This document shows positions 1 through 64,000 of a DNA stretch of 64,000 nucleotides, piece after piece. The notes under the pieces were generated by a model. It did no database searches, was not told the DNA's origin, and worked only from the letters and a program-made list of their open reading frames with translations. The stretch is from Halobaculum sp. CBA1158 (GTDB taxonomy: Archaea; Halobacteriota; Halobacteria; Halobacteriales; Haloferacaceae). Positions within the stretch are counted from its first letter, which is position 1; each line of letters opens with the position of its first letter. Where the stretch lies: positions 372,001-436,000 of the forward strand of contig NZ_CP090371.1 of the NCBI RefSeq assembly GCF_021431925.1, written 5' to 3'. The position numbers and the translations under genes were made by a program.

Positions 1-1233
1 GCCCCCGGTGACGACGCCGGCTACGACCGCGTCTGTCACGTGCTCGTCGACGGCTTCGGCTACGAGCAATGGCGTCGCGAGGTCGCCGCCGACCGCGCGC
101 CGGAGTGGCTCGCCGACCTCGCGGAGACCGCCCGGGTGACGCCGCTCACGTCCGTCTACCCCTCGGAGACGGCGGCGGCGATCACGACCGTCCACACCGG
201 CCGCACGCCCGCCGAGCACGGCGTGATCGGCTGGGACGTGTACCACCCCGACGCCGACCGCGTCGTCCAGACGCTCCCGTTCACGGCGAAGTCCGGCGAC
301 CCGGCCGACGAGGCGTACGGCGTCGACGCCGGCGACCTCTTCGCGGGCGGATCGATATACGACACCCTGGCGGACGCCGGCGTCGACTCGGTGACGGTGC
401 AGCCCACGAAGGCGGCGACCGGAGCCTACTCCGCGCACGCGCTCGCCGGCGCTGACTCCCGCGGCTACGAGGACCTCGACGGCTTCCGGTCGCTGTTGAC
501 CGAGGCGATGGCGGAGTCGGCTCCGGGCACCTACTGCTACGCGTACCTCTCGGACGTGGACGGCGCGGCCCACGCGGCCGGCACCGACTCCGACCGCTAC
601 CGCGAGACGCTCGCGGCCGTCTCCGAGGCCGTCGCGACGGCGCTGTCGGGCGTCCCCGACGAGGTCGCCGAGTCGACGCTGCTCGTGGTCACCGCCGACC
701 ACGGCCACGTCGACACCGACCCCGAGACCAACGTCGACCTCTGGGAGCACGACTTCCTCACCGAGCGCATGCGCCGCTACGAGACCGGCGCTCCGGCCGG
801 GTACCCGCTGGCGGGAGGTGACGGCGGAGACGGCGGCGACGCCGGCGACGACGGGCACGGCGGCGACGCCGGCAACGGCGAGCACGGCGGCGACGCCGCC
901 GGCGATCCCCTCCCGCCGGTCGGCGGCGCGCGCAACGTCCACCTCCACCTCCGACCGGGAATGACCGAGGAGGTGGTCGACTACCTCGATCGGACCTTCG
1001 ACGGACGGGCGTTCACCCGGGAGGAAGCCTTCGACCGCGGGCTGTTCGGCAACCGTGCTGTCTCTGACCGCCTCCGTCGCCGCTGCGGCGACGTGGTGTT
1101 CGTCCACCGACAAAGGGCGGTCTGGCGGGGCGACGAGCCGGGGAAGCTCGGGTACGTCGGCTGGCACGGCGGGCTGACGTCGGCGGAGATGTTGACGCCC
1201 TTCGCGGCCGCGCCGCTGTCGGACGTGGTCTGA
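1..1233 (+). CDS. AlkP-superfamily phosphodiesterase/nucleotide pyrophosphatase (5' end outside window)
   Basis: The reading frame is open from base 1, and a GTG at 40 lies inside an already conserved stretch (VLVDGFG), so the true start is probably upstream and the gene is cut by the window edge. The family (type I phosphodiesterase/nucleotide pyrophosphatase) hydrolyses phosphoesters with two metal ions. Visible signatures are the metal-binding DGFG near the N-terminus, a TSVYPSETAAA segment holding the Thr/Ser nucleophile region, SDVDGAAHAAG, and TADHGHVDTD, which supplies metal-binding Asp and His residues; a late WHGG follows. A Gly/Asp/His-rich low-complexity insertion (about 820-905) interrupts the C-terminal third. 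The substrate cannot be deduced. The family call is firm and the specific function open. Confidence 0.85.
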   Translation, partial: APGDDAGYDRVCHVLVDGFGYEQWRREVAADRAPEWLADLAETARVTPLTSVYPSETAAAITTVHTGRTPAEHGVIGWDVYHPDADRVVQTLPFTAKSGDPADEAYGVDAGDLFAGGSIYDTLADAGVDSVTVQPTKAATGAYSAHALAGADSRGYEDLDGFRSLLTEAMAESAPGTYCYAYLSDVDGAAHAAGTDSDRYRETLAAVSEAVATALSGVPDEVAESTLLVVTADHGHVDTDPETNVDLWEHDFLTERMRRYETGAPAGYPLAGGDGGDGGDAGDDGHGGDAGNGEHGGDAAGDPLPPVGGARNVHLHLRPGMTEEVVDYLDRTFDGRAFTREEAFDRGLFGNRAVSDRLRRRCGDVVFVHRQRAVWRGDEPGKLGYVGWHGGLTSAEMLTPFAAAPLSDVV

Positions 1234-1243
1234 CTGCGGGTAG

Positions 1244-1702
1244 TCACCGCCTCACGTCCCTGTCGGCCGGAAGCGTCCCGAGCAGCCGCCCGTCGCGCTC
1301 GCCGCACGTCTCGATCTCGAACCTCAGCGACTCGTAGAACGGCCGTACCCCTGGCCTGAACGTCGCCGTCAACGACCCGTCGGTTCGCTCGGCGGCCGCC
1401 GCCACGATGGCGGTGCCGACGCCGTCGGCCCGCCGACGCTTGCGGACCGCGACCGCGTCGATGTGACCATCGTCGAGCACGATCGCGCCGATCACGGCAG
1501 GGCCTTCGGCCTCGCCCGTGGTGTCGTCGTCGACGGCGACCAGCGCGTCGCCGCCGGCGACGCGCTCGGCGAGATCGTCGGGGACCGAGAGCATCGCGGC
1601 GTCGAGGAGTCGCCTGACCGCGTCGTCGTCGTCGTCGCGGGCGGGTCGGATCGAGGCGGCGGTGTCGTCGCCGTCGCGGTCGCCGCCGCCCTCGCCGGTC
1701 AT
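1244..1702 (-). CDS. GNAT-family N-acetyltransferase
   Basis: A 152-residue protein. After an acidic N-terminal tail ([11 protein letters not shown]) it shows a compact GNAT fold: a SIRPA beta strand, an acidic helix, VIGAIVLDDGHIDAVAVRKRRRADGVG, whose R-x-x-G/A segment is the acetyl-CoA pyrophosphate-binding turn, and a C-terminal FYESLRFEIE. The ATG at 1702 is chosen because it overlaps the stop of the upstream SAMP-like gene by four bases (ATGA), the usual sign of translational coupling; the frame stays open further upstream but only over the other gene. Substrate unknown. Coupling to a ubiquitin-like modifier is notable, but a functional link is only inferred. Confidence 0.8.
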   Translation of the reverse strand: MTGEGGGDRDGDDTAASIRPARDDDDDAVRRLLDAAMLSVPDDLAERVAGGDALVAVDDDTTGEAEGPAVIGAIVLDDGHIDAVAVRKRRRADGVGTAIVAAAAERTDGSLTATFRPGVRPFYESLRFEIETCGERDGRLLGTLPADRDVRR

Positions 1703-1899
1703 CCGCCCGTGATGAGCCGGAGCAGCTTCAGTTCGCTCGCCTCGACCGAGGCGTCCTCCGGGACCGGGCTTCCGTCCACGAGCACAGTCACCTCGTGGGG
1801 CGAGTAGCCGGTCGCCCGACACACGTCGGCGTAGGTCGCGTCGTCGTCGAGCGAGAGCGTCTCGGTCCCCTCACCGACGACCTCGCAGGTCACGTCCAT
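1699..1899 (-). CDS. samp2: Ubiquitin-like small archaeal modifier protein (SAMP2-type)
   Basis: A 66-residue beta-grasp protein ending in the diglycine (LITGG) needed for E1 (UbaA) activation. The [21 protein letters not shown] and PVPEDASVE segments match my recollection of Haloferax SAMP2, which serves both as a lysine-linked protein modifier and as sulfur carrier for tRNA thiolation. Adjacency to the clamp-loader small-subunit gene is also, from memory, the Haloferax arrangement. It is the first gene of a two-gene unit, its stop overlapping the GNAT start, and it is transcribed divergently from rfcS across a 92-nt spacer. A MoaD-like or thiamine-type sulfur carrier is the alternative reading, but the sequence fits SAMP2 best. 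Confidence 0.88.
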
Positions 1900-1961
1900 A
1901 CCCGTCGGTGGGGCCCGCGTGGACTTCGCCGTTTGGACTCGGGGCTCGGTATCTCGGGGCG

Positions 1962-1967
1962 TTTATC
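1962..1967 (+). promoter_or_regulatory. TATA element of rfcS
   Basis: TTTATC centred about 28 nt before the ATG at 1992. This spacing predicts a transcript that starts at or next to the start codon, i.e. a leaderless mRNA, and supports 1992 over the in-frame upstream start at 1908. Confidence 0.6.
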
Positions 1968-1991
1968 CCCCCGGCCCGCCGACCACCGGTC

Positions 1992-4925
1992 ATGAGCGAG
2001 GCCGACGACGCCGAGGCCGCCGAGTCACCGCCCGGGCGGGAGGTCTGGATCGAGAAGTACCGCCCGCAGACGCTGGAGGACGTGTACGGGCACGAGCAGA
2101 TCGTCTCGCGGCTCCGGAGCTACATCGAGCAGGACGACCTGCCGCACCTGCTGTTTTCGGGGCCGGCAGGTGTCGGGAAGTGTACGACGGGGGAAACACC
2201 GATACTCACGAACAGAGGAGTCGAACGCATCGACCGTGTCGTCGGCGACATCGAGGGGTTCGGGACTCCCGAGGAAGGAACGGAGGTCGTGACGTTCGAC
2301 GACGACGGCGAGTTCGAGCACGTCGAGCCATCACAGGTCTTCGGGAAGGAGGCCGACGAACTCGTCTCGGTGACGACGCGCGACGGCGGCGAGTTCACCG
2401 TCACGCCGGAGCACAAACTCCTCGTCATCGACGCCGACGGACTCTCGTGGACCCCTGCCGGGGAGATCGATGTCGGTCAGCGGGTCGTCCGTCCGCTCGA
2501 AATCCCGACGCCGACGGATCCGAAGCTGGAGTGGATCGACGCTGTCGACGACGACCGGATCGAGATCGAACTGACTGGCCGCGCGATCGAGGAGTTCGAT
2601 CGGCCCGTCGTTTCGCCGTCGGACCTCCGAACGGACGATACCTCTCGAGAACAACTTCGCGAGGATGTCGAACGGATAACGTACGTGAGTGCGTCCGGGA
2701 ACCGGTCTCGTCCGATCACGCCCCCTTGGGAAGTGACGCCGGAACTCGCTCGGTTCGTCGGGCTCGCTGTCGCGGAGGCACGTATTGAACGCGGTCGGGT
2801 GAAATTTTATAACACGGATGCAGACCTCCTCGACGCGTTCGACGCGGCGATCGAGTCCTGTTTCGGACTGTCTGGGACGCGGGGCGAACAGAAGGGAGTT
2901 CCGTACGTCGAGGTGATCTCTCGGACGCTCACCCACTACTTGGAGGAGATGTTCGACGTGTTCGCGAGTGCCGGAGGAGCGGACCCGAACGCCGTTGGGT
3001 CGGCACTCGTCGCCGCGGACGATACCGCCCGAGCGGCGTTCCTCCGTGCGATGTTCGACGCCGAGGCACACGTCGCGGACAACGGCGTCGTCGAACTGAC
3101 TCAACGGAACGAGCGTCACATCACCCTCCTCTCGTATCTCCTTTCGTCGTTCGGGGTTCCGTCCCGCCGCAAACGTGTTCGAAAGTCGGCAACGAACGGG
3201 AGCGGGACGGAGCGAGAGTACCACCAGCTGTCGATCTCCGGTGCTTCCGCGCTATCGCGGTTCGAGGAGCGGATCGGGTTCGACATCGAGGAGAAGGCAG
3301 CCGCGCTCGCGCGGGCCACCGACCGGCGCTCCAACCCGAACCACGACACGATGCCGGCCCAATCCACCGTCCACGACCTTACTGAGAGTCTTTGTCTTCC
3401 TATCGGCGAACTCACATCGGACTCGCTCCACCCTGAAAACCCCGGTAGAGAGCGGTACCTCGACGATGTCGAGGCGGTGCTCGATGCTGCTGTCGAACGT
3501 GTCGAAACCGCCCAGACCGTGCTTGCTCGGCTCGATACGCTTTCGCCAGCATTGAACGACGCGTCGGCGGTCCCCGCAGCGTGGGTCGACGCCCGCCTGG
3601 ATCTCGAACCGCTGAGTAAGCGGAAGCGGGTCTCCGAGGAGATAGGAGTTCGGACGGATAGACTTCTCGAATACGCGGACGGTCGACGGACGCCGAACGC
3701 AAGGCGAACGATGGGCATCCTCTCGCAACTCGAGGGGACCCGACGGTCCGTCGATATCGGAGCTATCCAGCGGGTGTTGTGTGACTGTATCGATTCGTTG
3801 GGAATTTCGTACAACGAAGTCGCGGAGGGCACCACGCTCCGTGGAACCGAAACCATCGCGCTCCTCTCGAACGACGACCACGCGCCGTCGTCGTTGCCAC
3901 GGTTTGAGACGGTCGCGGATCGGGTCCGGACGCTCGCGTCCCGGATGTGTTCCCTGGAGGTGATCGAGGATATCGCCTCGTTAGACCGACTCGCGTCCGC
4001 CGACCTCTACTTCGATGAGGTCGAGTCGGTCGAACGGGCGGACGGTCCCGAGCGCGTGTACGACCTCACCGTTTCGGAGACGCGGAATTATCTGGCCGGG
4101 AACGTCCCGACCGTGATGCATAACACGACCTCGGCCGTCGCGATCGCCAGGACCATTTACGGCGACGACTGGCGGACGAACTTCCTCGAACTCAACGCCT
4201 CCGACCAGCGCGGCATCGACGTGGTCAGAGACCGGATCAAGAACTTCGCGCGCTCCTCCTTCGGCGGCCACGACTACCGGATTATCTTCCTCGACGAGGC
4301 CGACTCGCTCACCGACGACGCCCAGTCAGCGCTCCGGCGGACGATGGAGCAGTTCTCCGACAACACGCGCTTCATCCTCTCGTGCAACTACTCCTCGAAG
4401 ATCATCGACCCGATCCAGTCGCGGTGTGCCGTCTTCCGCTTCTCGCCGCTGTCGGACGAGGCCGTCGAGGCGCAGGTGCGCGACATCGCCGCCGATCAGG
4501 ACATCGAGATCACCGACGAGGGCCTCGACGCGCTGGTGTACGCCGCCGACGGCGACATGCGTCGCGCGATCAACTCCCTGCAGGCGGCCGCGACGACCGG
4601 CGACGTGGTCGACGAGGAGACCGTCTACGAGATCACCGCGACCGCCCGGCCCGAGGAGATCGAGGCCATGGTCGAGGACGCGCTCGCGGGCGACTTCTCG
4701 AAGTCGCGGGCGACGCTCGACACCCTCCTCACGGAGACGGGAATGGCCGGCGGCGACGTGATCGACCAGCTCCACCGCTCGGTGTGGGAGTTCGATCTGT
4801 CCGACAGGGAGGCGGTGCGGCTGATGGAGCGCATCGGCGAGACCGACTACCGGATCTCCGAGGGCGCGAACGAGCAGGTGCAGTTGGAGGCGCTGCTGGC
4901 GTCGCTGGCGCTGGCCGACGAGTAG
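1992..4925 (+). CDS. rfcS: Replication factor C small subunit, interrupted by an intein
   Basis: The precursor is 977 residues: N-extein 1-63, intein 64-711, C-extein 712-977, giving a mature protein of about 329 residues, the normal length for archaeal RfcS. The clamp loader opens and loads PCNA at primer-template junctions. The N-extein has [20 protein letters not shown] and the Walker A GPAGVGK; the intein sits directly after the P-loop Lys, and the following Thr is the first C-extein residue. The C-extein carries [10 protein letters not shown], Walker B with DEAD ([10 protein letters not shown]), sensor 1 ([12 protein letters not shown]) and the SRC motif ([12 protein letters not shown]), then the collar domain. 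Without protein splicing the ATPase would be broken. The start is set by the TATA spacing and the KYRP-proximal N-terminus. Confidence 0.97.
2181..4124 (+). mobile_element. RfcS intein (648 residues) with LAGLIDADG-type endonuclease domain
   Basis: It begins at Cys64 ([13 protein letters not shown], block A) and ends with His-Asn (block G), followed by extein Thr. Block B is recognisable ([15 protein letters not shown]), and the C-terminal block F reads [17 protein letters not shown]. Two LAGLIDADG-like helices are present: FVGLAVAEA (about residue 255) and [10 protein letters not shown] (about 352). The first has Ala-Glu where active enzymes usually have an Asp or Glu followed by Gly, so nuclease activity is uncertain. 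A helix-turn-helix-like stretch (about residues 540-570) lies between endonuclease and C-terminal splicing block. Codons are less GC-biased than in the exteins, consistent with lateral movement. Confidence 0.95.
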
Positions 4926-4950
4926 CGCGGAGAAGCGCGACGGCGTCGGC

Positions 4951-5916
4951 CTATCGCTCGGGCTCGATGTAGACCGCTCGGACGCGGTCGTCGATGCCCC
5001 GCAGTTTCTCCTCGATCCTCGTGATGTCCTCGTCGAGGTCGGCCGTCACCGACTCGTCGTCGAAGCTCACGTCGGCGGTGACGAGCGCCTCGCCGGGGCC
5101 GACGAACACGGTCCGGAAGCCGTCGACGTGGACGACGCCCTCGTGGTCGGCGATCGCCGTCCGTAGCTCCGACTCAACGTCGGCGGCCAGCGACTCGCCG
5201 AGGATGAGGCGCTTGTTCTCCCACGCGAGCGCGACCGCGAAGCCCATCAACAGCGCGCCGATGGCGATCGAGGCGATCGCGTCGAAGATCGGCATCTCGA
5301 GATACCGCGCGAGGGTGATCCCGACGAGCGCGATGACGGCCCCGCCCAGCGCGACCGCGTCCTCGGTGAAGGCGGTGAGCGTCGTCACGTCGCTGGTCTT
5401 GGAGAACGCCTCGCGGACCCCCGACCAGCCGTACGAGTCGATCTGTCGCTGGAGCTCCGCGTTCGCCTTCGCGAGTGCCCAGACCTCGAAGACGATCGCG
5501 CCGAGGAGGACGACGACGTTTATCCAGAACGGGTCGACCGGGACGAGTTCGGTGAAGTTGATCCCCGCGAGGATCACGTCGGCGCGCTCGCCGCCGTGGC
5601 CGGGATTCATCAACGCACCGTAGCCGTGTTTCAGCGACTCCCAGCCGGCGATGCCGAACAGCAGCACCGAGACGAGAAACGCGTAGAAGAACTGGGCCTT
5701 CCCGTAGCCGAACGGGTGTGCCCGGCTCGCCTCCTGTTTCGAATAGCGGATCCCGATGAGGAGGAACACCTGGTTCCCGGTGTCGGAGATCGAGTGGTAC
5801 GTCTCCGAGAGCATCGACGGCGACCCGGTGAGCAGGAACCCGAAGAACTTCATCACCGCGATGGACCCGTTGGCGATCAGCGCGGCGATCACCACGGATC
5901 TGCTTCCTCCAGCCAT
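4951..5916 (-). CDS. Cation diffusion facilitator (CDF) family transporter
   Basis: A 321-residue inner-membrane metal/proton antiporter. About six membrane segments are visible from the first residues (VVIAALIANGSIAVMKFFGF). TM2 carries YHSISD, the His-x-x-x-Asp metal site, followed by the family loop AHPFGYGKAQFF; TM5 has EDAVALGG in place of a second HxxxD, a pattern I associate with the SLC30A9/ZnT9-like branch. A cytoplasmic ferredoxin-like CDF C-terminal domain (about 235-321) ends the protein. The ATG at 5916 (MAGGSRS) begins just before TM1; upstream in-frame codons overlap the divergent phosphodiesterase promoter region. Zn, Mn or Fe efflux is possible; specificity not readable. Confidence 0.9.
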   Translation of the reverse strand: MAGGSRSVVIAALIANGSIAVMKFFGFLLTGSPSMLSETYHSISDTGNQVFLLIGIRYSKQEASRAHPFGYGKAQFFYAFLVSVLLFGIAGWESLKHGYGALMNPGHGGERADVILAGINFTELVPVDPFWINVVVLLGAIVFEVWALAKANAELQRQIDSYGWSGVREAFSKTSDVTTLTAFTEDAVALGGAVIALVGITLARYLEMPIFDAIASIAIGALLMGFAVALAWENKRLILGESLAADVESELRTAIADHEGVVHVDGFRTVFVGPGEALVTADVSFDDESVTADLDEDITRIEEKLRGIDDRVRAVYIEPER

Positions 5917-6061
5917 TGTCGCGACGACTCTCCGGACGGGTATCAAACCCGTGGACACGCGCGCCCGCCCGCGGTCGGTCATCCGGCGCGGTTCCGGCGG
6001 GACGTGTCGGCACCTCGACGGTCCCGAACCGTTAGGGCGCCGGGCGTCCACCGTTCCGACG

Positions 6062-6580
6062 ATGCTCGCCGTCATCTCGGACACGCACGCAACCGACGAC
6101 CACCGCCTGCGCGGTCGAACGCTCGATGCGGTCCGGTCGGCCGACGCCGTGATCCACGCGGGCGACTTCTACCGCGAGCCCGTGCTCGAGGCGCTCCTCG
6201 ACGTGAACGACTCGCTGTACGGCGTCACCGGCAACAACGACGACGCGGCGCTGCGCGATCGGCTCCCCGGCGAACGGGTCGTCGCCCACGAGGGCGCGAC
6301 GATCGCGGTGCGCCACCGGAGCCGAAGCGGCGCGACGGGGCTGGCGCTGTTCGGTCGCGAACGCGACGCGGACCTCGTCGTCTTCGGCCACAGCCACCGT
6401 CCGGAGTTCGACGACTCCGGCCCGGTGCCGCTGCTCAACCCCGGAAGCTACGCACAGCCCCGCGGCAACCGCGCGGCCCACGCCGAACTCGCCCGGACGG
6501 CCGACGGGCTCTCGGGGCGACTCGTCACGCCGGAGGGCGAACCCATCGAGGAGTTCGCGGTACCGGTCCGGGACGCGTGA
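6062..6580 (+). CDS. YfcE/MJ0936-type metallophosphodiesterase
   Basis: A 172-residue single-domain calcineurin-like phosphoesterase. All metal-ligand motifs are present in order: D-x-H (ISDTHA, residues 7-9), GD (IHAGDF), GNND (VTGNNDD) and GHSH (VVFGHSHRP), followed by LLNPGSY, the last ligand loop of the YfcE family. These enzymes hydrolyse phosphodiesters such as 2',3'-cAMP or model substrates with Mn or Ni; the physiological substrate is generally unknown. It is divergent from the CDF transporter with 145 nt between the start codons. The ATG at 6062 starts at the conserved MLAVISDTH. Confidence 0.9.
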   Translation: MLAVISDTHATDDHRLRGRTLDAVRSADAVIHAGDFYREPVLEALLDVNDSLYGVTGNNDDAALRDRLPGERVVAHEGATIAVRHRSRSGATGLALFGRERDADLVVFGHSHRPEFDDSGPVPLLNPGSYAQPRGNRAAHAELARTADGLSGRLVTPEGEPIEEFAVPVRDA

Positions 6581-6849
6581 GCAGAGGGGTGGGGACGGCG
6601 ACCGACCGGAAGGAGGGGGAGGGGTGTGGCCCTCGGTGCCGTCCCGTTCGGGGGTGAGTGCCGTCCCGTTCCTCGGGGGAGGGTGCGTGTGGGGACCGCG
6701 TGTGGAGGGCCGACGCGTCACCGGGGACCGGTACCAGTCGCTTGTGGCGCTCGCGTCAAGTACCTTCTCTATGGTCAAATCCCGCTTTTAGTTACCGACG
6801 AAGGGTGTACGCCGGCGTTTTCGGCGGCCGCGTTCCGCCGCGTCGGCGG

Positions 6850-7713
6850 TCACGCGCCGCCGCGACGGTGGACGTACAGCGCCGCCAGCGCCAGCGCGAG
6901 CAGTCCCCCGCACAGGAAGAGGAACCCCGGCGAGGCGGCCAGTTGCTCCGCGAGCGTCGGGGCGGTGTCGGCGGCGACGGTGTACGTCGTCTCGGCGGCC
7001 GCCTCCGTGGCGGCGGGCTCCGCGGTCGTCTCGGGTGCCGCCGTCTCCGGGGGCGGCGTTTCGGTCGCCTCGGCGATCCCGATCCCGCCGTCGTCGGCCG
7101 CGGTCTCGGTCGCCGCCTCCGTCGCCGTCTCGGCGTCCGCCGGCGCTTCGGTCGCGGCCGCGTCCGTCGAATCGGCGCTCACGTTCGTCCCGCCGGAGTC
7201 GCCGCCGCCGTCGGCGGATCCGGCGGATCCGAAGCCGAGAGTCGGGGCGAACGGTCCTCCGAGGACGGTCTCGACGACGGCCGCGCCCAGACCGATCGCG
7301 CCGACGCCGCCGAGCACGCGGCTGAGCGTCGCGCGGATGCCGGACGCCTCCGACTCGCTTCCGGCCACGAGCACGAGCGGGCCGTCGGCGGGGGCGTACA
7401 CGTCCATCTCGCGGCCCTTCCGCGAGTAGGCCGTGCCGGTGACCTCGACGACGCCCGCCTCGCGAAGCCGCTTGAGGTGGTACTGGGCGTTCTGGAGGGA
7501 GGTGTCGACGCGGTCGGCCACGTCGCTTGCGGGTCCCGGGCTGTCGTGGAGGGCGGCGAGGATCGCGCGGGCGGTGTCCGAGGAGAGCGACGACAGCACG
7601 GCGTCCGCGTCGTCGCCGTCGACGCCGATGACGCGCGGTTCGGCCTCGCCGTCGTCGTCCCCGTCGGACGCCGGCCCGCCGATCCCCGGGATGGAGGACG
7701 GGAACTCGGCCAT
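6850..7713 (-). CDS. Winged-helix (ArsR-like) DNA-binding protein with C-terminal membrane anchor
   Basis: 287 residues. Residues about 35-110 form a winged helix of the ArsR/HTH_20 type (VLSSLSSDTARAILAALHD, then ASDVADRVDTSLQNAQYHLKRL as recognition region, then the wing DVYAPADG). A Gly/Ala-rich hydrophobic segment follows at about 135-155, then a long Thr/Ala/Glu-rich linker typical of haloarchaeal surface-exposed regions, and a final TM helix (FLFLCGGLLALALAALYV) with an Arg-rich cytoplasmic tail. This layout (cytoplasmic HTH, exposed stalk, second TM) suggests membrane-tethered transcription control, which is inference. Its 3' end faces the phosphodiesterase; the 269-nt convergent spacer holds no gene I can see. 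Confidence 0.8.
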   Translation of the reverse strand: MAEFPSSIPGIGGPASDGDDDGEAEPRVIGVDGDDADAVLSSLSSDTARAILAALHDSPGPASDVADRVDTSLQNAQYHLKRLREAGVVEVTGTAYSRKGREMDVYAPADGPLVLVAGSESEASGIRATLSRVLGGVGAIGLGAAVVETVLGGPFAPTLGFGSAGSADGGGDSGGTNVSADSTDAAATEAPADAETATEAATETAADDGGIGIAEATETPPPETAAPETTAEPAATEAAAETTYTVAADTAPTLAEQLAASPGFLFLCGGLLALALAALYVHRRGGA

Positions 7714-7838
7714 CGTCGGCCTATTTCACGCTGGAGGGTGTAAGCCTTCCGTGCGATCGGCACCGTCTCTCACCGCGGGGTCGCTGTCGGGGTGTCACCA
7801 CCGCGTCGCCGTCGCCGTACCGTCGCCGCCGACACGCT

Positions 7839-7916
7839 CCACCCTGCGTCGGCGACGACACGGCCCACCTCGTCTCGGCGACGACGCGGTCCACCCCGCG
7901 TCGGCGACGACTCGCC
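7839..7916. repeat. Three tandem imperfect 26-bp repeats
   Basis: Units at 7839-7864, 7865-7890 and 7891-7916 share the core CGGCGACGAC flanked by CCACC. They lie between the HTH membrane protein and the acyl-CoA dehydrogenase start, in a stretch with no convincing coding frame. There are no spacers, so this is not CRISPR. Confidence 0.75.
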
Positions 7917-7982
7917 GACTCCCTCACGAACGATCCGGGGAATCCCGACAGTCATTTGACGGTGTGTCGCCGACTCGAAGAC

Positions 7983-9197
7983 ATGCTCGATTACGTCGGT
8001 CTGGAGGCGGATCTCTCGGCGGAGGAGACGCTGATCCGGGACACCGCCCGGGAGTTCGTCGCCGAGGAGGTCGCCCCCGACATCGCCGACCACTACGAGG
8101 CGGGTACCTTCCCGACGGAGCTCATCCCCGAGATGGGCGAGCTCGGATTCTACGCGCCGAACCTGGAGGGGTACGGCTCCCCGAACGTCTCCGAGCGGGC
8201 GTACGGCCTGCTCATGCAGGAGTTGGAGGCGTGCGACTCGGGCCTGCGTTCGATGGCCAGCGTGCAGGGCGCGCTCGTGATGTACCCGATCCACGCGTTC
8301 GGCAGCGAGGCCCAGAAGGAACGCTGGCTCCCCGACCTCGGTCAGGGGGAGGCGGTCGGCTGCTTCGGCCTGACGGAGCCGGACCACGGCTCGAATCCGG
8401 CGGGGATGGAGACGGCGGCCGAGCGCGACTCCGCGGAGGAGACCTCCGCTGACCCCTCGGAAGTCGTCGCTTCCGAGGACGCCGACGGCTTCGTCCTCAA
8501 CGGCGAGAAGACGTGGATCACCAACGCCCCCATCGCCGACGTGGCGGTCGTGTGGGCGAAGCTGACGAGCGAGGAGGAGTCGCCGGTGCGGGGCTTCCTC
8601 GTCGAGACCGACCGCGACGGCGTCGAGACCCCGAAGATCGACGACAAGCTCTCGATGCGCGCGTCCGTCACCGGCGGGATCGTCCTCGACGACGTTCGCG
8701 TGCCAGAGGAGAACGTCCTCCCCGAGGTGGAGGGGATGAAGGGGCCGCTGTCGTGTCTCACACAGGCCCGGTACGGCATCGCGTGGGGCGCGGTCGGCGC
8801 GGCCCGCGACTGCTTCGAGACGGCCCGCGAGTACCAGACCGACCGCGAGCAGTTCGGCGGTCCGATCGCGCGCTTCCAGATCCAACAGGAGAAGCTGGCG
8901 GAGATGGCGACCCAGATCACCCTCGCGCAACTGCTCGCGTACCGCCTCGCCGACCTGAAGGAGCGCGGCGATCTGCGCCCCCAGCAGGTGTCGATGGCCA
9001 AGCGAAACAACGTCCGGATGGCGCGCGACCAGGCCCGGATCGCCCGGGAGATGCTCGGCGGCAACGGGATCACGACGGATTACTCGCCGATGCGCCACAT
9101 GAGCAACCTGGAGACGGTGTACACCTACGAGGGCACCCACGACATCCACTCGCTGATCCTCGGTGCCGACCTCACCGGGATCCAGGCGTTCGAGTAG
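7983..9197 (+). CDS. Acyl-CoA dehydrogenase, glutaryl-CoA dehydrogenase-like
   Basis: A 404-residue FAD enzyme. The N-terminal helical domain starts MLDYVGLEADLSAEE; the FAD/substrate beta domain has CFGLTEPDHGSNP and KTWITNAPIADV; the C-terminal part has REMLGGNGI and the catalytic-Glu loop YEGTHDIHSLILG. The closing ADLTGIQAFE closely resembles bacterial and mitochondrial glutaryl-CoA dehydrogenase, so oxidation of glutaryl-CoA or a related short acyl-CoA is likely. An acidic insert (about residues 140-155, SAEETSADPSEV) extends the beta domain and is typical of salt adaptation. The ATG at 7983 is preferred; an in-frame ATG at 7956 would add nine atypical residues. Confidence 0.9.
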   Translation: MLDYVGLEADLSAEETLIRDTAREFVAEEVAPDIADHYEAGTFPTELIPEMGELGFYAPNLEGYGSPNVSERAYGLLMQELEACDSGLRSMASVQGALVMYPIHAFGSEAQKERWLPDLGQGEAVGCFGLTEPDHGSNPAGMETAAERDSAEETSADPSEVVASEDADGFVLNGEKTWITNAPIADVAVVWAKLTSEEESPVRGFLVETDRDGVETPKIDDKLSMRASVTGGIVLDDVRVPEENVLPEVEGMKGPLSCLTQARYGIAWGAVGAARDCFETAREYQTDREQFGGPIARFQIQQEKLAEMATQITLAQLLAYRLADLKERGDLRPQQVSMAKRNNVRMARDQARIAREMLGGNGITTDYSPMRHMSNLETVYTYEGTHDIHSLILGADLTGIQAFE

Positions 9198-9274
9198 GCG
9201 GCTCCCGGCGTTCAGACGGCACCGTGGGAATCGTGATCACACCTAAGTGGATACGGTCTGAGTCGCCAACCGAG

Positions 9275-9577
9275 ATGGCCGGACCGGTCGAACGGCGGCG
9301 TCGGACGCTCGCGTTCTCCCGCGAGGAGGCGTGGGTGGTCCACGTCGCGCTCCTCGACCGGATCCGTTCGGCCGTCGAAGACGACGGGGGCGGACGCTCG
9401 GTCGAGAGGTACGCCGAACTCGACGCTCTGTCGACGCTGGAGGGCGAGAACGAGCGGTTCTCGACCAGCGAGGTCGCCGCCATCCGCGCCGCGTTGCGGT
9501 CGTACCTCCCGAGCGCGCCGCCTCGAGACCTCCTTCCGGGGCGGGAGGCGCTCCGGCGGGTCGACGGCGACGCGTGA
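9275..9577 (+). CDS. Conserved haloarchaeal hypothetical protein
   Basis: 100 residues, no recognised catalytic motif. The first half (RRRTLAFSREEAWVVHVALLDRIRSAVED) is an amphipathic helix and the second half (FSTSEVAAIRAALRSYLP) another; the composition is Arg/Glu-rich and cytoplasmic. GC3 fits real coding sequence. The ATG at 9275 follows an AT-richer patch (CACACCTAAGTGGATACG, about 9239-9256) that could be the promoter, arguing against a longer start inside the dehydrogenase. I do not recognise its function. Confidence 0.7.
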   Translation: MAGPVERRRRTLAFSREEAWVVHVALLDRIRSAVEDDGGGRSVERYAELDALSTLEGENERFSTSEVAAIRAALRSYLPSAPPRDLLPGREALRRVDGDA

Positions 9578-9631
9578 TCGCGGCTCCGAGGGTCGGGACC
9601 GCGACGTGACGCGGGCGACCGGACCGGACCG

Positions 9632-10003
9632 TCACCGCTTCGACAGCGACTCGCTCCGCGCGAGCTTCCCCCACAGCGCCCGGCGGTCGGCCGCCCAGCG
9701 GTAGAGCGTCTCGCGGGCCTCGGGGTACCTCGGCAGGCCCCGCGCGGCGGCGGTGAGCCACCATCCCGCCGCGCCGGTGCGCTTGGCGACCTGTTCGAGC
9801 GCCTCGCCGCAGGAGTACACCGCGCGGTCGGTGACGAGGTGCATACACTCCTCGTAATCGTCGGGGAGTCGCGCGCGAAGGTCGTCGTTCTCGTCCAACT
9901 CGGAGAAGCCGACCGGCTCGAACTCGCCCAACTCCAGCGCGTGCGAGACGCAGAACGTACAGAAGCCGCAGTCGTCGTCGTACACGAGACGCGGAACCGA
10001 CAT
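9632..10003 (-). CDS. DCC-family thiol-disulfide oxidoreductase-like protein (DUF393)
   Basis: 123 residues. The family signature D-x-x-C-x-x-C is at the start (VYDDDCGFCTFCV): Asp-Cys-Gly-Phe-Cys on a thioredoxin-like fold. Further on come GFSELDENDDLRARLPD and the conserved A-V-Y-S-x-x-x-A (DRAVYSCGEALEQVA), also typical of DCC proteins. Role: presumed redox chemistry; no substrate is known for the family. The ATG at 10003 begins right before the signature. Confidence 0.88.
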   Translation of the reverse strand: MSVPRLVYDDDCGFCTFCVSHALELGEFEPVGFSELDENDDLRARLPDDYEECMHLVTDRAVYSCGEALEQVAKRTGAAGWWLTAAARGLPRYPEARETLYRWAADRRALWGKLARSESLSKR

Positions 10004-10082
10004 ACCAGACGTAGGTGCTCGCCGGATATGTGCCTTCGGACGCCGCCCCCGACCGCACCGGCCGCACCGACGGGCCGAGCGG

Positions 10083-10571
10083 TTACCCCTCCTCGCCGTC
10101 CCAGTAGTCGACGGCGTCGTCGCGGCGGAAGTACGCGTCCACGTCGCGCTCGCCGGCTCCCCCCGGTGGGTCGCCGGCCATCGCGCCGACCGTGTCCGAG
10201 TCGGGATACACGAGCACCTCCGGATCGCGCATCGTCGACATCGCGAGGTAGCGAAGCGGTCCCTCGGAGTCGTTGATAACCCGGTGTGCGCCGTCCTCGC
10301 CCGCCGGCAGCGCGACGTAGTCGCCCGCGCGGAGGTCGGCCTCGCCGTCCGCGTGGCGCAGGGTGCCCTCGCCCGACAGGACGTAGAGCGCCTCCTCGTT
10401 GCCGGCGTGGTAGTGGTACGGCCAGGCCCGCTTTCCCGGCGGCAGTTCATAGAGGCTACACCCGAGGTCGTCGCCGTCGGCCGCCGCGGCCAGTCGCTTG
10501 CGCCGCCAGCCGACTCGATCGCCGCGGTCGGTCTCGTCCCAGTCGAGGTCGTCGGCGTTGACGCGGTCCAT
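10083..10571 (-). CDS. Cupin-domain protein
   Basis: 162 residues with one double-stranded beta-helix domain. Cupin motif 1 is G-K-x-x-x-x-Y-H-Y-H-x(4)-E (PGKRAWPYHYHAGNEEALYV) and motif 2 is GDYVALPAGEDGAHRVIN, so the usual His/His/Glu/His metal ligands are all present. A C-terminal extension contains LVYPDSDTVGAMAG, which I associate with a group of sugar or small-molecule-binding cupins. It lies in tandem with the DCC gene (79 nt apart) and divergent from the ferredoxin. Function unassigned. Confidence 0.85.
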   Translation of the reverse strand: MDRVNADDLDWDETDRGDRVGWRRKRLAAAADGDDLGCSLYELPPGKRAWPYHYHAGNEEALYVLSGEGTLRHADGEADLRAGDYVALPAGEDGAHRVINDSEGPLRYLAMSTMRDPEVLVYPDSDTVGAMAGDPPGGAGERDVDAYFRRDDAVDYWDGEEG

Positions 10572-10667
10572 GACGACCGGGTCGCCGGCGCGGGGCGTAA
10601 CCGTGTCGGCGGCGGGAGCTGGCGCGTCGCCCGCGCGGTCCCTGGATGCCGGCGCTTTTGTACGTGA

Positions 10668-11006
<339 letters not shown>

Positions 11007-11057
11007 GCGCGGCCGAGTTTCTGACTCCACGAGTTCGGAAGCCGCCGATTCGACCGC

Positions 11058-13187
11058 TCAGTCGGCCGCCGTCGGCGACGTGTCGCCGTCGGCGTCAGCG
11101 TCGCCGGGAGCCTCGACGGCCACACCCTCCTTCGCCGCCAGCGCCTCACACAGCAGCTCCGCGATGTCGACGATCTCGATGTCGTCCTCGAAGTTCCCGG
11201 TCTTGCGGCCGTCCTCGTACATCGTCCCGCACATCGGGCAGGCGACGACGAACTTCTCGACGGCGTCGCCGGCAGCGGTGTCCTCCAGCGCCTCGCGAAG
11301 CCGTTCCTCGCTGGGTTTCGTCTCCTCGTCGTGGTCCATCCAGAGGCCGCCGCCGCCGCCCCCGCAGCAGAAGGAGTCCGAGCGGTTGCGCGGCATCTCG
11401 TGGAGGTCGACCCCCGTCGCGCGGATCAGGTCGCGGGGGGCCTCGTACACGTCGTTCATCCGGCCGAGGTGACACGGGTCGTGGTACGTCGCGGTGTAGT
11501 CCAGTTCCGTGCCGTCCAGCCCGAGGCGACCCTGATTCACGAGGCGCTCGACGATCTCCGTGTAGTGGAAGACGGGGTCGTCGAACTCGCTCACCTCGGG
11601 GTACTCGTTGCGGAAGGTGTTCATCGAGTGCGGGTCGGTCGTGACCACCTTCTCGAAGGTCGCGGAGCCGAACGCCTCGACGTTGTCCTCGACGAGCATC
11701 TCGAACAGCCCCTCCTCGCCGACGCGGCGCACGTCGTTGCCGTCGTGCTGTTCGTCCTCGTAGAGGATGCCGTAGGAGACGTCCGCGCGCTCGAACAGCG
11801 TCGCCAGCGACCGAGCGACGCGCCGGTTGCGCTCGTCGTAGCTGGGGTACTCGCCGACGTACCAGAGGAACTCCACGTCTTCCTCGCGGGCGTCGGGCAC
11901 CTCGAAGTCCAGGTCGTCCGTCCAGTCGGGTCGCTTGCGGGCGGGGTCGCCGAACGTGTTGCCGTTCTGGAACACGTTCATCATCGCGTCCTGCACCATC
12001 TCGTCCATCTGGCCCGTCTCGGTCAGCCGGCGGTTCATCTGGGTGAACTCCGGCACGTGTTCGATGTCGACGGGACAGGCGTCCATGCAGGCCATACAGG
12101 ACATGCACGACTCCATCGACTCGGCGGCGATGACCGACTCGCCGCCGTCCGCGACGATCTCGACCGCCTCGGTCTCGCCGGCGTCCAGCGACTCGCGGTA
12201 GCTCTTGAGGTCGAGGATCACGTCGCGCGGGTCCAGGTTCCGGCCGGAGGCCTTCGCCGGGCAGACGGAGGAACAGCGGCCGCACTTCGTGCAGGCGTCT
12301 TGGTCGAGGATGTGCCGCCACGAGAAGTCCTCGATGGAGCCGTAGCCGATCTCGTCGGGGTCGGCGTCCTCCGGAACCCCGGGCAGCCGGACGCCCGCCT
12401 TCTCGTCGCGGGTGACGACGTTCGCGAACGAGGAGATCATGTGGAACGGCTTCGCGTACGGAATCAGCGCGATGAACGCGAACGCCAGCAGGGCGTGACT
12501 CCACCACGTCCAGTAGTACAGCGTCTCGGCCATCCCGACGGTGACGCCCGCCTCCGCGAACACGCCGGCGAGGAAGAAGCCGACGAACGACACCTGCTCG
12601 TATGCGGCGAACTCGGCGGAGCCGATGATGCGGAACGCCTCCAGCACGTAGCCGCCGACGCCCAGCGCCAGCAGCGTCCAGACGAACGCGTCGTCCTCAA
12701 GCGAGGTGTGCTTGCCCCACAGGCGACCCTCGCGCTCGGTGTAACGCCGGTAGATTGCCATGCCGACGCCGACGACGAACAACAGCCCCATCGCGTCCAT
12801 GACGAACGAGTACGAGAGGTAGAAGTCGCCGATGAAGAACGACTCGCCCGTCACGGGTCGCCAGAAGTCGAGGTCGATCCCGAGGATCGTCGTTCCGATC
12901 AGGAGGGTGAGAAAGCCCCAGAGGATGAACGCGTGCATCACGCCCGCGTACAGGTCGCGGTCGAACTGGTTGCGGTTCGACGCCACGATCCGGGCCGCCC
13001 GCAGCACTCGCCCCGGCAGGTCGTCGAGGCGGTCGAACCAGTCGTCCTCGCCGGCGGCGTAGCGCGCGAACCGCGCGTACGTCCCGTAGAGGAACACCGC
13101 GATCGCGACCGCCGCGAGGTAGTAGAACGCGGCCTTCCCGACGGGGCCGATCGTCCAGAAGGTCTCGCGCGTCACGTCGGCTTGCAT
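11058..13187 (-). CDS. Membrane Fe-S oxidoreductase (HdrD/GlpC-like with NarI-like N-terminus)
   Basis: 709 residues. Residues 1-270 hold about six membrane helices with spaced His residues (MHAFILWGFLTLLIG and the late WWSHALLAFAFIALIPYAK), a NarI/DsrM-like haem-b quinone module. Next come two 4Fe-4S motifs, CTKCGRCSSVCP and CMSCMACMDACP (about 310-380). The C-terminal half holds CCG-type sequence, best seen as YHDPCHLGR then FCCGGGGGG, as in HdrD and GlpC subunits. The likely role is electron transfer between the quinone pool and a soluble donor such as an acyl-CoA dehydrogenase/ETF or a ferredoxin. Haloarchaea lack heterodisulfide CoM-S-S-CoB, so 'heterodisulfide reductase' would be a misnomer. 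The ATG at 13187 begins at MQADVTRETFW. Confidence 0.9.
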   Translation of the reverse strand: MQADVTRETFWTIGPVGKAAFYYLAAVAIAVFLYGTYARFARYAAGEDDWFDRLDDLPGRVLRAARIVASNRNQFDRDLYAGVMHAFILWGFLTLLIGTTILGIDLDFWRPVTGESFFIGDFYLSYSFVMDAMGLLFVVGVGMAIYRRYTEREGRLWGKHTSLEDDAFVWTLLALGVGGYVLEAFRIIGSAEFAAYEQVSFVGFFLAGVFAEAGVTVGMAETLYYWTWWSHALLAFAFIALIPYAKPFHMISSFANVVTRDEKAGVRLPGVPEDADPDEIGYGSIEDFSWRHILDQDACTKCGRCSSVCPAKASGRNLDPRDVILDLKSYRESLDAGETEAVEIVADGGESVIAAESMESCMSCMACMDACPVDIEHVPEFTQMNRRLTETGQMDEMVQDAMMNVFQNGNTFGDPARKRPDWTDDLDFEVPDAREEDVEFLWYVGEYPSYDERNRRVARSLATLFERADVSYGILYEDEQHDGNDVRRVGEEGLFEMLVEDNVEAFGSATFEKVVTTDPHSMNTFRNEYPEVSEFDDPVFHYTEIVERLVNQGRLGLDGTELDYTATYHDPCHLGRMNDVYEAPRDLIRATGVDLHEMPRNRSDSFCCGGGGGGLWMDHDEETKPSEERLREALEDTAAGDAVEKFVVACPMCGTMYEDGRKTGNFEDDIEIVDIAELLCEALAAKEGVAVEAPGDADADGDTSPTAAD

Positions 13188-13386
13188 GTCGCTATCGCGT
13201 TCGCGTCCGTGGTTAAATCTTCTCACAGTCGCGCTGCGTCGCCGTGATCGGGCCCTCATGAACGTCGCGAACGGGAGCGGTCCACCGGGTCGATACCGCA
13301 TTCGGCCGAACGGCCGCCACGGCCGGTACCGCCCGCGACGACGCCGTCAACAGCCTTTTCACCGGCCGCGGCGTTCACACCGATCA

Positions 13387-13983
13387 ATGGACGAAAAGAC
13401 GGAGGAACTCCGCGACATCTTTCTCGACGCGACGGGCGACGACACCGTCACCGAGCGCCAGCAGGAGGGGCACGGCTCGCTGGTGACCGACGCCGGCGAC
13501 GGGGACCGGGTCGCCGAACTCGTCGCCCGGATGCGCGAGCGCTACGCGTTCGAGACGGGGCTCTCCGACGACGACCTCGAACGCGTCGTTCGCCTGTTCT
13601 TCGAGGACGCCGACGACGCCGCCATCGCCGACGACCTGGGCGTCGACGAGGCGACCGTCTTCGACGCTCGGATGGACCTCCACCTCGTCCGCGACCGCGA
13701 CCGCGACGCGCCGTTCGCCCTCTCGGCGCTCCGCTCGCTGCACGTCGACGGGGTTCCGATCCCCGAGCGCGCGGCCGAACTCGACGCCGACGAGGCGACC
13801 GTCGACCACTACTCGCGGGTCGTCGCCGCCGACCTGGAGTCGACTCGCGCGAACGACCGCTTCCGCGACGAGTTCGCGGACCTGCTGGCCGAGCAGGACC
13901 TCAAGAGCGGCCACACCGACGAGGCCCACGAGGACGGGCTTCGCGAGGCCGCCGAGGACATCGAGACGAACGTTTCCTTCTGA
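13387..13983 (+). CDS. Conserved haloarchaeal protein, 'conditioned medium-induced protein 4'-like
   Basis: 198 residues, highly acidic and fully soluble. The N-terminus MDEKTEELRDIFLDATGDDTVTERQ and the HTH-like repeats (LSDDDLERVVRLFFEDADDAAIADDLGVDEATVFDARMDL split over about 65-100; VPIPERAAELDADEATVDHYSRV at about 130) look like two divergent sigma/HTH-type DNA-binding units. From memory, haloarchaeal databases name such proteins 'conditioned medium-induced protein 4'; the name is historical and gives no mechanism. A regulatory DNA-binding role is inference. The ATG at 13387 is preceded by a GC-poorer CAACAGCCTTTTC patch at about 13348-13360 that could be its promoter. Confidence 0.75.
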   Translation: MDEKTEELRDIFLDATGDDTVTERQQEGHGSLVTDAGDGDRVAELVARMRERYAFETGLSDDDLERVVRLFFEDADDAAIADDLGVDEATVFDARMDLHLVRDRDRDAPFALSALRSLHVDGVPIPERAAELDADEATVDHYSRVVAADLESTRANDRFRDEFADLLAEQDLKSGHTDEAHEDGLREAAEDIETNVSF

Positions 13984-13997
13984 CGAACCGCTTTTCG

Positions 13998-14066
13998 GAC
14001 AGGGGTTTCCTCGGTCGCTCGCTACGCTCGCTCCCTGCGGGAACCCCCGTTGAAAACCCGTTCATG
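13998..14066. terminator. Imperfect inverted repeats downstream of the 198-residue gene
   Basis: GGGGTTTCC (about 14001-14010) can pair with GGGAACCCC (about 14038-14047) with one mismatch, and the loop itself holds the near palindrome TCGCTCGCTACGCTCGCT. This could fold as a long hairpin 3' of the preceding gene. Such GCTCGCTACGCTCG motifs are common haloarchaeal intergenic filler, so termination is only a suggestion. Confidence 0.35.
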
Positions 14067-14247
14067 ACAAAACTACCGCTCGCTCGCCGGCCGGAGGCCG
14101 GCTCGCTCGCGGTACTGACGCTGGTGACTCCGCACCGCGGCCGCGACACCCTCGCCCCGCCCCGCGCCGCGACTGCACCGCCACCGCAACCGCGACTCCC
14201 ACCGCCCGCCGCGAACGTTCAAATACGAAGCCGGAACCACCGACGGT

Positions 14248-14937
14248 GTGCCCCCGGAGAAGGCGACGTTCTCGGACCTCGCGACGGCGACGTACTGCCC
14301 CCGACAACTGTACTACGACCGACGCGAAGACGACCGAGAACCCCCGCCCGAGGCGACCGCCCGGATCGACCTCGCCTTCCGCTACCCCGAACTGCGGGAC
14401 ATGGACGACGCCGAACTCGCTGCCGAGCCGATCGATCCCCCGCCGGCGGCGTACCGGGCCGCCCTCGAACGGCTGGCCGACCGTCCCGACTGGAACGCGC
14501 TGGTCGATCCCGCCCGAACCCGGGTCCTCCTCGAGGGGAAAGACGCCCGCGGCGTCGCGCACAAGGTGCTCGGGTCGACGGCCGAGGACGCCGTCGGCGA
14601 CCCGCCGACGCCGGTGATCGTCTCCCCCGGCGACCCTCCTGAACGCGGCGTCTGGGAGCCGCAGTCGGTTCGGGCCGTCGCCGCGATGCACGCGCTCTCG
14701 TGGGAGGAGGAGCGACGGATCCGGCGGGCGCTCGTCGAGTACCCGGCCCACGGCGTCGTCCGGGAGGTCCGGCTGTCGGTCCGCCGCTCGGGAGCGTACC
14801 GACGGGTCCTGCGCTCGATCCGCGACATGGCGGGACCGCCCTCGCGGCTCTCCGGAAGCCCGAAGTGCGACTCGTGTCGCCACCGAACGAACTGCGGGGT
14901 GAACACGCGAAGCCTCCGGAGCCTGATCGGACTGTAG
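14248..14937 (+). CDS. Solitary Cas4-like protein, apparently without nuclease residues
   Basis: 229 residues with a GTG start, supported by TTCAAATA about 26 nt upstream. The four-Cys cluster of Cas4 is complete: C17 in TYCPRQLYY, then C207, C210 and C216 near the end (KCDSCRHRTNCGV), ligands of a [4Fe-4S] cluster. Between them GVWEPQSVRAVAAMHALSWEE matches the helix containing the Cas4 QxxxY-type motif. Where active Cas4/RecB nucleases have E-x-K on a strand followed by G-x-P, this protein reads VIVSPGDPP, with no Glu or Lys. There are no cas genes or CRISPR repeats in the window. Role unknown: probably an Fe-S DNA-binding relic or a repurposed protein. Confidence 0.72.
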   Translation: MPPEKATFSDLATATYCPRQLYYDRREDDREPPPEATARIDLAFRYPELRDMDDAELAAEPIDPPPAAYRAALERLADRPDWNALVDPARTRVLLEGKDARGVAHKVLGSTAEDAVGDPPTPVIVSPGDPPERGVWEPQSVRAVAAMHALSWEEERRIRRALVEYPAHGVVREVRLSVRRSGAYRRVLRSIRDMAGPPSRLSGSPKCDSCRHRTNCGVNTRSLRSLIGL

Positions 14938-14955
14938 GTCCGATACCCCGACCGA

Positions 14956-15597
14956 TCAGGGCTCGCCGGCCAGCCACTCGCGGATCTCGTCGGCCAGCGG
15001 TCCCGACCGGTGGATCACGCCGCGTGCGGGGTCGACGACCGTGCTCTCGCCGCCGGGCGTCTCCCCGCCGTCGAGCACGACTGCACAGGCCTCCCGGACC
15101 CGGGAGTCGAGATCGGCGACCCGCCGGACGCTGCCCGCGCCCGAGCGGTTCGCGCTCGTCGCCGTGATCGGCCCGGCGGCGTCGGCCAGCGCCCGCGCCG
15201 TCTCGTGATCCGGAACCCGGATACCGACCCGCGGCTCGCCGTCGGTGAGTTCCGGCGGGAGTGCGTCGTCGCGGTCGACGACGACCGTGACGGGCCCGGG
15301 GAGGAACTCGCGGGCGAAGCGGGCCGCGCGGTCGCTCGCGGGCACGAGCGACAGCGCCGCCTCGACGCTCCCGAACGCGACCGAGAGCGGCTTGTCGCGC
15401 GGGCGGTCCTTCGCCTCGAAGACGCGCTCGACCGCCGCGGGGTCGGTCGCGTCCGCGCCGAGCCCGTACACCGTCTCGGTGGGGTAGACGACCGTCTCGC
15501 CCGCCCGGACCGCCTCGGCAGCACGGTCGATGTCGGCGGTAGTGATCCCGCCGTCACCGACCCCGTCGCCGTCCGTCCCGTTACCGGTCGCGTCCAT
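14956..15597 (-). CDS. L-threonylcarbamoyladenylate synthase (Sua5/YrdC/TsaC)
   Basis: 213 residues. It makes threonylcarbamoyl-AMP from Thr, bicarbonate and ATP, the first step of t6A37 tRNA modification. Diagnostic stretches are VVYPTETVYGLGADA, EAKDRPRDKPLSVAF, LPGPVTVVV, VGIRVPDH and TSANRSG, all in the family order. It has the YrdC domain only, without the Sua5 C-terminal domain. It is last in a three-gene unit: its ATG follows the redoxin stop by three bases. Its stop faces the Cas4-like gene 18 nt away. The acidic, Gly-rich N-terminal 17 residues are probably a disordered salt-adapted tail. Confidence 0.94.
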   Translation of the reverse strand: MDATGNGTDGDGVGDGGITTADIDRAAEAVRAGETVVYPTETVYGLGADATDPAAVERVFEAKDRPRDKPLSVAFGSVEAALSLVPASDRAARFAREFLPGPVTVVVDRDDALPPELTDGEPRVGIRVPDHETARALADAAGPITATSANRSGAGSVRRVADLDSRVREACAVVLDGGETPGGESTVVDPARGVIHRSGPLADEIREWLAGEP

Positions 15598-15600
15598 CGC

Positions 15601-16113
15601 TCACAGGCGCTCGATGTGCGATTCGACCTCGTCGTAGTCCGGGAACTCCGGCCACTCGGAGGCGACCCACGCGTACTCGACGGCGTGGTCGTCGTCCAGC
15701 AGGAAGACGGCGGGGCGGTGCTCGCGGACTCCCGCCATCCCGTCGAGATCGTGCGCGACGCCGTACAGGTCGCCGACGCCGACTCCGGGATCCGAGAACA
15801 GCTCGTAGTCCATCCCGCGCTCCGCGAGGAACGACGTGTGCTCGTACGGCGTCGAGGCGGAGACGCCGACGACTGTGACGTGGTCGCTCGGGCCGCGCCC
15901 CCACTCGCGGTCGCGGATCTCGTTCCAGATGTACGTCGCCGGGAACGCCCCGTCCATCGGGAAGAACACGAGCGCGACGGGACCGTCGAGCTCCGACAGC
16001 GCGGTGTCGCTCCAGTACTCGTCGCCGACGAGCGGACGGGTGAACTCCGGGGCGGTCTCGCCCTCGGCGACGTGATCCGCCTCCGGAAGCTCGACGACCT
16101 CGAAGTCGACCAT
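15601..16113 (-). CDS. Redoxin/AhpC-TSA-fold protein lacking cysteine
   Basis: 170 residues with a peroxiredoxin-like fold: APEFTRPLVG, ALVFFPMDGAFPAT, VVGVSASTPYEHTSFLAE, ELFSDPGVGVGDLYGV and RPAVFLLDDDHAVEYAWV all sit in peroxiredoxin order. At the place of the peroxidatic Cys (F-x-P-V-C-T in classical members) it has Pro-Ala-Thr (58-60), and there is no Cys anywhere in the protein, so normal thiol peroxidase chemistry is impossible. Its start abuts the stop of the CPYC glutaredoxin-like gene, suggesting partnership. A regulatory, binding or chaperone role is inference. Confidence 0.82.
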   Translation of the reverse strand: MVDFEVVELPEADHVAEGETAPEFTRPLVGDEYWSDTALSELDGPVALVFFPMDGAFPATYIWNEIRDREWGRGPSDHVTVVGVSASTPYEHTSFLAERGMDYELFSDPGVGVGDLYGVAHDLDGMAGVREHRPAVFLLDDDHAVEYAWVASEWPEFPDYDEVESHIERL

Positions 16114-16383
16114 TCAGGCACCTCCCGCCGCGGCGTCGCCGTAGGTGTTGTCGAGGTACTCGACGATGTTGCCCGACTCGGACATCGTGACGCCGGTGGC
16201 CTCGTCGCGGATGGCCGGGACCGAGCGCTTGCCCGTGAGCCGAGCGACCGCGTTCCGGTCGGAGTGCATCGGCTCGACGAACCGCGACTCGTAGTCGAGG
16301 TCGTACTGTTTGAGCTTCCGGACGACCCGCTCGCAGTAGGGACACGCCTGGAGCCGATACAGCGTGATTTGGGGATCTGACAT
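16114..16383 (-). CDS. Glutaredoxin/GST N-terminal-like protein (CPYC)
   Basis: 89 residues with a thioredoxin fold and the classical CPYC active site at 14-17 (LYRLQACPYCERVVRKL). The cis-Pro region (KRSVPAIRDE) and the SESGNIVEYLDNTYG segment match the GST N-terminal/glutaredoxin group, where they bind the thiol cofactor; haloarchaea use gamma-glutamylcysteine rather than glutathione, so that is the probable partner. It is the first gene of the grx-redoxin-sua5 unit, stop and next start being directly adjacent. Divergent from the CorC-like gene with a 130-nt shared upstream region. Confidence 0.88.
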   Translation of the reverse strand: MSDPQITLYRLQACPYCERVVRKLKQYDLDYESRFVEPMHSDRNAVARLTGKRSVPAIRDEATGVTMSESGNIVEYLDNTYGDAAAGGA

Positions 16384-16513
16384 ACCCACCAGTACGACTG
16401 CCTCCGGCGTAATCCCTTCGCCCGCGGAATCGACGACGGTGCCCTCGTGTTCCGTCGACCACCGGAGTCGAGGACAACGCTTAATCCGGGGGCCGAGCAA
16501 ATCCCCGTATCAC

Positions 16514-17902
16514 ATGGGTTTGTCGACGGTACACGCTCCACTAGTCTCGCCCGCGCAACTCGGCGGGCTCGCGAACGCCGTGCCGATCAACGACACCACG
16601 ATCACCGTCGGCGGGGCCGTCGCGATCGTCGTGCTCATCGGGCTCTCCGCGTTCTTCTCCTCCTCGGAGATCGCGATGTTCTCGCTGGCCAGCCACCGGG
16701 TCGAGCAGCTCGTCGAGGACGGCCGCCTCGGTGCCGGGACGGTCAAGGAGCTGAAGAACGACCCCCACCGGCTGCTGGTGACGATCCTCGTCGGCAACAA
16801 CATCGTCAACATCGCGATGTCCTCGATCGCGACCGGCCTGTTCGCCATCTACATGAGCCAGGGACAGGCGGTCGTCGCCGCGACGTTCGGGATCACCGCG
16901 CTCGTCCTCCTGTTCGGCGAGTCCGCTCCCAAGAGCTACGCCGTCGAGAACACCGAGTCGTGGGCGCTGCGGGTCGCCCGTCCGCTGAAGATCTCCGAGT
17001 ACGTCCTGTTCCCCCTCATCGTCGTCTTCGACTACCTCACCCGCGTCATCAACAAGGTCACAGGCGGCCGGTCGGCCATCGAGACGTCCTACGTCACCCG
17101 CGACGAGATCCAGAACATGATCCAGACCGGGGAGCGCGAGGGCGTCATCGAGGAGGAGGAGCGGGAGATGCTCGACCGGATCTTCCGATTCAACCAGACC
17201 ATCGCCAAGGAGGTGATGACCCCCCGTCTCGACGTGAACGCGGTGCCGAAGGACGCCTCCATCGACGAGGCGATCGAGACGTGCGTCCAGGCGGACCACG
17301 AGCGCGTCCCGGTGTACGAGGGGAACCTCGACAACATCGTCGGCGTCGTGAACATCCGCGATCTGGTCCGCGCGCGCTACTACGGCGAGGGCGACAGCGA
17401 CCTCGCGAGCGTCGTCCAGCCCACGCTGCACGTCCCCGAATCGAAGAACGCCGACGAGCTGCTCGAGGAGATGCAGGACTCGCGGATGCAGATGGTGGTC
17501 GTCATCGACGAGTTCGGCACCACCGAGGGGATCCTCACCCTGGAGGACATGGTCGAGGAGATCGTCGGCGAGATCCTCGAGGGCGACGAGGAGGAGCCGT
17601 TCGAGTTCGTCGACGACGCGACCGTCCTCGTGCGCGGGGAGGTCAACATCGACGAGGTGAACGAGGTGCTCGACATCGAACTCCCCGAGGGCCAGGAGTT
17701 CGAGACGCTCGCCGGCTTCGTGTTCAATCGCGCGGGCCGACTCGTCGAAGAGGGCGAGGAGATCGACTACGACGGGATCCAGATCCGGATCGAGGAGGTC
17801 GACAACACCCGAATCATGCGCGCTCGCGTCACCGTCACCGAGGCGTACTACCGCGACGACGACGAGCAGGAGTCCGAGGCGAGCGCGGAAGTCGAGGGCT
17901 GA
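16514..17902 (+). CDS. CNNM/CorC-type CBS-domain membrane protein (hemolysin-family)
   Basis: 462 residues. After a short N-terminal segment there is a DUF21 (CNNM) membrane domain of about four helices (VAIVVLIGLSAFFSSSEIAMFSL, the SSSEIA motif; LLVTILVGNNIVNI; ALVLLFGESAPKSYA), then a CBS pair with VMTPRLDVNAVP and VVVIDEFGTTEGILTLEDMVEEIVGEI (about 225-360), and a CorC_HlyC domain at the C-terminus (RGEVNIDEVNEVLDIELP) with an acidic tail. The family is linked to Mg or Co export and magnesium homeostasis, with CBS binding of nucleotides. The ATG at 16514 is the first start after the divergent promoter region. Confidence 0.92.
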   Translation: MGLSTVHAPLVSPAQLGGLANAVPINDTTITVGGAVAIVVLIGLSAFFSSSEIAMFSLASHRVEQLVEDGRLGAGTVKELKNDPHRLLVTILVGNNIVNIAMSSIATGLFAIYMSQGQAVVAATFGITALVLLFGESAPKSYAVENTESWALRVARPLKISEYVLFPLIVVFDYLTRVINKVTGGRSAIETSYVTRDEIQNMIQTGEREGVIEEEEREMLDRIFRFNQTIAKEVMTPRLDVNAVPKDASIDEAIETCVQADHERVPVYEGNLDNIVGVVNIRDLVRARYYGEGDSDLASVVQPTLHVPESKNADELLEEMQDSRMQMVVVIDEFGTTEGILTLEDMVEEIVGEILEGDEEEPFEFVDDATVLVRGEVNIDEVNEVLDIELPEGQEFETLAGFVFNRAGRLVEEGEEIDYDGIQIRIEEVDNTRIMRARVTVTEAYYRDDDEQESEASAEVEG

Positions 17903-17953
17903 GGCGGGCCGACGGGTTCGCCGCCACGCTCCCGGGCGTCGTCCGCTCCCCGG

Positions 17954-18583
17954 TTACCAGTAGAGATCGAACTGCAGCGTGGACCGGTCTTCCGTCGCCC
18001 GTTCGTACTCCTCCCGGACGATGCTGAACCGGTGCTGGTCGGTGACCGTGCCGGAGGGGCGCGCGGAGTGGTGCCGGAGCACGCCCTCGTGCCGGCCGCC
18101 GTAGCGGTCGACGTACTTCTCGATCATCCGTCTCGACGGCTCGTTGTCCCGGGCGCACGTCGTGTAGAAGGCGTCCAGGTCGTATCGCTCGAACGTCAAC
18201 TCGACGAACGCCGAGGCGCGCTCAAGTCCGTACTCGCGACCCCAGTACTCCTTCGCGAGCACGATCCCCGACCCCGCCCGCCGCTCGTCCCACTCCGGTC
18301 CGAACGCGGTGACGCCGACGGGATCCCCGTTCTCGTCCGCCGATCGGAGGAGGTACCGCGCGGTCTCCCGATCCTTCCACTGCTCCTCGGCGTGATCGAC
18401 GAACCCGGAGACATCGTCGAGGGTGTCGAACCGGAACCACGGCATGTGCGTCGTCGCCTCACCCCGCCAGTCCTCACGTCGGACGAGGTCGTACAGTTCG
18501 AACACGTCGGTCGCCTCGTGACCGATCCGTTCGAACCGGAGTCGGTCGGTCTCGATCCGTTCGGGAAAGATACCCTGCGTCAT
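17954..18583 (-). CDS. GNAT acetyltransferase, RimJ/RimL-like
   Basis: 209 residues of the acetyltransf_3 type. ERIETDRLRFERI is the typical first strand, GSGIVLAKEYWGREYGLERA holds the acetyl-CoA-binding Gly/Arg loop, and the AFYTTCARDNEPSRRMIEKY stretch is the 'N-x-x-S-x-x-x-I-E-K' helix of RimJ-like enzymes, split here to Asn-Glu-Pro-Ser-Arg-Arg. Substrate unknown. It sits alone between the CorC-like gene, tail to tail, and the phosphate permease. Confidence 0.85.
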   Translation of the reverse strand: MTQGIFPERIETDRLRFERIGHEATDVFELYDLVRREDWRGEATTHMPWFRFDTLDDVSGFVDHAEEQWKDRETARYLLRSADENGDPVGVTAFGPEWDERRAGSGIVLAKEYWGREYGLERASAFVELTFERYDLDAFYTTCARDNEPSRRMIEKYVDRYGGRHEGVLRHHSARPSGTVTDQHRFSIVREEYERATEDRSTLQFDLYW

Positions 18584-18690
18584 TCGTGCGCTCGGATGTC
18601 CGAACGGCCACCGAAAACTGTTGGTGTCGTCGTCCCCGGCCGCACCGATCCGCCCCAGGCGCGACCGGACGTGACGGCCGAGGTTACGAC

Positions 18691-19896
18691 CTACAGCACC
18701 GAATCGACGGCGATGAACGCCCCGTACCCGAGACCCAGCGCCAGCGCCAGCGACCCGATCCACGCGAGCACGGTGTAGCCCATCTTCCGGGTGCTCACGC
18801 CCGCACCCCCCGCGGCGTACCCCGAGCCGATGATCGCGCTCACGATGATCTCGTTGAACGAGACGGGGATGCCGAACGCGACGGCGGTCTGTGCGATGGC
18901 GAAACTGGGGATGAGCGCGGCGATGGAGCGCCGGGGTCCCAGCGAGGAGTAGTCCTGCGCGAGCGCCTTGATCATCCGCGGCGCGCCGGTCCACGACCCC
19001 GCCAACAGGCCGAGGCCGCCGCCGACGAGCACGGCGATCAGCGGGATCTGCACGTCGGCACCCTCGCCGCCGATCAGCGGGACGAGCGGGCCGATCGCGA
19101 GGCCGACCTGCGAGCCGCCCGCCGAGAACGCCACGAGCCCGCCCAACACGAGCAGGAAGCGCCGCTGTCCCCGGGCCTGGTCGGCCCGCATGTCGCGGTG
19201 CAGCGCCAGCGCGACCACCACCGCGAACGCGACGGTCACGAGCAGGCGGCCGACGGGGAGCCCGGCGGCGTCGGCGACGGGGACGACGTCGGACGCGACG
19301 CCCGCGAGCGAGCGCTGGACGCCCGGCGGGCCGAGGACGGTGAAGCCGACGTTGGCGACGAGCGCGGCGACCAGGCCCGCGAGCGTCGGGACGGCGACCG
19401 TCTCGGCGACGCGCTCGGCGCGCAGGAGCCGCGCGGTCGCGTACGCGATGAACCCCCCGACGAACGGCGTTGCGACCCACAGCGCGACGATCTCGCGGTA
19501 CTTCCCCCACGCCGGGTCGCCCCCGAGCGCGAGGCCGACGCCGACGACCGCGCCGGTGACGGTGAAGGCGGTGGCGATCGGGTAGCCCGCGAACACGCCG
19601 ATCGCGACGAGCACCGCGGCGGTGATCAGCCCGACGATGGCGGCGGTGGCGGTGATGGGGGCCCCGATGATGAGGTCGTTGCCGACGGCCTCGGTGACGT
19701 TCGCGCCCTGCAACACCGCTCCGAGGAAGCCGAGCACCCCGACGATCAGGCCGGCGCGCATCACCGAGATGGCGTTCGCGCCGACGGCGGGGGCGAACGG
19801 CGTCGACCCCGAGGAGCCGGCACCGATCGCCCACGCCATGAACAGCGACGCGAGTCCGGCGACGAGAAGGGTGACGAGGGTGCCGGTCGCGACCAT
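18691..19896 (-). CDS. PiT-family inorganic phosphate (or sulfate) permease
   Basis: 401 residues, almost entirely hydrophobic, with about ten TM helices. The PiT signature appears twice: GANAISVMRAG with QGANVTEAVGNDLI in the N-terminal repeat, and AFSAGGSQVGLAIGPL and FNEIIVSAIIGSGYA in the C-terminal repeat. In classical members the signature is G-x-N-D-x-x-N-A; here Asp is absent from the first copy (GANAIS), a feature I have seen in haloarchaeal members. Transport is probably driven by Na+ or H+. No neighbouring PhoU-like regulator is present, although many PiT genes have one. Confidence 0.88.
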   Translation of the reverse strand: MVATGTLVTLLVAGLASLFMAWAIGAGSSGSTPFAPAVGANAISVMRAGLIVGVLGFLGAVLQGANVTEAVGNDLIIGAPITATAAIVGLITAAVLVAIGVFAGYPIATAFTVTGAVVGVGLALGGDPAWGKYREIVALWVATPFVGGFIAYATARLLRAERVAETVAVPTLAGLVAALVANVGFTVLGPPGVQRSLAGVASDVVPVADAAGLPVGRLLVTVAFAVVVALALHRDMRADQARGQRRFLLVLGGLVAFSAGGSQVGLAIGPLVPLIGGEGADVQIPLIAVLVGGGLGLLAGSWTGAPRMIKALAQDYSSLGPRRSIAALIPSFAIAQTAVAFGIPVSFNEIIVSAIIGSGYAAGGAGVSTRKMGYTVLAWIGSLALALGLGYGAFIAVDSVL

Positions 19897-20018
19897 GTCA
19901 CTTCCTCACCCGCCGCGAATAAGTCCTTGTTGGGTTCCGGGCGACGTGTCGCGGTCGCCGCCGAGATCGGCGGTCGTCTCCGGCGGGCGTGGAACCGCGG
20001 ACGCCGCTCGCCCGTCGG

Positions 20019-20174
20019 TTACCGTTTGCCCTGGTCGTACCCCTCGGCGGCGCTCACGAGGATCCGGCGGACGAAGAGGTAGCCGCCGAACACCAGCGCC
20101 AGGAGGACGACGAGGATGACCGTCAGCGCCGGGTTCGCCGCGACGGCGTCGACGAGCGTGTCCACGATCTGCAT
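20019..20174 (-). CDS. Small single-pass membrane protein
   Basis: 51 residues from the ATG at 20174: a short amphipathic start (MQIVDTLVDAVAANP), one TM helix (ALTVILVVLLALVFGGYLFV) and a charged C-terminus (RRILVSAAEGYDQGKR) that follows the positive-inside rule. A longer frame exists, but its residues 1-28 look non-coding. Haloarchaeal conserved small membrane protein; function not known to me. Confidence 0.68.
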   Translation of the reverse strand: MQIVDTLVDAVAANPALTVILVVLLALVFGGYLFVRRILVSAAEGYDQGKR

Positions 20175-20315
20175 GCTCGCGGATGCGGCGCTCCGGGTGA
20201 TAGGGGTTTCGACGAGCGGAGACGCGACAGCCGTGCTGGTCGGCGGCCGGGCGGTCAACGGTCGGGCCCCGCCGGTTGAGCGACCTAGCGATCGGGCGGT
20301 CGGGCAGCCCGGCGA

Positions 20316-21038
20316 TCACGCCTCCGCGTTCGCGTCGCCGGCGGCGGCGTCCTCCTCCCGGATTCGCCGGCAGTAGGCCGTGAAGTTGTCGAACAGCGTC
20401 TTCGCCTCGCAGGCGGCGTCGTACCGCTCGGGGGTGATGTCCGCGAGCACGCGGTCGACGGCCTCGTCGCCGATCCGGTCGCGCTTGCCCTCGGTCACGC
20501 GCTCGGCGGTCTCGACGTCGTACTCGGGGTGGAACTGAACGCCCCAGCAGCGACCCTTCCGGAAGGCGTGGACGCCGAACTCGTTCTCGGCGAGCAGCTC
20601 AGCCCCCGGCGGCAGCTCTGCCACCTCGTCGCCGTGGGTGGTGAAGACCGTGAACTCCTCGTCGATGCCGTCGAACAGTTCGTCGTCGCCGCGGTGGGTG
20701 ACCTCGTTGTAGCCGATCTCGAAGTCGTCCATGCCGCCGACGCGACCCCCTAACGCCTCCGCGAGCACCTGGTGGCCGTAGCAGACGCCGAGGATCGGGA
20801 GGCCGCGCTCGGCGGCCTCTGCGGTCCACTCGACCAGCGGCGGGATCCACTCCTCGTCCCAGTAGACGGAAGAGCGCGATCCGGTGATCACCACCCCGTC
20901 GAACTCAAAGTGGTCCGGTATCTGTCGCGCGTTCGCGTCGAACTCCACGAGGTCGGCGTCGAGTTCCCGCCGGAAGTTTCGCGCCGTGTTCGCGCTCTCG
21001 TGAGCCGCGTTGAGCAACGCGAGTCGAAGTCGTGTCAT
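20316..21038 (-). CDS. Class I glutamine amidotransferase (GMP synthase-like)
   Basis: 240 residues. The catalytic triad is visible: Cys86 in LGVCYGHQ, His170 and Glu172 in VQFHPEYD. Upstream, GVVITGSRSSVYWDEEW forms the oxyanion-side loop. It is a free-standing domain, not fused to a synthetase, and resembles the YfeJ/gamma-glutamyl hydrolase-like GATase group. Possible substrates are glutamine or gamma-glutamyl compounds. The ATG at 21038 begins MTRLRLALLNAAHES. Upstream (21088-21120) is a short GCCGTCGTC tandem tract. Confidence 0.9.
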   Translation of the reverse strand: MTRLRLALLNAAHESANTARNFRRELDADLVEFDANARQIPDHFEFDGVVITGSRSSVYWDEEWIPPLVEWTAEAAERGLPILGVCYGHQVLAEALGGRVGGMDDFEIGYNEVTHRGDDELFDGIDEEFTVFTTHGDEVAELPPGAELLAENEFGVHAFRKGRCWGVQFHPEYDVETAERVTEGKRDRIGDEAVDRVLADITPERYDAACEAKTLFDNFTAYCRRIREEDAAAGDANAEA

Positions 21039-21087
21039 TACCCCGTGGTGGGTCGCTCGCGGGCAAAGGGCTTGCGTCGCTCGCAGG

Positions 21088-21120
<33 letters not shown>

Positions 21121-21162
21121 GGGCACCGTCGCCGCCGGCGTCCGCGACGCCGGCAGTTCGGT

Positions 21163-22002
21163 CTAGCCGCCGTCGAAAAACGCCAGAATCCGGTCGTTCA
21201 CCTCGCGGCTCGCCTCCACGTTCGCGAGGTGGCCGGCCCCGTCGACGCCGACGAACTCCCCCCGCGGCAGCCCCTCGGCGAGTTCCCGCCCCTTCGCCGG
21301 CGGACACACCCGGTCCTCGGTCCCGTGGATCACCAGCGCCTCGTCGGTCACCTCGTACAGCCTGTCGGTGAGGTCGAAGTCACGGACGGCCTCGCGCGCG
21401 GCCTCCCACGCGTCGCGGTCGGCGTCCTCGAGGGCTCGCCACTCGACGATCCGCGAGACGACGTCGGGCTGATACGACATGAAGTCGTCGGTCACGGCCG
21501 CCCGGAGCGACGACTCCAGCGCCTCGGGGTCGTCGGGATCGGCCCACAGCGGGTCGGGATCCAGTCCCCCGCCGTAGGCCGCGGTCCCGACGAGCGCGAG
21601 CCTGCGAACCCGCCCCGACCGCGCGGCGGCGCGGAGCGCGACCATCCCGCCGAGGCCGACGCCGACGAGGTCGACCGACCGGACGCTCGCGTCGGCGAGG
21701 ACGGCCTCGAGGTCCGCCGCGAGGTCGCCGACGGCGTACGGCCCCGGCGGCGCGTCGGAGTCGGCCGTCCCGCGGGTCGCGGGCACGATCAGCCGGCGCG
21801 GGCCGGCCAGGGCGGCGTGTTGCCATCCCCACTGCCACGGCCCGTACCCGATCTCCCCGCAGACGGCGACGGGGATCGGGTCGCCGTCGCGGTCGCCCCC
21901 GCTGCCCCCGCCGCGACCGCCGCCCGCGTCGCCGTCTCCCCCGCTCTCGTCGCCGGCGACCTCGTAGTACAGGTCCACGTCTCCGTTCGTCGCGTGCGGC
22001 AC
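21163..22002 (-). CDS. Alpha/beta-hydrolase-fold protein with Gly at the nucleophile position
   Basis: 279 residues from a GTG (MPHATNGDVDLYYEV, the usual start of this family); an ATG at 22032 gives a longer, less likely form. The fold elements are clear: SVDLVGVGLGGMVALRAA is the nucleophile elbow, HGTEDRVCPP gives Asp230, and GAGHLANVEAS gives His258. The elbow reads G-V-G-L-G-G, so residue 116 is Gly where active enzymes have Ser, Asp or Cys. I checked this on the complementary bases at 21650-21660. Residues 16-42 are a Gly/Asp-rich low-complexity insert. It may be a non-catalytic or differently catalytic member. Confidence 0.8.
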   Translation of the reverse strand: MPHATNGDVDLYYEVAGDESGGDGDAGGGRGGGSGGDRDGDPIPVAVCGEIGYGPWQWGWQHAALAGPRRLIVPATRGTADSDAPPGPYAVGDLAADLEAVLADASVRSVDLVGVGLGGMVALRAAARSGRVRRLALVGTAAYGGGLDPDPLWADPDDPEALESSLRAAVTDDFMSYQPDVVSRIVEWRALEDADRDAWEAAREAVRDFDLTDRLYEVTDEALVIHGTEDRVCPPAKGRELAEGLPRGEFVGVDGAGHLANVEASREVNDRILAFFDGG

Positions 22003-22109
22003 AGGCGGGCGTTCGCCCCGCCGCGGGGTCAAACCATCGGGTCGTCGCAGCCCCCGTCTCGGGCTCGCCGATCGCGCGATATTTCCGCGGCGACGCCGAC
22101 GCTCACGAC

Positions 22110-23135
22110 ATGATCGACTTCCGTTCGGACACGGTGACCCGCCCGAGCGACGAGATGCGCGAGGCCGCCCGCGACGCCCCCGTCGGCGACGACGTGTACC
22201 GCGACGATCCGACGGTCAACGAACTGGAGGCGCGCGCGGCCGACCTCGCCGGCTTCGAGGACGCGCTGTACGTCCCCTCGGGGACGATGGGCAACCAGAT
22301 CGCGATCCGCACGCACACCGACCGCGGGCAGGAACTGCTGTGCGACGAGCAGGCCCACGTCTACAAGTGGGAACTGGGCGGTATCCCGCAGCTCTCGGGG
22401 GTCCAGCCGCGGATCCTCGACTGCGGCGACCGCTGCGTCCCGACGCCCGAGCAGGTGCGCGAGGGGTTCGTCGCCGAGGACCTCCACCGCCCCGGCACGG
22501 GGCTGCTGTGTCTGGAGAACACGCACAACTCCCGCGGCGGCGTCGCGGTCCCGAAGGCCGACATCGACGCCGCGGCCGACGCCGCCCGCGACCTGGACGT
22601 CCCGGTCCACCTCGACGGCGCGCGCTTCCTCAACGCCTGTGTCGCTCTCGACACCGATCCCGCGGCGATGACCGAGTCGGTCGACTCGGTGATGTTCTGT
22701 CTCTCGAAGGGGCTCGGCGCGCCGGTCGGCTCCGTGCTCGCCGGCGACGAGGAGTTCGTCGACCGCGCACGCCGGATCCGGAAGCTGTTCGGCGGCGCGA
22801 TGCGCCAGGCGGGAGTGATCGCCGCGCCCGGCCTGCGAGCGCTGGAGAACGTCGACCGCCTCGCGGAGGACCACGCCAACGCCGCCCGCCTCGCCGAGGG
22901 ACTGAACGACATCTCGGGGCTGTCCGCGCCCGCGCCCGACACCAACATCGTGATGGTGGACAGCGAGGACGCCGGCCTGACGGGCGAGGAGCTGTCGGCC
23001 GCCTGCAAGGACGAGGGCGTCTCCTTCAGCGCCTTCGACGACTACACCTGCCGGCTGTGCACGCACCTCGACGTGAGCGAGGCGGACGTGGACGAGGCGC
23101 TCGACCGGATCGAGTCGGTCGTCGCCGCGGCCTGA
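22110..23135 (+). CDS. ltaE: Low-specificity L-threonine aldolase
   Basis: 341 residues, fold-type I PLP enzyme cleaving threonine (or allo-threonine) to glycine and acetaldehyde. It starts at the family signature MIDFRSDTVTRPSDEMREA, continues with VYRDDPTVNELE, VPSGTMGNQIA, LENTHNSRGG and HLDGARFLNA (the PLP-pyridine Asp), and has the Schiff-base lysine K200 in CLSKGLGAPVGS. Length and motif order are normal. It is divergent from the hydrolase with a 107-nt spacer. A beta-eliminating or serine-related activity is possible within the family. Confidence 0.93.
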   Translation: MIDFRSDTVTRPSDEMREAARDAPVGDDVYRDDPTVNELEARAADLAGFEDALYVPSGTMGNQIAIRTHTDRGQELLCDEQAHVYKWELGGIPQLSGVQPRILDCGDRCVPTPEQVREGFVAEDLHRPGTGLLCLENTHNSRGGVAVPKADIDAAADAARDLDVPVHLDGARFLNACVALDTDPAAMTESVDSVMFCLSKGLGAPVGSVLAGDEEFVDRARRIRKLFGGAMRQAGVIAAPGLRALENVDRLAEDHANAARLAEGLNDISGLSAPAPDTNIVMVDSEDAGLTGEELSAACKDEGVSFSAFDDYTCRLCTHLDVSEADVDEALDRIESVVAAA

Positions 23136-23195
23136 CTCGCCCGGATGGCGGATCGGTCGGCCGGTCGACCGCTCGGCCGGTCGGCCGCTCGACCG

Positions 23196-23202
23196 GTTTA
23201 TG
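23196..23202 (+). promoter_or_regulatory. TATA element of the TspO gene
   Basis: GTTTATG centred 27-28 nt before the ATG at 23227. Its own ATG at 23200 is the start of the longest frame, but lying inside the TATA box it cannot be on the transcript; the gene is therefore read from 23227. Confidence 0.6.
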
Positions 23203-23226
23203 ACGTCGGCCGACGTACGTGGATCG

Positions 23227-23793
23227 ATGACCGACAGTTCGCCGGCCGTCGCTCGGACGGACTCGAGGCCCGACCCGGATCACGATCCCGACCGGAGTTC
23301 GGGACCGCGCTCGGGACTCGGTGACCGCCTCGACGGGCTCGGCGGTCTCCTCGCACTCGTGGTCGCCGTCAACGTCGCGGGCGCTGTGCCGGCGCTGCTC
23401 GGCGGCCCCGACACCGCGTGGTTCGCGTCGCTGACGAAGCCGGCGATATACCCGCCCGGGTGGCTGTTCGGCGTCGTCTGGACGGCGCTGTTCACGCTTT
23501 CCGGGGCGGCCCTGTGGCTCGTCATCCGCGCCGAGGCCACGGCCGCCCGCCGCCTCGCGCTGTGGGCGTTTCTCCTCCAGTTCGCGTTCAACGTCGCGTG
23601 GACGCCGACGTTCTTCGCGCTGCGGGAGATCGCCGCGGCGCTGGCGGTGATCCTCGCGCTCGCCGTGGTGCTGACAGGGACGATCGCCGCGTTCGCCCGC
23701 GTCGACCGACGGGCGGCGGCGCTGCTGGTGCCGTATCTCGCCTGGGCGTGTTTCGCGGCGGTGCTGAACTACCGATTCCTCGTGTTGAACTGA
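23227..23793 (+). CDS. tspO: TspO/MBR-family tryptophan-rich sensory protein
   Basis: 188 residues. After a 35-residue charged tail there are five TM helices. Family marks include WFASLTKPAIYPPGWLFGVVWT, the signature between TM1 and TM2, and WAFLLQFAFNVAWTPTFFALRE (the N-x-x-W-x-x-x-F-F pattern). TspO proteins bind porphyrins, haem-related ligands and cholesterol, and act in oxidative stress or tetrapyrrole control. It has fewer Trp than bacterial examples but keeps the key ones. It ends 12 nt before the stop of the convergent histidine kinase gene. Confidence 0.92.
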   Translation: MTDSSPAVARTDSRPDPDHDPDRSSGPRSGLGDRLDGLGGLLALVVAVNVAGAVPALLGGPDTAWFASLTKPAIYPPGWLFGVVWTALFTLSGAALWLVIRAEATAARRLALWAFLLQFAFNVAWTPTFFALREIAAALAVILALAVVLTGTIAAFARVDRRAAALLVPYLAWACFAAVLNYRFLVLN

Positions 23794-23805
23794 CGCCGGC
23801 GACCG

Positions 23806-26592
23806 TCACCGGCCACCGGTGCCCGGTTCTCCCTCGCCGGTGTCGAACTCGAAGCGCGCGCCGCCGGTGTCGTCCTCGGTCAACTCCACGTCCCAGCCGT
23901 GCGCCTCGGCGATGCGCCGGACGATCGCCAGCCCGAAGCCGGTGCCGTCGTCGGCCGTGGTGTACCCGATCTCGAACGCCGACTCCCGGTTCTCGGGCGA
24001 GACTCCGGGGCCGTCGTCGGCGACCGCGAAGCCGTCGTCGGTCGCCTCCACGCGCACAGTCGGGGCGTCGCCGCCGTGCTCGACGGCGTTGCGAAAGAGG
24101 TTGCCGAACAGGTCGCCCAGTCGGTCCGGGTCGGCGTCGACGACGACGCCCGATTCGGCCTCGAACGTCGCGTCGCCGGTGTCGACGGTCGCCCACGCGC
24201 GCTCGGCCGCCTCGTCGATGTCGGTCCGGTCGGTGTCGCCGACGACCCGGCCGTCACGCGCGAGCGTGAGCAGGTCGTCGATCAGGTCGCGCATCCGGCC
24301 GACCGCGTCCGCGACGGTCTCGAGGTGTTCGTCGTCGCCGGTCTCCCTCGCGAGGTCGAGGTAGCCCTCGGCGACCGACAGGGGGTTGCGCAGGTCGTGG
24401 CTCACGACGCTCGCGAACTCGTCGAGGCGCTCGTTCTGCCTGCGCAGCGCCCGTTCGCGCTCGCGGCGCTCGGTGATGTCCGAGTAGATGGCGTAGCCGC
24501 CGACGTTCTCGCTGCCCAACTCCAACGGGACGACGTACATGAGGAAGTCGCGGACGCCGTCTGCCGTGCCGCGACGCACCTCCTTGCGGAGGCTCTCTCC
24601 GTTGTGGAGCCGCTCGTTGAACTCCTCGGCCTCCGCCTCCGCCTGGGCGTCGTCGGGGACGATGTAGTCGTCGACGTACTCGCCGACCACCTCGTCGCCG
24701 TAGCCGAAGGCGTCCTCGAAGGCGGAGTTGACCGCTCGAAAGACGGGGTCGCCGTCGACGAGTTCGAAGGAGATGGCGGCGTCGGGGACGTTCTCGAACA
24801 GCGCCGAGAGCCGGTCGCGCTCGGCGCGCAGGTCCGCCTGCGTTCGGACCCGTTCGAGCGAGACGGCGACGTGCGCCATCAGCAGCTCCGCGTTGTTGAG
24901 GTCGTCGTCGTCGAAGGCGTTCGCCTCGGTGGCGACCGCCTGGAACACGCCGAGGTCGCCGAGGGGGATCGAGACGGCCGAGCGGTACTCCGACCTGACC
25001 GGCGCGGCGTCGTCGTCGTCGGTGAGGTCGCCGATGACGACCGACTCGCCCGTCTGATACGTCTTGCCGGCGACCCCCTCATCGAGGCCCATCGGACGCG
25101 CCCCCTCGGGCCTGTTCCCGTCGGCGTCGACCGGCACGAGCTTGTCCCCGCGCCGCAGCGACAGCGTCGACTTGTCGAACGAGAGCACGTCCCGTGCCGC
25201 TCGGATGGCCCGTTCGACCAGCGCGTCCTCGGACTCGGCCCCGGCCAGTTCGGCCGTGGCGACGTGGAGCCGCTCGATCGTCTCTCTGGCGTCCCGCAGC
25301 GCCGCCTCCGAGCGGATCCGCTCCCGGGTCGCCGTCGCGTACGAGACGAGCAGCTCAGCGAACTCGAGGTCGCTGTCGTCGAACGCGCCGGTCTCGTCGG
25401 TGACCGCCTGGAAGACGGCGTCGCCGGCGAACGGGACCGAGACGAGCGATCGGGACTCGCCGTCGTGGGAACTCGCGATCTCGTGTGCGACGATGTCGTC
25501 GACGACGAGGGACTCGCCCTCGGAGTGGCTGTGTTCGAATGCGCCGAACCCCCGCTCGAACTCCGTCGGGAGCCTCGGGTCGCTCGTCGCGCGGCGGCGA
25601 AAGCGGTCCTCCTCGGCGGTGTACACGCACGAGCGGTCGAACGACAGCACGCGCTGGGCGATCTCGACGGTGAGCTCGAACAGCTCGTCCTCGCTGCCGG
25701 CGTCGACGAGTCGCGGGGCGGCCTCGTGTAGCTCGGCCATCACGCGCTCCCTGCGGGTCAGATCGGTCTGCGCGCGGAGGCGCTCGTACGCCTGCCCCAC
25801 GTGCATCGCCAGCAGCTCCGCCAGCTCGCGGTCGGTCTCGTCGAAGGCGTGCGTGCGCCGCGAGATCGCCTGAAACACCGCGTCGCCCCCGAACGGAACC
25901 GTGATGCTCGATCCGGTCGCCCGCGAGTTCTCGAGGCGTTCGGACGCGACCTCGGCGACGTACACCGTCTCGCCGCGGCGGTAGGCCTGCCCCGCGAGCG
26001 TCCCCTCGATCGGAACCCGGCGCGGGAGCCAGTCGGTCGACCGCTCACGCGCGACGAGTTCCGTCCCGTCCACGTCGACGCCGACCGCGCAGTGGTCGAA
26101 CGAGAGCACGCGACCGGCGACCTCGACCGCCAACTCGAACAGCTCGTCGACGCTGTCGATCGCGGCGATCTCGGCGGCCGCCTCGTGGAGCCGCGTCACG
26201 CGGCGGCGAGCCGCGCGAAGCTGTCGTCTGGTCTCGCCCTCGCGGGCGCGCTCGACCTCGGCGAGGAGTCGCTCGCCGCTGGACCCCCGTTCGACGTATC
26301 CGTCGACGTACGCCGCAGTCGGCTCGTGATCGCTGTACGCGACGACCGGGGTGTCCGTCTCCGTCAGCGCCTCCTGGGCCGACGCGGACAGCGTCGGCTC
26401 GCCGACGAGCACGACGACGTACTGCCGGTCGTTGCCCTCGAGATATCGATCGAGATCCCCGACGGCGACCGTCTCCGCCGCGTCCCCGTCCGCGGCGTTC
26501 GCGAGCGCTCCGGCGACCTCCTCCGGCACCGACGCCCCGTCCTCGGTGACGACGAGGACGGAATATGTAGGTTCAGTGACGGGGCCGGCCAT
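23806..26592 (-). CDS. Multi-GAF/PAS sensor histidine kinase
   Basis: 928 residues with no TM helix, so a cytosolic sensor. Order: receiver-like or degenerate N-terminal domain (1-120, [10 protein letters not shown] but no clear phospho-acceptor set), three GAF domains (about 145-280, 290-430, 445-590; each holds a VLSFD motif and a 'VPFxGDAVFQA' or similar strand), PAS (about 600-720, [25 protein letters not shown] split), HisKA with the H-box SHDLRNPLS (His about 731), and HATPase with N-box [11 protein letters not shown]1 ADDGPGVS and G2 [10 protein letters not shown]. Haloarchaeal kinases of this type often lack a dedicated partner regulator. It is divergent from alaS with 106 nt between starts. 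Confidence 0.93.
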
Positions 26593-26698
26593 CAGTTACG
26601 ACATGTTGTCGCTTCCCGGTTTAACAGTAACGGGTACCCGAGATCGCATCGGACGCGGCCCGGAACCCTTTTGCGCGGCGACTGGGCACAACGTGGTA

Positions 26699-29467
26699 AT
26701 GAGCGACCTTACTGCGGAGTACCGCCTCGAGTACTTCGAGGAGGAGGGGTTCTCCCGGAAGGAGTGCTCCTCGTGCGGGGACCACTTCTGGACCCGCGAC
26801 GACGAGCGAGAGCTGTGCGGGGAGCCGCCCTGCGAGGACTACTCGTTCATCGGCGACCCCGGATTCGACGAGCCGTACACGCTCTCGGAGATGCGCGAGG
26901 CGTTCCTCTCGTACTTCGAGGAACACGACCACGAACGCATCGAGCCGTACCCGGTCGCCGCGAACCGCTGGCGCGACGACGTGCTGCTCACGCAGGCGTC
27001 GATCTACGACTTCCAGCCGCTGGTCACCTCCGGACAGACCCCGCCGCCGGCGAACCCGCTGACCGTGAGCCAGCCGTGCATCCGGATGCAGGACATCGAC
27101 AACGTGGGCAAGACGGGCCGTCACACGATGGCCTTCGAGATGATGGCCCACCACGCGTTCAACGCCCGCGAGGAGGTCGGCGACGAGTACGCATACTCCG
27201 GGGAGGTGTACTGGAAAGACGAGACCGTCCGCCTCTGTGACGGCCTGTTCGAGGAGATGGGCGCGAACCTGGATGAGATCACCTACATCGAGGACCCGTG
27301 GGTCGGCGGCGGCAACGCCGGCCCCGCCATCGAGGTCATCTACAAGGGTGCCGAGCTGGCGACGCTCGTGTTCATGTCGATGGAACAGGACCCCGACGGC
27401 GAGTACGAACTGAAGGACGGCAACACGTACTCGAAGATGGACACGTACATCGTCGACACCGGCTACGGGCTGGAGCGGTGGACCTGGATGAGCCAGGGCA
27501 CCCCGACGGTGTACGAGGCGGTGTACCCCGAGACGATCGAGTTCCTGAAGGACAACGCCGGGATCGACCTCTCCGAGGAGGAGGCGGAGTTGGTCCGGCG
27601 GGCCTCCACGCTGGCGGGCCATCTCGACATCGACGAGGCCGAGGACGTCGAGGCCGCCCGCGACAACATCGCCGACAAGCTCGGGGTCGACACGGAGGAG
27701 CTGACCGACCTGCTCGAACCGCTCGAGGACATCTACGCCATCGCCGACCACTGCCGGACGCTCGCGTACATGTTCGGCGACGAGATCGTCCCCTCGAACG
27801 TCGGGACGGGCTACCTCGCGCGCATGGTCCTCCGGCGGACGAAGCGGCTCGTCGACGAGGTCGGCGTCGACGCCCCGCTCGACGAACTCGTCGACATGCA
27901 GGCCGAACGCCTCGGCTACGAGAACCGCGACACGATCCGCGACATCGTGCGCACGGAGGTCGAGAAGTACCGCGAGACGCTCGAGCGCGGCGGCCGCAAG
28001 GTCGAGGCGCTGGCCGACGAGTACGCCGGCACCGGCGAGGCGATCCCGGTGGACGAGCTGATCGAGCTGTACGACTCCCACGGCATCCAGCCGGACATGG
28101 TCGAGGAGATCGCCGAGGAGCGCGGCGCGACCGTCGAGGTGCCCGACGACTTCTACGGGCTGGTCGCCTCCCGCCACGACTCCGCGGGGGCGTTCGATCA
28201 CGAGGAGTCCGCCGACGAGCGGCTCGCCGACCTGCCGGCGACCGACCGGCTCTACTACGACGACCAGGAGCGCACGGAGTTCGAGGCGGTCGTCCTCGAC
28301 GTGCTCGAGCGCGAGGGCGGCTACGACGTGGTGCTCGACCAGACGATGTTCTACCCCGAAGGCGGCGGCCAGCCCGCCGACCGCGGCACGCTCTCGACCG
28401 ACGACGCCACCGTCGAGGTCGAGGACGTGCAGATCCGCGACGACGTGGTGCTTCACCGGACCGACGCCGACCCCGGGAAAGGCGAGTTCGTCACCGGCCA
28501 GGTCGACGGCGAACGTCGCCGGCGGCTGATGCGCCACCACACCGCGACCCACATCGTCGGCTACGCCGCCCGGCAGGTGCTCGGTGAGCACGTCCGGCAG
28601 GCGGGCGCACAGAAGGGGATCACCTCCTCGCGCCTCGACGTGACCCACTACGAGCGCGTGACGCGCGAGGACGTGAAGTCGATCGAGCGGGTCGCGAACG
28701 ACCTCGTGCGCCGGAACCTCTCGGTGACCCAAGAGTGGCCCGACCGCCACGAGGCCGAGTCCGAGCACGGCTTCGACCTCTATCAGGGCGGCATCCCGCC
28801 GGGCGAGCAGATCCGCCTCGTCAGCGTCGGCGACGACGTGCAGGCGTGCGGCGGCACCCACGTCTCCCGCACCGGCGACATCGGCGCGATCAAGCTCCTG
28901 AAGGCCGAGCCGGTACAGGACGGCGTCGAGCGGCTCGTGTTCGCCGCCGGCGAGGCCGCCCTCGACGCCACCCACCGCACGGAGGACGCGCTGTACGACG
29001 CCGCCGACGTGCTGTCGGTCGACCCGCAGGAGGTGCCCGAGACGGCCGAGCGCTTCTTCACCGAGTGGAAGGAGCGCGGCAAGACGATCGACCGGCTGAA
29101 AGAGGAGCTAGCGGAGCTTCGCGCCGACGCCGGCGGCGAGGAGGTCGCGGTCGGCGACGCCGTCGCGGTCGTCCAGCGGACGGACGCCGACAGCGACGAA
29201 CTCCGGGCGACGGCCAACGCCCACGTCGAGGACGGCCGAATCGCCGTGCTCGGGTCGGGCGCGGGCGGCGCGGCCACCTTCGTCGTCGGCGTCCCCGACG
29301 GCGTCGGCGTCAACGCCGGCGAGGTCGTCGGCGAACTCGCGGGCCGCGTCGGCGGCGGCGGCGGCGGCCCGCCGGACTTCGCGCAGGGCGGCGGTCCCGA
29401 CGTGGACGCGCTCGACGACGCGCTCGACTCGGCCGCGGAGATCCTCCGTCGGAAGCTGGAGGCCTGA
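26699..29467 (+). CDS. alaS: Alanyl-tRNA synthetase, archaeal type
   Basis: 922 residues. The archaeal N-terminal zinc ribbon is present ([10 protein letters not shown] then CGEPPCEDY). The class II core follows (motif 1 around [17 protein letters not shown], motif 2 RWRDDVLL, motif 3 in [12 protein letters not shown]), with [11 protein letters not shown] in between. The editing domain carries HHTATHIV and CGGTH, the two zinc/hydrolysis motifs. The C-terminal oligomerisation domain ends with a Gly-rich [15 protein letters not shown], as in all AlaRS. Start: ATG at 26699 ([13 protein letters not shown]), the conserved N-terminus; upstream in-frame sequence belongs to the kinase spacer. Confidence 0.98.
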
Positions 29468-29479
29468 CCCGCCGACCCG

Positions 29480-29770
29480 ATGTCCCTCATCGACTCGCTC
29501 CCGTACCCCATGTCGGCGGCCGAGGTCCGCGGGCTGACGGACGCCGACGCGATAGCGGAGGCGCACCACGAGGTGATCGCCCAGCGCTCGGGAACCGAGG
29601 TCGTCCCCGCGATGCTGATCACGACCGAGCGGAACTCCTACGCCGTCGTCGAGGACCGCGACGCCGACCGCTACCGTGTGCTCGACTCGGGCGACCGCGA
29701 CGACCGGGACGACGTGTACGCGACGCTGCGCGAGTGGGCCGACGAGCACGGCTACGGCGGGCCGACGTAG
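29480..29770 (+). CDS. Small conserved haloarchaeal protein
   Basis: 96 residues, soluble and acidic. Features: MSLIDSLPYPMSAAEVRGLTDAD as a helical start, then two strands (VPAMLITTERNSYAVVEDRDADRYRVLDSG) and a C-terminal helix (DDVYATLREWADEHGYG). It starts 12 nt after the alaS stop, so it is probably cotranscribed. I do not recognise the family or function. Confidence 0.72.
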   Translation: MSLIDSLPYPMSAAEVRGLTDADAIAEAHHEVIAQRSGTEVVPAMLITTERNSYAVVEDRDADRYRVLDSGDRDDRDDVYATLREWADEHGYGGPT

Positions 29771-29901
29771 CCGGCGACGGCGACGACGCCGGTGAGGATT
29801 CACTCGACAGCGCCGGCGACGGTACCCGCGATGGCGACGGCGACAGCGTCGTGACCGAGCGCGTCGAGAAGCGGCCCTGCGAGCGGAGCGGCCCGTTCGA
29901 C

Positions 29902-30138
29902 CTACCGCGAGAGGAGGAGGCCGTCGCAGGTCGGACACCGGTCGTGGGAGCCCCCGGCGAGTTCGATGGTTCGCTTTCGGTAACACCCCCCACACAGGAG
30001 GGTGCCGCAGTCGCGACACTCGTACCCCTCATAGGAGGTGAGCCCGAGGCGGTCGGCGATCCCCGACGACCTCGCCTCCAGCGCCGTTCCGCAGCGCACA
30101 CACTCGGGCACGTGATCGGCCTCGCGGGCGATCGCCAA
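29902..30138 (-). CDS. Small multi-zinc-ribbon protein
   Basis: 78 residues with eight Cys in pairs: CVRCG (about 13-16), CRDC (about 41-44), CGGC (about 49-52) and CPTC (about 68-71), spaced as two interleaved zinc-binding ribbons, like a small treble-clef or RING-like fold. Conserved spacing of CxxC pairs makes chance unlikely, although the antisense alaS-downstream frame is also open. It is divergent from the aminopeptidase gene. Role unknown; nucleic-acid or protein binding is likely. Confidence 0.62.
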   Translation of the reverse strand: MAIAREADHVPECVRCGTALEARSSGIADRLGLTSYEGYECRDCGTLLCGGCYRKRTIELAGGSHDRCPTCDGLLLSR

Positions 30139-30231
30139 GAATCTCCGTCTTAGGGAACTGAAACGATGCGGGCGTCGCGATCGGACCCGGGACCGAAACC
30201 ACTACCACGACACGCCGGCGACTCGCGGCAC

Positions 30232-31317
30232 ATGGACCCGCGAATCCGCGAGCACGCCGAGACCATCGTCGAGCACTCCATCGAGTTGGAGGCGGGCGAC
30301 GACCTCGTCATCCAACTCCCCGGCGAGGCCGAGGACCTGGCGGTGGCCCTCCACGAGTACGCCGGCGACATCGGCGCGAATCCGGTACTGCTGAACAACT
30401 CCCAGCGCGCCGAGCGCGCGTACCTGCGCGCCCGCGAGGAGGACTTCGAACTCCCCGATCACGAACTCGCCCTCTACGAGGAAGCGGACGCGTTCGTTAT
30501 CGCCCGAAGCGGCGGCAACGTCTCCGAGAAGGCGGACGTGGACCCGGAGACGACCGCCGACTACACGCGCGCTCGGCGACCCGTCCAGAAGGTGCGCCTC
30601 TCGAAGACGTGGTGTCTCACGCAGTTCCCGACGCAGGCGCACGCCCAACTCGCCGGCATGAGCACCGAGGAGTACGAGAACTTCGTGTACGACGCCGTCA
30701 GCCTCGACTGGGAAGAACAGGCGGAGTTCCAACGGCAGATGGTCGAGTTGATCGACGACGCCGAGGAGGTCCGGATCCGGTCGGGCGAGGAGACCGACAT
30801 CACGATGTCGGTCGCGGGCAACACCGCACTCAACGACGACGGGAAAGCGAACCTCCCCGGCGGCGAGGTGTTCACCGCGCCCGTCAAGGACAGCGTGAAC
30901 GGCGAGGTGTACTTCGATTTGCCGCTGTACCGCCAGGGCCGCGAGATCGAGGGCGTCCGACTCACCTTCGAGGACGGTCGAGTCGAGGCGTTCTCCGCCG
31001 AGCGCAACGAGGACGTGCTGGAGGGCGTGTTCAACACCGACGAGAACGCCCGCTACCTCGGCGAACTCGGGATCGGGATGAACCGCGCGATCGACCGGTT
31101 CACGTACAACATGCTGTTCGACGAGAAGATGGGCGACACCGTCCACATGGCCGTCGGATCGGCGTACCCCGAGACGGTCGGCGAGGGCAACGAGGTGAAC
31201 GAGTCCGCCGAGCACGTCGACATGATCGTCGACATGAGCGAGGACTCCGTGATCGAACTGGACGGCGAGGTCGTCCAGCGGGACGGGACGTTCACGTTTG
31301 AGGAGCGCGAGGTCTGA
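30232..31317 (+). CDS. Aminopeptidase, M29 (thermophilic aminopeptidase) family
   Basis: 361 residues. M29 enzymes are dinuclear Zn/Co aminopeptidases of the AmpS/AmpT type. N-terminal domain: IELEAGDDLVIQLPGEAEDLAVALHEYAGDIGANPVLL in pieces. C-terminal metal domain: NLPGGEVFTAPVKDSVNGEV (the family's G-E-V-x-T-x-P), ARYLGELGIGMN (acidic and Asn ligands), then HMAVGSAYPETVGEGNEVN, EHVDMIVDM (metal His and Asp). Sequence ends at a small acidic tail. The start is ATG at 30232, MDPRIREHAE. It is followed by a 518-nt gene-free region. Confidence 0.9.
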   Translation: MDPRIREHAETIVEHSIELEAGDDLVIQLPGEAEDLAVALHEYAGDIGANPVLLNNSQRAERAYLRAREEDFELPDHELALYEEADAFVIARSGGNVSEKADVDPETTADYTRARRPVQKVRLSKTWCLTQFPTQAHAQLAGMSTEEYENFVYDAVSLDWEEQAEFQRQMVELIDDAEEVRIRSGEETDITMSVAGNTALNDDGKANLPGGEVFTAPVKDSVNGEVYFDLPLYRQGREIEGVRLTFEDGRVEAFSAERNEDVLEGVFNTDENARYLGELGIGMNRAIDRFTYNMLFDEKMGDTVHMAVGSAYPETVGEGNEVNESAEHVDMIVDMSEDSVIELDGEVVQRDGTFTFEEREV

Positions 31318-31835
31318 ACGAGCGGTAGCGAGTGAAGACCTCGGAGAGCGAACGGCGACCAGCGGGAGCCGTGAGCAGCGAGGCGTGAGGGAGCGAGCGT
31401 AGCGAGCGACCGAACGCCTCGGTAGAACGGCGGCGCGGTCCTCATCCCGCGCCGCCCACGAAAACCGCGAGGACGAGTGAGCGCGTAGCGCGAACGAGTC
31501 CTCGAACCGAGCGGGGAGCGTGCGCGGTCGAACGGTGCGGGGCCGACCGGAGGGAGGCCCCGGGCGAACGGGGAGCGATGTGACCCGTGAGCGAGTGAGA
31601 CCGCGATGGCGAACGGCGAATGAAGCGAGCCCGGATCGCCCGGGCGCTCCACGGAGATCGCGAGACGTGAGCCGAACGCCTCGCGAGGCCGCTCCGCCCA
31701 CAGAGACAGCCACGCCGAGTTGTCGCCGGACCTCCGGACGGTCACCGGAGTCCTTCACGAACGTGCGTGTACTAATTTGTTTCTCTCCGAGTCGTGGTCC
31801 GGGGATTTATGCCGGTGTGGTCGCCGTTCACACAC
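31318..31835. other. 518-nt intergenic region of degenerate GAGCG/GCGAAC-type sequence
   Basis: The stretch is full of short related words (GAGCGAACGG, GAGCGAGCGTAGCGAGCGA, GAGTGAGCGCGTAGCGCGAACGAG, GTGAGCGAGTGAG). No frame has believable haloarchaeal codon use. This type of decaying low-complexity filler is frequent between haloarchaeal genes. The last 50 nt (GTACTAATTTG, then ATTTATG) are AT-richer and act as the promoter of the next gene. Confidence 0.6.
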
Positions 31836-31988
31836 GTGCCCAAGGTGAACTGTCCCGACTGCGGTCGTCAGATCGGAATGCACGAACTCGAGGCGAAGAC
31901 GACGGCCCAGTCCGGCGGCTTCTCGACCCGGTACCGCTGTCCGTTCTGTCGGACGGACATGGAAGACGTGACCGAGTTCATGGTCTGA
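31836..31988 (+). CDS. Small zinc-finger protein (two CxxC)
   Basis: 50 residues from GTG 31836 (MPKVNCPDCGRQIGMHELEAK...). Two CxxC pairs (CPDC, CPFC) with RYRCPFCRTDMEDVTEFMV form one zinc ribbon. The start is chosen because ATTTAT (31805-31810), a good TATA element, lies 26-28 nt upstream; an in-frame ATG at 31809 (MPVWSPFTHVPKV) overlaps that box and is unlikely on the mRNA. Such tiny ribbon proteins are abundant in haloarchaea and mostly uncharacterised. It lies convergent to lrp. Confidence 0.72.
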   Translation: MPKVNCPDCGRQIGMHELEAKTTAQSGGFSTRYRCPFCRTDMEDVTEFMV

Positions 31989-32044
31989 CTCCGCGGTTCC
32001 ACGACCGTTCCCATCGGGTTCTCCGGACCGTCGCGGGCGGAGGG

Positions 32045-32503
32045 CTACTCCTCGACGTCGAGGTCGAACTGGGCGTTCTCGACGACGGAGTTGAGCACGA
32101 CCGAGGTGTTCGTCTCGCGGATGTCCTGGTCGGCCAGCAGTCCCTTGATCCCCTCGTTCATCTCGTCGGTGTCGCGGAACTTCCCGATCGCGATGACGTC
32201 GTAGTCGCCGGTTACCTCGTACACGGAGGTCATCTGTTTCTGCTCGCGGAGCCGGTCGACGATCTCGGGGAGCGCGCTCCCCTCGACTTTGAGCTGGACG
32301 ATCGCCGTCACGTCGTAGCCGAGGCGGCCGTAGTTCACGCGGGGCGTGTACCCCTCGATGACGCCCTCGTCTTCCAGGTCGCGCAGGTGGTTCGAGACGG
32401 TCGTCACCGACACGTCCAGGTCCTCGCCCAGCGAGCGGAGGCTGGCGCGACCGCTTCCGAGTAACGCGTTGACGAGCTTGGCGTCGAGATTTTCGTACGT
32501 CAT
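32045..32503 (-). CDS. lrp: Lrp/AsnC-family transcription regulator
   Basis: 152 residues. N-terminal winged HTH ([51 protein letters not shown], read in pieces) and a C-terminal RAM/effector domain ([43 protein letters not shown]). Such proteins bind DNA as dimers or octamers and sense amino acids. It is divergent from glnA with 126 nt between starts; I recall that in Halobacterium the Lrp gene next to glnA regulates it, so glutamine/nitrogen control is the natural reading. The spacer on its own side has TTCTAAA (minus strand, about 32530) as a TATA element. Confidence 0.92.
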
Positions 32504-32592
32504 TACATTCGGCCACGGTCGCCTCCCTTTAGAATTTGACGATTGTCCAGTAGCAAGTCGTCGAAGGGGAAATTGCGCCGACCGTCAACTCC

Positions 32593-32598
32593 TATATA
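32593..32598 (+). promoter_or_regulatory. TATA element of glnA
   Basis: TATATA, the strongest AT core in this spacer, places the start of transcription around 32620-32625, a few bases before the ATG at 32630. The 126-nt lrp/glnA spacer also contains the AT-rich stretch TTTAGAATTTGACGATTG (about 32529-32546), a candidate Lrp-binding region. Confidence 0.6.
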
Positions 32599-32629
32599 CC
32601 GGGAGTGTATGTGGACAAACGCCTACAAC

Positions 32630-34009
32630 ATGACGGACGCAAATACCAAACCGGACGGCGGTCTCACCGCCGTCGAGCAGGACGTCATCGACGAGATCGA
32701 CGAGAAGGGGATCGACTTCCTCCGCCTCCAGTTCACCGACATTATCGGGACCGTAAAGAACGTCTCCGTACCCGCGAGCCAGGCCGAGAAGGCGTTCACC
32801 GAGGGGATCTACTTCGACGGCTCCTCGATCAACGGCTTCGTCCGGATCCAGGAGTCGGACATGCGCCTCAAGCCCGACCCCGAGACGTTCTCGGTGCTCC
32901 CGTGGCGGACTCGTCCGGGCGAGGAGGGCGGCGCGGCACGCCTCATCTGTGACGTGATCGACACGTCGACGGGCGAGCCGTTCGAGGGCGACCCCCGCCG
33001 CGTGCTGAAGAACGCGCTCGATCGCGCCGAGGAGATGGGATACGAGGTCAACGCCGCGCCCGAACCGGAGTTCTTCCTGTTCGAGGAGGACGAGGACGGC
33101 CGCGCGACGACCGACACCGGCGACCACGGCGGCTACTTCGACCTCGCGCCGAAGGACCTCGCGAGCGACGTGCGCCGCGACATCATCTACGGCCTGGAAG
33201 ACATGGGCTTCGAGATCGAGGCCTCCCACCACGAGGTCGCCCGGGGCCAACACGAGATCAACTTCGAGTACGACGACGCGCTCTCGACGGCCGACAACGT
33301 CGCGACGTTCCGCACCGTTGTCCGGGCGATCGCCGCCCAGCACGATCTCCACGCGACGTTCATGCCCAAGCCGATCCCGAAGATCAACGGCTCGGGGATG
33401 CACACCCACATCTCGCTGTTCACCGAGGACGGCGAGAACGCCTTCCACGACGAGGACGACGAGTTCGACCTCTCGGAGACGGCCAAGCAGTTCACCGCGG
33501 GCATTCTCGACCACGCCGAGGCGCTCGCGGCCGTGACGAACCCGACGGTGAACTCCTACAAGCGGCTCGTCCCCGGCTACGAGGCACCCGTCTACGTCGC
33601 CTGGTCCGACCGCAACCGCTCGGCGCTCATCCGCAAGCCGGCCGCGCGCGTGCCGGCCGCCTCCCGCATCGAGGCGCGCTTCCCCGACCCGTCGTGTAAC
33701 CCGTATCTCGCGTTCGCGGCGCTCATCCACGCCGGCCTCGACGGCATCGAACGCGGCCTCGACTGCGACGACCCCGTCCGCGAGAACATCTACGAGTTCG
33801 ACGAGGCCAAGCGCGAGGAGTACGGCATCACCACGCTGCCGTCGAACCTCGGCGAGGCGCTCGACGCGCTGGAGGAGGACGAGGTCGTGCTCGACGCGCT
33901 GGGCGGACACGTCTCCGAGAAGTTCGTCGAGGCGAAGTCGGCCGAGTACGACGACTACCGCGTCGACGTCTCCGACTGGGAGCTGGACCGCTACCTCGAG
34001 ACGTTCTGA
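32630..34009 (+). CDS. glnA: Glutamine synthetase type I (GlnA)
   Basis: 459 residues, ATP-dependent amidation of glutamate to glutamine. GS-I motifs in order: [33 protein letters not shown] (beta-grasp domain), [11 protein letters not shown] (metal), [25 protein letters not shown] (ammonia/glutamate pocket), [18 protein letters not shown] and [16 protein letters not shown]. This is the GSI-alpha length, without the 25-residue insertion or adenylylation Tyr segment of GSI-beta. The start at 32630 ([11 protein letters not shown]) fits the promoter. It faces lrp and is followed by a T-rich terminator. Confidence 0.98.
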
Positions 34010-34036
34010 TCGGCCGGCGAGCACCGCTTCGAGGTA

Positions 34037-34046
34037 TTTTCTTTTT
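34037..34046 (+). terminator. T-rich terminator of glnA
   Basis: TTTTCTTTTT about 28 nt after the glnA stop, exceptional in such GC-rich DNA. Archaeal transcription commonly terminates at short T runs. Confidence 0.6.
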
Positions 34047-34128
34047 CGCCGTCGCGACGCTCCGTCTGCGAGACGGTGAGCCGTCGCCGCGTGGTCCTCG
34101 GGTTCGGGACCGGTACCGAGTCGGCCGG

Positions 34129-35286
34129 CTACTCGACGCGCCCGGTCGCGTCCGCGTCGCGCTCGGAGCCCTCCCCGGAGGAGGCCTCCGTCTCGGCTCC
34201 CGCGTCCGCCTCAGCTCCTGCATCCGTCTCAGCTCCTGCATCCGTCTCAGCTCCTGCATCCGTCTCAGTCTCCGCTTCCGCGATCAGTTCGGACACGTCG
34301 TCCCCGTCGTTCGCCTCGCCGTCCGGCGTCTCGCCTGCTCCCCGGCGAACTCGGTCGACGACCGTCGGCCACGCGACGATGAGCGCGACGGCGGCGAACG
34401 ACAGCGGCGCGACCGCGAGCAGTCGGTACGGCGTCGTGTCGGGCACGACGCCGAAGACGTACGGGAGCCCCGCCGTGGTGACGCCGTACGCGCCGCCGAA
34501 CAGCGCGAGGATGCCGACGAGCCCGGCGGCGACGCCGACGCCGCCGACGGGCGCTGACTCCGTGCCGCGGAGCCGCCAGACGGCGTAGCCGCCGAACCCG
34601 CCGCCGGCGGCGATCCCGGCTTCCAGCACCTCGCCGCCGTGGCCGCCGGCGGCCGCGACCGCGCACGCGACGACGCCGAGCACGCCGGCGAGGAAGAACG
34701 CCCGGTCCGGGTGGGGGCGAAAGCCCGAGCGTGCGACCCGCTGGAACGCGACCAGGCCGACGACGCCGACGGCGACGCCGACGGCGACGTCGGCGAGGTA
34801 GTGGACGCCGAGCACGACCCGGGTGGTCGCGACGACTCCCACGAACGCGGCCGCGGCGCGGAGGCGGTCGCGTCGCCGTCCCACGTCGAGGAACGTCGCG
34901 AGCCCGCCGTACACCATCGTCGAGGCGACCGCGTGGCCCGAGGGGAACCCGAAGCCGTCGCCGGTGGCGGCGTCGACGAACGCGAGTTCGAGCAGGCCCG
35001 GGAGCCACGCCGGCGCGGTCGCCTCGGCGGCACCCGGGGGTCGCGGGAGCGCGAACAGGCTCTTGAGGCCGACCACGATCGCGAGCGCGCCCAGCGCGAC
35101 GGCGATGAGGGTCGCCCCCACTCTGCGGGGATTGGCCGCCAGCCGGCGGTCGCCGAGCCAGTAGAGCAGCGCCAGGCCGAGGTAGACGAACCAGGCGTCG
35201 CCGAGTTGCGTGAGGACGGCGGCGGCGGCGACCAGCCAGTCGGGGACCGCCGCCGTCGACCCGGCGAGGAATCCGCGTGCGAGCAT
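34129..35286 (-). CDS. PAP2-family membrane phosphatase
   Basis: 385 residues. Motif 1 K-x6-R-P (KSLFALPRP), motif 2 PSGHAVAS (FGFPSGHA) and motif 3 R-x5-H-x3-D (RVVLGVHYLADVAVG) are all intact, so a phosphatidic-acid/undecaprenyl- or dolichyl-pyrophosphate type phosphatase is likely. TM helices flank the active site at the outer membrane face, and a further four TM helices follow in the C-terminal half. The C-terminal tail is an acidic low-complexity run encoded by three perfect 18-bp tandem units (Glu-Thr-Asp-Ala-Gly-Ala). Its start is 12 nt after the stop of the 142-residue gene. Confidence 0.9.
   Translation of the reverse strand: MLARGFLAGSTAAVPDWLVAAAAVLTQLGDAWFVYLGLALLYWLGDRRLAANPRRVGATLIAVALGALAIVVGLKSLFALPRPPGAAEATAPAWLPGLLELAFVDAATGDGFGFPSGHAVASTMVYGGLATFLDVGRRRDRLRAAAAFVGVVATTRVVLGVHYLADVAVGVAVGVVGLVAFQRVARSGFRPHPDRAFFLAGVLGVVACAVAAAGGHGGEVLEAGIAAGGGFGGYAVWRLRGTESAPVGGVGVAAGLVGILALFGGAYGVTTAGLPYVFGVVPDTTPYRLLAVAPLSFAAVALIVAWPTVVDRVRRGAGETPDGEANDGDDVSELIAEAETETDAGAETDAGAETDAGAEADAGAETEASSGEGSERDADATGRVE
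34212..34265. repeat. Three perfect 18-bp tandem repeats
   Basis: CAGCTCCTGCATCCGTCT repeated at 34212-34229, 34230-34247 and 34248-34265, preceded by a degenerate copy (34194-34211). It lies inside the PAP2 gene and keeps frame (six residues per unit), so copy number may vary between strains without frameshift. Confidence 0.85.
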
Positions 35287-35298
35287 GGACGGATCACC

Positions 35299-35727
35299 TC
35301 ACCGCCGGTCCCGGACGGCGTCGATCGCCTTGCCGGGTACCTCGACGACGTTCAGTCCGACGCCCACGAGCACGAACAGCGTGTACAGCCCGAGCGTCGA
35401 GAGAAACGACACGACCATCGCGCCGATCGCGAACCACCCGTCGAGCCAGCGGAACGCCCCGAGCACCATCACCGTGCCGTACAGGAGCACGAGGTACGGC
35501 CCCCAGCCGCGAGCGTGACCGCGGCGCATCCGCGAGCGGACGTAGCGTTTCAGCTCCGCCTCCAGAGTCGGCTTCTTCACCGTCCGGTCGTCGATGGCGT
35601 CGAGGTCGGCGCGCAACTCGGCGACGCGCTCGTCCAGGTCCTCGATGTCGGGCGCGGGACGGCCGTCGTCCTCGGCGTCCGCGTCGGTCCCGTCGGGACC
35701 GTCCGGGCCGGTGGGATCGCCGCTCAT
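35299..35727 (-). CDS. Small haloarchaeal membrane protein
   Basis: 142 residues: an acidic N-terminal third (GPDGPDGTDADAEDDG), a helical segment rich in charges (IEDLDERVAELRADLDAIDDRTVKKPTLEAELKRYVR in pieces; coiled-coil-like), then two TM helices (GPYLVLLYGTVMVLGAF, FAIGAMVVSFLSTLGLYTLFVLVGVGL). Its ATG overlaps the stop of the upstream YihY-like gene (ATGA), and the PAP2 gene follows 12 nt on, so the three form one unit. Function unknown. Confidence 0.78.
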   Translation of the reverse strand: MSGDPTGPDGPDGTDADAEDDGRPAPDIEDLDERVAELRADLDAIDDRTVKKPTLEAELKRYVRSRMRRGHARGWGPYLVLLYGTVMVLGAFRWLDGWFAIGAMVVSFLSTLGLYTLFVLVGVGLNVVEVPGKAIDAVRDRR

Positions 35728-36710
35728 TCGTCCCTTCGCACGCGTGTCCGTCCCTTTATCCTGCCGGTCTCCTCCGTCGATCTCCCGTCGGCTTCCCGGT
35801 CGGTGTCGTCGCCCGCGCCGGCGACGGTTCCGGGTCCGGTTGCGTCGCCGCCGTCCGGATCGTCGCTGCCCGCACCACCGTCCGCGTCGCCGACGCGCCC
35901 CTCCGCGGCGACGGCGTTGACGACGGCCCCGACGAGCACGAGCGTCGCCCCGAAGTAGAGGAACGTCACCAACAGCAGCACCGCCCCGACCGCGCCGTAG
36001 AGCGCGGTGCCGCCGTCGCCGCCGCTCTGGAGGCCGACGTACGCCTGGAACGCGGCCTGAAGCACCGTCCAGCCGACGCCGGCGAAGACGGCTCCGGGGA
36101 GTATCTCGGGGACTGAGACGGGCACGTCGGGGAACACGTAGTACATCGGGAGGAACGCGACCGTGAGCACGAGCGGGAGCGCGAGGACGCCGGCGACGGC
36201 GGCGACGCCGCCCACGTCGAGGGCGGCGACGGCCGCCCCCAGCCCCACCATCGCGAGGAGGCTCGCGCCGATACTGGCGGTGACGACGACGGAGTCGACC
36301 AGTTGATCGACGATGTCGGCGGTGTCGTCGATGCCGTACACCTTCGAGAAGGCGATGTCGAGCCCTCGGAACACTTTGAGCGCCCCCCACAGCGTCAACG
36401 GGAGGCTGACGAGCGTCGCCGACCCGCGCCCGCCGCCGTCGACGAGCGCGTCGACGAGCACGGCCTGCCCAGTCTCGGTGAGCACGCCGGCGCTGGCGGC
36501 GATCAGGGCGTCCGCGAGCTGTTGGCCGCCGACGGTGACGGCGACGACCAGCGCCAGCACGGCCGCCGGCAGCAACGAGACGAACCCGTAGTAGGCGACG
36601 CCGGCGGCGAGGAACGTCACGTCCTGGTCGCTCGTCCGGGCGGCGACCCGCCGGCCGAACGCGACCGCTGCGCGCGCGCGGCCCCCCTCGCCGGTCGATT
36701 CGGTGTGCAC
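35724..36710 (-). CDS. YihY/BrkB-family membrane protein (copy 1)
   Basis: 328 residues from a GTG (MHTESTGEGG). About six TM helices follow the family start VTFLAAGVAYYGFVSLLPAAVLALV, with VSLPLTLWGALKVFRGLDIAFSKVYGI and the C-terminal ALYGAVGAVLLLVTFLYFGATLVLVGAVVNA (read in pieces). BrkB proteins were once called ribonuclease BN, which is wrong; function is unknown, perhaps transport or envelope integrity. The C-terminus is a Gly/Asp/Arg-rich hydrophilic tail ending in a basic RIKGRTRVRRDE. It overlaps the next gene by four bases. Confidence 0.88.
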   Translation of the reverse strand: MHTESTGEGGRARAAVAFGRRVAARTSDQDVTFLAAGVAYYGFVSLLPAAVLALVVAVTVGGQQLADALIAASAGVLTETGQAVLVDALVDGGGRGSATLVSLPLTLWGALKVFRGLDIAFSKVYGIDDTADIVDQLVDSVVVTASIGASLLAMVGLGAAVAALDVGGVAAVAGVLALPLVLTVAFLPMYYVFPDVPVSVPEILPGAVFAGVGWTVLQAAFQAYVGLQSGGDGGTALYGAVGAVLLLVTFLYFGATLVLVGAVVNAVAAEGRVGDADGGAGSDDPDGGDATGPGTVAGAGDDTDREADGRSTEETGRIKGRTRVRRDE

Positions 36711-36823
36711 GCGGTGTTGTACTCGCGTCGGCGAGAAAAGCCCACGGGGGCGTTCCCGTCGGCGGCGAGCCGTCCGCGGGAACGCCGCCGCCGCCGGGAC
36801 CCGAGGCTCCCGGGATCCGAGGC

Positions 36824-37639
36824 TCAGGCCCGCCCGGCGAGCACGGCGTTGGCGGCCGCGCCTACGAGCACGAGCACGTTCGCGGCGTAGAACCAGGTGA
36901 CGAGCACGAGCAGTCCGCCGAGCGCGCCGTAGATCCCCAGAGCGGCCGGGTCGGCGGCGTACACGCCGAATCCCGCGCCGGCGACGGTCCACCCGCAGGC
37001 GGCGATCAGCGTCCCGGGGAGCACCTCCCTCCGGCCCACCTCGGCGGTCGGAAGCGCGTAGAACAGCGGGAACAGCGCGACCGCCGAGAGGAGGAAGACG
37101 ACCGCGGGCACGGCGACGCGCGCGATCGATTCGTTGGCGTACAGCGACAGCGCGCCCGCAGCCAGCAGCATCGCGAGGGTCGCGAGCGCCCCGACGCCGA
37201 ACGCGAAGACGGCGTCGCCCGTCCGTCCGAGGACCCGACGCTCGTCGCCGCCGTACACCGCCGCGAACGCCCGGTCGTAGCCGCGGAACAGCTGGACGAC
37301 CGAGAAACACACCAGCCCGGCGGCGACGGCGATGATCCCCCGCCGACGGGCCACGTCGCTCATCGCCCCACGGAGGAACTCTCGTCCCCGCGGCGTGAGC
37401 AGGTCGCCGCCGGCGGTGACGGCCCCGCGAGCCAGCCCGCCGCCGCCGGCCTCGTACAGCACCGCGAACGCGAGGACGACCACCGGGAGCGTCGCGACGA
37501 TGCTGTAGTACGCGAGGCTCCCCGCGACGAACGTCGCGTCGGCCCGACGGGCGGTCCGGGCGACCGCGACCGCGCCGGCGACGACGCCGCGGGTGGGCGT
37601 CTCGCCCGACGGGTCACGGGTGTCGCGGTCGCGGCTCAC
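36824..37639 (-). CDS. YihY/BrkB-family membrane protein (copy 2)
   Basis: 271 residues from a GTG. Same architecture as the downstream copy: ATFVAGSLAYYSIVATLPVVVLAFAVLYEAG, VVQLFRGYDRAFAAVYG, then FGVYAADPAALGIYGALGGLLVLVTWFYAANVLVLVGAAANAVL in pieces. The two tandem genes are clearly paralogous, separated by 113 nt. It lacks the long hydrophilic tail of copy 1. No functional assignment beyond the family. Confidence 0.88.
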   Translation of the reverse strand: MSRDRDTRDPSGETPTRGVVAGAVAVARTARRADATFVAGSLAYYSIVATLPVVVLAFAVLYEAGGGGLARGAVTAGGDLLTPRGREFLRGAMSDVARRRGIIAVAAGLVCFSVVQLFRGYDRAFAAVYGGDERRVLGRTGDAVFAFGVGALATLAMLLAAGALSLYANESIARVAVPAVVFLLSAVALFPLFYALPTAEVGRREVLPGTLIAACGWTVAGAGFGVYAADPAALGIYGALGGLLVLVTWFYAANVLVLVGAAANAVLAGRA

Positions 37640-37750
37640 TCCTCCCGGTTCGCCCTCGCCCGCTAAGAACTCGGCGGTCGATCCGGGGCCGTCGCGGTCG
37701 CTGTCGCGGTGGCGGTGACGGGCGTCGTCGCCGAGCCGGCCGACGGCCCC

Positions 37751-38866
37751 TCAGGCGAGATCGGCCGTCGCCTCTCGCATCTCGGCGACGGAGGCGTCGC
37801 TCTTGAACGCGGTCCCGGAGTAGTGGGCCCGCGAGGCCGCGAACCCGGCCTCTCGGAGCGTCGCGACGAACTCCTCCATCCCGACGGCCGGGCGGCCCCA
37901 CAGCTTGCACAGCCGGTGTTGGTCGTAGTGAGTCGGGGTGTCGAGCTCCCGGGCGACCGTCGCGAGCAGGTCGCGGGCGCGATCGGCCTCGCCCATGTCG
38001 TCGGTCACCTCGCGTTCGACGCGCTCGGCGAAGGCGGCGTCGGCGACCGGACCGAGCCAGATCGGCCCCGCGGTGACGACCCGGCTCGACCCGCAGTACT
38101 GGCAGGCGTCGGGCGCGTCCGGGATCCGGCCGGACTCGTGGTCGCGCTCGAGGCAGTCCTGACAGTGGTGGACGAACCCAAGCGACTCCAGGGTCGCGTT
38201 CGCCTCGGTCGCGTTCGCGTCGAGTTCGAGGTACGTCCGCGCGTAGTGGCGCGAGACGTGCGAGCAGACGGGGACGGCGGCCTTGTCGCGGGCGGCGGCG
38301 CGGCGGACGAGCGCGCCGATCAGCACCCGAAGCCCCATCTCGGGGTGGTATTCGGTGTTTCGCGGCACCGTGTCGTACCGGCGGACGCCCGACTCGAAGT
38401 GCGCGCCACACAGGGGAGCGGTGTCGGTCGCGGTGACGCACAGGAGGTTCCGGGTGCCGGCGACGGCGGCGTCGGCGAACGGCATCGGCGATCCGTACGG
38501 GTCGACGTCGACCACGTCGAAGTACCCCTCGTGGAGCAGGGCGTTCGCGTCGCGCTGGAGTGCCGTCCCGCCGTACGGATCGAGGTTCCGCGCCGCGAGC
38601 GCGACGGCGTCGTCGTCCACGTCCGCGCAGGTCACGTCGTACCCCTCGGCGGCCGCGCGGGTGCCGCGGACGCCCGAGGCGGCCATGGCGTCGAGGTACG
38701 TCTCCACGCGCGGCTCGCGCTCGGCGTACGCGCGCAGCGCCGCGACCGTGATGTCGCGGTTCAGCTCCATCTCGGGGTTGTAGAACACGGCGTCCGCACG
38801 CCCCTCGCTCGCGCCGTCGCGGGCGTCCTCGACCTCGACGCGGACGCCGCCTTCTGTGACCTCCAT
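37751..38866 (-). CDS. trm1: tRNA (guanine26-N2)-dimethyltransferase Trm1
   Basis: 371 residues, SAM-dependent formation of m2,2G26 in tRNA. Key motifs: [30 protein letters not shown] (SAM-binding motif I), [15 protein letters not shown] (the catalytic D-x-D-P-Y-G-S), [14 protein letters not shown], and in the C-terminal domain zinc-type cysteines [10 protein letters not shown] and CQYCGSSRV. The C-terminal part [14 protein letters not shown] and GYTG-like [11 protein letters not shown] are also family marks. ATG 38866 begins [10 protein letters not shown], the family start. Confidence 0.96.
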
Positions 38867-38981
38867 CCTTGGTCGACGTGGACGCCCCGGCGGATTAAAC
38901 GGCGCGGGATCCGCGTCGCGGTCCCGCGCTCGATCCGTCGCTTCCGAAGGGTTTTGCCCCGCCCCCGACAACGGGAGCGAC

Positions 38982-39452
38982 GTGACACCCGGCGATGGCG
39001 GTCCGGACCCCGCCGACACGGACGCGGACGGGACGCCCGAGGTCGAAGCGGACGCAGACGGCACACCCGAGACCGAAACGGACGCGGTCGCCGCCGATAT
39101 CGCCGACAGCCCCGCGGACGACTGGCGCGCCGCCCTCGCCGCGGCCGGGGAGCTCCGCCCGCCGGTCGTCGCCGCGATCATCGAGCGCCACGGCGACCGC
39201 GGCCGCCGCGCGATCGAGGCGGTCGCGGAGGGTCGCGTGAAGCGCTACCGCGATTTCACAGTCGTCGTCGGCCACCGGAGCGAACACGTCGTCGAGGACG
39301 AGGGCTGCGACTGTCGGGACGCCACGTACAACCTCGACACGTCCGATCCCGACGAGCGCTGCTGGCACGCGCTCGCCGTCGACATCGCCGAGCGCGTGGG
39401 TCGAGTCGACGAACACGACATGTGGTACTCGGACGTGGCCGAGTTTCTGTGA
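38982..39452 (+). CDS. Stand-alone SWIM zinc-finger protein
   Basis: 156 residues from a GTG. The SWIM motif C-x-C-x(n)-C-x-H is visible: C109-D-C111 in [11 protein letters not shown] and C127-W-H129 in [10 protein letters not shown]. The first 45 residues are a Asp/Thr/Glu/Pro-rich disordered tail with a repeated DADGTPE. In between, helical [15 protein letters not shown] and [15 protein letters not shown]-like strands form a small domain. SWIM domains bind DNA or proteins, and in haloarchaea small SWIM proteins are common but uncharacterised. It is divergent from trm1 with 115 nt between starts. Confidence 0.8.
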
Positions 39453-39688
39453 TCGACTCCGGCGCGGTATCGGAACGTCGACTCGACGGAACACCCGACA
39501 GTCGCTCGACGGCCGTCGGTCCGAGGGTTCATATGCGATTCCGGGACCAGCCCCGTCGATGCGACGCTGACGACCGCCGCCGGGGGCACGGCGGGTGCGC
39601 GGTCCACCCCTCGGCGCGATCGCGGGACGGTCCAACCGCTCTCGCAGCCGGATCGCCTGTCAGCCACACCGGATAGCGTCGACGCCGC

Positions 39689-40396
39689 TCACTCGAACGA
39701 CGCCGTCTCGACGGTGAGCCCGTAGTAGACGGCGGGTGCGAGCGCCACCGCGACCGCCGAGAGCACGACCGCCGTCGACATCGAATCCGCCAGCAGCGCC
39801 GCGAACAGGACGACGACGCCGAGAACGACGCCGCCGGCGACCGCGCCGAGTCGCGCGTCGACGGTCGCGCGAAATCCGGCGACTCGCGCGGTCAGCGCCC
39901 CGGCGAGCCACACCAACAGCGCCGCGGCCGCGCCGAACGGCGTCCCGGCGAGCAGACCCGCGAGCAACAGCGCCGCCCCGACGACGCCGGCGACGAGGAG
40001 CACCGGCCGCACGTCGGGAAGCGAGTCGCGGGGCGCGTACACCACGGCGTAGGACCACGCCGGCACAGCGGCGGCGACGCAGAGGAACGCCCCGCGCAGC
40101 GACGCGACCGCGAGGTCGAGGTCGGCGGTCGCCACGGCGTCCGCAAGGAGCACGAGGCCGACGAGCGTGCCGGCGACGCCGACCGCTCGCGGCGGGAGTA
40201 CGGTCGTCGGGTCCTCGTCGTGGTACGTCGCGTACGCCGCGAACGGATACAGCAGGCCGACGCCCGTGAGCAGCGACCGCGTCACGTCGCCAGTCGCCCA
40301 CAGCGCGAACGCGCCGATCGGGACCGACAACAGCAGACCGGTGACGAGCGCGAGCTCCGGGGCGCGGCGGTTCACGAGTGGGGTACGGGCGGACAC
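39689..40396 (-). CDS. Haloarchaeal polytopic membrane protein
   Basis: 235 residues from the GTG at 40396 (MSARTPLVNRRAPELALVTG). Seven or so TM helices (ALVTGLLLSVPIGAFALWATG; LLTGVGLLYPFAAYATY; AVGVAGTLVGLVLLADAVA and further), all Ala/Val/Leu/Gly-rich. A D-E-D acid loop (YHDEDPTTVLP) lies between TM2 and TM3. No transport motif is recognised. The frame stays open upstream of the GTG, but that sequence reads as non-coding (Arg/Pro-rich) and runs into the promoter of the TRAM gene. Confidence 0.7.
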   Translation of the reverse strand: MSARTPLVNRRAPELALVTGLLLSVPIGAFALWATGDVTRSLLTGVGLLYPFAAYATYHDEDPTTVLPPRAVGVAGTLVGLVLLADAVATADLDLAVASLRGAFLCVAAAVPAWSYAVVYAPRDSLPDVRPVLLVAGVVGAALLLAGLLAGTPFGAAAALLVWLAGALTARVAGFRATVDARLGAVAGGVVLGVVVLFAALLADSMSTAVVLSAVAVALAPAVYYGLTVETASFE

Positions 40397-40569
40397 CGCA
40401 AAAGCCCCTCGGGGGCGGCAGTCCGCCGCGGACTGTCGGACCGACGGACCCTCTCGACGACGGTTCCGAGGACCGTCGAAGACGGGGCGGCACGGTACCG
40501 CTGGCGGCCGTCGTCGCCCGCGGGGGCATAGACGGAAGCGTTTAGACGGTGCCGGAGGAATCTCTCCGC

Positions 40570-41031
40570 ATGGCGGACTGTCCACTCGCCGACGATTGTC
40601 CCCGGTTCTCCGAGCGGATCCAGGGAATGGGGTGTCAACACTACGGCGACCGCGGCGGCGCGGAGTGGTGCAACGACTACGACATGCCGATCTCGGACCT
40701 GAAACAGCAGCCGGTGAAGCCGGGCGAGGAGGTCGTCGTCGAGGTCGACGACATCCACGAGAGCGGTGCCGGGGTCGGCCGCACCGACGACGGCTTCATC
40801 GTGATGGTCGACGGTCTGCTCCCGCCGGCCCGAGCCGTCGTCCGGATCGACCGCGTGAAACAGAGCCACGCGAAGGCGAAACGCGTCGTCGAGCGACTCC
40901 CCGACGATCCGGACGGGGAAGACGGAGAGAACGGGGAGGACGCCGACGGCGAGGGACACGAGCGAGACGACGAGACGGAAGCGAAGCGGGGCGAACGGCT
41001 CGGCTCCCGCGACAACTTCTGGGGCGCGTAA
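40570..41031 (+). CDS. TRAM-domain protein
   Basis: 153 residues. N-terminal Cys-rich patch with CPLADDCPRF, GCQHYG and EWCNDY (five Cys/His, a possible metal site), then a TRAM domain (PGEEVVVEVDDIHESGAGVGRTDDGFIVMVDGLLPPARAVVRI in pieces), and a long acidic tail ending RDNFWGA. TRAM domains bind RNA and occur in MiaB and TrmA, and single TRAM proteins act as RNA chaperones in cold-adapted methanogens. That makes RNA binding likely here. ATG 40570 is chosen; GTG 40549 would add seven residues. Confidence 0.85.
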   Translation: MADCPLADDCPRFSERIQGMGCQHYGDRGGAEWCNDYDMPISDLKQQPVKPGEEVVVEVDDIHESGAGVGRTDDGFIVMVDGLLPPARAVVRIDRVKQSHAKAKRVVERLPDDPDGEDGENGEDADGEGHERDDETEAKRGERLGSRDNFWGA

Positions 41032-41106
41032 CGCCGACCCCTGCCCGGGGTCGCGGATGGACAGTCCGTACTATGCTTTTTGTGTTCCCGGAGCGCACTA
41101 GCCACC

Positions 41107-41583
41107 ATGGCCAACGAAGGGGTCGACGCGGTCGACATCGACGACCTGCTCGACCGTGCCGGTTTCGACGCCGACCGCAGCGTCCTCACCAGACGACAGG
41201 CCGAGGTGCTCGCCCTCCGCGAGCGCGGGGTCCGACAGGCCGACATCGCGGATCTGCTCGGCACCTCCCGCGCGAACGTCTCCAGCGTCGAGTCGTCCGC
41301 CCGCGACAACATCGAGAAGGCCCGCGAGACGGTCGCGTTCGCGGAGGCGCTTTCGGCACCCGTGCGCATCGAGATCGCCGCTGGGACGGACCTCTACGAC
41401 GTTCCCGACCGGGTGTACGACGCCTGCGACGACGCCGAGGTGAAGGTGAACCACACCGCCCCGGACCTGATGAAGCTCGTGAGCGACGAGGCCGGCGACG
41501 CCGTACAGGGCAGAGAGGTCGTCGCTGCCATCCTCGTCGGAATCACGAGCACCGGGGCCGTCCGCGTCAGGCGCTCCGAGTAG
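41107..41583 (+). CDS. Tfx-family DNA-binding protein
   Basis: 158 residues. N-terminal HTH LTRRQAEVLALRERGVRQADIADLLGTSRANVSSVESSARDNIEKARETV (read in pieces; 27-76), a sigma-70 region-4-like element, and a C-terminal ligand-like domain with VPDRVYDACDDAEVKVNH and VVAAILVGITSTGAVRV. The name comes from Methanothermobacter Tfx, a regulator of a molybdate-formylmethanofuran dehydrogenase operon. The start ATG at 41107 is preceded by GCTTTTTGTG at -30, an AT patch that serves as promoter. Target unknown. Confidence 0.9.
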   Translation: MANEGVDAVDIDDLLDRAGFDADRSVLTRRQAEVLALRERGVRQADIADLLGTSRANVSSVESSARDNIEKARETVAFAEALSAPVRIEIAAGTDLYDVPDRVYDACDDAEVKVNHTAPDLMKLVSDEAGDAVQGREVVAAILVGITSTGAVRVRRSE

Positions 41584-41649
41584 TCTCGCGGTCCCCGCAG
41601 TCGTCTCCGACGGCGCGGGTTTTTGTACGGCTCGCACGGATCCGCCGGT

Positions 41650-42432
41650 ATGGACCTGCGACTCGATGGCGACACGGCGCTGGTGACGGCAAGTTCGAGC
41701 GGGCTCGGCCTCGCCTCGGCGGCGTCGCTGGCGGCCGAGGGCGCGAACGTGGTGATCTGCGGCCGGACTCCGGAGCGCCTGGAGGAGGCCGAGGCGGTGC
41801 TGTCGGACGAACCGGGCGAGGCGCTCGCGGTCGAGGCCGACATCACCGACCGCGCGGAGGTGACGGCGCTCGTGGAGGCGACCGTCGAGGAGTTCGGTGG
41901 TCTCGACCACGTCGTCACGAGCGCCGGGGGCGTCCCGCCGGGCACCTTCGACGAGACGACCGACGACCAGTGGTACGGCGCGTTCGACACCCTCGTCATG
42001 AGCGCCGTCTGGACGCTCCGGGAGGCGCGCCCCCACCTCGCCGACAGCGACGCCGGGACTGTGACGTGTATCACCTCCACCTCGGTCCGGGAGGCCATCG
42101 ACGGGCTGGTGCTGTCGAACGCCGTCCGTCGGACTGTGATCGGCCTCGTGAAGACCGTCTCCCGGGAGTGGGCCCCCGACGTGCGCGCGAACGCCGTGCT
42201 CCCGGGCGCACACGAGACCGCCCGCATCGAGGAGCTCGTCGAGGACGCGCTCGAGCGCGGCGAGTACGACAGCTACGAGGAGGGCGTCGCCGACTGGGCC
42301 AGCGACATCCCGCTTGACCGAATCGGCGACCCCCGGGAACTGGGCGACGCGGTCGCGTTCCTCGCCTCCGAGCGCGCGTCGTTCGTCAACGGCGCGGCCC
42401 TGCCTGTCGACGGCGGACGGCTGCGGTCGTAG
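41650..42432 (+). CDS. Short-chain dehydrogenase/reductase-fold protein without YxxxK
   Basis: 260 residues, Rossmann fold. The cofactor loop T-x3-G-x-G is present (TASSSGLGLA), then VVICGR (Arg suggests NADP), DITD, NAG-like TSAGG and ITSTS (Ser143). The classical Y-x-x-x-K is missing: its place reads L155-S-N-A-V159. FVNGAALPVDGG at the C-terminus is normal. I recall a bacterial and archaeal SDR group carrying an 'ILSNxxR'-type motif here, so this is probably a known divergent branch, not decay. TTTTGTA about 26 nt before the ATG serves as promoter. Confidence 0.85.
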   Translation: MDLRLDGDTALVTASSSGLGLASAASLAAEGANVVICGRTPERLEEAEAVLSDEPGEALAVEADITDRAEVTALVEATVEEFGGLDHVVTSAGGVPPGTFDETTDDQWYGAFDTLVMSAVWTLREARPHLADSDAGTVTCITSTSVREAIDGLVLSNAVRRTVIGLVKTVSREWAPDVRANAVLPGAHETARIEELVEDALERGEYDSYEEGVADWASDIPLDRIGDPRELGDAVAFLASERASFVNGAALPVDGGRLRS

Positions 42433-42490
42433 TCGCGGTCGCCGTCGCTGTCTCGGTCACGGTCGTCGGGGCACGCGCCGTCTGCTCCGT

Positions 42491-43552
42491 TCAGAAGCGT
42501 CCGGTCGCCTTCAGCCGGTCGACCGCGTCGCGGACGCGCTGTGCCTCCCCGGTCGGCACGACCAGGACCCGGTCGTCGTAGGCGACGACGCACAGTCCCT
42601 CCACGCCCACGAGCGAGACGTGCTTCTCGTCGCCGGCGACGACGTTGTCCGCGGCGTCGACGGCCAGCGCCTCCGCGTCGCCGGCGACGACGTTGCCGTC
42701 GGCGTCCGCCCGGTCGTCGGCGTCGAGCACGCGCTCCAACGCGTCCCACGCCCCGAGGTCGTCCCACGCGAAGTCGGCCGGGACGACCGCCGCGCGGTCG
42801 GCGCGCTCCATCACCGCGTAGTCGATGCTGACCGGGTCGACGGCGTCGAAGCCCGCCACCGGGTTCGGATCCGGGGAGTCGAGTTCCCCGACGAGCGGTC
42901 CCAGCGGGGTGTCCCGCGCCTGGTCGAACAGCGCGGCGGGGGTCCACGCGAAGATCCCCGCGTTCCAGTAGTAGCCGGCGTCGACGTACTCGGCGGCCGT
43001 CTCCCCGTCGGGCTTCTCGTGGAAGGCGGCGAGGTCGCGGTAGTCGACCGCGGAGCCGTCGCTGCTGTGCTCCTCGCCGGGTTCGACGTAGCCGTAGCCC
43101 GTCGCCGGTCGCGTCGGCTCGACGCCGAAGGCGACGAGGCGGTCGGTTTCGGCGGCGACGCGCGCGCCGCGTTCCATCGTCGCCTCGAAGGCGTCGCCGT
43201 CGGGGACGTGGTGGTCCGCGGGGAGGACGACGACCACGGGGTCGCCGTCGACGGCGTCGCGAGCGCGGTGAGTCGCGTACACGATCGCCGGGCCGGTGTC
43301 CTTGCCGGCCGGCTCGACGACGACCTCGGCGTCGGGGGCGTGGTCGGGGACCTCGTCGGCGAACTCCGGCCGGGTGGCGACGAGCGTCGCGTCCGCGAAG
43401 CCCGTCCGGGCGGCCGTGCGGGCGAGGAGGCTCCGGTCGTCGTCGGAGTCGCCCAGCGCGAGGAACTGCTTCGGGCGGTCGCTGCGGGAGGCGGGGTACA
43501 GCCGCGAGCCGGTGCCGCCGGCGAGGATCACGGCGACGACGGGTCGGTCCAT
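42491..43552 (-). CDS. Mannose-1-phosphate guanylyltransferase-like sugar nucleotidyltransferase
   Basis: 353 residues. The NTP-binding signature is at the start (VILAGGTGSRLYPASRSDRPKQFLAL), followed by VLPADHHV, EPTRPATGYGYVEPG, FHEKPD and WNAGIFAW, all the ManC/GMP family. It has the nucleotidyltransferase part and a short C-terminal segment but not the mannose-6-phosphate isomerase domain. The product would be GDP-mannose (for N-glycans or exopolysaccharide). It lies alone, convergent with the SDR. Confidence 0.92.
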   Translation of the reverse strand: MDRPVVAVILAGGTGSRLYPASRSDRPKQFLALGDSDDDRSLLARTAARTGFADATLVATRPEFADEVPDHAPDAEVVVEPAGKDTGPAIVYATHRARDAVDGDPVVVVLPADHHVPDGDAFEATMERGARVAAETDRLVAFGVEPTRPATGYGYVEPGEEHSSDGSAVDYRDLAAFHEKPDGETAAEYVDAGYYWNAGIFAWTPAALFDQARDTPLGPLVGELDSPDPNPVAGFDAVDPVSIDYAVMERADRAAVVPADFAWDDLGAWDALERVLDADDRADADGNVVAGDAEALAVDAADNVVAGDEKHVSLVGVEGLCVVAYDDRVLVVPTGEAQRVRDAVDRLKATGRF

Positions 43553-43583
43553 GTCGGCCTCCTCGCGCGCGGCAGGCAAAACG

Positions 43584-43883
43584 TTACCAGGTCTGGATAC
43601 GCCCCTCCCGCACGTCCTCTGCACACCCCTCACAGTCCGGGTGTTCCTCCTCGAAACAGGCGGGCTCGCCGTCGGCGTTCACGGCGACGCGGCGCTTCTC
43701 AGCGTGGCGGCGACAGACGATCCGGGCGCGGTCCTCGGCGTCCGTGGGGAGGTCGAAGTCGTCGGCGTGGTTCTCCCCCCACTCGCGCCCCTCGCGGTAG
43801 GCGCGCCTGCTGCGCGCGTACTCGCGACCGGCCTTGCGCGCCTGCTGGTGGAGCACCCGGCGGAGCCTGTCGCCCAGTCCCAT
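43584..43883 (-). CDS. Small conserved haloarchaeal protein with Cys pairs
   Basis: 99 residues from ATG 43883 (MGLGDRLRRVLHQQARKAGREY). Basic, helix-rich N-terminal half (RRAYREGREWGENHADDFDLP), then a C-terminal zinc-like module with Cys at CRRHAEKRR, ACFEEEHPDCEGC, i.e. C-x2-H and C-x7-C-x2-C. It is 31 nt from the nucleotidyltransferase start and the same strand, so possibly the same transcript. Function unknown. Confidence 0.72.
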   Translation of the reverse strand: MGLGDRLRRVLHQQARKAGREYARSRRAYREGREWGENHADDFDLPTDAEDRARIVCRRHAEKRRVAVNADGEPACFEEEHPDCEGCAEDVREGRIQTW

Positions 43884-44109
43884 ACCGACCACTCCGTGCG
43901 CGCCGACTATCAGTCCGTTGCCGTCGACGCCGGCCAGTCCGTTGCGGCTGACGCCGGCCCAACCGATGGACGACCGCGTCGGCTCCGTCGGCGACGATCC
44001 GTCGCCGTCTCGCGGCTTCACTTCCACCGCGGTCACGGAATACTAAATAGGATCGCGAACCAACCGTCGTACGCCTCCCACCGAACACATACCCGGAGGC
44101 GAGAGAACC

Positions 44110-45048
44110 ATGGCAGACCTGCAAACCCACGCGGAAGAGATACACGAGCAGTTTTCAGACCATCTGGACCTCACAGTCGAGGAGATCGAGGAGCGCCTCG
44201 CCTCGCTGGTGAACGAGTACAGCGTCCCGGTCGACGAGGCGCGCCGCAGCGTCGTGAACTCCTACCTCGACGAGGCGGGGATCGAGCGCGACGAGATCGG
44301 CTCCGGCGGGGCCGAGCAGGCGCTCGTCGGCGACATCGACGAGGACGAACAGTGGGTCGACCTTCGCGTGACGGTGGCCGACCTGTGGGACCCCAACCAC
44401 GATTCCATCGCACAGGTGGGTCTCCTCGGCGACGAGTCGGGCACGATCAAGTTCGTCTCCTTCTCCACGAGCGAGCTGGAGGAGTTAGAGGAGGGCGCGA
44501 GCTACGCCCTCTCGAACGTCGTCACCGACGAGTACCAGGGCAACTACTCGGTGAAGCTGAACCGAACGACCACGATCACCGAACTGGACGAGGAGATCGA
44601 GGTCGGCGACGACAGCGACGAGGTCGAGGGCGCGCTGGTGGACATCCAGTCGGGCTCGGGCCTCATCAAGCGCTGTCCCGAGGACGACTGCACGCGCGTG
44701 CTACAGAACGGTCGCTGCAGCGAGCACGGCCAGGTCGACGGCGAGTTCGACCTCCGCATCAAGGCGGTGCTCGACGACGGCGACGCCGTCCAGGAGGTCA
44801 TCTTCAACGAGGAGGCCACCGCGGAACTCACCGGTATCGGTCTGGCGGAGGCCAAGGAGATGGCCCAGGACGCCCTCGACACGACCGTCGTGGGCGAGGA
44901 GATGGCCGACATGATCGTCGGTCGCTACTACCGCGTCCGCGGCCCGACGCTGGGGCGGTACGTCCTCGCCGACGAGTTCGAGGAACTGTCCGGAGTCGAC
45001 GACGCCGTCGACGCCGAATCGCTGCTGATCCGCGCGAGGTCCCTGTAA
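44110..45048 (+). CDS. rpa3: Single-stranded DNA-binding replication protein A (Rpa3-type)
   Basis: 312 residues. N-terminal helical dimer-like region (1-70), OB fold 1 (IDEDEQWVDLRVTVADLW, SIAQVGLLGDESGTIKFVSFS), OB fold 2 with an inserted zinc finger C189-x4-C194 and C204-x2-H207 (CPEDDCTRV, CSEHG). Length about 310 with one zinc finger matches the Haloferax Rpa3 class, not the larger Rpa1. It binds ssDNA in replication and repair. Unlike most neighbours it has a leader: TACTAAATA at 44041-44050 (TATA) and a GGAGG ribosome-binding site about 12 nt before ATG 44110. The next gene overlaps by one base (TAATG). Confidence 0.93.
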   Translation: MADLQTHAEEIHEQFSDHLDLTVEEIEERLASLVNEYSVPVDEARRSVVNSYLDEAGIERDEIGSGGAEQALVGDIDEDEQWVDLRVTVADLWDPNHDSIAQVGLLGDESGTIKFVSFSTSELEELEEGASYALSNVVTDEYQGNYSVKLNRTTTITELDEEIEVGDDSDEVEGALVDIQSGSGLIKRCPEDDCTRVLQNGRCSEHGQVDGEFDLRIKAVLDDGDAVQEVIFNEEATAELTGIGLAEAKEMAQDALDTTVVGEEMADMIVGRYYRVRGPTLGRYVLADEFEELSGVDDAVDAESLLIRARSL

Positions 45049-45647
45049 TGAGCCAGTCAGTCCCCACCCGAGAGGTCGCACGCCGCGTGTTCGCGAGCGA
45101 GTACAACGACGCCAGCTACACGTTCAAGGAGTCCGACGACGAGCGGGCCCCCCTGTACCTGCTCCTTCCGACGGGCGAGCGCGCCAACCGCGTGTTCATC
45201 GTCGGTACCCTCACCGAGAAGGAGGACGTCGGCGAGGACAGCGAGTACTGGCGCGGGCGCATCGTCGACCCGACGGGGACGTTCTTCACGTACGCCGGGC
45301 AGTACCAGCCGGAGGCCGCAAGCGCCTTGCGGGAGTTGGAGCCGCCCGCCTACGTCGCCGTCGTCGGCAAGCCCCGCACCTACGAGACGGACGACGGCAG
45401 CGTGAACGTCTCCGTCCGACCGGAGTCGATCACGACCGTCGACGCCGCCACGCGCGACCGCTGGGTCGGCGAGACGGCCGCGCGCACCCTCGACCGGATC
45501 GAGGCGTTCGACGACGAGGGCAACGAGTACGCGCGGATGGCCCGCGAGCAGTACGACCTGCCCGTCGAGGAGTACCGCGACGCCGCGGTCGCCGCCCTGC
45601 AGTCGCTCGACGACGCCGACGAACTCGAAGGCGAAGCGCCCGCGTAA
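45048..45647 (+). CDS. rpap3: RPA-associated protein (Rpap3-type, COG3390)
   Basis: 199 residues. REVARRVFASEYNDASYTFKESDDERAPLYLLLPTGERANRVFIVGTLTEK in pieces, then YWRGRIVDPTGTFFTYAGQYQPEA, an OB-fold with the ssDNA-binding aromatic set, PPAYVAVVGKPRTYE and VRPESITTVD. RPA-associated proteins are cotranscribed with and bind their cognate Rpa; in Haloferax the rpa3/rpap3 pair is required together for DNA repair. Translational coupling to rpa3 (overlapping TAATG) supports the same complex here. Confidence 0.93.
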   Translation: MSQSVPTREVARRVFASEYNDASYTFKESDDERAPLYLLLPTGERANRVFIVGTLTEKEDVGEDSEYWRGRIVDPTGTFFTYAGQYQPEAASALRELEPPAYVAVVGKPRTYETDDGSVNVSVRPESITTVDAATRDRWVGETAARTLDRIEAFDDEGNEYARMAREQYDLPVEEYRDAAVAALQSLDDADELEGEAPA

Positions 45648-45745
45648 CCGGACGCCCTCCCGCTCCGATTTTCCCGCGACCACCGATCGCGCCGTGCGAA
45701 CGTCTGACGAACGGTTAAGTGACAGCGCGAGCGAGTAGGCGGCAA

Positions 45746-46159
45746 ATGGGCAGTAAGAACAAGACGGTCTCCTTTCGCGTCAACGAGGACGCCTTCGAGG
45801 CGCTGCGCGAGATCGCCGACGAGCGAGACCTGTCGCTGTCGGCGGTGTTTCGCGACTACGTGGACACCCTCGTCGCCCACGACGGACAGGTCGAGGTCGT
45901 TCCCGAACACCGCGTCGAGGAGACCGACGCCGACGGCGAGTCGTTCCCGCCGACCGTCGAGGTACCCAAGAGCTTCGTCCGCGAGCACGAGCGCCTGGAG
46001 TTGGAGGCGGAACACCTCCGCGAGCAGTTGGACGAGTACAAGGCGTTCGTCACCTACCTGCAGGACAAACTCGAGGCGGCTGACGACGGCGAAGACGTGG
46101 TGTTTCTGGAGGAGTTAGACGGCGACCGCGACGACGACGAGCCGTACCAGCTCGGCTAG
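45746..46159 (+). CDS. Ribbon-helix-helix-like DNA-binding protein with coiled coil
   Basis: 137 residues. N-terminal RHH-like fold (NKTVSFRVNEDAFEALREIADERDLSLSAVFRDYVDTLV in pieces, first 45), then a helix (ERLELEAEHLREQLDEYKAFVTYLQDKLE) with heptad spacing, then an acidic tail DGDRDDDEPYQLG. A beta-strand start (KTVSFRV) followed by a helix pair is the RHH signature, used by small dimeric repressors. GTTAAGT around 45712-45718 is the likely TATA element. Possible autoregulator; partner or target unknown. Confidence 0.8.
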   Translation: MGSKNKTVSFRVNEDAFEALREIADERDLSLSAVFRDYVDTLVAHDGQVEVVPEHRVEETDADGESFPPTVEVPKSFVREHERLELEAEHLREQLDEYKAFVTYLQDKLEAADDGEDVVFLEELDGDRDDDEPYQLG

Positions 46160-46205
46160 CTTCCGGCTTCCGGCCGCCGGACGGTTGCCCGCCCGCGCCC
46201 CTCTG

Positions 46206-46481
46206 TTACTCGGCCGCGTCGACTCCCGTTACCGCGCCGTCACCGCGGACGGTCACGCGGTACCCGTGGAACTCGAACCGTACGACCGACTCCGGCGAAC
46301 CGCTCTCGACGACCCGGTCGAGCGCCTCTGGGTCGACGGCGTCGTAGAGCCGGGAGTCGAGCGCCGCGGGCTCGACCCCCTCCGCGGCGGCGACGCCGTC
46401 GACGACTCGTTCGCTCGCGGGACGACCGGCGGCCGGTCGGTCGTCGCCGCCTCGCCGTCCCATCGTGTCGCTGTTCGACAT
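46206..46481 (-). CDS. HalOD1 output-domain protein
   Basis: 91 residues. The HalOD1 pattern is clear: ERVVDGVAAAEGVEPAALDSRLYDAVDPEALDRVV, then a strand pair FEFHGYRVTVRGDGAVTG. HalOD1 domains are found only in haloarchaea, as an uncharacterised putative output domain. A minus-strand CTTTTACC (about 46505-46512) is the candidate promoter. It is followed upstream by a 192-nt spacer with an AT-rich centre (TTACAAATCAGGATTAAG). Confidence 0.85.
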   Translation of the reverse strand: MSNSDTMGRRGGDDRPAAGRPASERVVDGVAAAEGVEPAALDSRLYDAVDPEALDRVVESGSPESVVRFEFHGYRVTVRGDGAVTGVDAAE

Positions 46482-46673
46482 GACTCCGGATACGGGGAGA
46501 GATACGGTAAAAGCCGAGCCTTACAAATCAGGATTAAGCGGGGGTAAGCCGTCGGAGCCGGTGGATCTCGTCGGTAGCCGGTCGCTACCACGTCGATCCC
46601 GAGCCGTACGGCGACGGTGATCTCGGCGTCGGACGGCCGCTCGCGACTCGGCGTCGCCGGCGCGATCGACCGA

Positions 46674-47129
46674 CTACCGGGCCAGCGCGTCGCGTGCCTC
46701 GCGGACGCGCTCTCTGGTCTCTTCGTCTCCTTCGACTGCCGCCAGCGACTCCGTCGCCTCAAGCGTGCGCACCGCCGAGTCGAGGAACGAGAGCACGTCG
46801 CCGGGGTAGGCGTACAGCATGTAGTCGTCGCCCATCACGTCGACGATGGCGTCGGGACCGAGCCCCTGTGCCCGGAGTTCGAGGAGGTAGCGGATGAACT
46901 TCCGCTCGGGGTGTCCGCAGTAGGGGGCGTCCTCGCAGCCGCAGTCGAGGAAGTCCTCGGCGAACTCCAGCAGGCGATCGCGAGTCGCCTCGTCGAGGTC
47001 GGCGAGGCCGTCGCCCGAGAAGACGAGGTCCAGCGTCGCCCCCTTGAACGCGCCCTTCGGGATGTTCGTGTCGAGCTGGGAGGCGATCTGCCGGTGGTTC
47101 TTCAGGTAGATCTTGTCCGTAATGGCCAC
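46674..47129 (-). CDS. DUF5814-like protein
   Basis: 151 residues from a GTG at 47129 (MAITDKIYLKNHRQIASQLDTNIPKG). A further GTG at 47141 is possible. A CGC...C pattern (LDCGCEDAPYCGHPERKFIRYLLEL) holds Cys/His for a possible metal site, and a helical region (LGPDAIVDVMGDDYMLYAYPGDVLSFLDSAVRTLEA) follows. From memory this matches DUF5814, a domain also found fused to archaeal DEAD/DEAH helicases such as that of Methanocaldococcus; here it is free-standing. A zinc-containing helicase lacking an obvious copy is encoded 4 kb away (50716). Confidence 0.75.
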   Translation of the reverse strand: MAITDKIYLKNHRQIASQLDTNIPKGAFKGATLDLVFSGDGLADLDEATRDRLLEFAEDFLDCGCEDAPYCGHPERKFIRYLLELRAQGLGPDAIVDVMGDDYMLYAYPGDVLSFLDSAVRTLEATESLAAVEGDEETRERVREARDALAR

Positions 47130-47172
47130 GGCTTGAGACACGGTGGGGCCGCGGGCGAGAAAAGCGCGACGG

Positions 47173-48240
47173 TCACGCCGCGTCTCCCCCGTTCGACCCC
47201 GCGTCACCCGCGGGTAACGTCACGACCACGGCGGTTCCTCGCGGCTCTCGCTCGCGGACCCGAACGTCGCCGCCGAGACCGTCGACGACGGTAGCGACGA
47301 CGTTCAGCCCCTTCGCGTCGCTGACCTCGTGATCGAACAGCGAATCGCGCTCGTCGGCCGCGATCCCCGGACCGTCGTCGACCACCCGCACTCGAACGCG
47401 GTCGCCGTCGCGTTCGGCGTCGACGCGGACGGAGGGGTCGCCGTCGTTGTGTTCGATCGCGTTCTCGATCAGGTTGTCCAGGACGGGCTCGAACGCCTCG
47501 TTCGCGCGCACCGTGATCCCCTCCGGCACGTCGTCAGACACGGTCGCCGACGGGTACGTGGTCGTCGCGGACTCGACCGACCGCTCGACGAGCGGGGCCA
47601 GCGGCAGCGGGTCCGGGTCGACCTCGCCGACGATCGTCCTCGCGACCGTCTGCGTGTGTTCGGTCCGCTCGACCACCCGGTTCGCACGCTCGTGGACGAT
47701 CCTCGCCTCCTCGTCGTCGATCCGTTCGGCGTAGCCGGCGATGACGGTGGCGTCGTTTCGGATGTCGTGTCTGAGCAGGCCGTTGACGAACGCCAGCGCG
47801 TCGCGTCCGCGCGACGCCGACCGCGCGTGTTCCTGGCTCCGTGCCCGGTACGTTCCCGCTGCGGCACCGATCAGGAAGCCCGACCCGACAGACGTGAACA
47901 GCACGAACTCGGGCTCGGCGATCGCTCGTCCCTCGGCGATCCGGATCGCCATCGTGACCCCGATTACGAGCGTGAACGCCGCGCCCGTCGCAACCCCGAA
48001 GGCGGCGATCGTTCGGCGGCTCTTCGGGTCGAACTCCGACCGTGCGAGCATCCCGCCGGCGACGGCTACTCCCGCTGCGAGCGAGCCGTCGAGCACGAAC
48101 GCCAGCGCGGGGATCAAGACCCCGTCGACGACGATCGGCTCGCGAACGAGGTGGTGGTGTCCGGTCGCGAGAACCAGCCCCGCGCCGAACAGCGTCGTCC
48201 CCGCCGAGGCGGCGTCCCAGTCGAAGCGGCCGCCGATCAT
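47173..48240 (-). CDS. Membrane sensor histidine kinase
   Basis: 355 residues. About four TM helices occupy 1-130 (AGTTLFGAGLVLATG; GVLIPALAFVLDGSLAAGVAVAGGML; IAAFGVATGAAFTLVIGV; FVLFTSVGSGFLIGAAAG), with no large extracellular domain. The H-box is LLRHDIRNDATVIAGYAERI, HATPase N-box ENAIEHND, and G-boxes VVDDGPGIA and DAKGLNVVATVVDGLGGDV. No receiver gene neighbours it. The class resembles haloarchaeal kinases that act through diffuse networks. Confidence 0.88.
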   Translation of the reverse strand: MIGGRFDWDAASAGTTLFGAGLVLATGHHHLVREPIVVDGVLIPALAFVLDGSLAAGVAVAGGMLARSEFDPKSRRTIAAFGVATGAAFTLVIGVTMAIRIAEGRAIAEPEFVLFTSVGSGFLIGAAAGTYRARSQEHARSASRGRDALAFVNGLLRHDIRNDATVIAGYAERIDDEEARIVHERANRVVERTEHTQTVARTIVGEVDPDPLPLAPLVERSVESATTTYPSATVSDDVPEGITVRANEAFEPVLDNLIENAIEHNDGDPSVRVDAERDGDRVRVRVVDDGPGIAADERDSLFDHEVSDAKGLNVVATVVDGLGGDVRVREREPRGTAVVVTLPAGDAGSNGGDAA

Positions 48241-48369
48241 ACTCCTCCGATTACCGCCATGGGTAATAAAACGCGAACGTGTCGCTGGGCGGCTCGTGCG
48301 TCCACCGTCGGAGCCCTTCCCCGCGATTCGTAACGTATTTCAGTCGCTCCGAGCTACTGACGGATGCGT

Positions 48370-48443
48370 GTCCGGGTTGGGGTAGTGGACTATCCTTCAG
48401 CCTTGTGGAGGCTGAGACGCGGGTTCGATTCTCGCACCTGGAC
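48370..48443 (+). tRNA. tRNA-His (anticodon GTG)
   Basis: The acceptor stem runs TCCGGGT / ACCTGGA; the preceding G (48370) can pair with the discriminator C (48443), i.e. the encoded G-1 that HisRS needs. The anticodon arm CAGCC-TTGTGGA-GGCTG gives anticodon GTG at 48405-48407. T arm: GCGGG-TTCGATT-CTCGC. CCA is not encoded. The TATA-like GTATTT lies at about 48335-48340, and T-rich GTTTCAAATTTCTC (48446-48459) follows as terminator. Confidence 0.96.
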
Positions 48444-48444
48444 T

Positions 48445-48458
48445 GTTTCAAATTTCTC
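48445..48458 (+). terminator. T-rich stretch after tRNA-His
   Basis: GTTTCAAATTTCTC directly follows the tRNA in otherwise GC-rich DNA, a plausible archaeal T-run terminator. Confidence 0.4.
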
Positions 48459-48475
48459 ACACTTCTTGAAGCGAG

Positions 48476-48492
48476 TTCACTTCCGCTCCGTG
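48476..48492 (+). promoter_or_regulatory. 17-bp upstream element, copy 1
   Basis: TTCACTTCCGCTCCGTG, identical to 56088-56104. Its last base is 37 nt before the ATG of the zinc-finger gene (48529), just upstream of the BRE/TATA region, the position of an archaeal activator or upstream promoter site. Confidence 0.6.
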
Positions 48493-48496
48493 GGGG

Positions 48497-48505
48497 ATAC
48501 ATAAA
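48497..48505 (+). promoter_or_regulatory. TATA element of the C2H2 gene
   Basis: ATACATAAA, centred about 27 nt before ATG 48529. It fits a leaderless transcript. Confidence 0.55.
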
Positions 48506-48528
48506 CAGTCACTACCAGACCTGTTCGC

Positions 48529-48663
48529 ATGCAGGTCGTCTGTCCGGCGTGCGACTCCGAATTCGGAACCAACCGCGGGATGCGTGTTCACCACAGTAGA
48601 AGCCACGGAGCGATCCGAGTGACTCTCAGGTGCCCACGGTCGAGGGCTCACACTCCCTTGTGA
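48529..48663 (+). CDS. 44-residue C2H2 zinc-finger protein
   Basis: Too short for usual gene callers. It holds one complete classical finger: C5-x2-C8-x12-H21-x4-H26, with Phe12 and Met18 at the hydrophobic-core sites (CPACDSEF then MRVHHSRSH). C2H2 fingers with H-H-S motifs are found at the N-terminus of haloarchaeal HNH or homing endonucleases, so this may be the surviving end of such a gene, or an independent small regulator. A well-placed TATA element and a conserved 17-bp upstream element suggest it is transcribed. Confidence 0.6.
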   Translation: MQVVCPACDSEFGTNRGMRVHHSRSHGAIRVTLRCPRSRAHTPL

Positions 48664-48717
48664 ACCAGGCGAGGCGGCAGCGGGGATGGGTGATTATCTG
48701 GCGAGCGACCGGACCGC

Positions 48718-49905
48718 TCACACGCTTCGACCGCCGAGACCCGGAAGAACACCCGCGTCGGAGCTCATGCCCAGCGACTCCCGGCCGCCGGTTTGGATGA
48801 TGTTGAACGCGGTCATCAGGTCGGTCCGCGAGATGAGCCCGACGAGCTCGCCGTCGGCGTCGAGGACGGGAAGCCTGCCGACGCCGCTCTGCTGCATGGT
48901 CTCAAGCGCGGTCACGGCGTCGGCATCGGGCGTGACGCTGGCGATCTCCGTCTCCATCACGTCCTCGACGGTGTAGGCGTCGCGCTCCACCTCGCGGACG
49001 CCCTGCGCGTCCTGCAGCGTGACCATTCCGACGAGCCGTCCGTTCTGCATGACGGGGTAGCCGGTGTGGCGTTCCCGGAACATCCGCTCCATCAACTGGG
49101 CGACGCTCGTGCGCGGCTCGACCGTCTTCAGGTCCTCGCGCGGCGTCATGATGTCGTCGACCGAGACGCCCTCGAAGGCCGCGCGCATCGTCGTCTGCTG
49201 CGCCTCGCTGGAGGCGGCGATGTAGACGAAGAAGGCCAGGCCGACGAGCAGCCAGTTGCCGCCGAACAGCCCGAACAGTCCCAGCAGGAACGCGAACACC
49301 TTCCCGACCTCGGCGGCGATCTGGGTGGCCCGCGCGTGGGGGCGATTGCGCGCGAGCAGGGCCCGGAGGACGCGACCGCCGTCCATGGGGAAGCCGGGGA
49401 GCATGTTGAACGCCGCGAGCACGAGGTTCATCAGGGCGAGATAGCCCACGACGAACGCGACCGCGGGCGGGAGGCCGACGCCGATCAGGACGGCCGCGGA
49501 GACGAGGCCGATGGCGACCGACACCACCGGACCCATGATCGCGACGGTGAACTCCTGTTTCCAGTCCTCGGGCATCTCCTCGAAGGAGGCGACGCCGCCG
49601 AACAGCCACAGCGTGATCGACTCGATGCGGTATCCGTAGCGCATCGCGGTCAGCGAGTGACCGAACTCGTGCAACAGCACGGAGACGAACAGCCCGACAG
49701 CCGAGACCGTTCCGAGCACCCACGGGACGCTTCCGGCGGTAATCGCCTCGGCGGCGATCGGTACCCCGAACGTGTCCGCGACGATACCGGAGAACTCTCC
49801 GACCTGACTCCCGATGAGATACGCGAACAGCGGGAGGATCAGGAGGAACGTCCAGTTCAGTTGGATCGGGATGCCGGCGACCCGCCCGACACGGATTCCT
49901 CGCAT
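48718..49905 (-). CDS. Site-2 protease (M50) family with CBS domains
   Basis: 395 residues. Membrane zinc metalloprotease: zinc-binding HEFGH at 79-83 (VLLHEFGHSL), third ligand Asp175 in GFPMDGGRVL, both in TM helices. It has six TM helices (LNWTFLLILPLFAYLIG to LLVGLAFFVYIAAS), then two CBS domains (about 245-300 and 310-370; DIMTPREDLKTV, GYPVMQNGRLVGMVTL, SGVGRLPVLDADGELVGLI). S2P enzymes cleave membrane-embedded substrates such as anti-sigma factors, and CBS domains bind adenine nucleotides as regulators. It is convergent with nothing nearby; substrate unknown. Confidence 0.93.
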   Translation of the reverse strand: MRGIRVGRVAGIPIQLNWTFLLILPLFAYLIGSQVGEFSGIVADTFGVPIAAEAITAGSVPWVLGTVSAVGLFVSVLLHEFGHSLTAMRYGYRIESITLWLFGGVASFEEMPEDWKQEFTVAIMGPVVSVAIGLVSAAVLIGVGLPPAVAFVVGYLALMNLVLAAFNMLPGFPMDGGRVLRALLARNRPHARATQIAAEVGKVFAFLLGLFGLFGGNWLLVGLAFFVYIAASSEAQQTTMRAAFEGVSVDDIMTPREDLKTVEPRTSVAQLMERMFRERHTGYPVMQNGRLVGMVTLQDAQGVREVERDAYTVEDVMETEIASVTPDADAVTALETMQQSGVGRLPVLDADGELVGLISRTDLMTAFNIIQTGGRESLGMSSDAGVLPGLGGRSV

Positions 49906-49979
49906 ACCTCGGGGTAGTTCCCCACGGCGTATAAACCCGGTCGCCGGGAGTTATGTCGGAGCACGCGAAACGGGCGGCC

Positions 49980-50381
49980 ATGAGCGAGACCGATCCGACG
50001 ACTGCGACCGGTCCGGAGCCGACCGTGAAGCGCGGAAACGACCTCGTGACGGCCGAAGTCGACGCGGGCGACGGCATGTCGAAGGGCGTGCTCATAGACG
50101 AGTCGGACGGCGCGCCCCACTTCGCGATGCGCCGGTTCGAACTCGCGCCCGGCGCGCGCGTCCCGAACCACACGAACGAGGTCGAACACGAGCAGTACGT
50201 GCTCGCGGGCGAGTACACGGTTGGGCTTGACGGGGAGGAGTACACCGTGGCAGAGGGCGACGCGCTGCTCATCCCCTCGGGCGTCCCACATTGGTACCGG
50301 AACGACGGCGACGAAGCGGCCGCGTTCATCTGTGTGGTCCCTCACGGCGACGACACGATCCGGGTGCTGGACGACGACTAG
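49980..50381 (+). CDS. Cupin-domain protein
   Basis: 133 residues from ATG 49980 (MSETDPTTATG); a start at 49953 adds nine residues. One cupin barrel: motif 1 GARVPNHTNEVEHEQYVLAGE (His/His/Glu), motif 2 EGDALLIPSGVPHWYRND. A single-domain metal-binding protein, probably a small-molecule-binding protein or simple dioxygenase-like fold; substrate unknown. It is divergent from the site-2 protease with 74 nt between starts. Confidence 0.85.
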   Translation: MSETDPTTATGPEPTVKRGNDLVTAEVDAGDGMSKGVLIDESDGAPHFAMRRFELAPGARVPNHTNEVEHEQYVLAGEYTVGLDGEEYTVAEGDALLIPSGVPHWYRNDGDEAAAFICVVPHGDDTIRVLDDD

Positions 50382-50715
50382 CCGGATTCCGCGGTAGTTG
50401 CGTCGGTCGCGGTGGTTGCGGTGGCCGTGGTAGTTGCGGCGGTTGCGGTGGCGCGTGCCGGCACGGCTCCGTCCGTGCCGGACGCGCGCGAGGGGCGAGC
50501 GACCGAGCGGTAGCGAGGGAGTGAGTCGGCTGGGGAGGACGTGGCTGGGGGCGGTCACGGCGGACGGGGTCGAACGGTTGGGACCTCCGCAGTCGTGCGA
50601 TCACCTGCAGCGACGGCCATCCCGGCGACGCCGTTAGTGACTACGATACGCACTCGCACACGGAAGCCGAATCCCTGAAATACCGCATCCACGTACCAGG
50701 AGGCAACCGAAGACC
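50382..50715. other. 334-nt intergenic region with G-rich repeats and a hairpin
   Basis: Contains GGTTGCGGTGG-type imperfect repeats (50399-50450) and a perfect 9-bp stem CCGGCACGG/CCGTGCCGG with 6-nt loop (50458-50481), then GAGCG-type filler. I see no gene in it. The hairpin follows the cupin stop by about 77 nt and could mark the end of its transcript, although there is no T run. Confidence 0.5.
50458..50481 (+). terminator. Perfect 9-bp hairpin after the cupin gene
   Basis: CCGGCACGG CTCCGT CCGTGCCGG, a strong stem-loop in non-coding DNA. Termination is suggested, not shown. Confidence 0.35.
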
Positions 50716-52758
50716 GTGTCCGAGCAACTCCCGCAGGTCGAGACCCTGTTCCTCCACGAGCGCGACGCCGCCGACGAGTTCACGGTCGTCGTCGAGCGCG
50801 ACGACAGCCGAGTCCTCCACGGCGTCCTCGAACTCAAGGAGGCTGACGCCGGCCCGCGCCCGCGACGCTTCCGCGTCAAGCAGAAGGGCGGCGAGGAGCC
50901 GCGCCAGCCCGACCAGTTCGTCGAACTGGCGCGCTCGGCCCGCCGCATCCGCATCTCCGAGCAGACCCGCGCGAGCGCTCGCGACCGCCTCCAGTCGATG
51001 CTCTCGGCGTACCAGCTCGACGCCAAACAGGTTCGCACGTGCCGCTACTGCGCCAACGACGGGCGCTACTCGCCGATCACGAGCGACACCGCCGTGAAGG
51101 CGGACCGCGACTGGATCTGTCCCGACTGCGCCGAGCGCGAACTGGAGCGGGAACTCTCCTACAAGGGGCAGTTCACCGGCAACGCCCGCGAGCGCCTGGA
51201 GGACCTGCTGTTCGAGGTGCAGGACCTCGAACGGATCACGAACCTCCTGCAGGGGAACCTCGACCCCGACCTCACGAAGTTCGACACCATCTCGGCGACG
51301 ACCGACGAGATCGACCCGGTCCCCACCGACTCGCTGAACCTCCATCCCGCGCTGCAGGAGCGCGTCGAGGGACGGTTCGACGAACTGCTGCCGGTCCAGA
51401 GCCTCTCGGTCGAGAACGGGCTGTTCGACGGCGACGACCAACTGGTCGTGAGCGCGACGGCGACCGGGAAGACGCTCGTCGGCGAACTCGCGGGCGTCAA
51501 CAACGCCCTCAACGGGAAGGGAAAGATGTTGTTTCTGGTCCCGCTGGTCGCGCTCGCCAACCAGAAACACGAGGACTTCGAGGACCGCTACGGCGACGTG
51601 CTCGACGTGACGATCCGCGTGGGTGCCTCTCGCATCAACGACGACGGCAACCGTTTCGACCCGAACGCCGACGTGATCGTCGGCACCTACGAGGGGATCG
51701 ACCACGCGCTGCGCACGGGCAAGGACATGGGCGACATCGGCACGGTCGTCATCGACGAGGTTCACACGCTCAAGGAACCCGAGCGGGGCCACCGCCTCGA
51801 CGGGATGATCTCCCGGCTGAAGCACTACTCCGAGAACCGGGGGGCGTCCGCCCAGTGGGTGTACCTCTCGGCGACCGTCGGCAACCCCGAGTTCCTCGCC
51901 GGGCGGCTGGGCGCGACGCTCATCGAGTTCGAGGAGCGCCCGGTCCCCATCGAGCGCCACGTCACCTTCGCCGACCAGCGCGAGAAGCTCGACATCGAAA
52001 AGAAGCTCGTCAAACGCGAGTTCGACGCGAAGTCATCGAAGGGGTACCGCGGGCAGACGATCATCTTCACCAACTCCCGGCGTCGGTGCCACGAGATCTC
52101 ACGGAAACTGGAGTACGACTCCGCGCCGTACCACGCCGGCCTCGACTACAAGCGACGCAAGACCGTCGAGCGCAAGTTCGGAAACCAGGACCTGGCGGCC
52201 GTCGTCACCACCGCCGCCCTCGCCGCAGGCGTCGACTTCCCCGCCTCGCAGGTGATCTTCGACACGCTCGCGATGGGGATCGAGTGGCTCTCCGTCCAGG
52301 AGTTCGAGCAGATGCTCGGCCGGGCGGGCCGCCCGGACTACCACGACGAGGGGAAAGTGTACGTTCTCGTCGAGCCCGACGCGAGCTATCACTCCTCGAT
52401 GGAGGGGACCGAGGACGAGACGGCGTTCAAGCTGCTGAAAGGGGAGATGGAAGACGTGAAGACGGTGTACGACACCTCCTCCGCCGCCGAGGAGACGCTC
52501 GCGAACGTCGTCGTCGCGGGCAAGCGCGCCAAGCGACTCAACGACCGGATGATCGGCGAGGTTCCCACCACCCACGCGGTCGGGAAGCTGCTGGAGTGGG
52601 AGTTCATCGACGGCCTCTCGCCGACGCCGCTGGGCCGCGCCGTCGCCGAGCACTTCCTCGCGCCCGACGACGCCTTCCGCATCCTCGACGGGATCCGAAA
52701 GGGGAGCGACGCCTACGGGATCGTCGCGGACATGGAACTGGCCGACGAGGAGCTGTAA
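50716..52758 (+). CDS. Zinc-containing DEAD/DEAH-type superfamily 2 helicase
   Basis: 680 residues from a GTG. N-terminal domain with a four-Cys zinc site (CRYCANDG about 113 and CPDCAERE about 137). Helicase core: Walker A SATATGKTLVGELA, VPLVALANQ, DEAD-like motif II IDEVH (VVIDEVHTL), motif III SATVGNP, C-terminal RecA domain YRGQTIIFTNSRRRCHEI, motif V TTAALAAGVDFPA and motif VI QMLGRAGRPDYHD. The latter motifs resemble Hel308/Ski2-type helicases. Archaeal homologues are sometimes fused to DUF5814, here encoded separately at 46674-47129. Nucleic-acid target unknown. Confidence 0.9.
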   Translation: MSEQLPQVETLFLHERDAADEFTVVVERDDSRVLHGVLELKEADAGPRPRRFRVKQKGGEEPRQPDQFVELARSARRIRISEQTRASARDRLQSMLSAYQLDAKQVRTCRYCANDGRYSPITSDTAVKADRDWICPDCAERELERELSYKGQFTGNARERLEDLLFEVQDLERITNLLQGNLDPDLTKFDTISATTDEIDPVPTDSLNLHPALQERVEGRFDELLPVQSLSVENGLFDGDDQLVVSATATGKTLVGELAGVNNALNGKGKMLFLVPLVALANQKHEDFEDRYGDVLDVTIRVGASRINDDGNRFDPNADVIVGTYEGIDHALRTGKDMGDIGTVVIDEVHTLKEPERGHRLDGMISRLKHYSENRGASAQWVYLSATVGNPEFLAGRLGATLIEFEERPVPIERHVTFADQREKLDIEKKLVKREFDAKSSKGYRGQTIIFTNSRRRCHEISRKLEYDSAPYHAGLDYKRRKTVERKFGNQDLAAVVTTAALAAGVDFPASQVIFDTLAMGIEWLSVQEFEQMLGRAGRPDYHDEGKVYVLVEPDASYHSSMEGTEDETAFKLLKGEMEDVKTVYDTSSAAEETLANVVVAGKRAKRLNDRMIGEVPTTHAVGKLLEWEFIDGLSPTPLGRAVAEHFLAPDDAFRILDGIRKGSDAYGIVADMELADEEL

Positions 52759-52877
52759 CCGACCGGGGGCTATCGACGGTCGGCCGTCCGACCGCCGGTG
52801 GGAACCGACCGCAGTCGCGTTCCGGACGTGTCGGAGACCGTACCAAGGTTGATTGCCGTCGCCGCCGTCATCCGAAC

Positions 52878-53300
52878 ATGGCCGACGCATCCGCCAGCCG
52901 ACAGCTCGTTCGCGAGGTTCGATCACAGCTCGACGGGTGGACGGACCGCGCCCGCGTCGAGGCGTACGACGAGCTGTTTGAGGGCGACGACCCGATCCTC
53001 TCGGAGGAGGAGCTCCGACTGCTCGATGCGGTCGACTCGCGCCTGGAACGACACGGCGGCGACGGCGTCTGGGGAACCGACCGGTACGGCATCCAGGCGG
53101 CCGACGGCGGGCGATCGACCGACGCGCTCGGCGTCGTCTGCGTGTATCACCCGCAGGTGACGAGCGACTCGGTGCTGCGCGGCATGGACGACCTCGACGA
53201 CGAGACCGAAGAGCGGATCAACGCGGCGCTGTGGACGTACGCCGAGCGCGTCACGGAACTCGTCGAGGACGCGCTCGACGAGTACCTCGACCGGGACTGA
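52878..53300 (+). CDS. Conserved haloarchaeal hypothetical protein
   Basis: 140 residues, very acidic, soluble. Helical N-terminus (SRQLVREVRSQLDGWTDRARVEAYDELFEGDDPILSEEELRLLDAV in pieces), a central VWGTDRYGIQAADGGRSTDALGVVCVYHPQ, and a helical C-terminus rich in Glu/Asp. No motif recognised. It starts 120 nt after the helicase stop on the same strand, ATG at 52878. Confidence 0.72.
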   Translation: MADASASRQLVREVRSQLDGWTDRARVEAYDELFEGDDPILSEEELRLLDAVDSRLERHGGDGVWGTDRYGIQAADGGRSTDALGVVCVYHPQVTSDSVLRGMDDLDDETEERINAALWTYAERVTELVEDALDEYLDRD

Positions 53301-53354
53301 TCCCCGATCGCGAAGGCGGACCGTTGCGTGACCCCGCCGGGTCAGGCGTTCCCG

Positions 53355-53954
53355 TCAGACGCCGAGCCACTCGTCGTTCCGGACCTCGTAGCCGTTCGCC
53401 CGGCAGTACTCGGCCGCCCGTCGCCGGACTGACCGGGATCCGGGAAGCTCGCGATCCTCGCGGATCCGCTCGACGATCCAGTCGGCGACGACCGGGATCC
53501 CCTCGTTCTCGTCGATCGGATCGATGGCCACGAGCTCCCTGAACGTTCGCTCGTAGCCGTCCCGTTGGGAGCCGGCGAGTTCCAGCTCCCGGATCGACCC
53601 GACGGTCTCGGCGATCCGCTTCATCGCCGCGGCGACTGTCGGCCGCTGTATCCGGACTCGGACGGCCGCGGCGGAGGCGAACGTCTCCTCGTCGGTGTCG
53701 GGAAGGAGCGCCTCGACGGCGTACGTCCCGTCGTCGGTCGGGATCTCGCGCTCGCCGATCGCATCGACGACCTCGGATCCGGGCGCGGGGAACTCCACCG
53801 ACTCGAGATCCCGTTCGATATCGGAGAGGACGTCCTCGTCGACCGGCGGCTCCGCCTCGTCGTATCGATCCATCTCGGTGGCGAGGGCCCGCTCCTGTCG
53901 GCGCTTCTCGGCGTCGTGCGCCTGCTTGTCGCGGCCGCGTTTGTCGTCTGCCAT
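53355..53954 (-). CDS. Conserved haloarchaeal hypothetical protein
   Basis: 199 residues, ATG 53954. Charged helical N-terminus (DKRGRDKQAHDAEKRRQERALATEMDRYDEA), a domain with strands (VEFPAPGSEVVDAIGEREIP, YAVEALLPDTDEETFASAAAVRVRIQ) and a helical C-terminus ending in AEYCRANGYEVRNDEWLGV. No recognised motif. It is convergent with the 140-residue gene (54 nt between stops) and divergent from the permease. Confidence 0.75.
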   Translation of the reverse strand: MADDKRGRDKQAHDAEKRRQERALATEMDRYDEAEPPVDEDVLSDIERDLESVEFPAPGSEVVDAIGEREIPTDDGTYAVEALLPDTDEETFASAAAVRVRIQRPTVAAAMKRIAETVGSIRELELAGSQRDGYERTFRELVAIDPIDENEGIPVVADWIVERIREDRELPGSRSVRRRAAEYCRANGYEVRNDEWLGV

Positions 53955-54095
53955 TCCCCCGGAGTTGGCTCCCGACCCGGATAACCCCGCGTCCGATTGT
54001 CGAACCGTGCGAACGCGGACCGCGGACGAGGCCGGGTGGCGGCCGTGCCGGTCCGGTCCCGTACCCTTTTGCCCGCAGCCGGTGTCGGACTCGGC

Positions 54096-55952
54096 GTGCT
54101 CGCGCCCGAGATCCTGTTCGTCTTCGCGGTGATCCTCGCGGCGCTCGTGCTGTTCGTCACCGAGCCGGTCCCGGTCGACATCACCGCGATCGGCGTCCTC
54201 GTCGCGCTGCTGTTGGCGGGGCCGATCTCGACCGCGCTCGCGGGGCTCGGGCTGCTCGCCGCGCCGTTCGAACTCGTCACGGTCGAGGAGGGGCTGTCCG
54301 GGTTCGCCAACCCCGCGACGCTGACGGTGCTTGCGATGTTCGTTCTCTCTGAGGGGGTGCGGATGACCGGCATCATCCAGCGGTTGGGCGCGTTCATCTC
54401 CCGGATCACCAAGGGAGACGAGACCAAACAGCTCGGGGCGACGATCGGCGTCGTGGGACCGATATCCGGGCTGATCAACAACACCGCGGCCGTCGCGATC
54501 CTCCTCCCGATGGTGATCGACCTCGCCGAGCGCGGTCGCACGTCGCCGTCGAAGCTCCTCCTCCCGCTGAGCTACGCGTCGATGTTCGGTGGGACGCTCA
54601 CGCTCATCGGCACGTCGACGAACATCCTCGCCTCGGACCTGTACGCGACGCTCGCGCCGGCGGGCGTCGCCCGCCAGTTCCGGATGTTCGAGTTCCTCCC
54701 GCTCGGGGCGGTGCTGCTGGTCGTCGGTTCGATCTACCTGCTCACCGTCGGCCGGTGGCTCACTCCGGCCCGAATCAAGCCGCGATCCGACCTCACAGAG
54801 GAGTTCCAGATGGCGGACTACCTGACCGAGGTCGTCGTCCGCGAGGACTCCCCGCTGGTGGGCCAGCGCGTCGAGACGGCGCTGTCGGAGACGGAGTTCG
54901 ACGTCGACCTCGTCCAACTCGTCCGCGGCAACCGGACGTTCCTCGAACCGTTCGGACAAAAGGAGATCCGCGCGGGCGACGTGTTCGCCGTGCGAACCGA
55001 CCGGGCGACGCTGGTCGACCTGCTCGACGTCGAGGGGCTCGACCTCGTGCCCGAGACGGTCGACGAAGCCGAGTTGGAGACGGCCGAAGCGACGACGAAC
55101 CTCGTCGAGGTCGTCGTCGCGCCCGGGTCGTCGCTGGTCGGCGAGTCGCTCGCCTCGGCCAGTTTCCGTCAGCGCTACGACGCGACCGTGCTCGCGTTCC
55201 GCCGCGGCGGCGAGCTGGTCCGCCAGCGCATGGACCACATTCCGCTTCGGGTCGGCGACACCCTGCTCGTGCAGGCGAGCGACCACTCGATCGAACGGCT
55301 CGACGCCAACCGCGACGTCATCCTCGCCCGCGAGATCGAAACGCACGACTGGCGGCGCAACCGGACGCCGATCGCCGTCGGTATCGTCGCGCTCGTCGTC
55401 GGTCTCGCCGCCGTGAACGTGCTGCCGATCGTCGTCTCGGCGCTCGCGGGCGCGCTCGCGATGGTCGTCACGGGCTGTCTCAAGCCCGGCGAGGTGTACG
55501 ATGCCGTCGAGTGGGACGTGATCTTCCTGCTGGCGGGCGTCATTCCGCTCGGCATCGCGATGCAGACGTCCGGAACCGCCGGGCTGATCGCCGACGCGGT
55601 CGTCGCCGGGGCCGACGTGCTCTCGCCGCTGGCGCTGTTGGGCTCGTTCTACGTGGTGACGGCGCTGCTCACGAACGTCATCTCGAACAACGCCAGCGTC
55701 GTGCTCATGATCCCCGTCGCGCTGCAGGTCGCGGCGACCCTCGGGGCGAACCCGCTCGCGTTCGCCATGGCGGTGACGTTCGCCGCGTCGACGGCGTTCA
55801 TGACGCCCGTCGGCTATCAGACGAACCTCTTCGTCTACGGTCCGGGCGGCTACCGCTTCAGCGACTACGTCCGCGTCGGCGCGCCGTTACAGGCGATCTT
55901 CGCGGTCGTGACGACGCTCGGGATCCCCGTCGTGTTCGGACTGGGGATGTGA
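54096..55952 (+). CDS. SLC13/DASS-type transporter with RCK_C (TrkA-C) domains
   Basis: 618 residues from a GTG with a CCTTTTGC promoter patch about 29 nt upstream; an earlier start at 53997 would add 33 Arg-rich residues. Two membrane halves of about five to six helices carry the SLC13 signature twice (GLINNTAAVAILLPMVIDLA, TLIGTSTNILAS; and VISNNASVVLMIPVALQVA, STAFMTPVGYQTN). Between them lie two RCK_C domains (about 235-320 and 330-415). Such proteins transport sulfate, dicarboxylates or citrate with Na+; RCK_C domains bind nucleotides. Substrate unknown. Confidence 0.92.
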   Translation: MLAPEILFVFAVILAALVLFVTEPVPVDITAIGVLVALLLAGPISTALAGLGLLAAPFELVTVEEGLSGFANPATLTVLAMFVLSEGVRMTGIIQRLGAFISRITKGDETKQLGATIGVVGPISGLINNTAAVAILLPMVIDLAERGRTSPSKLLLPLSYASMFGGTLTLIGTSTNILASDLYATLAPAGVARQFRMFEFLPLGAVLLVVGSIYLLTVGRWLTPARIKPRSDLTEEFQMADYLTEVVVREDSPLVGQRVETALSETEFDVDLVQLVRGNRTFLEPFGQKEIRAGDVFAVRTDRATLVDLLDVEGLDLVPETVDEAELETAEATTNLVEVVVAPGSSLVGESLASASFRQRYDATVLAFRRGGELVRQRMDHIPLRVGDTLLVQASDHSIERLDANRDVILAREIETHDWRRNRTPIAVGIVALVVGLAAVNVLPIVVSALAGALAMVVTGCLKPGEVYDAVEWDVIFLLAGVIPLGIAMQTSGTAGLIADAVVAGADVLSPLALLGSFYVVTALLTNVISNNASVVLMIPVALQVAATLGANPLAFAMAVTFAASTAFMTPVGYQTNLFVYGPGGYRFSDYVRVGAPLQAIFAVVTTLGIPVVFGLGM

Positions 55953-55981
55953 GCCGTCCCGTGTCCGGGGCGAACGGAACG

Positions 55982-55987
55982 GTTTAG
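55982..55987 (+). promoter_or_regulatory. TATA element of tRNA-Pro
   Basis: GTTTAG about 30 nt before the first tRNA base (56015). Confidence 0.5.
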
Positions 55988-56014
55988 TTCGTCGGGGGAG
56001 CGATATGGAGGTAC

Positions 56015-56086
56015 GGGACCGTGGGGTAGTGGCTATCCTCTGGCGTTTGGGACGCTTGGACCCGAGTTCGACTCTCGGCGGTCCCA
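56015..56086 (+). tRNA. tRNA-Pro (anticodon TGG)
   Basis: Acceptor GGGACCG pairs perfectly with CGGTCCC; discriminator A at 56086. D arm GGGT...ATCC, T arm CCGAG-TTCGACT-CTCGG. The anticodon loop TTTGGGA (56046-56052) gives TGG at 56048-56050. The outermost anticodon-stem pair is a T-T mismatch in my folding, tolerable in haloarchaeal tRNAs. No CCA encoded and no intron. Confidence 0.95.
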
Positions 56087-56087
56087 C

Positions 56088-56104
56088 TTCACTTCCGCTC
56101 CGTG
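56088..56104 (+). promoter_or_regulatory. 17-bp upstream element, copy 2
   Basis: TTCACTTCCGCTCCGTG, identical to 48476-48492 and again ending exactly 37 nt before the start codon of the next gene (56141). It begins one base after the discriminator-adjacent C of tRNA-Pro. Confidence 0.6.
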
Positions 56105-56111
56105 CCGACCG

Positions 56112-56118
56112 CTTAGTT
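56112..56118 (+). promoter_or_regulatory. TATA element of the PD-(D/E)XK gene
   Basis: CTTAGTT, centred 26-27 nt before ATG 56141. It supports ATG rather than the TTG at 56132 as start. Confidence 0.5.
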
Positions 56119-56140
56119 CCTCTCGCCTCCCTTGGAACGT

Positions 56141-56956
56141 ATGCAACCGCTCCACGAGATGCCGAGCCATCGGAAGGGCGACTACACCGAGGCGATCGTC
56201 GTCGCGGAACTGAAACGACGCGGGGTCCGCGTCGCGAGACCCGTCGGTGACAACGAGCGGTACGACCTCGTCGTCGCCGCGGAGTCCGGGTTCTACTCGG
56301 TACAGGTGAAGACGGGTCTCCTGATGGACGGGTGCGTCTACGTCCGCGGGAAGTCACAGCACACGAACGCCACCGGAAACACGTACCGGGACTACGACGG
56401 GGATGTCGACCTCTTTCTCGTCTACTGTCACGACCTCGAGACGATGTATCTCGTTCGCGAGGACGCGTTCGGCACCGGAATGTACCTCCGCGTCGACGAA
56501 CCGGAACAGCGCGACCGGACTATCAACTGGGCGGCGGAGTACGAATTCGACCGGAACTGGCCGCCGTCTTCGGCGACCCGCCCGTGTGACGACGGACTTC
56601 GCGTTACCCGGAAACTCGAAGAGCGGGACGTCCTCGTCCATCGGTCGACGACCGACCGCTCGTACGATCTCCTCCTCGAGACCCCAGACGGGGCGTATCA
56701 CCGGACGACCGTCACGCCCGGATATCTGAACGACGGCCGCGTCCGGTTCGACGGGAAGGGAGCGATACTCCCCGACGACACCGATCTCGTGCTCGTCGAC
56801 TGCGACGATCTCGACACGCTGTATCTCGTCCGCCGTGACGAGTACGATGCCGCGATCTCGCTCCGCGTCGACCCACCGGCGAAGCCGAACAGCCGGATCA
56901 ACTGGGCCGAGGACTACGAGTTCGACGCACGCTGGCCCGACGACATCACCGAGTAG
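56141..56956 (+). CDS. Duplicated PD-(D/E)XK nuclease-like protein
   Basis: 271 residues in two similar halves. Half 1 (1-141) has the nuclease set: Glu17 in GDYTEAIVVAELKRRG, Asp42 in YDLVV and Gln55-x-Lys57 in VQVKTG, typical of the group I intron endonuclease-like PD-(D/E)XK family (PF11645-like). Half 2 (about 158-265) repeats the layout (YDLLLETPDG, Asp176) but has Thr where Lys is expected (HRTTVTPGYLNDG), so it is probably inactive. Both halves end with a matching block: RTINWAAEYEFDRNW and SRINWAEDYEFDARW. This indicates internal duplication. It directly follows tRNA-Pro; the function (restriction, mobile or repair) is open. Confidence 0.82.
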   Translation: MQPLHEMPSHRKGDYTEAIVVAELKRRGVRVARPVGDNERYDLVVAAESGFYSVQVKTGLLMDGCVYVRGKSQHTNATGNTYRDYDGDVDLFLVYCHDLETMYLVREDAFGTGMYLRVDEPEQRDRTINWAAEYEFDRNWPPSSATRPCDDGLRVTRKLEERDVLVHRSTTDRSYDLLLETPDGAYHRTTVTPGYLNDGRVRFDGKGAILPDDTDLVLVDCDDLDTLYLVRRDEYDAAISLRVDPPAKPNSRINWAEDYEFDARWPDDITE

Positions 56957-56992
56957 CCGCCGCCGCGATCCACTTCCACTCGGAGGCGACAG

Positions 56993-56998
56993 TTCTTA
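56993..56998 (+). promoter_or_regulatory. TATA element of mcm
   Basis: TTCTTA about 27-30 nt before ATG 57025. Just upstream, 56969-56985 matches the 17-bp element above at 13 of 17 positions (TCCACTTCCACTCGGAG). Confidence 0.45.
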
Positions 56999-57024
56999 CC
57001 TGATGAGGCGACAACCCACACGCA

Positions 57025-60000
57025 ATGAGTCAGGCCGCCGAGGGGCAGGACGTCGACGCCTTCCTCAGTTTCTACCGGACCTACTACAGCGACGAGATCG
57101 CGCGTCTCGCCCAGAACTACCCGAAGGAACAGCGCTCCCTCTACGTCGAGTACGACGACCTCTACACGTTCGACCCCGACCTCGCCGACCGGTACCTCAA
57201 CCGCCCGGGCGAGATGCAGGAGGTCGCCGAGGAGGCGCTGCGCACGTACGACCTCCCGGTCGACATCTCGCTGGGCCAGGCCCACGTCCGACTCCGCGGG
57301 CTCCCGCGCGAGAGCACCCTCGACATCCGGGGGATCCGCGTCAGCGACGACCACATCGGGTCGATGGTCGCGGTGATGGGCATCGTTCGCAAGGCGACGG
57401 ACGTGCGCCCGAAGATCGTCGAGGCGGCCTTCGAGTGCCAGCGCTGCGGGACGATGACGTACATCCCGCAGAACGACTCCGGCTTCCAGGAGCCCCACGA
57501 GTGTCAGGGGTGTGAGCGACAGGGCCCCTTCCGCGTCAACAACAACGAGTCGAAGTTCATCGACTCCCAGCAGCTCCGGGTGCAGGAGTCGCCCGAGGGA
57601 CTGCGCGGTGGGGAGACGCCCCAGAGCATCGACGTGAACCTCGAGGACGACGTGTGCGGGGAGGTGACCCCCGGCGACCACGTCACCGTCGTCGGCCGCC
57701 TGGAGATGGAGCAGGTGACGAGCGGCCAGGAGAAGACGACGGTGTTCGACCCGTACATGGAGGGCGTCTCCGTCGTCATCGAGGACGAGGAGTTCGAGGA
57801 CATGGACATCACCGACGAGGACAAACAGGAGATCCTCGAACTCTCGACCCACGACGACATCTACGACGAGATGGTCGCCTCCGTCGCGCCCTCCATCTAC
57901 GGGTACGAGCAGGAGAAGCTCTCGATGATCCTCCAACTGTTTTCGGGGGTCACGAAGCACCTCCCGGACGGGTCGCGGATCCGTGGCGACCTGCATATGC
58001 TTCTGATAGGAGACCCGGGTACCGGCAAGTGCGTTGACGGGGATACCCGAGTGACGCTCGCGGACGGTTGTGACGTTCCGATCCGGGAACTCGTCGAGTC
58101 GAATCTCGACGAGCCGAAGCCGGTGGACGACGGCGTGTGGGACGAGGCGGGATTCGAGGTCCCGTCGCTCGGGTCGAACGGCGATATCGAGTCGCGGCGG
58201 GCGACGAAAGTCTGGAAGCGGGAGGCACCCGATGAGATGCTCCGGATCCGGACGAACGGCGGACGGGAACTGGACGTGACGCCGTCGCACCCGTTGTTCG
58301 TTCGCGCGGGTGCGGGACACCACGCAGTTCGTGCGGAGGAACTCTCCGAGGGGGCGACGATCGCTGCCGTGTCGAAGCCGCTGACCGACGGTGGAGCGGC
58401 TGCTGTTCGTTCGTCGGTGCCGGCATCTCGACCCACGTCGCTCAGACGAACGTGGGAACGGATCGAGTCGATCGATCGCGTCGAACCGGCTGCTGAGTGG
58501 GTGTACGACCTCGAAGTCGACGGGACGCACAGCTACGTCTCGAACGGGATCGTCTCCCACAACTCCCAGATGCTGTCGTACATCCGGAACATCGCCCCCA
58601 GATCGGTGTACACGTCCGGTAAAGGTAGCTCAAGTGCTGGGTTGTGTGTCACCGGTGACACTCGGATCCATACCGAAGACGGATTCCACGAGATTCGTGA
58701 CATAGCGACCGAATATCATCCGGACCCGGTTTCCGAGGAGACAGCGGCAACCGCGACACATGGCCTCTACACGTACGACCGCGATGAGGGCGAAATCGGT
58801 GCGGCGGAGAGTTCCCACGTTTGGCGAATGCCGGAGAAGCCGTGTAGGCGGATCGAAACGGCTCACGGAAAACGGTTAGAGGCCTCGGTTACCACTCCGG
58901 TTCTCGTATGCGGTGCGGACGGGATCGAGTGGCGGCCGATATCCGATATCTCTCCTGGCGATACTGTCGCCATTCCGAAGTATCGGAACATCGAACGGTC
59001 GTCCCCTTCGATCAGAGCGTTTCTCGAACTCACAGAGGAGAAGGTGAAGCCGAGCGAGCGATCCGTCGAGTTCCTTCGAACGCGGCTGTGTGAGGAGTAC
59101 GGAACGCTACGCGATGCAGCTTCGGCACTCAACCTCCCTGAGGACTTCATCTATGACTCGCTGTCGAACAGGCACCTCCCGCTTGACAGACTCGATCGGA
59201 TCCTCAATGCGATCGGTACCGATCGCGACGATATCGACATCGACCGAGTGATGCTCCGCCACGGAGAGGGTGTCGAGATCCCGGAGGAGTTCGGTGCGGA
59301 TCTACTGTACTTGATCGGACTCGTGTTCGGGGATGGTGACGTGATGGTGTCTCGTCGGGGAGGCAACCGCGGCCACGTCCGGATATCGAACAGCGACGAA
59401 GGCCTCCTCCGACGTGCTGCGGACATCATCGAGGACCAATTCGGGAAGTCAGTAGACATCGAGTATCAGGAGGACCGAGTCCCGTGTATTCGTCTCCATA
59501 GTGCGACTGTCGCCCGGTTCTTCAGCAACCTCGGCGTAGAGTCGCCAAAGACCGATCTCGAACTCGATCCACGGCTAACGACGGCAGAACACGCCGACGA
59601 ATTCCTCCGTGGGCTGTTCGACGCTGACGCGTCGGTCTGCTCTCGAACTGATGGCGGGTCGAGCATCCAATTTTCGACGGTCTGCTCGGACCTCGCAGAA
59701 CAGGTCCAGTTGATGCTAGAGACGTACGGCGTCCGCGCGAGACTGCGCGAGCGTGACAGACGGGGCACCTACGAACGTGCGGACGGACACGAGATCGACT
59801 CCACATCGATCCAGACCCACCTCGCGATCTACGGACGGAACATCGACGCATTCGCCGAACAGATCGGGTTCCGGTCGAGTGCAAAGAGCGATTCGCTGGA
59901 CTCGATCGTCGCCGATACGGCCCGACGCGGCGAGCGGCTCCCGATCGGCGACGCACTCGTCCAGACGGACGGTGCCGGCGGCCAATTTTACCAGAATATG

Positions 60001-61242
60001 AACCGCGGCGACAACCCGAGTCGAAGCCGGGCACGTGCTCTGTTAGCCGACCGCGACCTCGGTGACCGGGCCTCGATCGTTGAGGAGGCGGTCGGTGCAG
60101 ACTTGCTCTGGGACGACGTCGTCGATGCGTCCGACACCGGCGAGAAGGAAGTGTTCGATCTGACGGTCCCGGAGACACACAACTTCGTCGGCAACGGCGT
60201 CGTAACCCACAATACTGCCGCCGCGGTTCGCGACGACTTTGGCGACGGCCAGCAGTGGACGCTGGAGGCGGGGGCACTCGTCCTCGCTGACAAGGGGATC
60301 GCCGCTGTCGACGAACTGGACAAAATGAGGTCGGAAGATCGATCAGCCATGCATGAGGCATTGGAACAACAACAAATTTCGGTATCTAAGGCCGGAATAA
60401 ATGCAACTCTTAAATCTCGCTGTTCCCTCCTCGGCGCGGCGAACCCCAAGTACGGTCGCTTCGACCAGTACGAGCCGATCGGCGAGCAGATCGACCTCGA
60501 ACCCGCTCTCATCTCGCGGTTCGACCTCATCTTCACCGTCACGGACAGCCCCGACCCGGAACACGACGCGAAGCTGGCCGATCACATCCTGACGACGAAC
60601 TACGCGGGCGAGTTGAACACCCAGCGCACGGAGATGGCGACCTCGAACTTCACCCAGGAGGAGGTCGACGAGGTGACCGAGGAGGTCGCGCCGGTCATCG
60701 ACGCCGAACTCCTGCGGAAGTACATCGCGTACGCCAAGCGGAACTGCTACCCGACGATGACCGACGAGGCGAAGGCGGCGATCCGGGAGTTCTACGTCGA
60801 CCTGCGGGCGAAGGGGGCCGACGAAGACGCCCCCGTGCCCGTCACCGCCCGGAAGCTGGAGGCGCTCGTCCGCCTGTCGGAGGCCAGCGCGCGGGTCCGG
60901 CTGTCGGACACCGTCGAGGAGGAGGACGCGACCCGGGTGATCGAGATCGTCCGCTCGTGTCTCCAAGACATCGGCGTCGATCCCGAAACGGGCCAGTTCG
61001 ATGCCGACGTGGTCGAAACCGGGACCAGCAAGAGCCAGCGCGACCGGATCAAGAACATCAAGGAGCTCATCGGTACGATCGCCGAGGAGTACGAGGACGA
61101 GCCCGGCGCGCCCGTCGACGCGATCCTGGAGCGCGCCGACGAGGTCGGCATGGACTCGGGCAAGGCCGAGAAGGAACTGGAGAAGCTCAGAACGAGAGGC
61201 GAGATCTACGAGCCGCAGTCCGGCTACGTCCGGACGACGTGA
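57025..61242 (+). CDS. mcm: Replicative helicase MCM, interrupted by two inteins
   Basis: The precursor has 1405 residues: N-extein 1-335, intein A 336-513, middle extein 514-540 (27 residues), intein B 541-1063, C-extein 1064-1405; the mature protein has 704 residues. Extein features: N-terminal OB/zinc domain with C138, C141, C160, C163; Walker A GDPGTGK, broken by intein A exactly after Lys; TSGKGSSSAGL, whose end is broken by intein B; Walker B IAAVDELDKM (Asp1096, Glu1097); sensor 1 GAANPKYGRF; Arg finger SRFDLIF; and a C-terminal winged helix. It unwinds DNA ahead of the fork as a hexamer. Neighbours downstream may be cotranscribed. Codon use in 60322-60423 is strikingly AT-rich. Confidence 0.97.
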   Translation: MSQAAEGQDVDAFLSFYRTYYSDEIARLAQNYPKEQRSLYVEYDDLYTFDPDLADRYLNRPGEMQEVAEEALRTYDLPVDISLGQAHVRLRGLPRESTLDIRGIRVSDDHIGSMVAVMGIVRKATDVRPKIVEAAFECQRCGTMTYIPQNDSGFQEPHECQGCERQGPFRVNNNESKFIDSQQLRVQESPEGLRGGETPQSIDVNLEDDVCGEVTPGDHVTVVGRLEMEQVTSGQEKTTVFDPYMEGVSVVIEDEEFEDMDITDEDKQEILELSTHDDIYDEMVASVAPSIYGYEQEKLSMILQLFSGVTKHLPDGSRIRGDLHMLLIGDPGTGKCVDGDTRVTLADGCDVPIRELVESNLDEPKPVDDGVWDEAGFEVPSLGSNGDIESRRATKVWKREAPDEMLRIRTNGGRELDVTPSHPLFVRAGAGHHAVRAEELSEGATIAAVSKPLTDGGAAAVRSSVPASRPTSLRRTWERIESIDRVEPAAEWVYDLEVDGTHSYVSNGIVSHNSQMLSYIRNIAPRSVYTSGKGSSSAGLCVTGDTRIHTEDGFHEIRDIATEYHPDPVSEETAATATHGLYTYDRDEGEIGAAESSHVWRMPEKPCRRIETAHGKRLEASVTTPVLVCGADGIEWRPISDISPGDTVAIPKYRNIERSSPSIRAFLELTEEKVKPSERSVEFLRTRLCEEYGTLRDAASALNLPEDFIYDSLSNRHLPLDRLDRILNAIGTDRDDIDIDRVMLRHGEGVEIPEEFGADLLYLIGLVFGDGDVMVSRRGGNRGHVRISNSDEGLLRRAADIIEDQFGKSVDIEYQEDRVPCIRLHSATVARFFSNLGVESPKTDLELDPRLTTAEHADEFLRGLFDADASVCSRTDGGSSIQFSTVCSDLAEQVQLMLETYGVRARLRERDRRGTYERADGHEIDSTSIQTHLAIYGRNIDAFAEQIGFRSSAKSDSLDSIVADTARRGERLPIGDALVQTDGAGGQFYQNMNRGDNPSRSRARALLADRDLGDRASIVEEAVGADLLWDDVVDASDTGEKEVFDLTVPETHNFVGNGVVTHNTAAAVRDDFGDGQQWTLEAGALVLADKGIAAVDELDKMRSEDRSAMHEALEQQQISVSKAGINATLKSRCSLLGAANPKYGRFDQYEPIGEQIDLEPALISRFDLIFTVTDSPDPEHDAKLADHILTTNYAGELNTQRTEMATSNFTQEEVDEVTEEVAPVIDAELLRKYIAYAKRNCYPTMTDEAKAAIREFYVDLRAKGADEDAPVPVTARKLEALVRLSEASARVRLSDTVEEEDATRVIEIVRSCLQDIGVDPETGQFDADVVETGTSKSQRDRIKNIKELIGTIAEEYEDEPGAPVDAILERADEVGMDSGKAEKELEKLRTRGEIYEPQSGYVRTT
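58030..58563 (+). mobile_element. MCM intein A (178-residue mini-intein)
   Basis: Begins at Cys336 (CVDGDTRVTLADG) and ends His-Asn before extein Ser514. Block B is DVTPSHPLFVR; the C-terminal blocks are WVYDLEVDGTHSYVSNGIVSHN. No LAGLIDADG motif or room for an endonuclease: only splicing domains. It sits after the P-loop Lys, the same structural site as the RfcS intein. Still-functional splicing is implied because all splicing blocks are intact. Confidence 0.94.
58645..60213 (+). mobile_element. MCM intein B (523 residues) with LAGLIDADG endonuclease
   Basis: Begins at Cys541 (CVTGDTRIHTEDG) and ends in HN before Thr1064. Block B EASVTTPVLVCGADG, blocks F/G VFDLTVPETHNFVGNGVVTHN. Two LAGLIDADG helices, LIGLVFGDGD and FLRGLFDADA, both retain Asp, so an active homing endonuclease is plausible. 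An HTH-like stretch (TLRDAASALNLPEDFIYD) precedes the first helix. The codon use is less GC-rich than the exteins. Confidence 0.94.
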
Positions 61243-61248
61243 CCGCCG

Positions 61249-61554
61249 ATGGACCGAATCTCCGCGCTCCGAAACGTCGAGGACGCCATCCGCGCGTTCG
61301 AGGACGGCGAGATCGACCTCGCCGAGACCGAGCGCCGCGTCGGCACCGTCCTCCGGACGTACGCCACCGAGTTCGACGCCCCTGATCGCCGCGCGTTCCG
61401 GGTGACCGCCGGTCCCGGCGAGGGGCGCGTCGTCGTCGCCGGCGACGCGCCCGAGGCGCGCGAGCGGGCCGCCTTCCTCGCCGGAGACGCGGCGGAGGGC
61501 GGTCACGGCGACGCCGACCCGGTCCCCGACGACGTGACGGTCGAGCCGCTGTAG
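61249..61554 (+). CDS. Uncharacterised haloarchaeal protein (mcm cluster, gene 1)
   Basis: 101 residues. Helical start MDRISALRNVEDAIRAFEDGEIDLAETERRVGTVLRTYATEF, then FRVTAGPGEGRVVVAGDAPEARERAAFLAG. No known motif. It begins 6 nt after the mcm stop, strongly suggesting cotranscription and function near the replication helicase, though the function is not known. Confidence 0.78.
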   Translation: MDRISALRNVEDAIRAFEDGEIDLAETERRVGTVLRTYATEFDAPDRRAFRVTAGPGEGRVVVAGDAPEARERAAFLAGDAAEGGHGDADPVPDDVTVEPL

Positions 61555-61588
61555 GCGACTCTCGGGATTCGATACGCGCTTCAGAACG

Positions 61589-61597
61589 TTTATATTT
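61589..61597 (+). promoter_or_regulatory. TATA element of the 112-residue gene
   Basis: TTTATATTT centred 27 nt before ATG 61618: a second promoter inside the mcm cluster that could uncouple the unknown genes from mcm. Confidence 0.6.
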
Positions 61598-61617
61598 CAC
61601 AGGAATGCGGTGAGTGT

Positions 61618-61956
61618 ATGCTACTCGTCGTGACGTACTCGCGGGGAGCGCGAACGACGCTCCGGAACGTCTGTCGCAGCCACGACGACACCGTCGTCAG
61701 GCGGTTCGGTCGTGCGGCGCTGCTCGCGGAGACGGAGTTGGGGGCGTTTCTGGCGTGTCGACTCCGGGCGAAACACGCCGGCGACGTGCAGGTCGAGCGG
61801 ACCGAACCGTTCAACGAGTTCGCGGCGGTGCGGCCGGCGGTTCGCGAGGCGGCCCTCGCCTACGAGGACCGCGAGACGCCGAGCACGCCGTACGCGAAGT
61901 TCGCCGTCGGCGCGGACCACCCCGACCCGGCGGCCATGCGCGACGCCGAGCTGTGA
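61618..61956 (+). CDS. Uncharacterised haloarchaeal protein (mcm cluster, gene 2)
   Basis: 112 residues: MLLVVTYSRGARTTLRNVCRSHDDTVVRRFGRAALLAETELGAFLACRLRAKHAGDVQVERTEPFNEFAAVRPAVREAALAYED (read in pieces). Mixed alpha/beta, Arg-rich surface. No recognised family. It overlaps the next gene by four bases (GTGA), so 2 and 3 are coupled. Confidence 0.78.
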   Translation: MLLVVTYSRGARTTLRNVCRSHDDTVVRRFGRAALLAETELGAFLACRLRAKHAGDVQVERTEPFNEFAAVRPAVREAALAYEDRETPSTPYAKFAVGADHPDPAAMRDAEL

Positions 61957-62837
61957 GGCTCCGTGTCGGAGGCCGGACGTACCGCGGTCGCTCGCTGGAC
62001 CTCCGGTCTCGAGGGGTCACCGTCGCCGAGGCCGTGGCCGCACTCGGAGTCGATCCCGCCGATCCGCTCGCGACGGCAACGCCGGAGCCGCCGCCCCTGC
62101 GACGGTCGCTCGCTGCAGCGGCCCGAGAACGGGGACACGACCACCCGGCGGACGCGGCGATCCGACGGACACAGCGAGCGCTCGCGTCGGCGACCGACGA
62201 GGTCGAGCGACTGGGGGACGCGACGGCGGAACTGGCGGACGCGCGCGAGCGCGCCGCCGCGGCCGGCGCGGACGTCGAGCGCCTCCGCGAGCGCGCGGCC
62301 ACGCTCCGAGGGAAACTGCAGGCGATGGACGAGACGGACATGACGATCGAGGTGAACGGGGAGAACGGAGCGAACACTGGCGTCGATCCGATCGAGGGCG
62401 ACGCCAGGAGGGCGGATCTCGAGTCCGCGTTCGCGGACGCGACGCGGGCGTTGACGGTCGCCGAGACCGACCGGGTCGCGGCCGCGCAGGCGCTCGATCG
62501 AGCCGAGGAGCGCGCGCGGGCCGTCCGAGACGCGCGCGAGCGACGCCTCAGCCTGCGGGACGCGCTCGCGAACCGGCGACGCGAGGCGAGACGGGACCTC
62601 GCGGCCGCCCTCCAGCCGGCGTTTCCCGCGGCCCTCGACCGGATTCCCGGCGTCGACGCCGACGCGGCGGGGGAGGGACCCTCCGCGTTCGCCGGCGAGG
62701 CCGTCGCCGGCCACCTGGCGGCGATCCGACTCGCGGACCGGACCGCGCCGGTCGTCGTCGCGCTCGACCGGTTCGAGGGGGCCGCGAGCGCGGCGACGCG
62801 ACTCCGCGCGCCGGTCGTGCTCGTCCGGCCGGCGTGA
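61953..62837 (+). CDS. Coiled-coil uncharacterised haloarchaeal protein (mcm cluster, gene 3)
   Basis: 294 residues from a GTG that overlaps the previous stop. A long helical middle with Ala/Glu/Arg heptads (about 75-225; LASATDEVERLGDATAELADARERAAAAGADVERLRERAATLRGKL in pieces) predicts a coiled coil, then an acidic linker and a second helical stretch, and a C-terminal strand/helix module (APVVVALDRFEGAASAATRLRAPVVLVRPA). N-terminal domain with VAEAVAALGVDPADP. A structural or scaffolding role is plausible; no known relatives recognised. Confidence 0.76.
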   Translation: MRLRVGGRTYRGRSLDLRSRGVTVAEAVAALGVDPADPLATATPEPPPLRRSLAAAARERGHDHPADAAIRRTQRALASATDEVERLGDATAELADARERAAAAGADVERLRERAATLRGKLQAMDETDMTIEVNGENGANTGVDPIEGDARRADLESAFADATRALTVAETDRVAAAQALDRAEERARAVRDARERRLSLRDALANRRREARRDLAAALQPAFPAALDRIPGVDADAAGEGPSAFAGEAVAGHLAAIRLADRTAPVVVALDRFEGAASAATRLRAPVVLVRPA

Positions 62838-62893
62838 CCGACGCGCGCGCCGCCGGGCCGCCGGGCCGCGGGGCCGTCGATCCCGCACGGGAG

Positions 62894-62898
62894 TTTAT
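62894..62898 (+). promoter_or_regulatory. TATA element of the 258-residue gene
   Basis: TTTAT centred about 29 nt before ATG 62925, which it selects over an ATG at 62904. Confidence 0.55.
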
Positions 62899-62924
62899 CC
62901 GCGATGACGGCACCACTCCGGGCC

Positions 62925-63701
62925 ATGCCCGTCACGCTCGATGCGACCGCGACGACCGCCGAGGGCGTCGCGTTCGTCACCGTCCGGGTCAGCAACACCG
63001 AACCGGTCGCGCGCCGGGTTCGGCTCGCGAACCGACTCGACGGCGTCGTCCTCCCGCCGCGGCGACACGGCACTCCCGAACCCGGATGGTCCGACGACGG
63101 CTACGCCGGCGTCGTCGCCGGCGGCGACGACCTCGCCGTGGGATACGCCTGCGTCCCGAACAGAGACGGTCGGACGGCCGAGGCCACGGCGATCGACGCC
63201 GATCCGCCGGTCGAACTCGTCTCGGTCGGCGCGCCCGACGCGAGCGACGCGGACCACGTCGCCGACGCGGCGACGACGCTCGGTGCGGCTCGACCGCCCG
63301 CTGACGCGGTCGGCGGCGACGCCGACTTCGACGGGGACGGAGGCGGAGCACCACCGGACCCCTTCGGAACCGAGCCGGCTCCGGCGGCTCCTGCTCCGGC
63401 TCCGACTCCGACGGTTGCCGACGCGTCCGGGTCCCGGACGGATCCGGACGCGCCGCCGCCGGCAGTCGTCCGGTATCTGGACGCGGTCGAGACGCGTATC
63501 GAGCGCGCCGAGGCGCTCGAGGACGGAACCGTCGCCGAGGCGACCGCGTCGCTGTCGACCGGGATCGATCCCGGGGGGATCGAGGACCTCCTCGCGACCG
63601 ATGCGGAGGCGCTGTCGGCGGTCGCCGGTCGCGCGAGCGCTCTCGCGGACCGCGCGCGCGGCGTCGAGGTGCCCGCGGAGGCGATGGAGCGACTGGCGTG
63701 A
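62925..63701 (+). CDS. Uncharacterised haloarchaeal protein (mcm cluster, gene 4)
   Basis: 258 residues. N-terminal 100 residues form a beta-rich domain (VTLDATATTAEGVAFVTVRVSNTEPVARRVRLANRL in pieces), then a Pro/Ala/Asp-rich flexible linker with PAPAAPAPAPTP, then a helical C-terminal domain (VVRYLDAVETRIERAEALEDGTVAEATASL). No catalytic motif recognised. Its stop overlaps the start of the MinD-like ATPase by four bases, so both are translationally coupled. Confidence 0.78.
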   Translation: MPVTLDATATTAEGVAFVTVRVSNTEPVARRVRLANRLDGVVLPPRRHGTPEPGWSDDGYAGVVAGGDDLAVGYACVPNRDGRTAEATAIDADPPVELVSVGAPDASDADHVADAATTLGAARPPADAVGGDADFDGDGGGAPPDPFGTEPAPAAPAPAPTPTVADASGSRTDPDAPPPAVVRYLDAVETRIERAEALEDGTVAEATASLSTGIDPGGIEDLLATDAEALSAVAGRASALADRARGVEVPAEAMERLA

Positions 63702-64000
63702 TCCTCGCCGTCGCGGGCGGGAAGGGCGGCGTCGGGAAGTCGACGCTCGCGTACAACCTCGGGGCCGCGCTGGACGCGCTCGTCGTCGACGCCGACCTCG
63801 CGATGGCGAACCTCCCGGGCGGCCGCGAGCGCGGGCCGGACCTCCACGACGTGCTGGCCGGCCGCGCCGACCCGACGGAGGCGATCCGGCCCGGGCAGGT
63901 CGACCTGCTCCCGTGCGGTCGGTCGCTGTCCGGGGCGCGCCTCGCCGACGTGCGCCGTCTGCGCGAGGCGGTCGCGGTCCCCGGGTACGACCGCGTCGTG
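63698..64000 (+). CDS. MinD/ParA-family P-loop ATPase (3' end outside window)
   Basis: 101 residues visible from a GTG, cut by the window end. The deviant Walker A is complete: GGKGGVGKST (residues 8-17), followed by VVDADLAMANL, the second Walker-like strand with the catalytic-type Asp. This belongs to the MinD/Mrp/ParA group that forms ATP-dependent dimers for division-site, chromosome or protein positioning. Its coupling to the 258-residue protein suggests a partner role. Confidence 0.93.
   Translation, partial: MILAVAGGKGGVGKSTLAYNLGAALDALVVDADLAMANLPGGRERGPDLHDVLAGRADPTEAIRPGQVDLLPCGRSLSGARLADVRRLREAVAVPGYDRVV

Follow-up and report, generated by a model that had tools for sequence, protein, structure and literature searches.

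Two tRNA-adjacent loci share a 17-bp sequence

The window, i.e. the whole 64,000-nucleotide stretch of Halobaculum sp. CBA1158 DNA that was analysed, contains two open reading frames that lie after tRNA genes (Table 1). An earlier note had placed one gene after a tRNA in each case, and ARAGORN identified these tRNAs as tRNA-His and tRNA-Pro. Upstream of both frames is the same 17-bp sequence, TTCACTTCCGCTCCGTG, at 48476-48492 and 56088-56104 on the + strand, with its last base 37 nt from the ATG in both copies (48529 and 56141). A scan of the window bore out the repeat, its coordinates and this spacing, all of which the earlier note had reported. No third site was found in the window, even allowing ≤3 mismatches. 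In the 3.32-Mb genome, the exact sequence occurs only as these two copies, and relatives with ≤2 mismatches are few.

The product of the frame after tRNA-Pro (56141-56956) scores above the PF11645 gathering score of 26.1, and the gene is intact, encoding one good and one degenerate PD-(D/E)XK domain. The frame after tRNA-His (48529-48663) aligns with residues 4-49 of a 272-aa zf-HNH protein at 39% identity and has a stop inside. When this frame was inspected for the parts of a zf-HNH nuclease, the HNH was not present; only the first zinc-finger region is left, with the stop after 44 codons. The frame is thus a truncated, decayed remnant of a zf-HNH nuclease gene. What had been described as a C2H2 zinc finger gene does contain a zinc-finger region, but it is not an intact gene.

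Both loci have an AT-rich heptamer that begins 28 nt before the ATG. At the first locus it is part of a good TATA, ATACATAAA, and at the second it corresponds to a weak TTAGTT. The TATA element proposed about 27 nt before both start codons is thus found in place at both loci, although the second one is weak.

Table 1. Positions of the features discussed, in window coordinates
Feature	Position	Strand	Basis or remark
tRNA-His(GTG)	48370..48444	+	ARAGORN
Box copy 1 GTTCACTTCCGCTCCG	48475..48490	+	PWM 22.2 bits, joint best in window
TATA-like element ATACATAAA	48497..48505	+	24-32 nt before ATG; sequence; fits AT peak of 50 other sites
zf-HNH nuclease gene remnant, 44 codons, N-terminal zinc finger only	48529..48663	+	Protein comparison
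tRNA-Pro(TGG)	56015..56087	+	ARAGORN
Box copy 2 CTTCACTTCCGCTCCG	56087..56102	+	PWM 22.2 bits; orthologous site in G009
Weak TATA-like element TTAGTT	56113..56118	+	28 nt before ATG
PDDEXK_5 nuclease gene, 271 aa	56141..56956	+	PF11645, 149.8 bits, two stretches
Further box CTTCACTTCCACCGCG, upstream of RPA	44016..44031	+	PWM 16.7 bits
TATA ATACTAAATA, RPA promoter	44040-44049		Between box CTTCACTTCCACCGCG and ATG
Replication factor A (RPA, single-stranded DNA binding), 312 aa	44110..45048	+	NF005553, 475 bits vs cut-off 353
Tentative weak box ATCCACTTCCACTCGG, upstream of MCM	56968..56983	+	PWM 14.4 bits
MCM helicase with intein(s)	57025..61242	+	PF00493, PF14890, PF14528

A degenerate promoter motif in the genus and order

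Direct repeats of at least 17 bp are common in the window (28, mostly GC-rich), and those that are wholly non-coding are TTCACTTCCGCTCCGTG and two tandem arrays only. Because 24% of second-order shuffles of the window's non-coding DNA (16.6 kb by estimate) contain some repeated 17-mer, the bare repeat, taken alone, is weak evidence. The weight is carried by the equal position before two starts and by membership in a promoter motif that is genus- and order-wide.

This motif, hereafter the box, was searched in degenerate form. The pattern TTCACTTYCRCTCC has 47 sites, spread over all 11 genomes of the genus, and TTTCACTTYCRCTCCG has 135 sites in 62 of the 99 genomes of the order; the degenerate pattern was picked with the window copies already known, and most matches have the TTTCACTTTCACTCC form, not the window form. 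The reversed controls of TTCACTTYCRCTCC and TTTCACTTYCRCTCCG gave 0 sites in the same 11 and 99 genomes, respectively.

A recognisable gene lies downstream of 83 of the 111 distinct sites that were fetched. Across the order, the downstream genes form clusters encoding topoisomerase VI subunit B, RPA, RadA, Orc1/Cdc6, an Lhr-type helicase, threonine dehydratase and small proteins without assigned function, with UvrA as a single case. Within the genus, orc1/cdc6, hjc and ilvA are among the genes preceded by the box, and in each of the 11 genomes the radA promoter has a TTTCACTTYC site closely followed by GTTAAC (TTTCACTTYCAC in 10 of them). The top6B promoters of 10 of the 11 genomes carry a GTTCACTTTCACCGCG-type site at -62/-63, with GGTTATAA a short way downstream; in the eleventh the site is weaker. 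A near-match search of this genome and a sister genome added dinB, where a site with 3 mismatches to the 17-mer has the ATG 40 nt downstream, and threonine dehydratase, where a near match upstream is followed by TTTTTTATA. The box is also present at ilvA and at the genes of many small proteins, so damage may not be the only signal to which it responds.

The sites share a promoter layout. In 50 sites with a start 36-60 nt away, AT content peaks at ~0.75 about 13-18 nt past the box (the range being 11-18 nt in the 50 other sites against which the TATA of copy 1 was matched). Where a start is close by (50 sites), the distance from box to ATG is mostly 41-49 nt, and the ATG is ~30 nt past an AT-rich heptamer. 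Leaderless haloarchaeal promoters have an AT-rich or TATA element ~30 nt before the ATG. The two window boxes begin at -54 and reach to about -39 relative to the start codon; past the 16-bp box, the heptamer is at +11 and the ATG at +39. The boxes are 10-15 bp upstream of the TATA region, directly beside BRE/TATA. The window copies therefore sit in the standard place within a leaderless promoter. The equal 37-nt spacing of the 17-mer follows from this one common layout.

We scored the window with a PWM trained without the window sites, using 60 third-order shuffles as the null. Both copies were ranked first and second, at 22.2 bits each, and the best shuffle reached 19.8 bits. Further matches at 20525, 41436, 42069 and 23569 were set aside since they are inside open frames. 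The box CTTCACTTCCACCGCG has the RPA ATG 79 nt downstream, and this distance is 80-82 nt in most box-carrying RPA genes of other genomes. The box ATCCACTTCCACTCGG upstream of MCM is uncertain, because its counterpart in a relative of the same genus (G008) scores only 5.4 bits. Together with the two 17-mer copies, as many as four boxes in the window alone thus precede genes of this kind.

These results bear on whether two unrelated intergenic sequences in GC-rich DNA might share 17 bases by chance. We consider this unlikely: the shuffles above, the many 17-20 bp repeats in the window and the reduction of one gene to a remnant are all compatible with it, but the copies are the two best motif scores in the window and exceed the best of the 60 shuffles, their promoter position is that of dozens of other sites, and the counts against reversed controls are 47:0 and 135:0. 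Random spacing to start codons, or occurrence mainly in filler sequence, was what the earlier note held to speak against a regulatory site; the opposite was observed. Haloarchaeal filler of the GAGCGAAGTGAGCG type, the reverse complement of which is loosely similar, was discarded as an explanation because position and gene content argue against it.

Neither is the repeat a duplicated longer promoter segment. Identity between the two loci ends at exactly 17 bp, and the corresponding site of a PDDEXK_5 orthologue in the genus (G009) keeps its place and differs from the window site mainly at positions where the motif is degenerate. The exact word is not itself conserved, since only one of 20 hits in a GTDB R220 scan is haloarchaeal; this hit, in Halosimplex aquaticum, is 38 nt before the ATG of a DUF763 protein. 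The search of the genome and of other haloarchaea that had been proposed for the 17-mer thus returned the two window copies and one further copy at nearly the same distance from a start. The exact 17-bp identity is not a duplication: the copies have the same choice at two degenerate motif positions and happen to agree in two or three further flanking bases.

The box and the tRNA-adjacent nuclease genes

Orthologues of the PDDEXK_5 gene follow tRNA-Pro(TGG) in most of the genus. The G009 orthologue has the box ATCCACTTTCACTCCG (20.6 bits) at the same -54 position, and PDDEXK_5 genes of another genus (G053 and G116) have GACTACTTYCACTCYG at exactly -54. No box was found upstream of five of the seven orthologous PDDEXK_5 genes of the genus, so control of this gene by the box appears to be recurrent but labile. 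As regards the zf-HNH family, intact relatives are located directly after tRNA-His in seven of the nine loci examined. Eight of these nine relatives have no good box match upstream, and the relative in G061 has a weak match at -55. Because the zinc-finger frame in the window is broken, a functional need for the box there is doubtful.

These observations alter part of what had been proposed. The view of the two loci as a special coordinated pair is not supported: they are two of many sites, most of the PD-(D/E)XK orthologues in the genus are without the box, and the zinc-finger frame is decayed. There is some ground for the suggested link to mobile functions, as both families are nucleases habitually found beside tRNA genes. 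The link to defence has no PADLOC support, as PADLOC matched the PDDEXK_5 protein only weakly, to a homing endonuclease, and did not match the zinc-finger frame at all.

The position after a tRNA that the two genes share reflects these habits of two nuclease families and is not a feature of the box; the other tRNA trailers of this genome that were examined lack it. It is highly improbable that the 17-mer is an element of the tRNA genes, whether a common 3' trailer/terminator or an integration (att) scar beside both. It adjoins tRNA-Pro (0 nt) and is near tRNA-His, the 3' end of which is duplicated downstream in several relatives, but 31 nt separate it from the end of tRNA-His, so that the distance to the tRNA differs when the distance to the ATG is equal. 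Most other motif sites, moreover, are not reported after tRNA genes and are defined by the downstream gene. A trailer or terminator was rejected on the lack of recurrence after the other tRNA genes of the genome that were examined, and an att site on the location of the 17-mer outside both tRNAs at unequal distances.

A candidate DNA-damage box and its relation to known systems

Considering the observed sequence, position, recurrence and kinds of downstream genes, the 17-mer is likely to be a variant of a haloarchaeal DNA-damage promoter box (core TTTCACTTTCA, here TTTCACTTYCRCTCCG), which would join PDDEXK_5 to a repair regulon. The shared regulator site that the earlier note proposed is, on sequence grounds, well supported, since sequence, place and start distance fit the box that precedes haloarchaeal repair and replication genes. 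In brief, a putative factor would bind the box beside TATA and, once bound, would alter transcription initiation after DNA damage. The PDDEXK_5 gene would thereby belong to one regulon with radA, top6B, rpa, hjc, dinB and others, and the copy on the tRNA-His side would drive only the truncated zinc-finger frame, a relic of a zf-HNH nuclease. Archaeal activators typically bind upstream of TATA (PMC8406309).

That the promoter box is real but serves a different regulator (CdrS, which regulates cell division, for instance) and not the damage response seems to us quite improbable. ilvA is often downstream of the box, the threonine ammonia-lyase HVO_0464 is a ChIP target of CdrS, and CdrS sites are mostly 41-110 nt before the TSS (PMC8406309), but there is no repair gene among the targets named in that paper, with radA and cdc6 absent from its main text, whereas the box genes are largely repair and replication genes. 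It is by its target genes, not by motif letters, that CdrS is set apart. Returning to the damage box, we tentatively entertain, as possible though on balance doubtful, an order-wide SOS-like regulon defined by TTTCACTTYCRCTCCG beside TATA, into which tRNA-adjacent nucleases of homing type (PDDEXK_5 and zf-HNH) have been drawn. If so, such nucleases would be made when host DNA is damaged.

Like the bacterial SOS (LexA) box, the haloarchaeal box is a single promoter element that links many repair genes, and it also links nuclease genes of mobile type. Unlike the LexA box, it is not palindromic and lies upstream of TATA; LexA is not implied. The DNA damage response element of Sulfolobus, ANTTTC, which is bound by Orc1-2 (PMC9738581), is likewise short and asymmetric and serves the promoters of damage-response genes. 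The consensus box contains ACTTTC, in agreement with this element; both window copies have ACTTCC instead, which does not agree. The genus also has an Orc1/Cdc6 gene among the box targets, and an Orc1-like factor that might bind the box is a thought only.

The closest known system is an 11-bp motif, TTTCACTTTCA, reported ahead of the TATA box, ~50 nt from the start codon, in four UV-B-induced genes of Halobacterium NRC-1, including radA1 and top6B (Boubriak et al. 2008, PMC2556686). The report covered these four genes in one species and the radA promoters of others (PMC2556686). The window box shares with this motif the TTCACTT core and the location upstream of TATA ~50 nt before the start (-54, with the heptamer 28 nt before the ATG), and radA and top6B are box targets in this genus as well. 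The window copies GTTCACTTCCG and CTTCACTTCCG agree with TTTCACTTTCA in 8 of 11 letters, the first T being missing, so they do not contain the exact 11-mer; both do have the degenerate form common to radA and other targets of the genus (22.2 bits). In contrast to the 11-mer, the box described here extends to TTTCACTTYCRCTCCG and precedes genes that include PDDEXK_5 and the zf-HNH remnant. The 2008 motif was known already, and what is new are the two window copies, the longer element and the wider gene list. No regulator of the haloarchaeal DNA-damage response was found in the literature searched, and the box supplies a specific DNA bait, along with a set of promoters, for seeking it. Taken together, the comparison lengthens the motif, fixes its distance to TATA, shows that it occurs order-wide, and extends its gene list by genes for replication and repair and by a mobile-type nuclease.

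Genes and gene-free sites downstream of the box

At sites of the box, the putative haloarchaeal DNA-damage promoter element, found across the order (e.g. L250, L248, and L263, loci fetched from relatives' genomes) and also at L210, proteins of ∼50–60 aa are among those most commonly encoded downstream. These small proteins, which yielded no family match at such loci, are candidates for unknown damage-response proteins; the distance from the box to the ATG of their genes is typically 41–44 nt.

A form of the box, TTCACTTTCACTCC, was found in five genomes of the genus (L139, L149, L161, L197, and L211), and at these five sites there is no gene in the usual downstream place. Each apparently falls on the 3' side of a gene encoded on the minus strand, and they are perhaps promoters of an antisense or unannotated transcript.

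MCM gene and repeats in the window

Coordinates of the MCM gene and of two repeats
Feature	Position	Description
MCM gene	57025-61242	LAGLIDADG and intein splicing domains within
Tandem repeat	34210-34268	18-bp unit CTCAGCTCCTGCATCCGT, ∼3 copies head-to-tail
Inverted pair, 26-bp, GAGCGAGCGTAGCGAGC type	14011-14036 and 31388-31413	Both places non-coding

Nuclease genes and tRNA genes

When only loci with a located zf-HNH gene start were taken in, the zf-HNH nuclease gene directly follows tRNA-His at 7 of 9 loci, in several genera (L364–L373). At six loci (L011, L019, L020, L021, L029, and L030), the 3' end of tRNA-His is repeated within at most a few hundred bases downstream of this tRNA, a pattern typical of earlier integrations at tRNA-His.

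Among the PDDEXK_5 family loci (L212–L241), the majority of the nuclease genes adjoin tRNA genes. Often they lie between, or next to, duplicated copies of tRNA-Asp(GTC); others have tRNA-Pro, tRNA-Met, or tRNA-Asn as their neighbor. Judging by this placement, it is as if tRNA genes were the homing targets of PDDEXK_5 nucleases.
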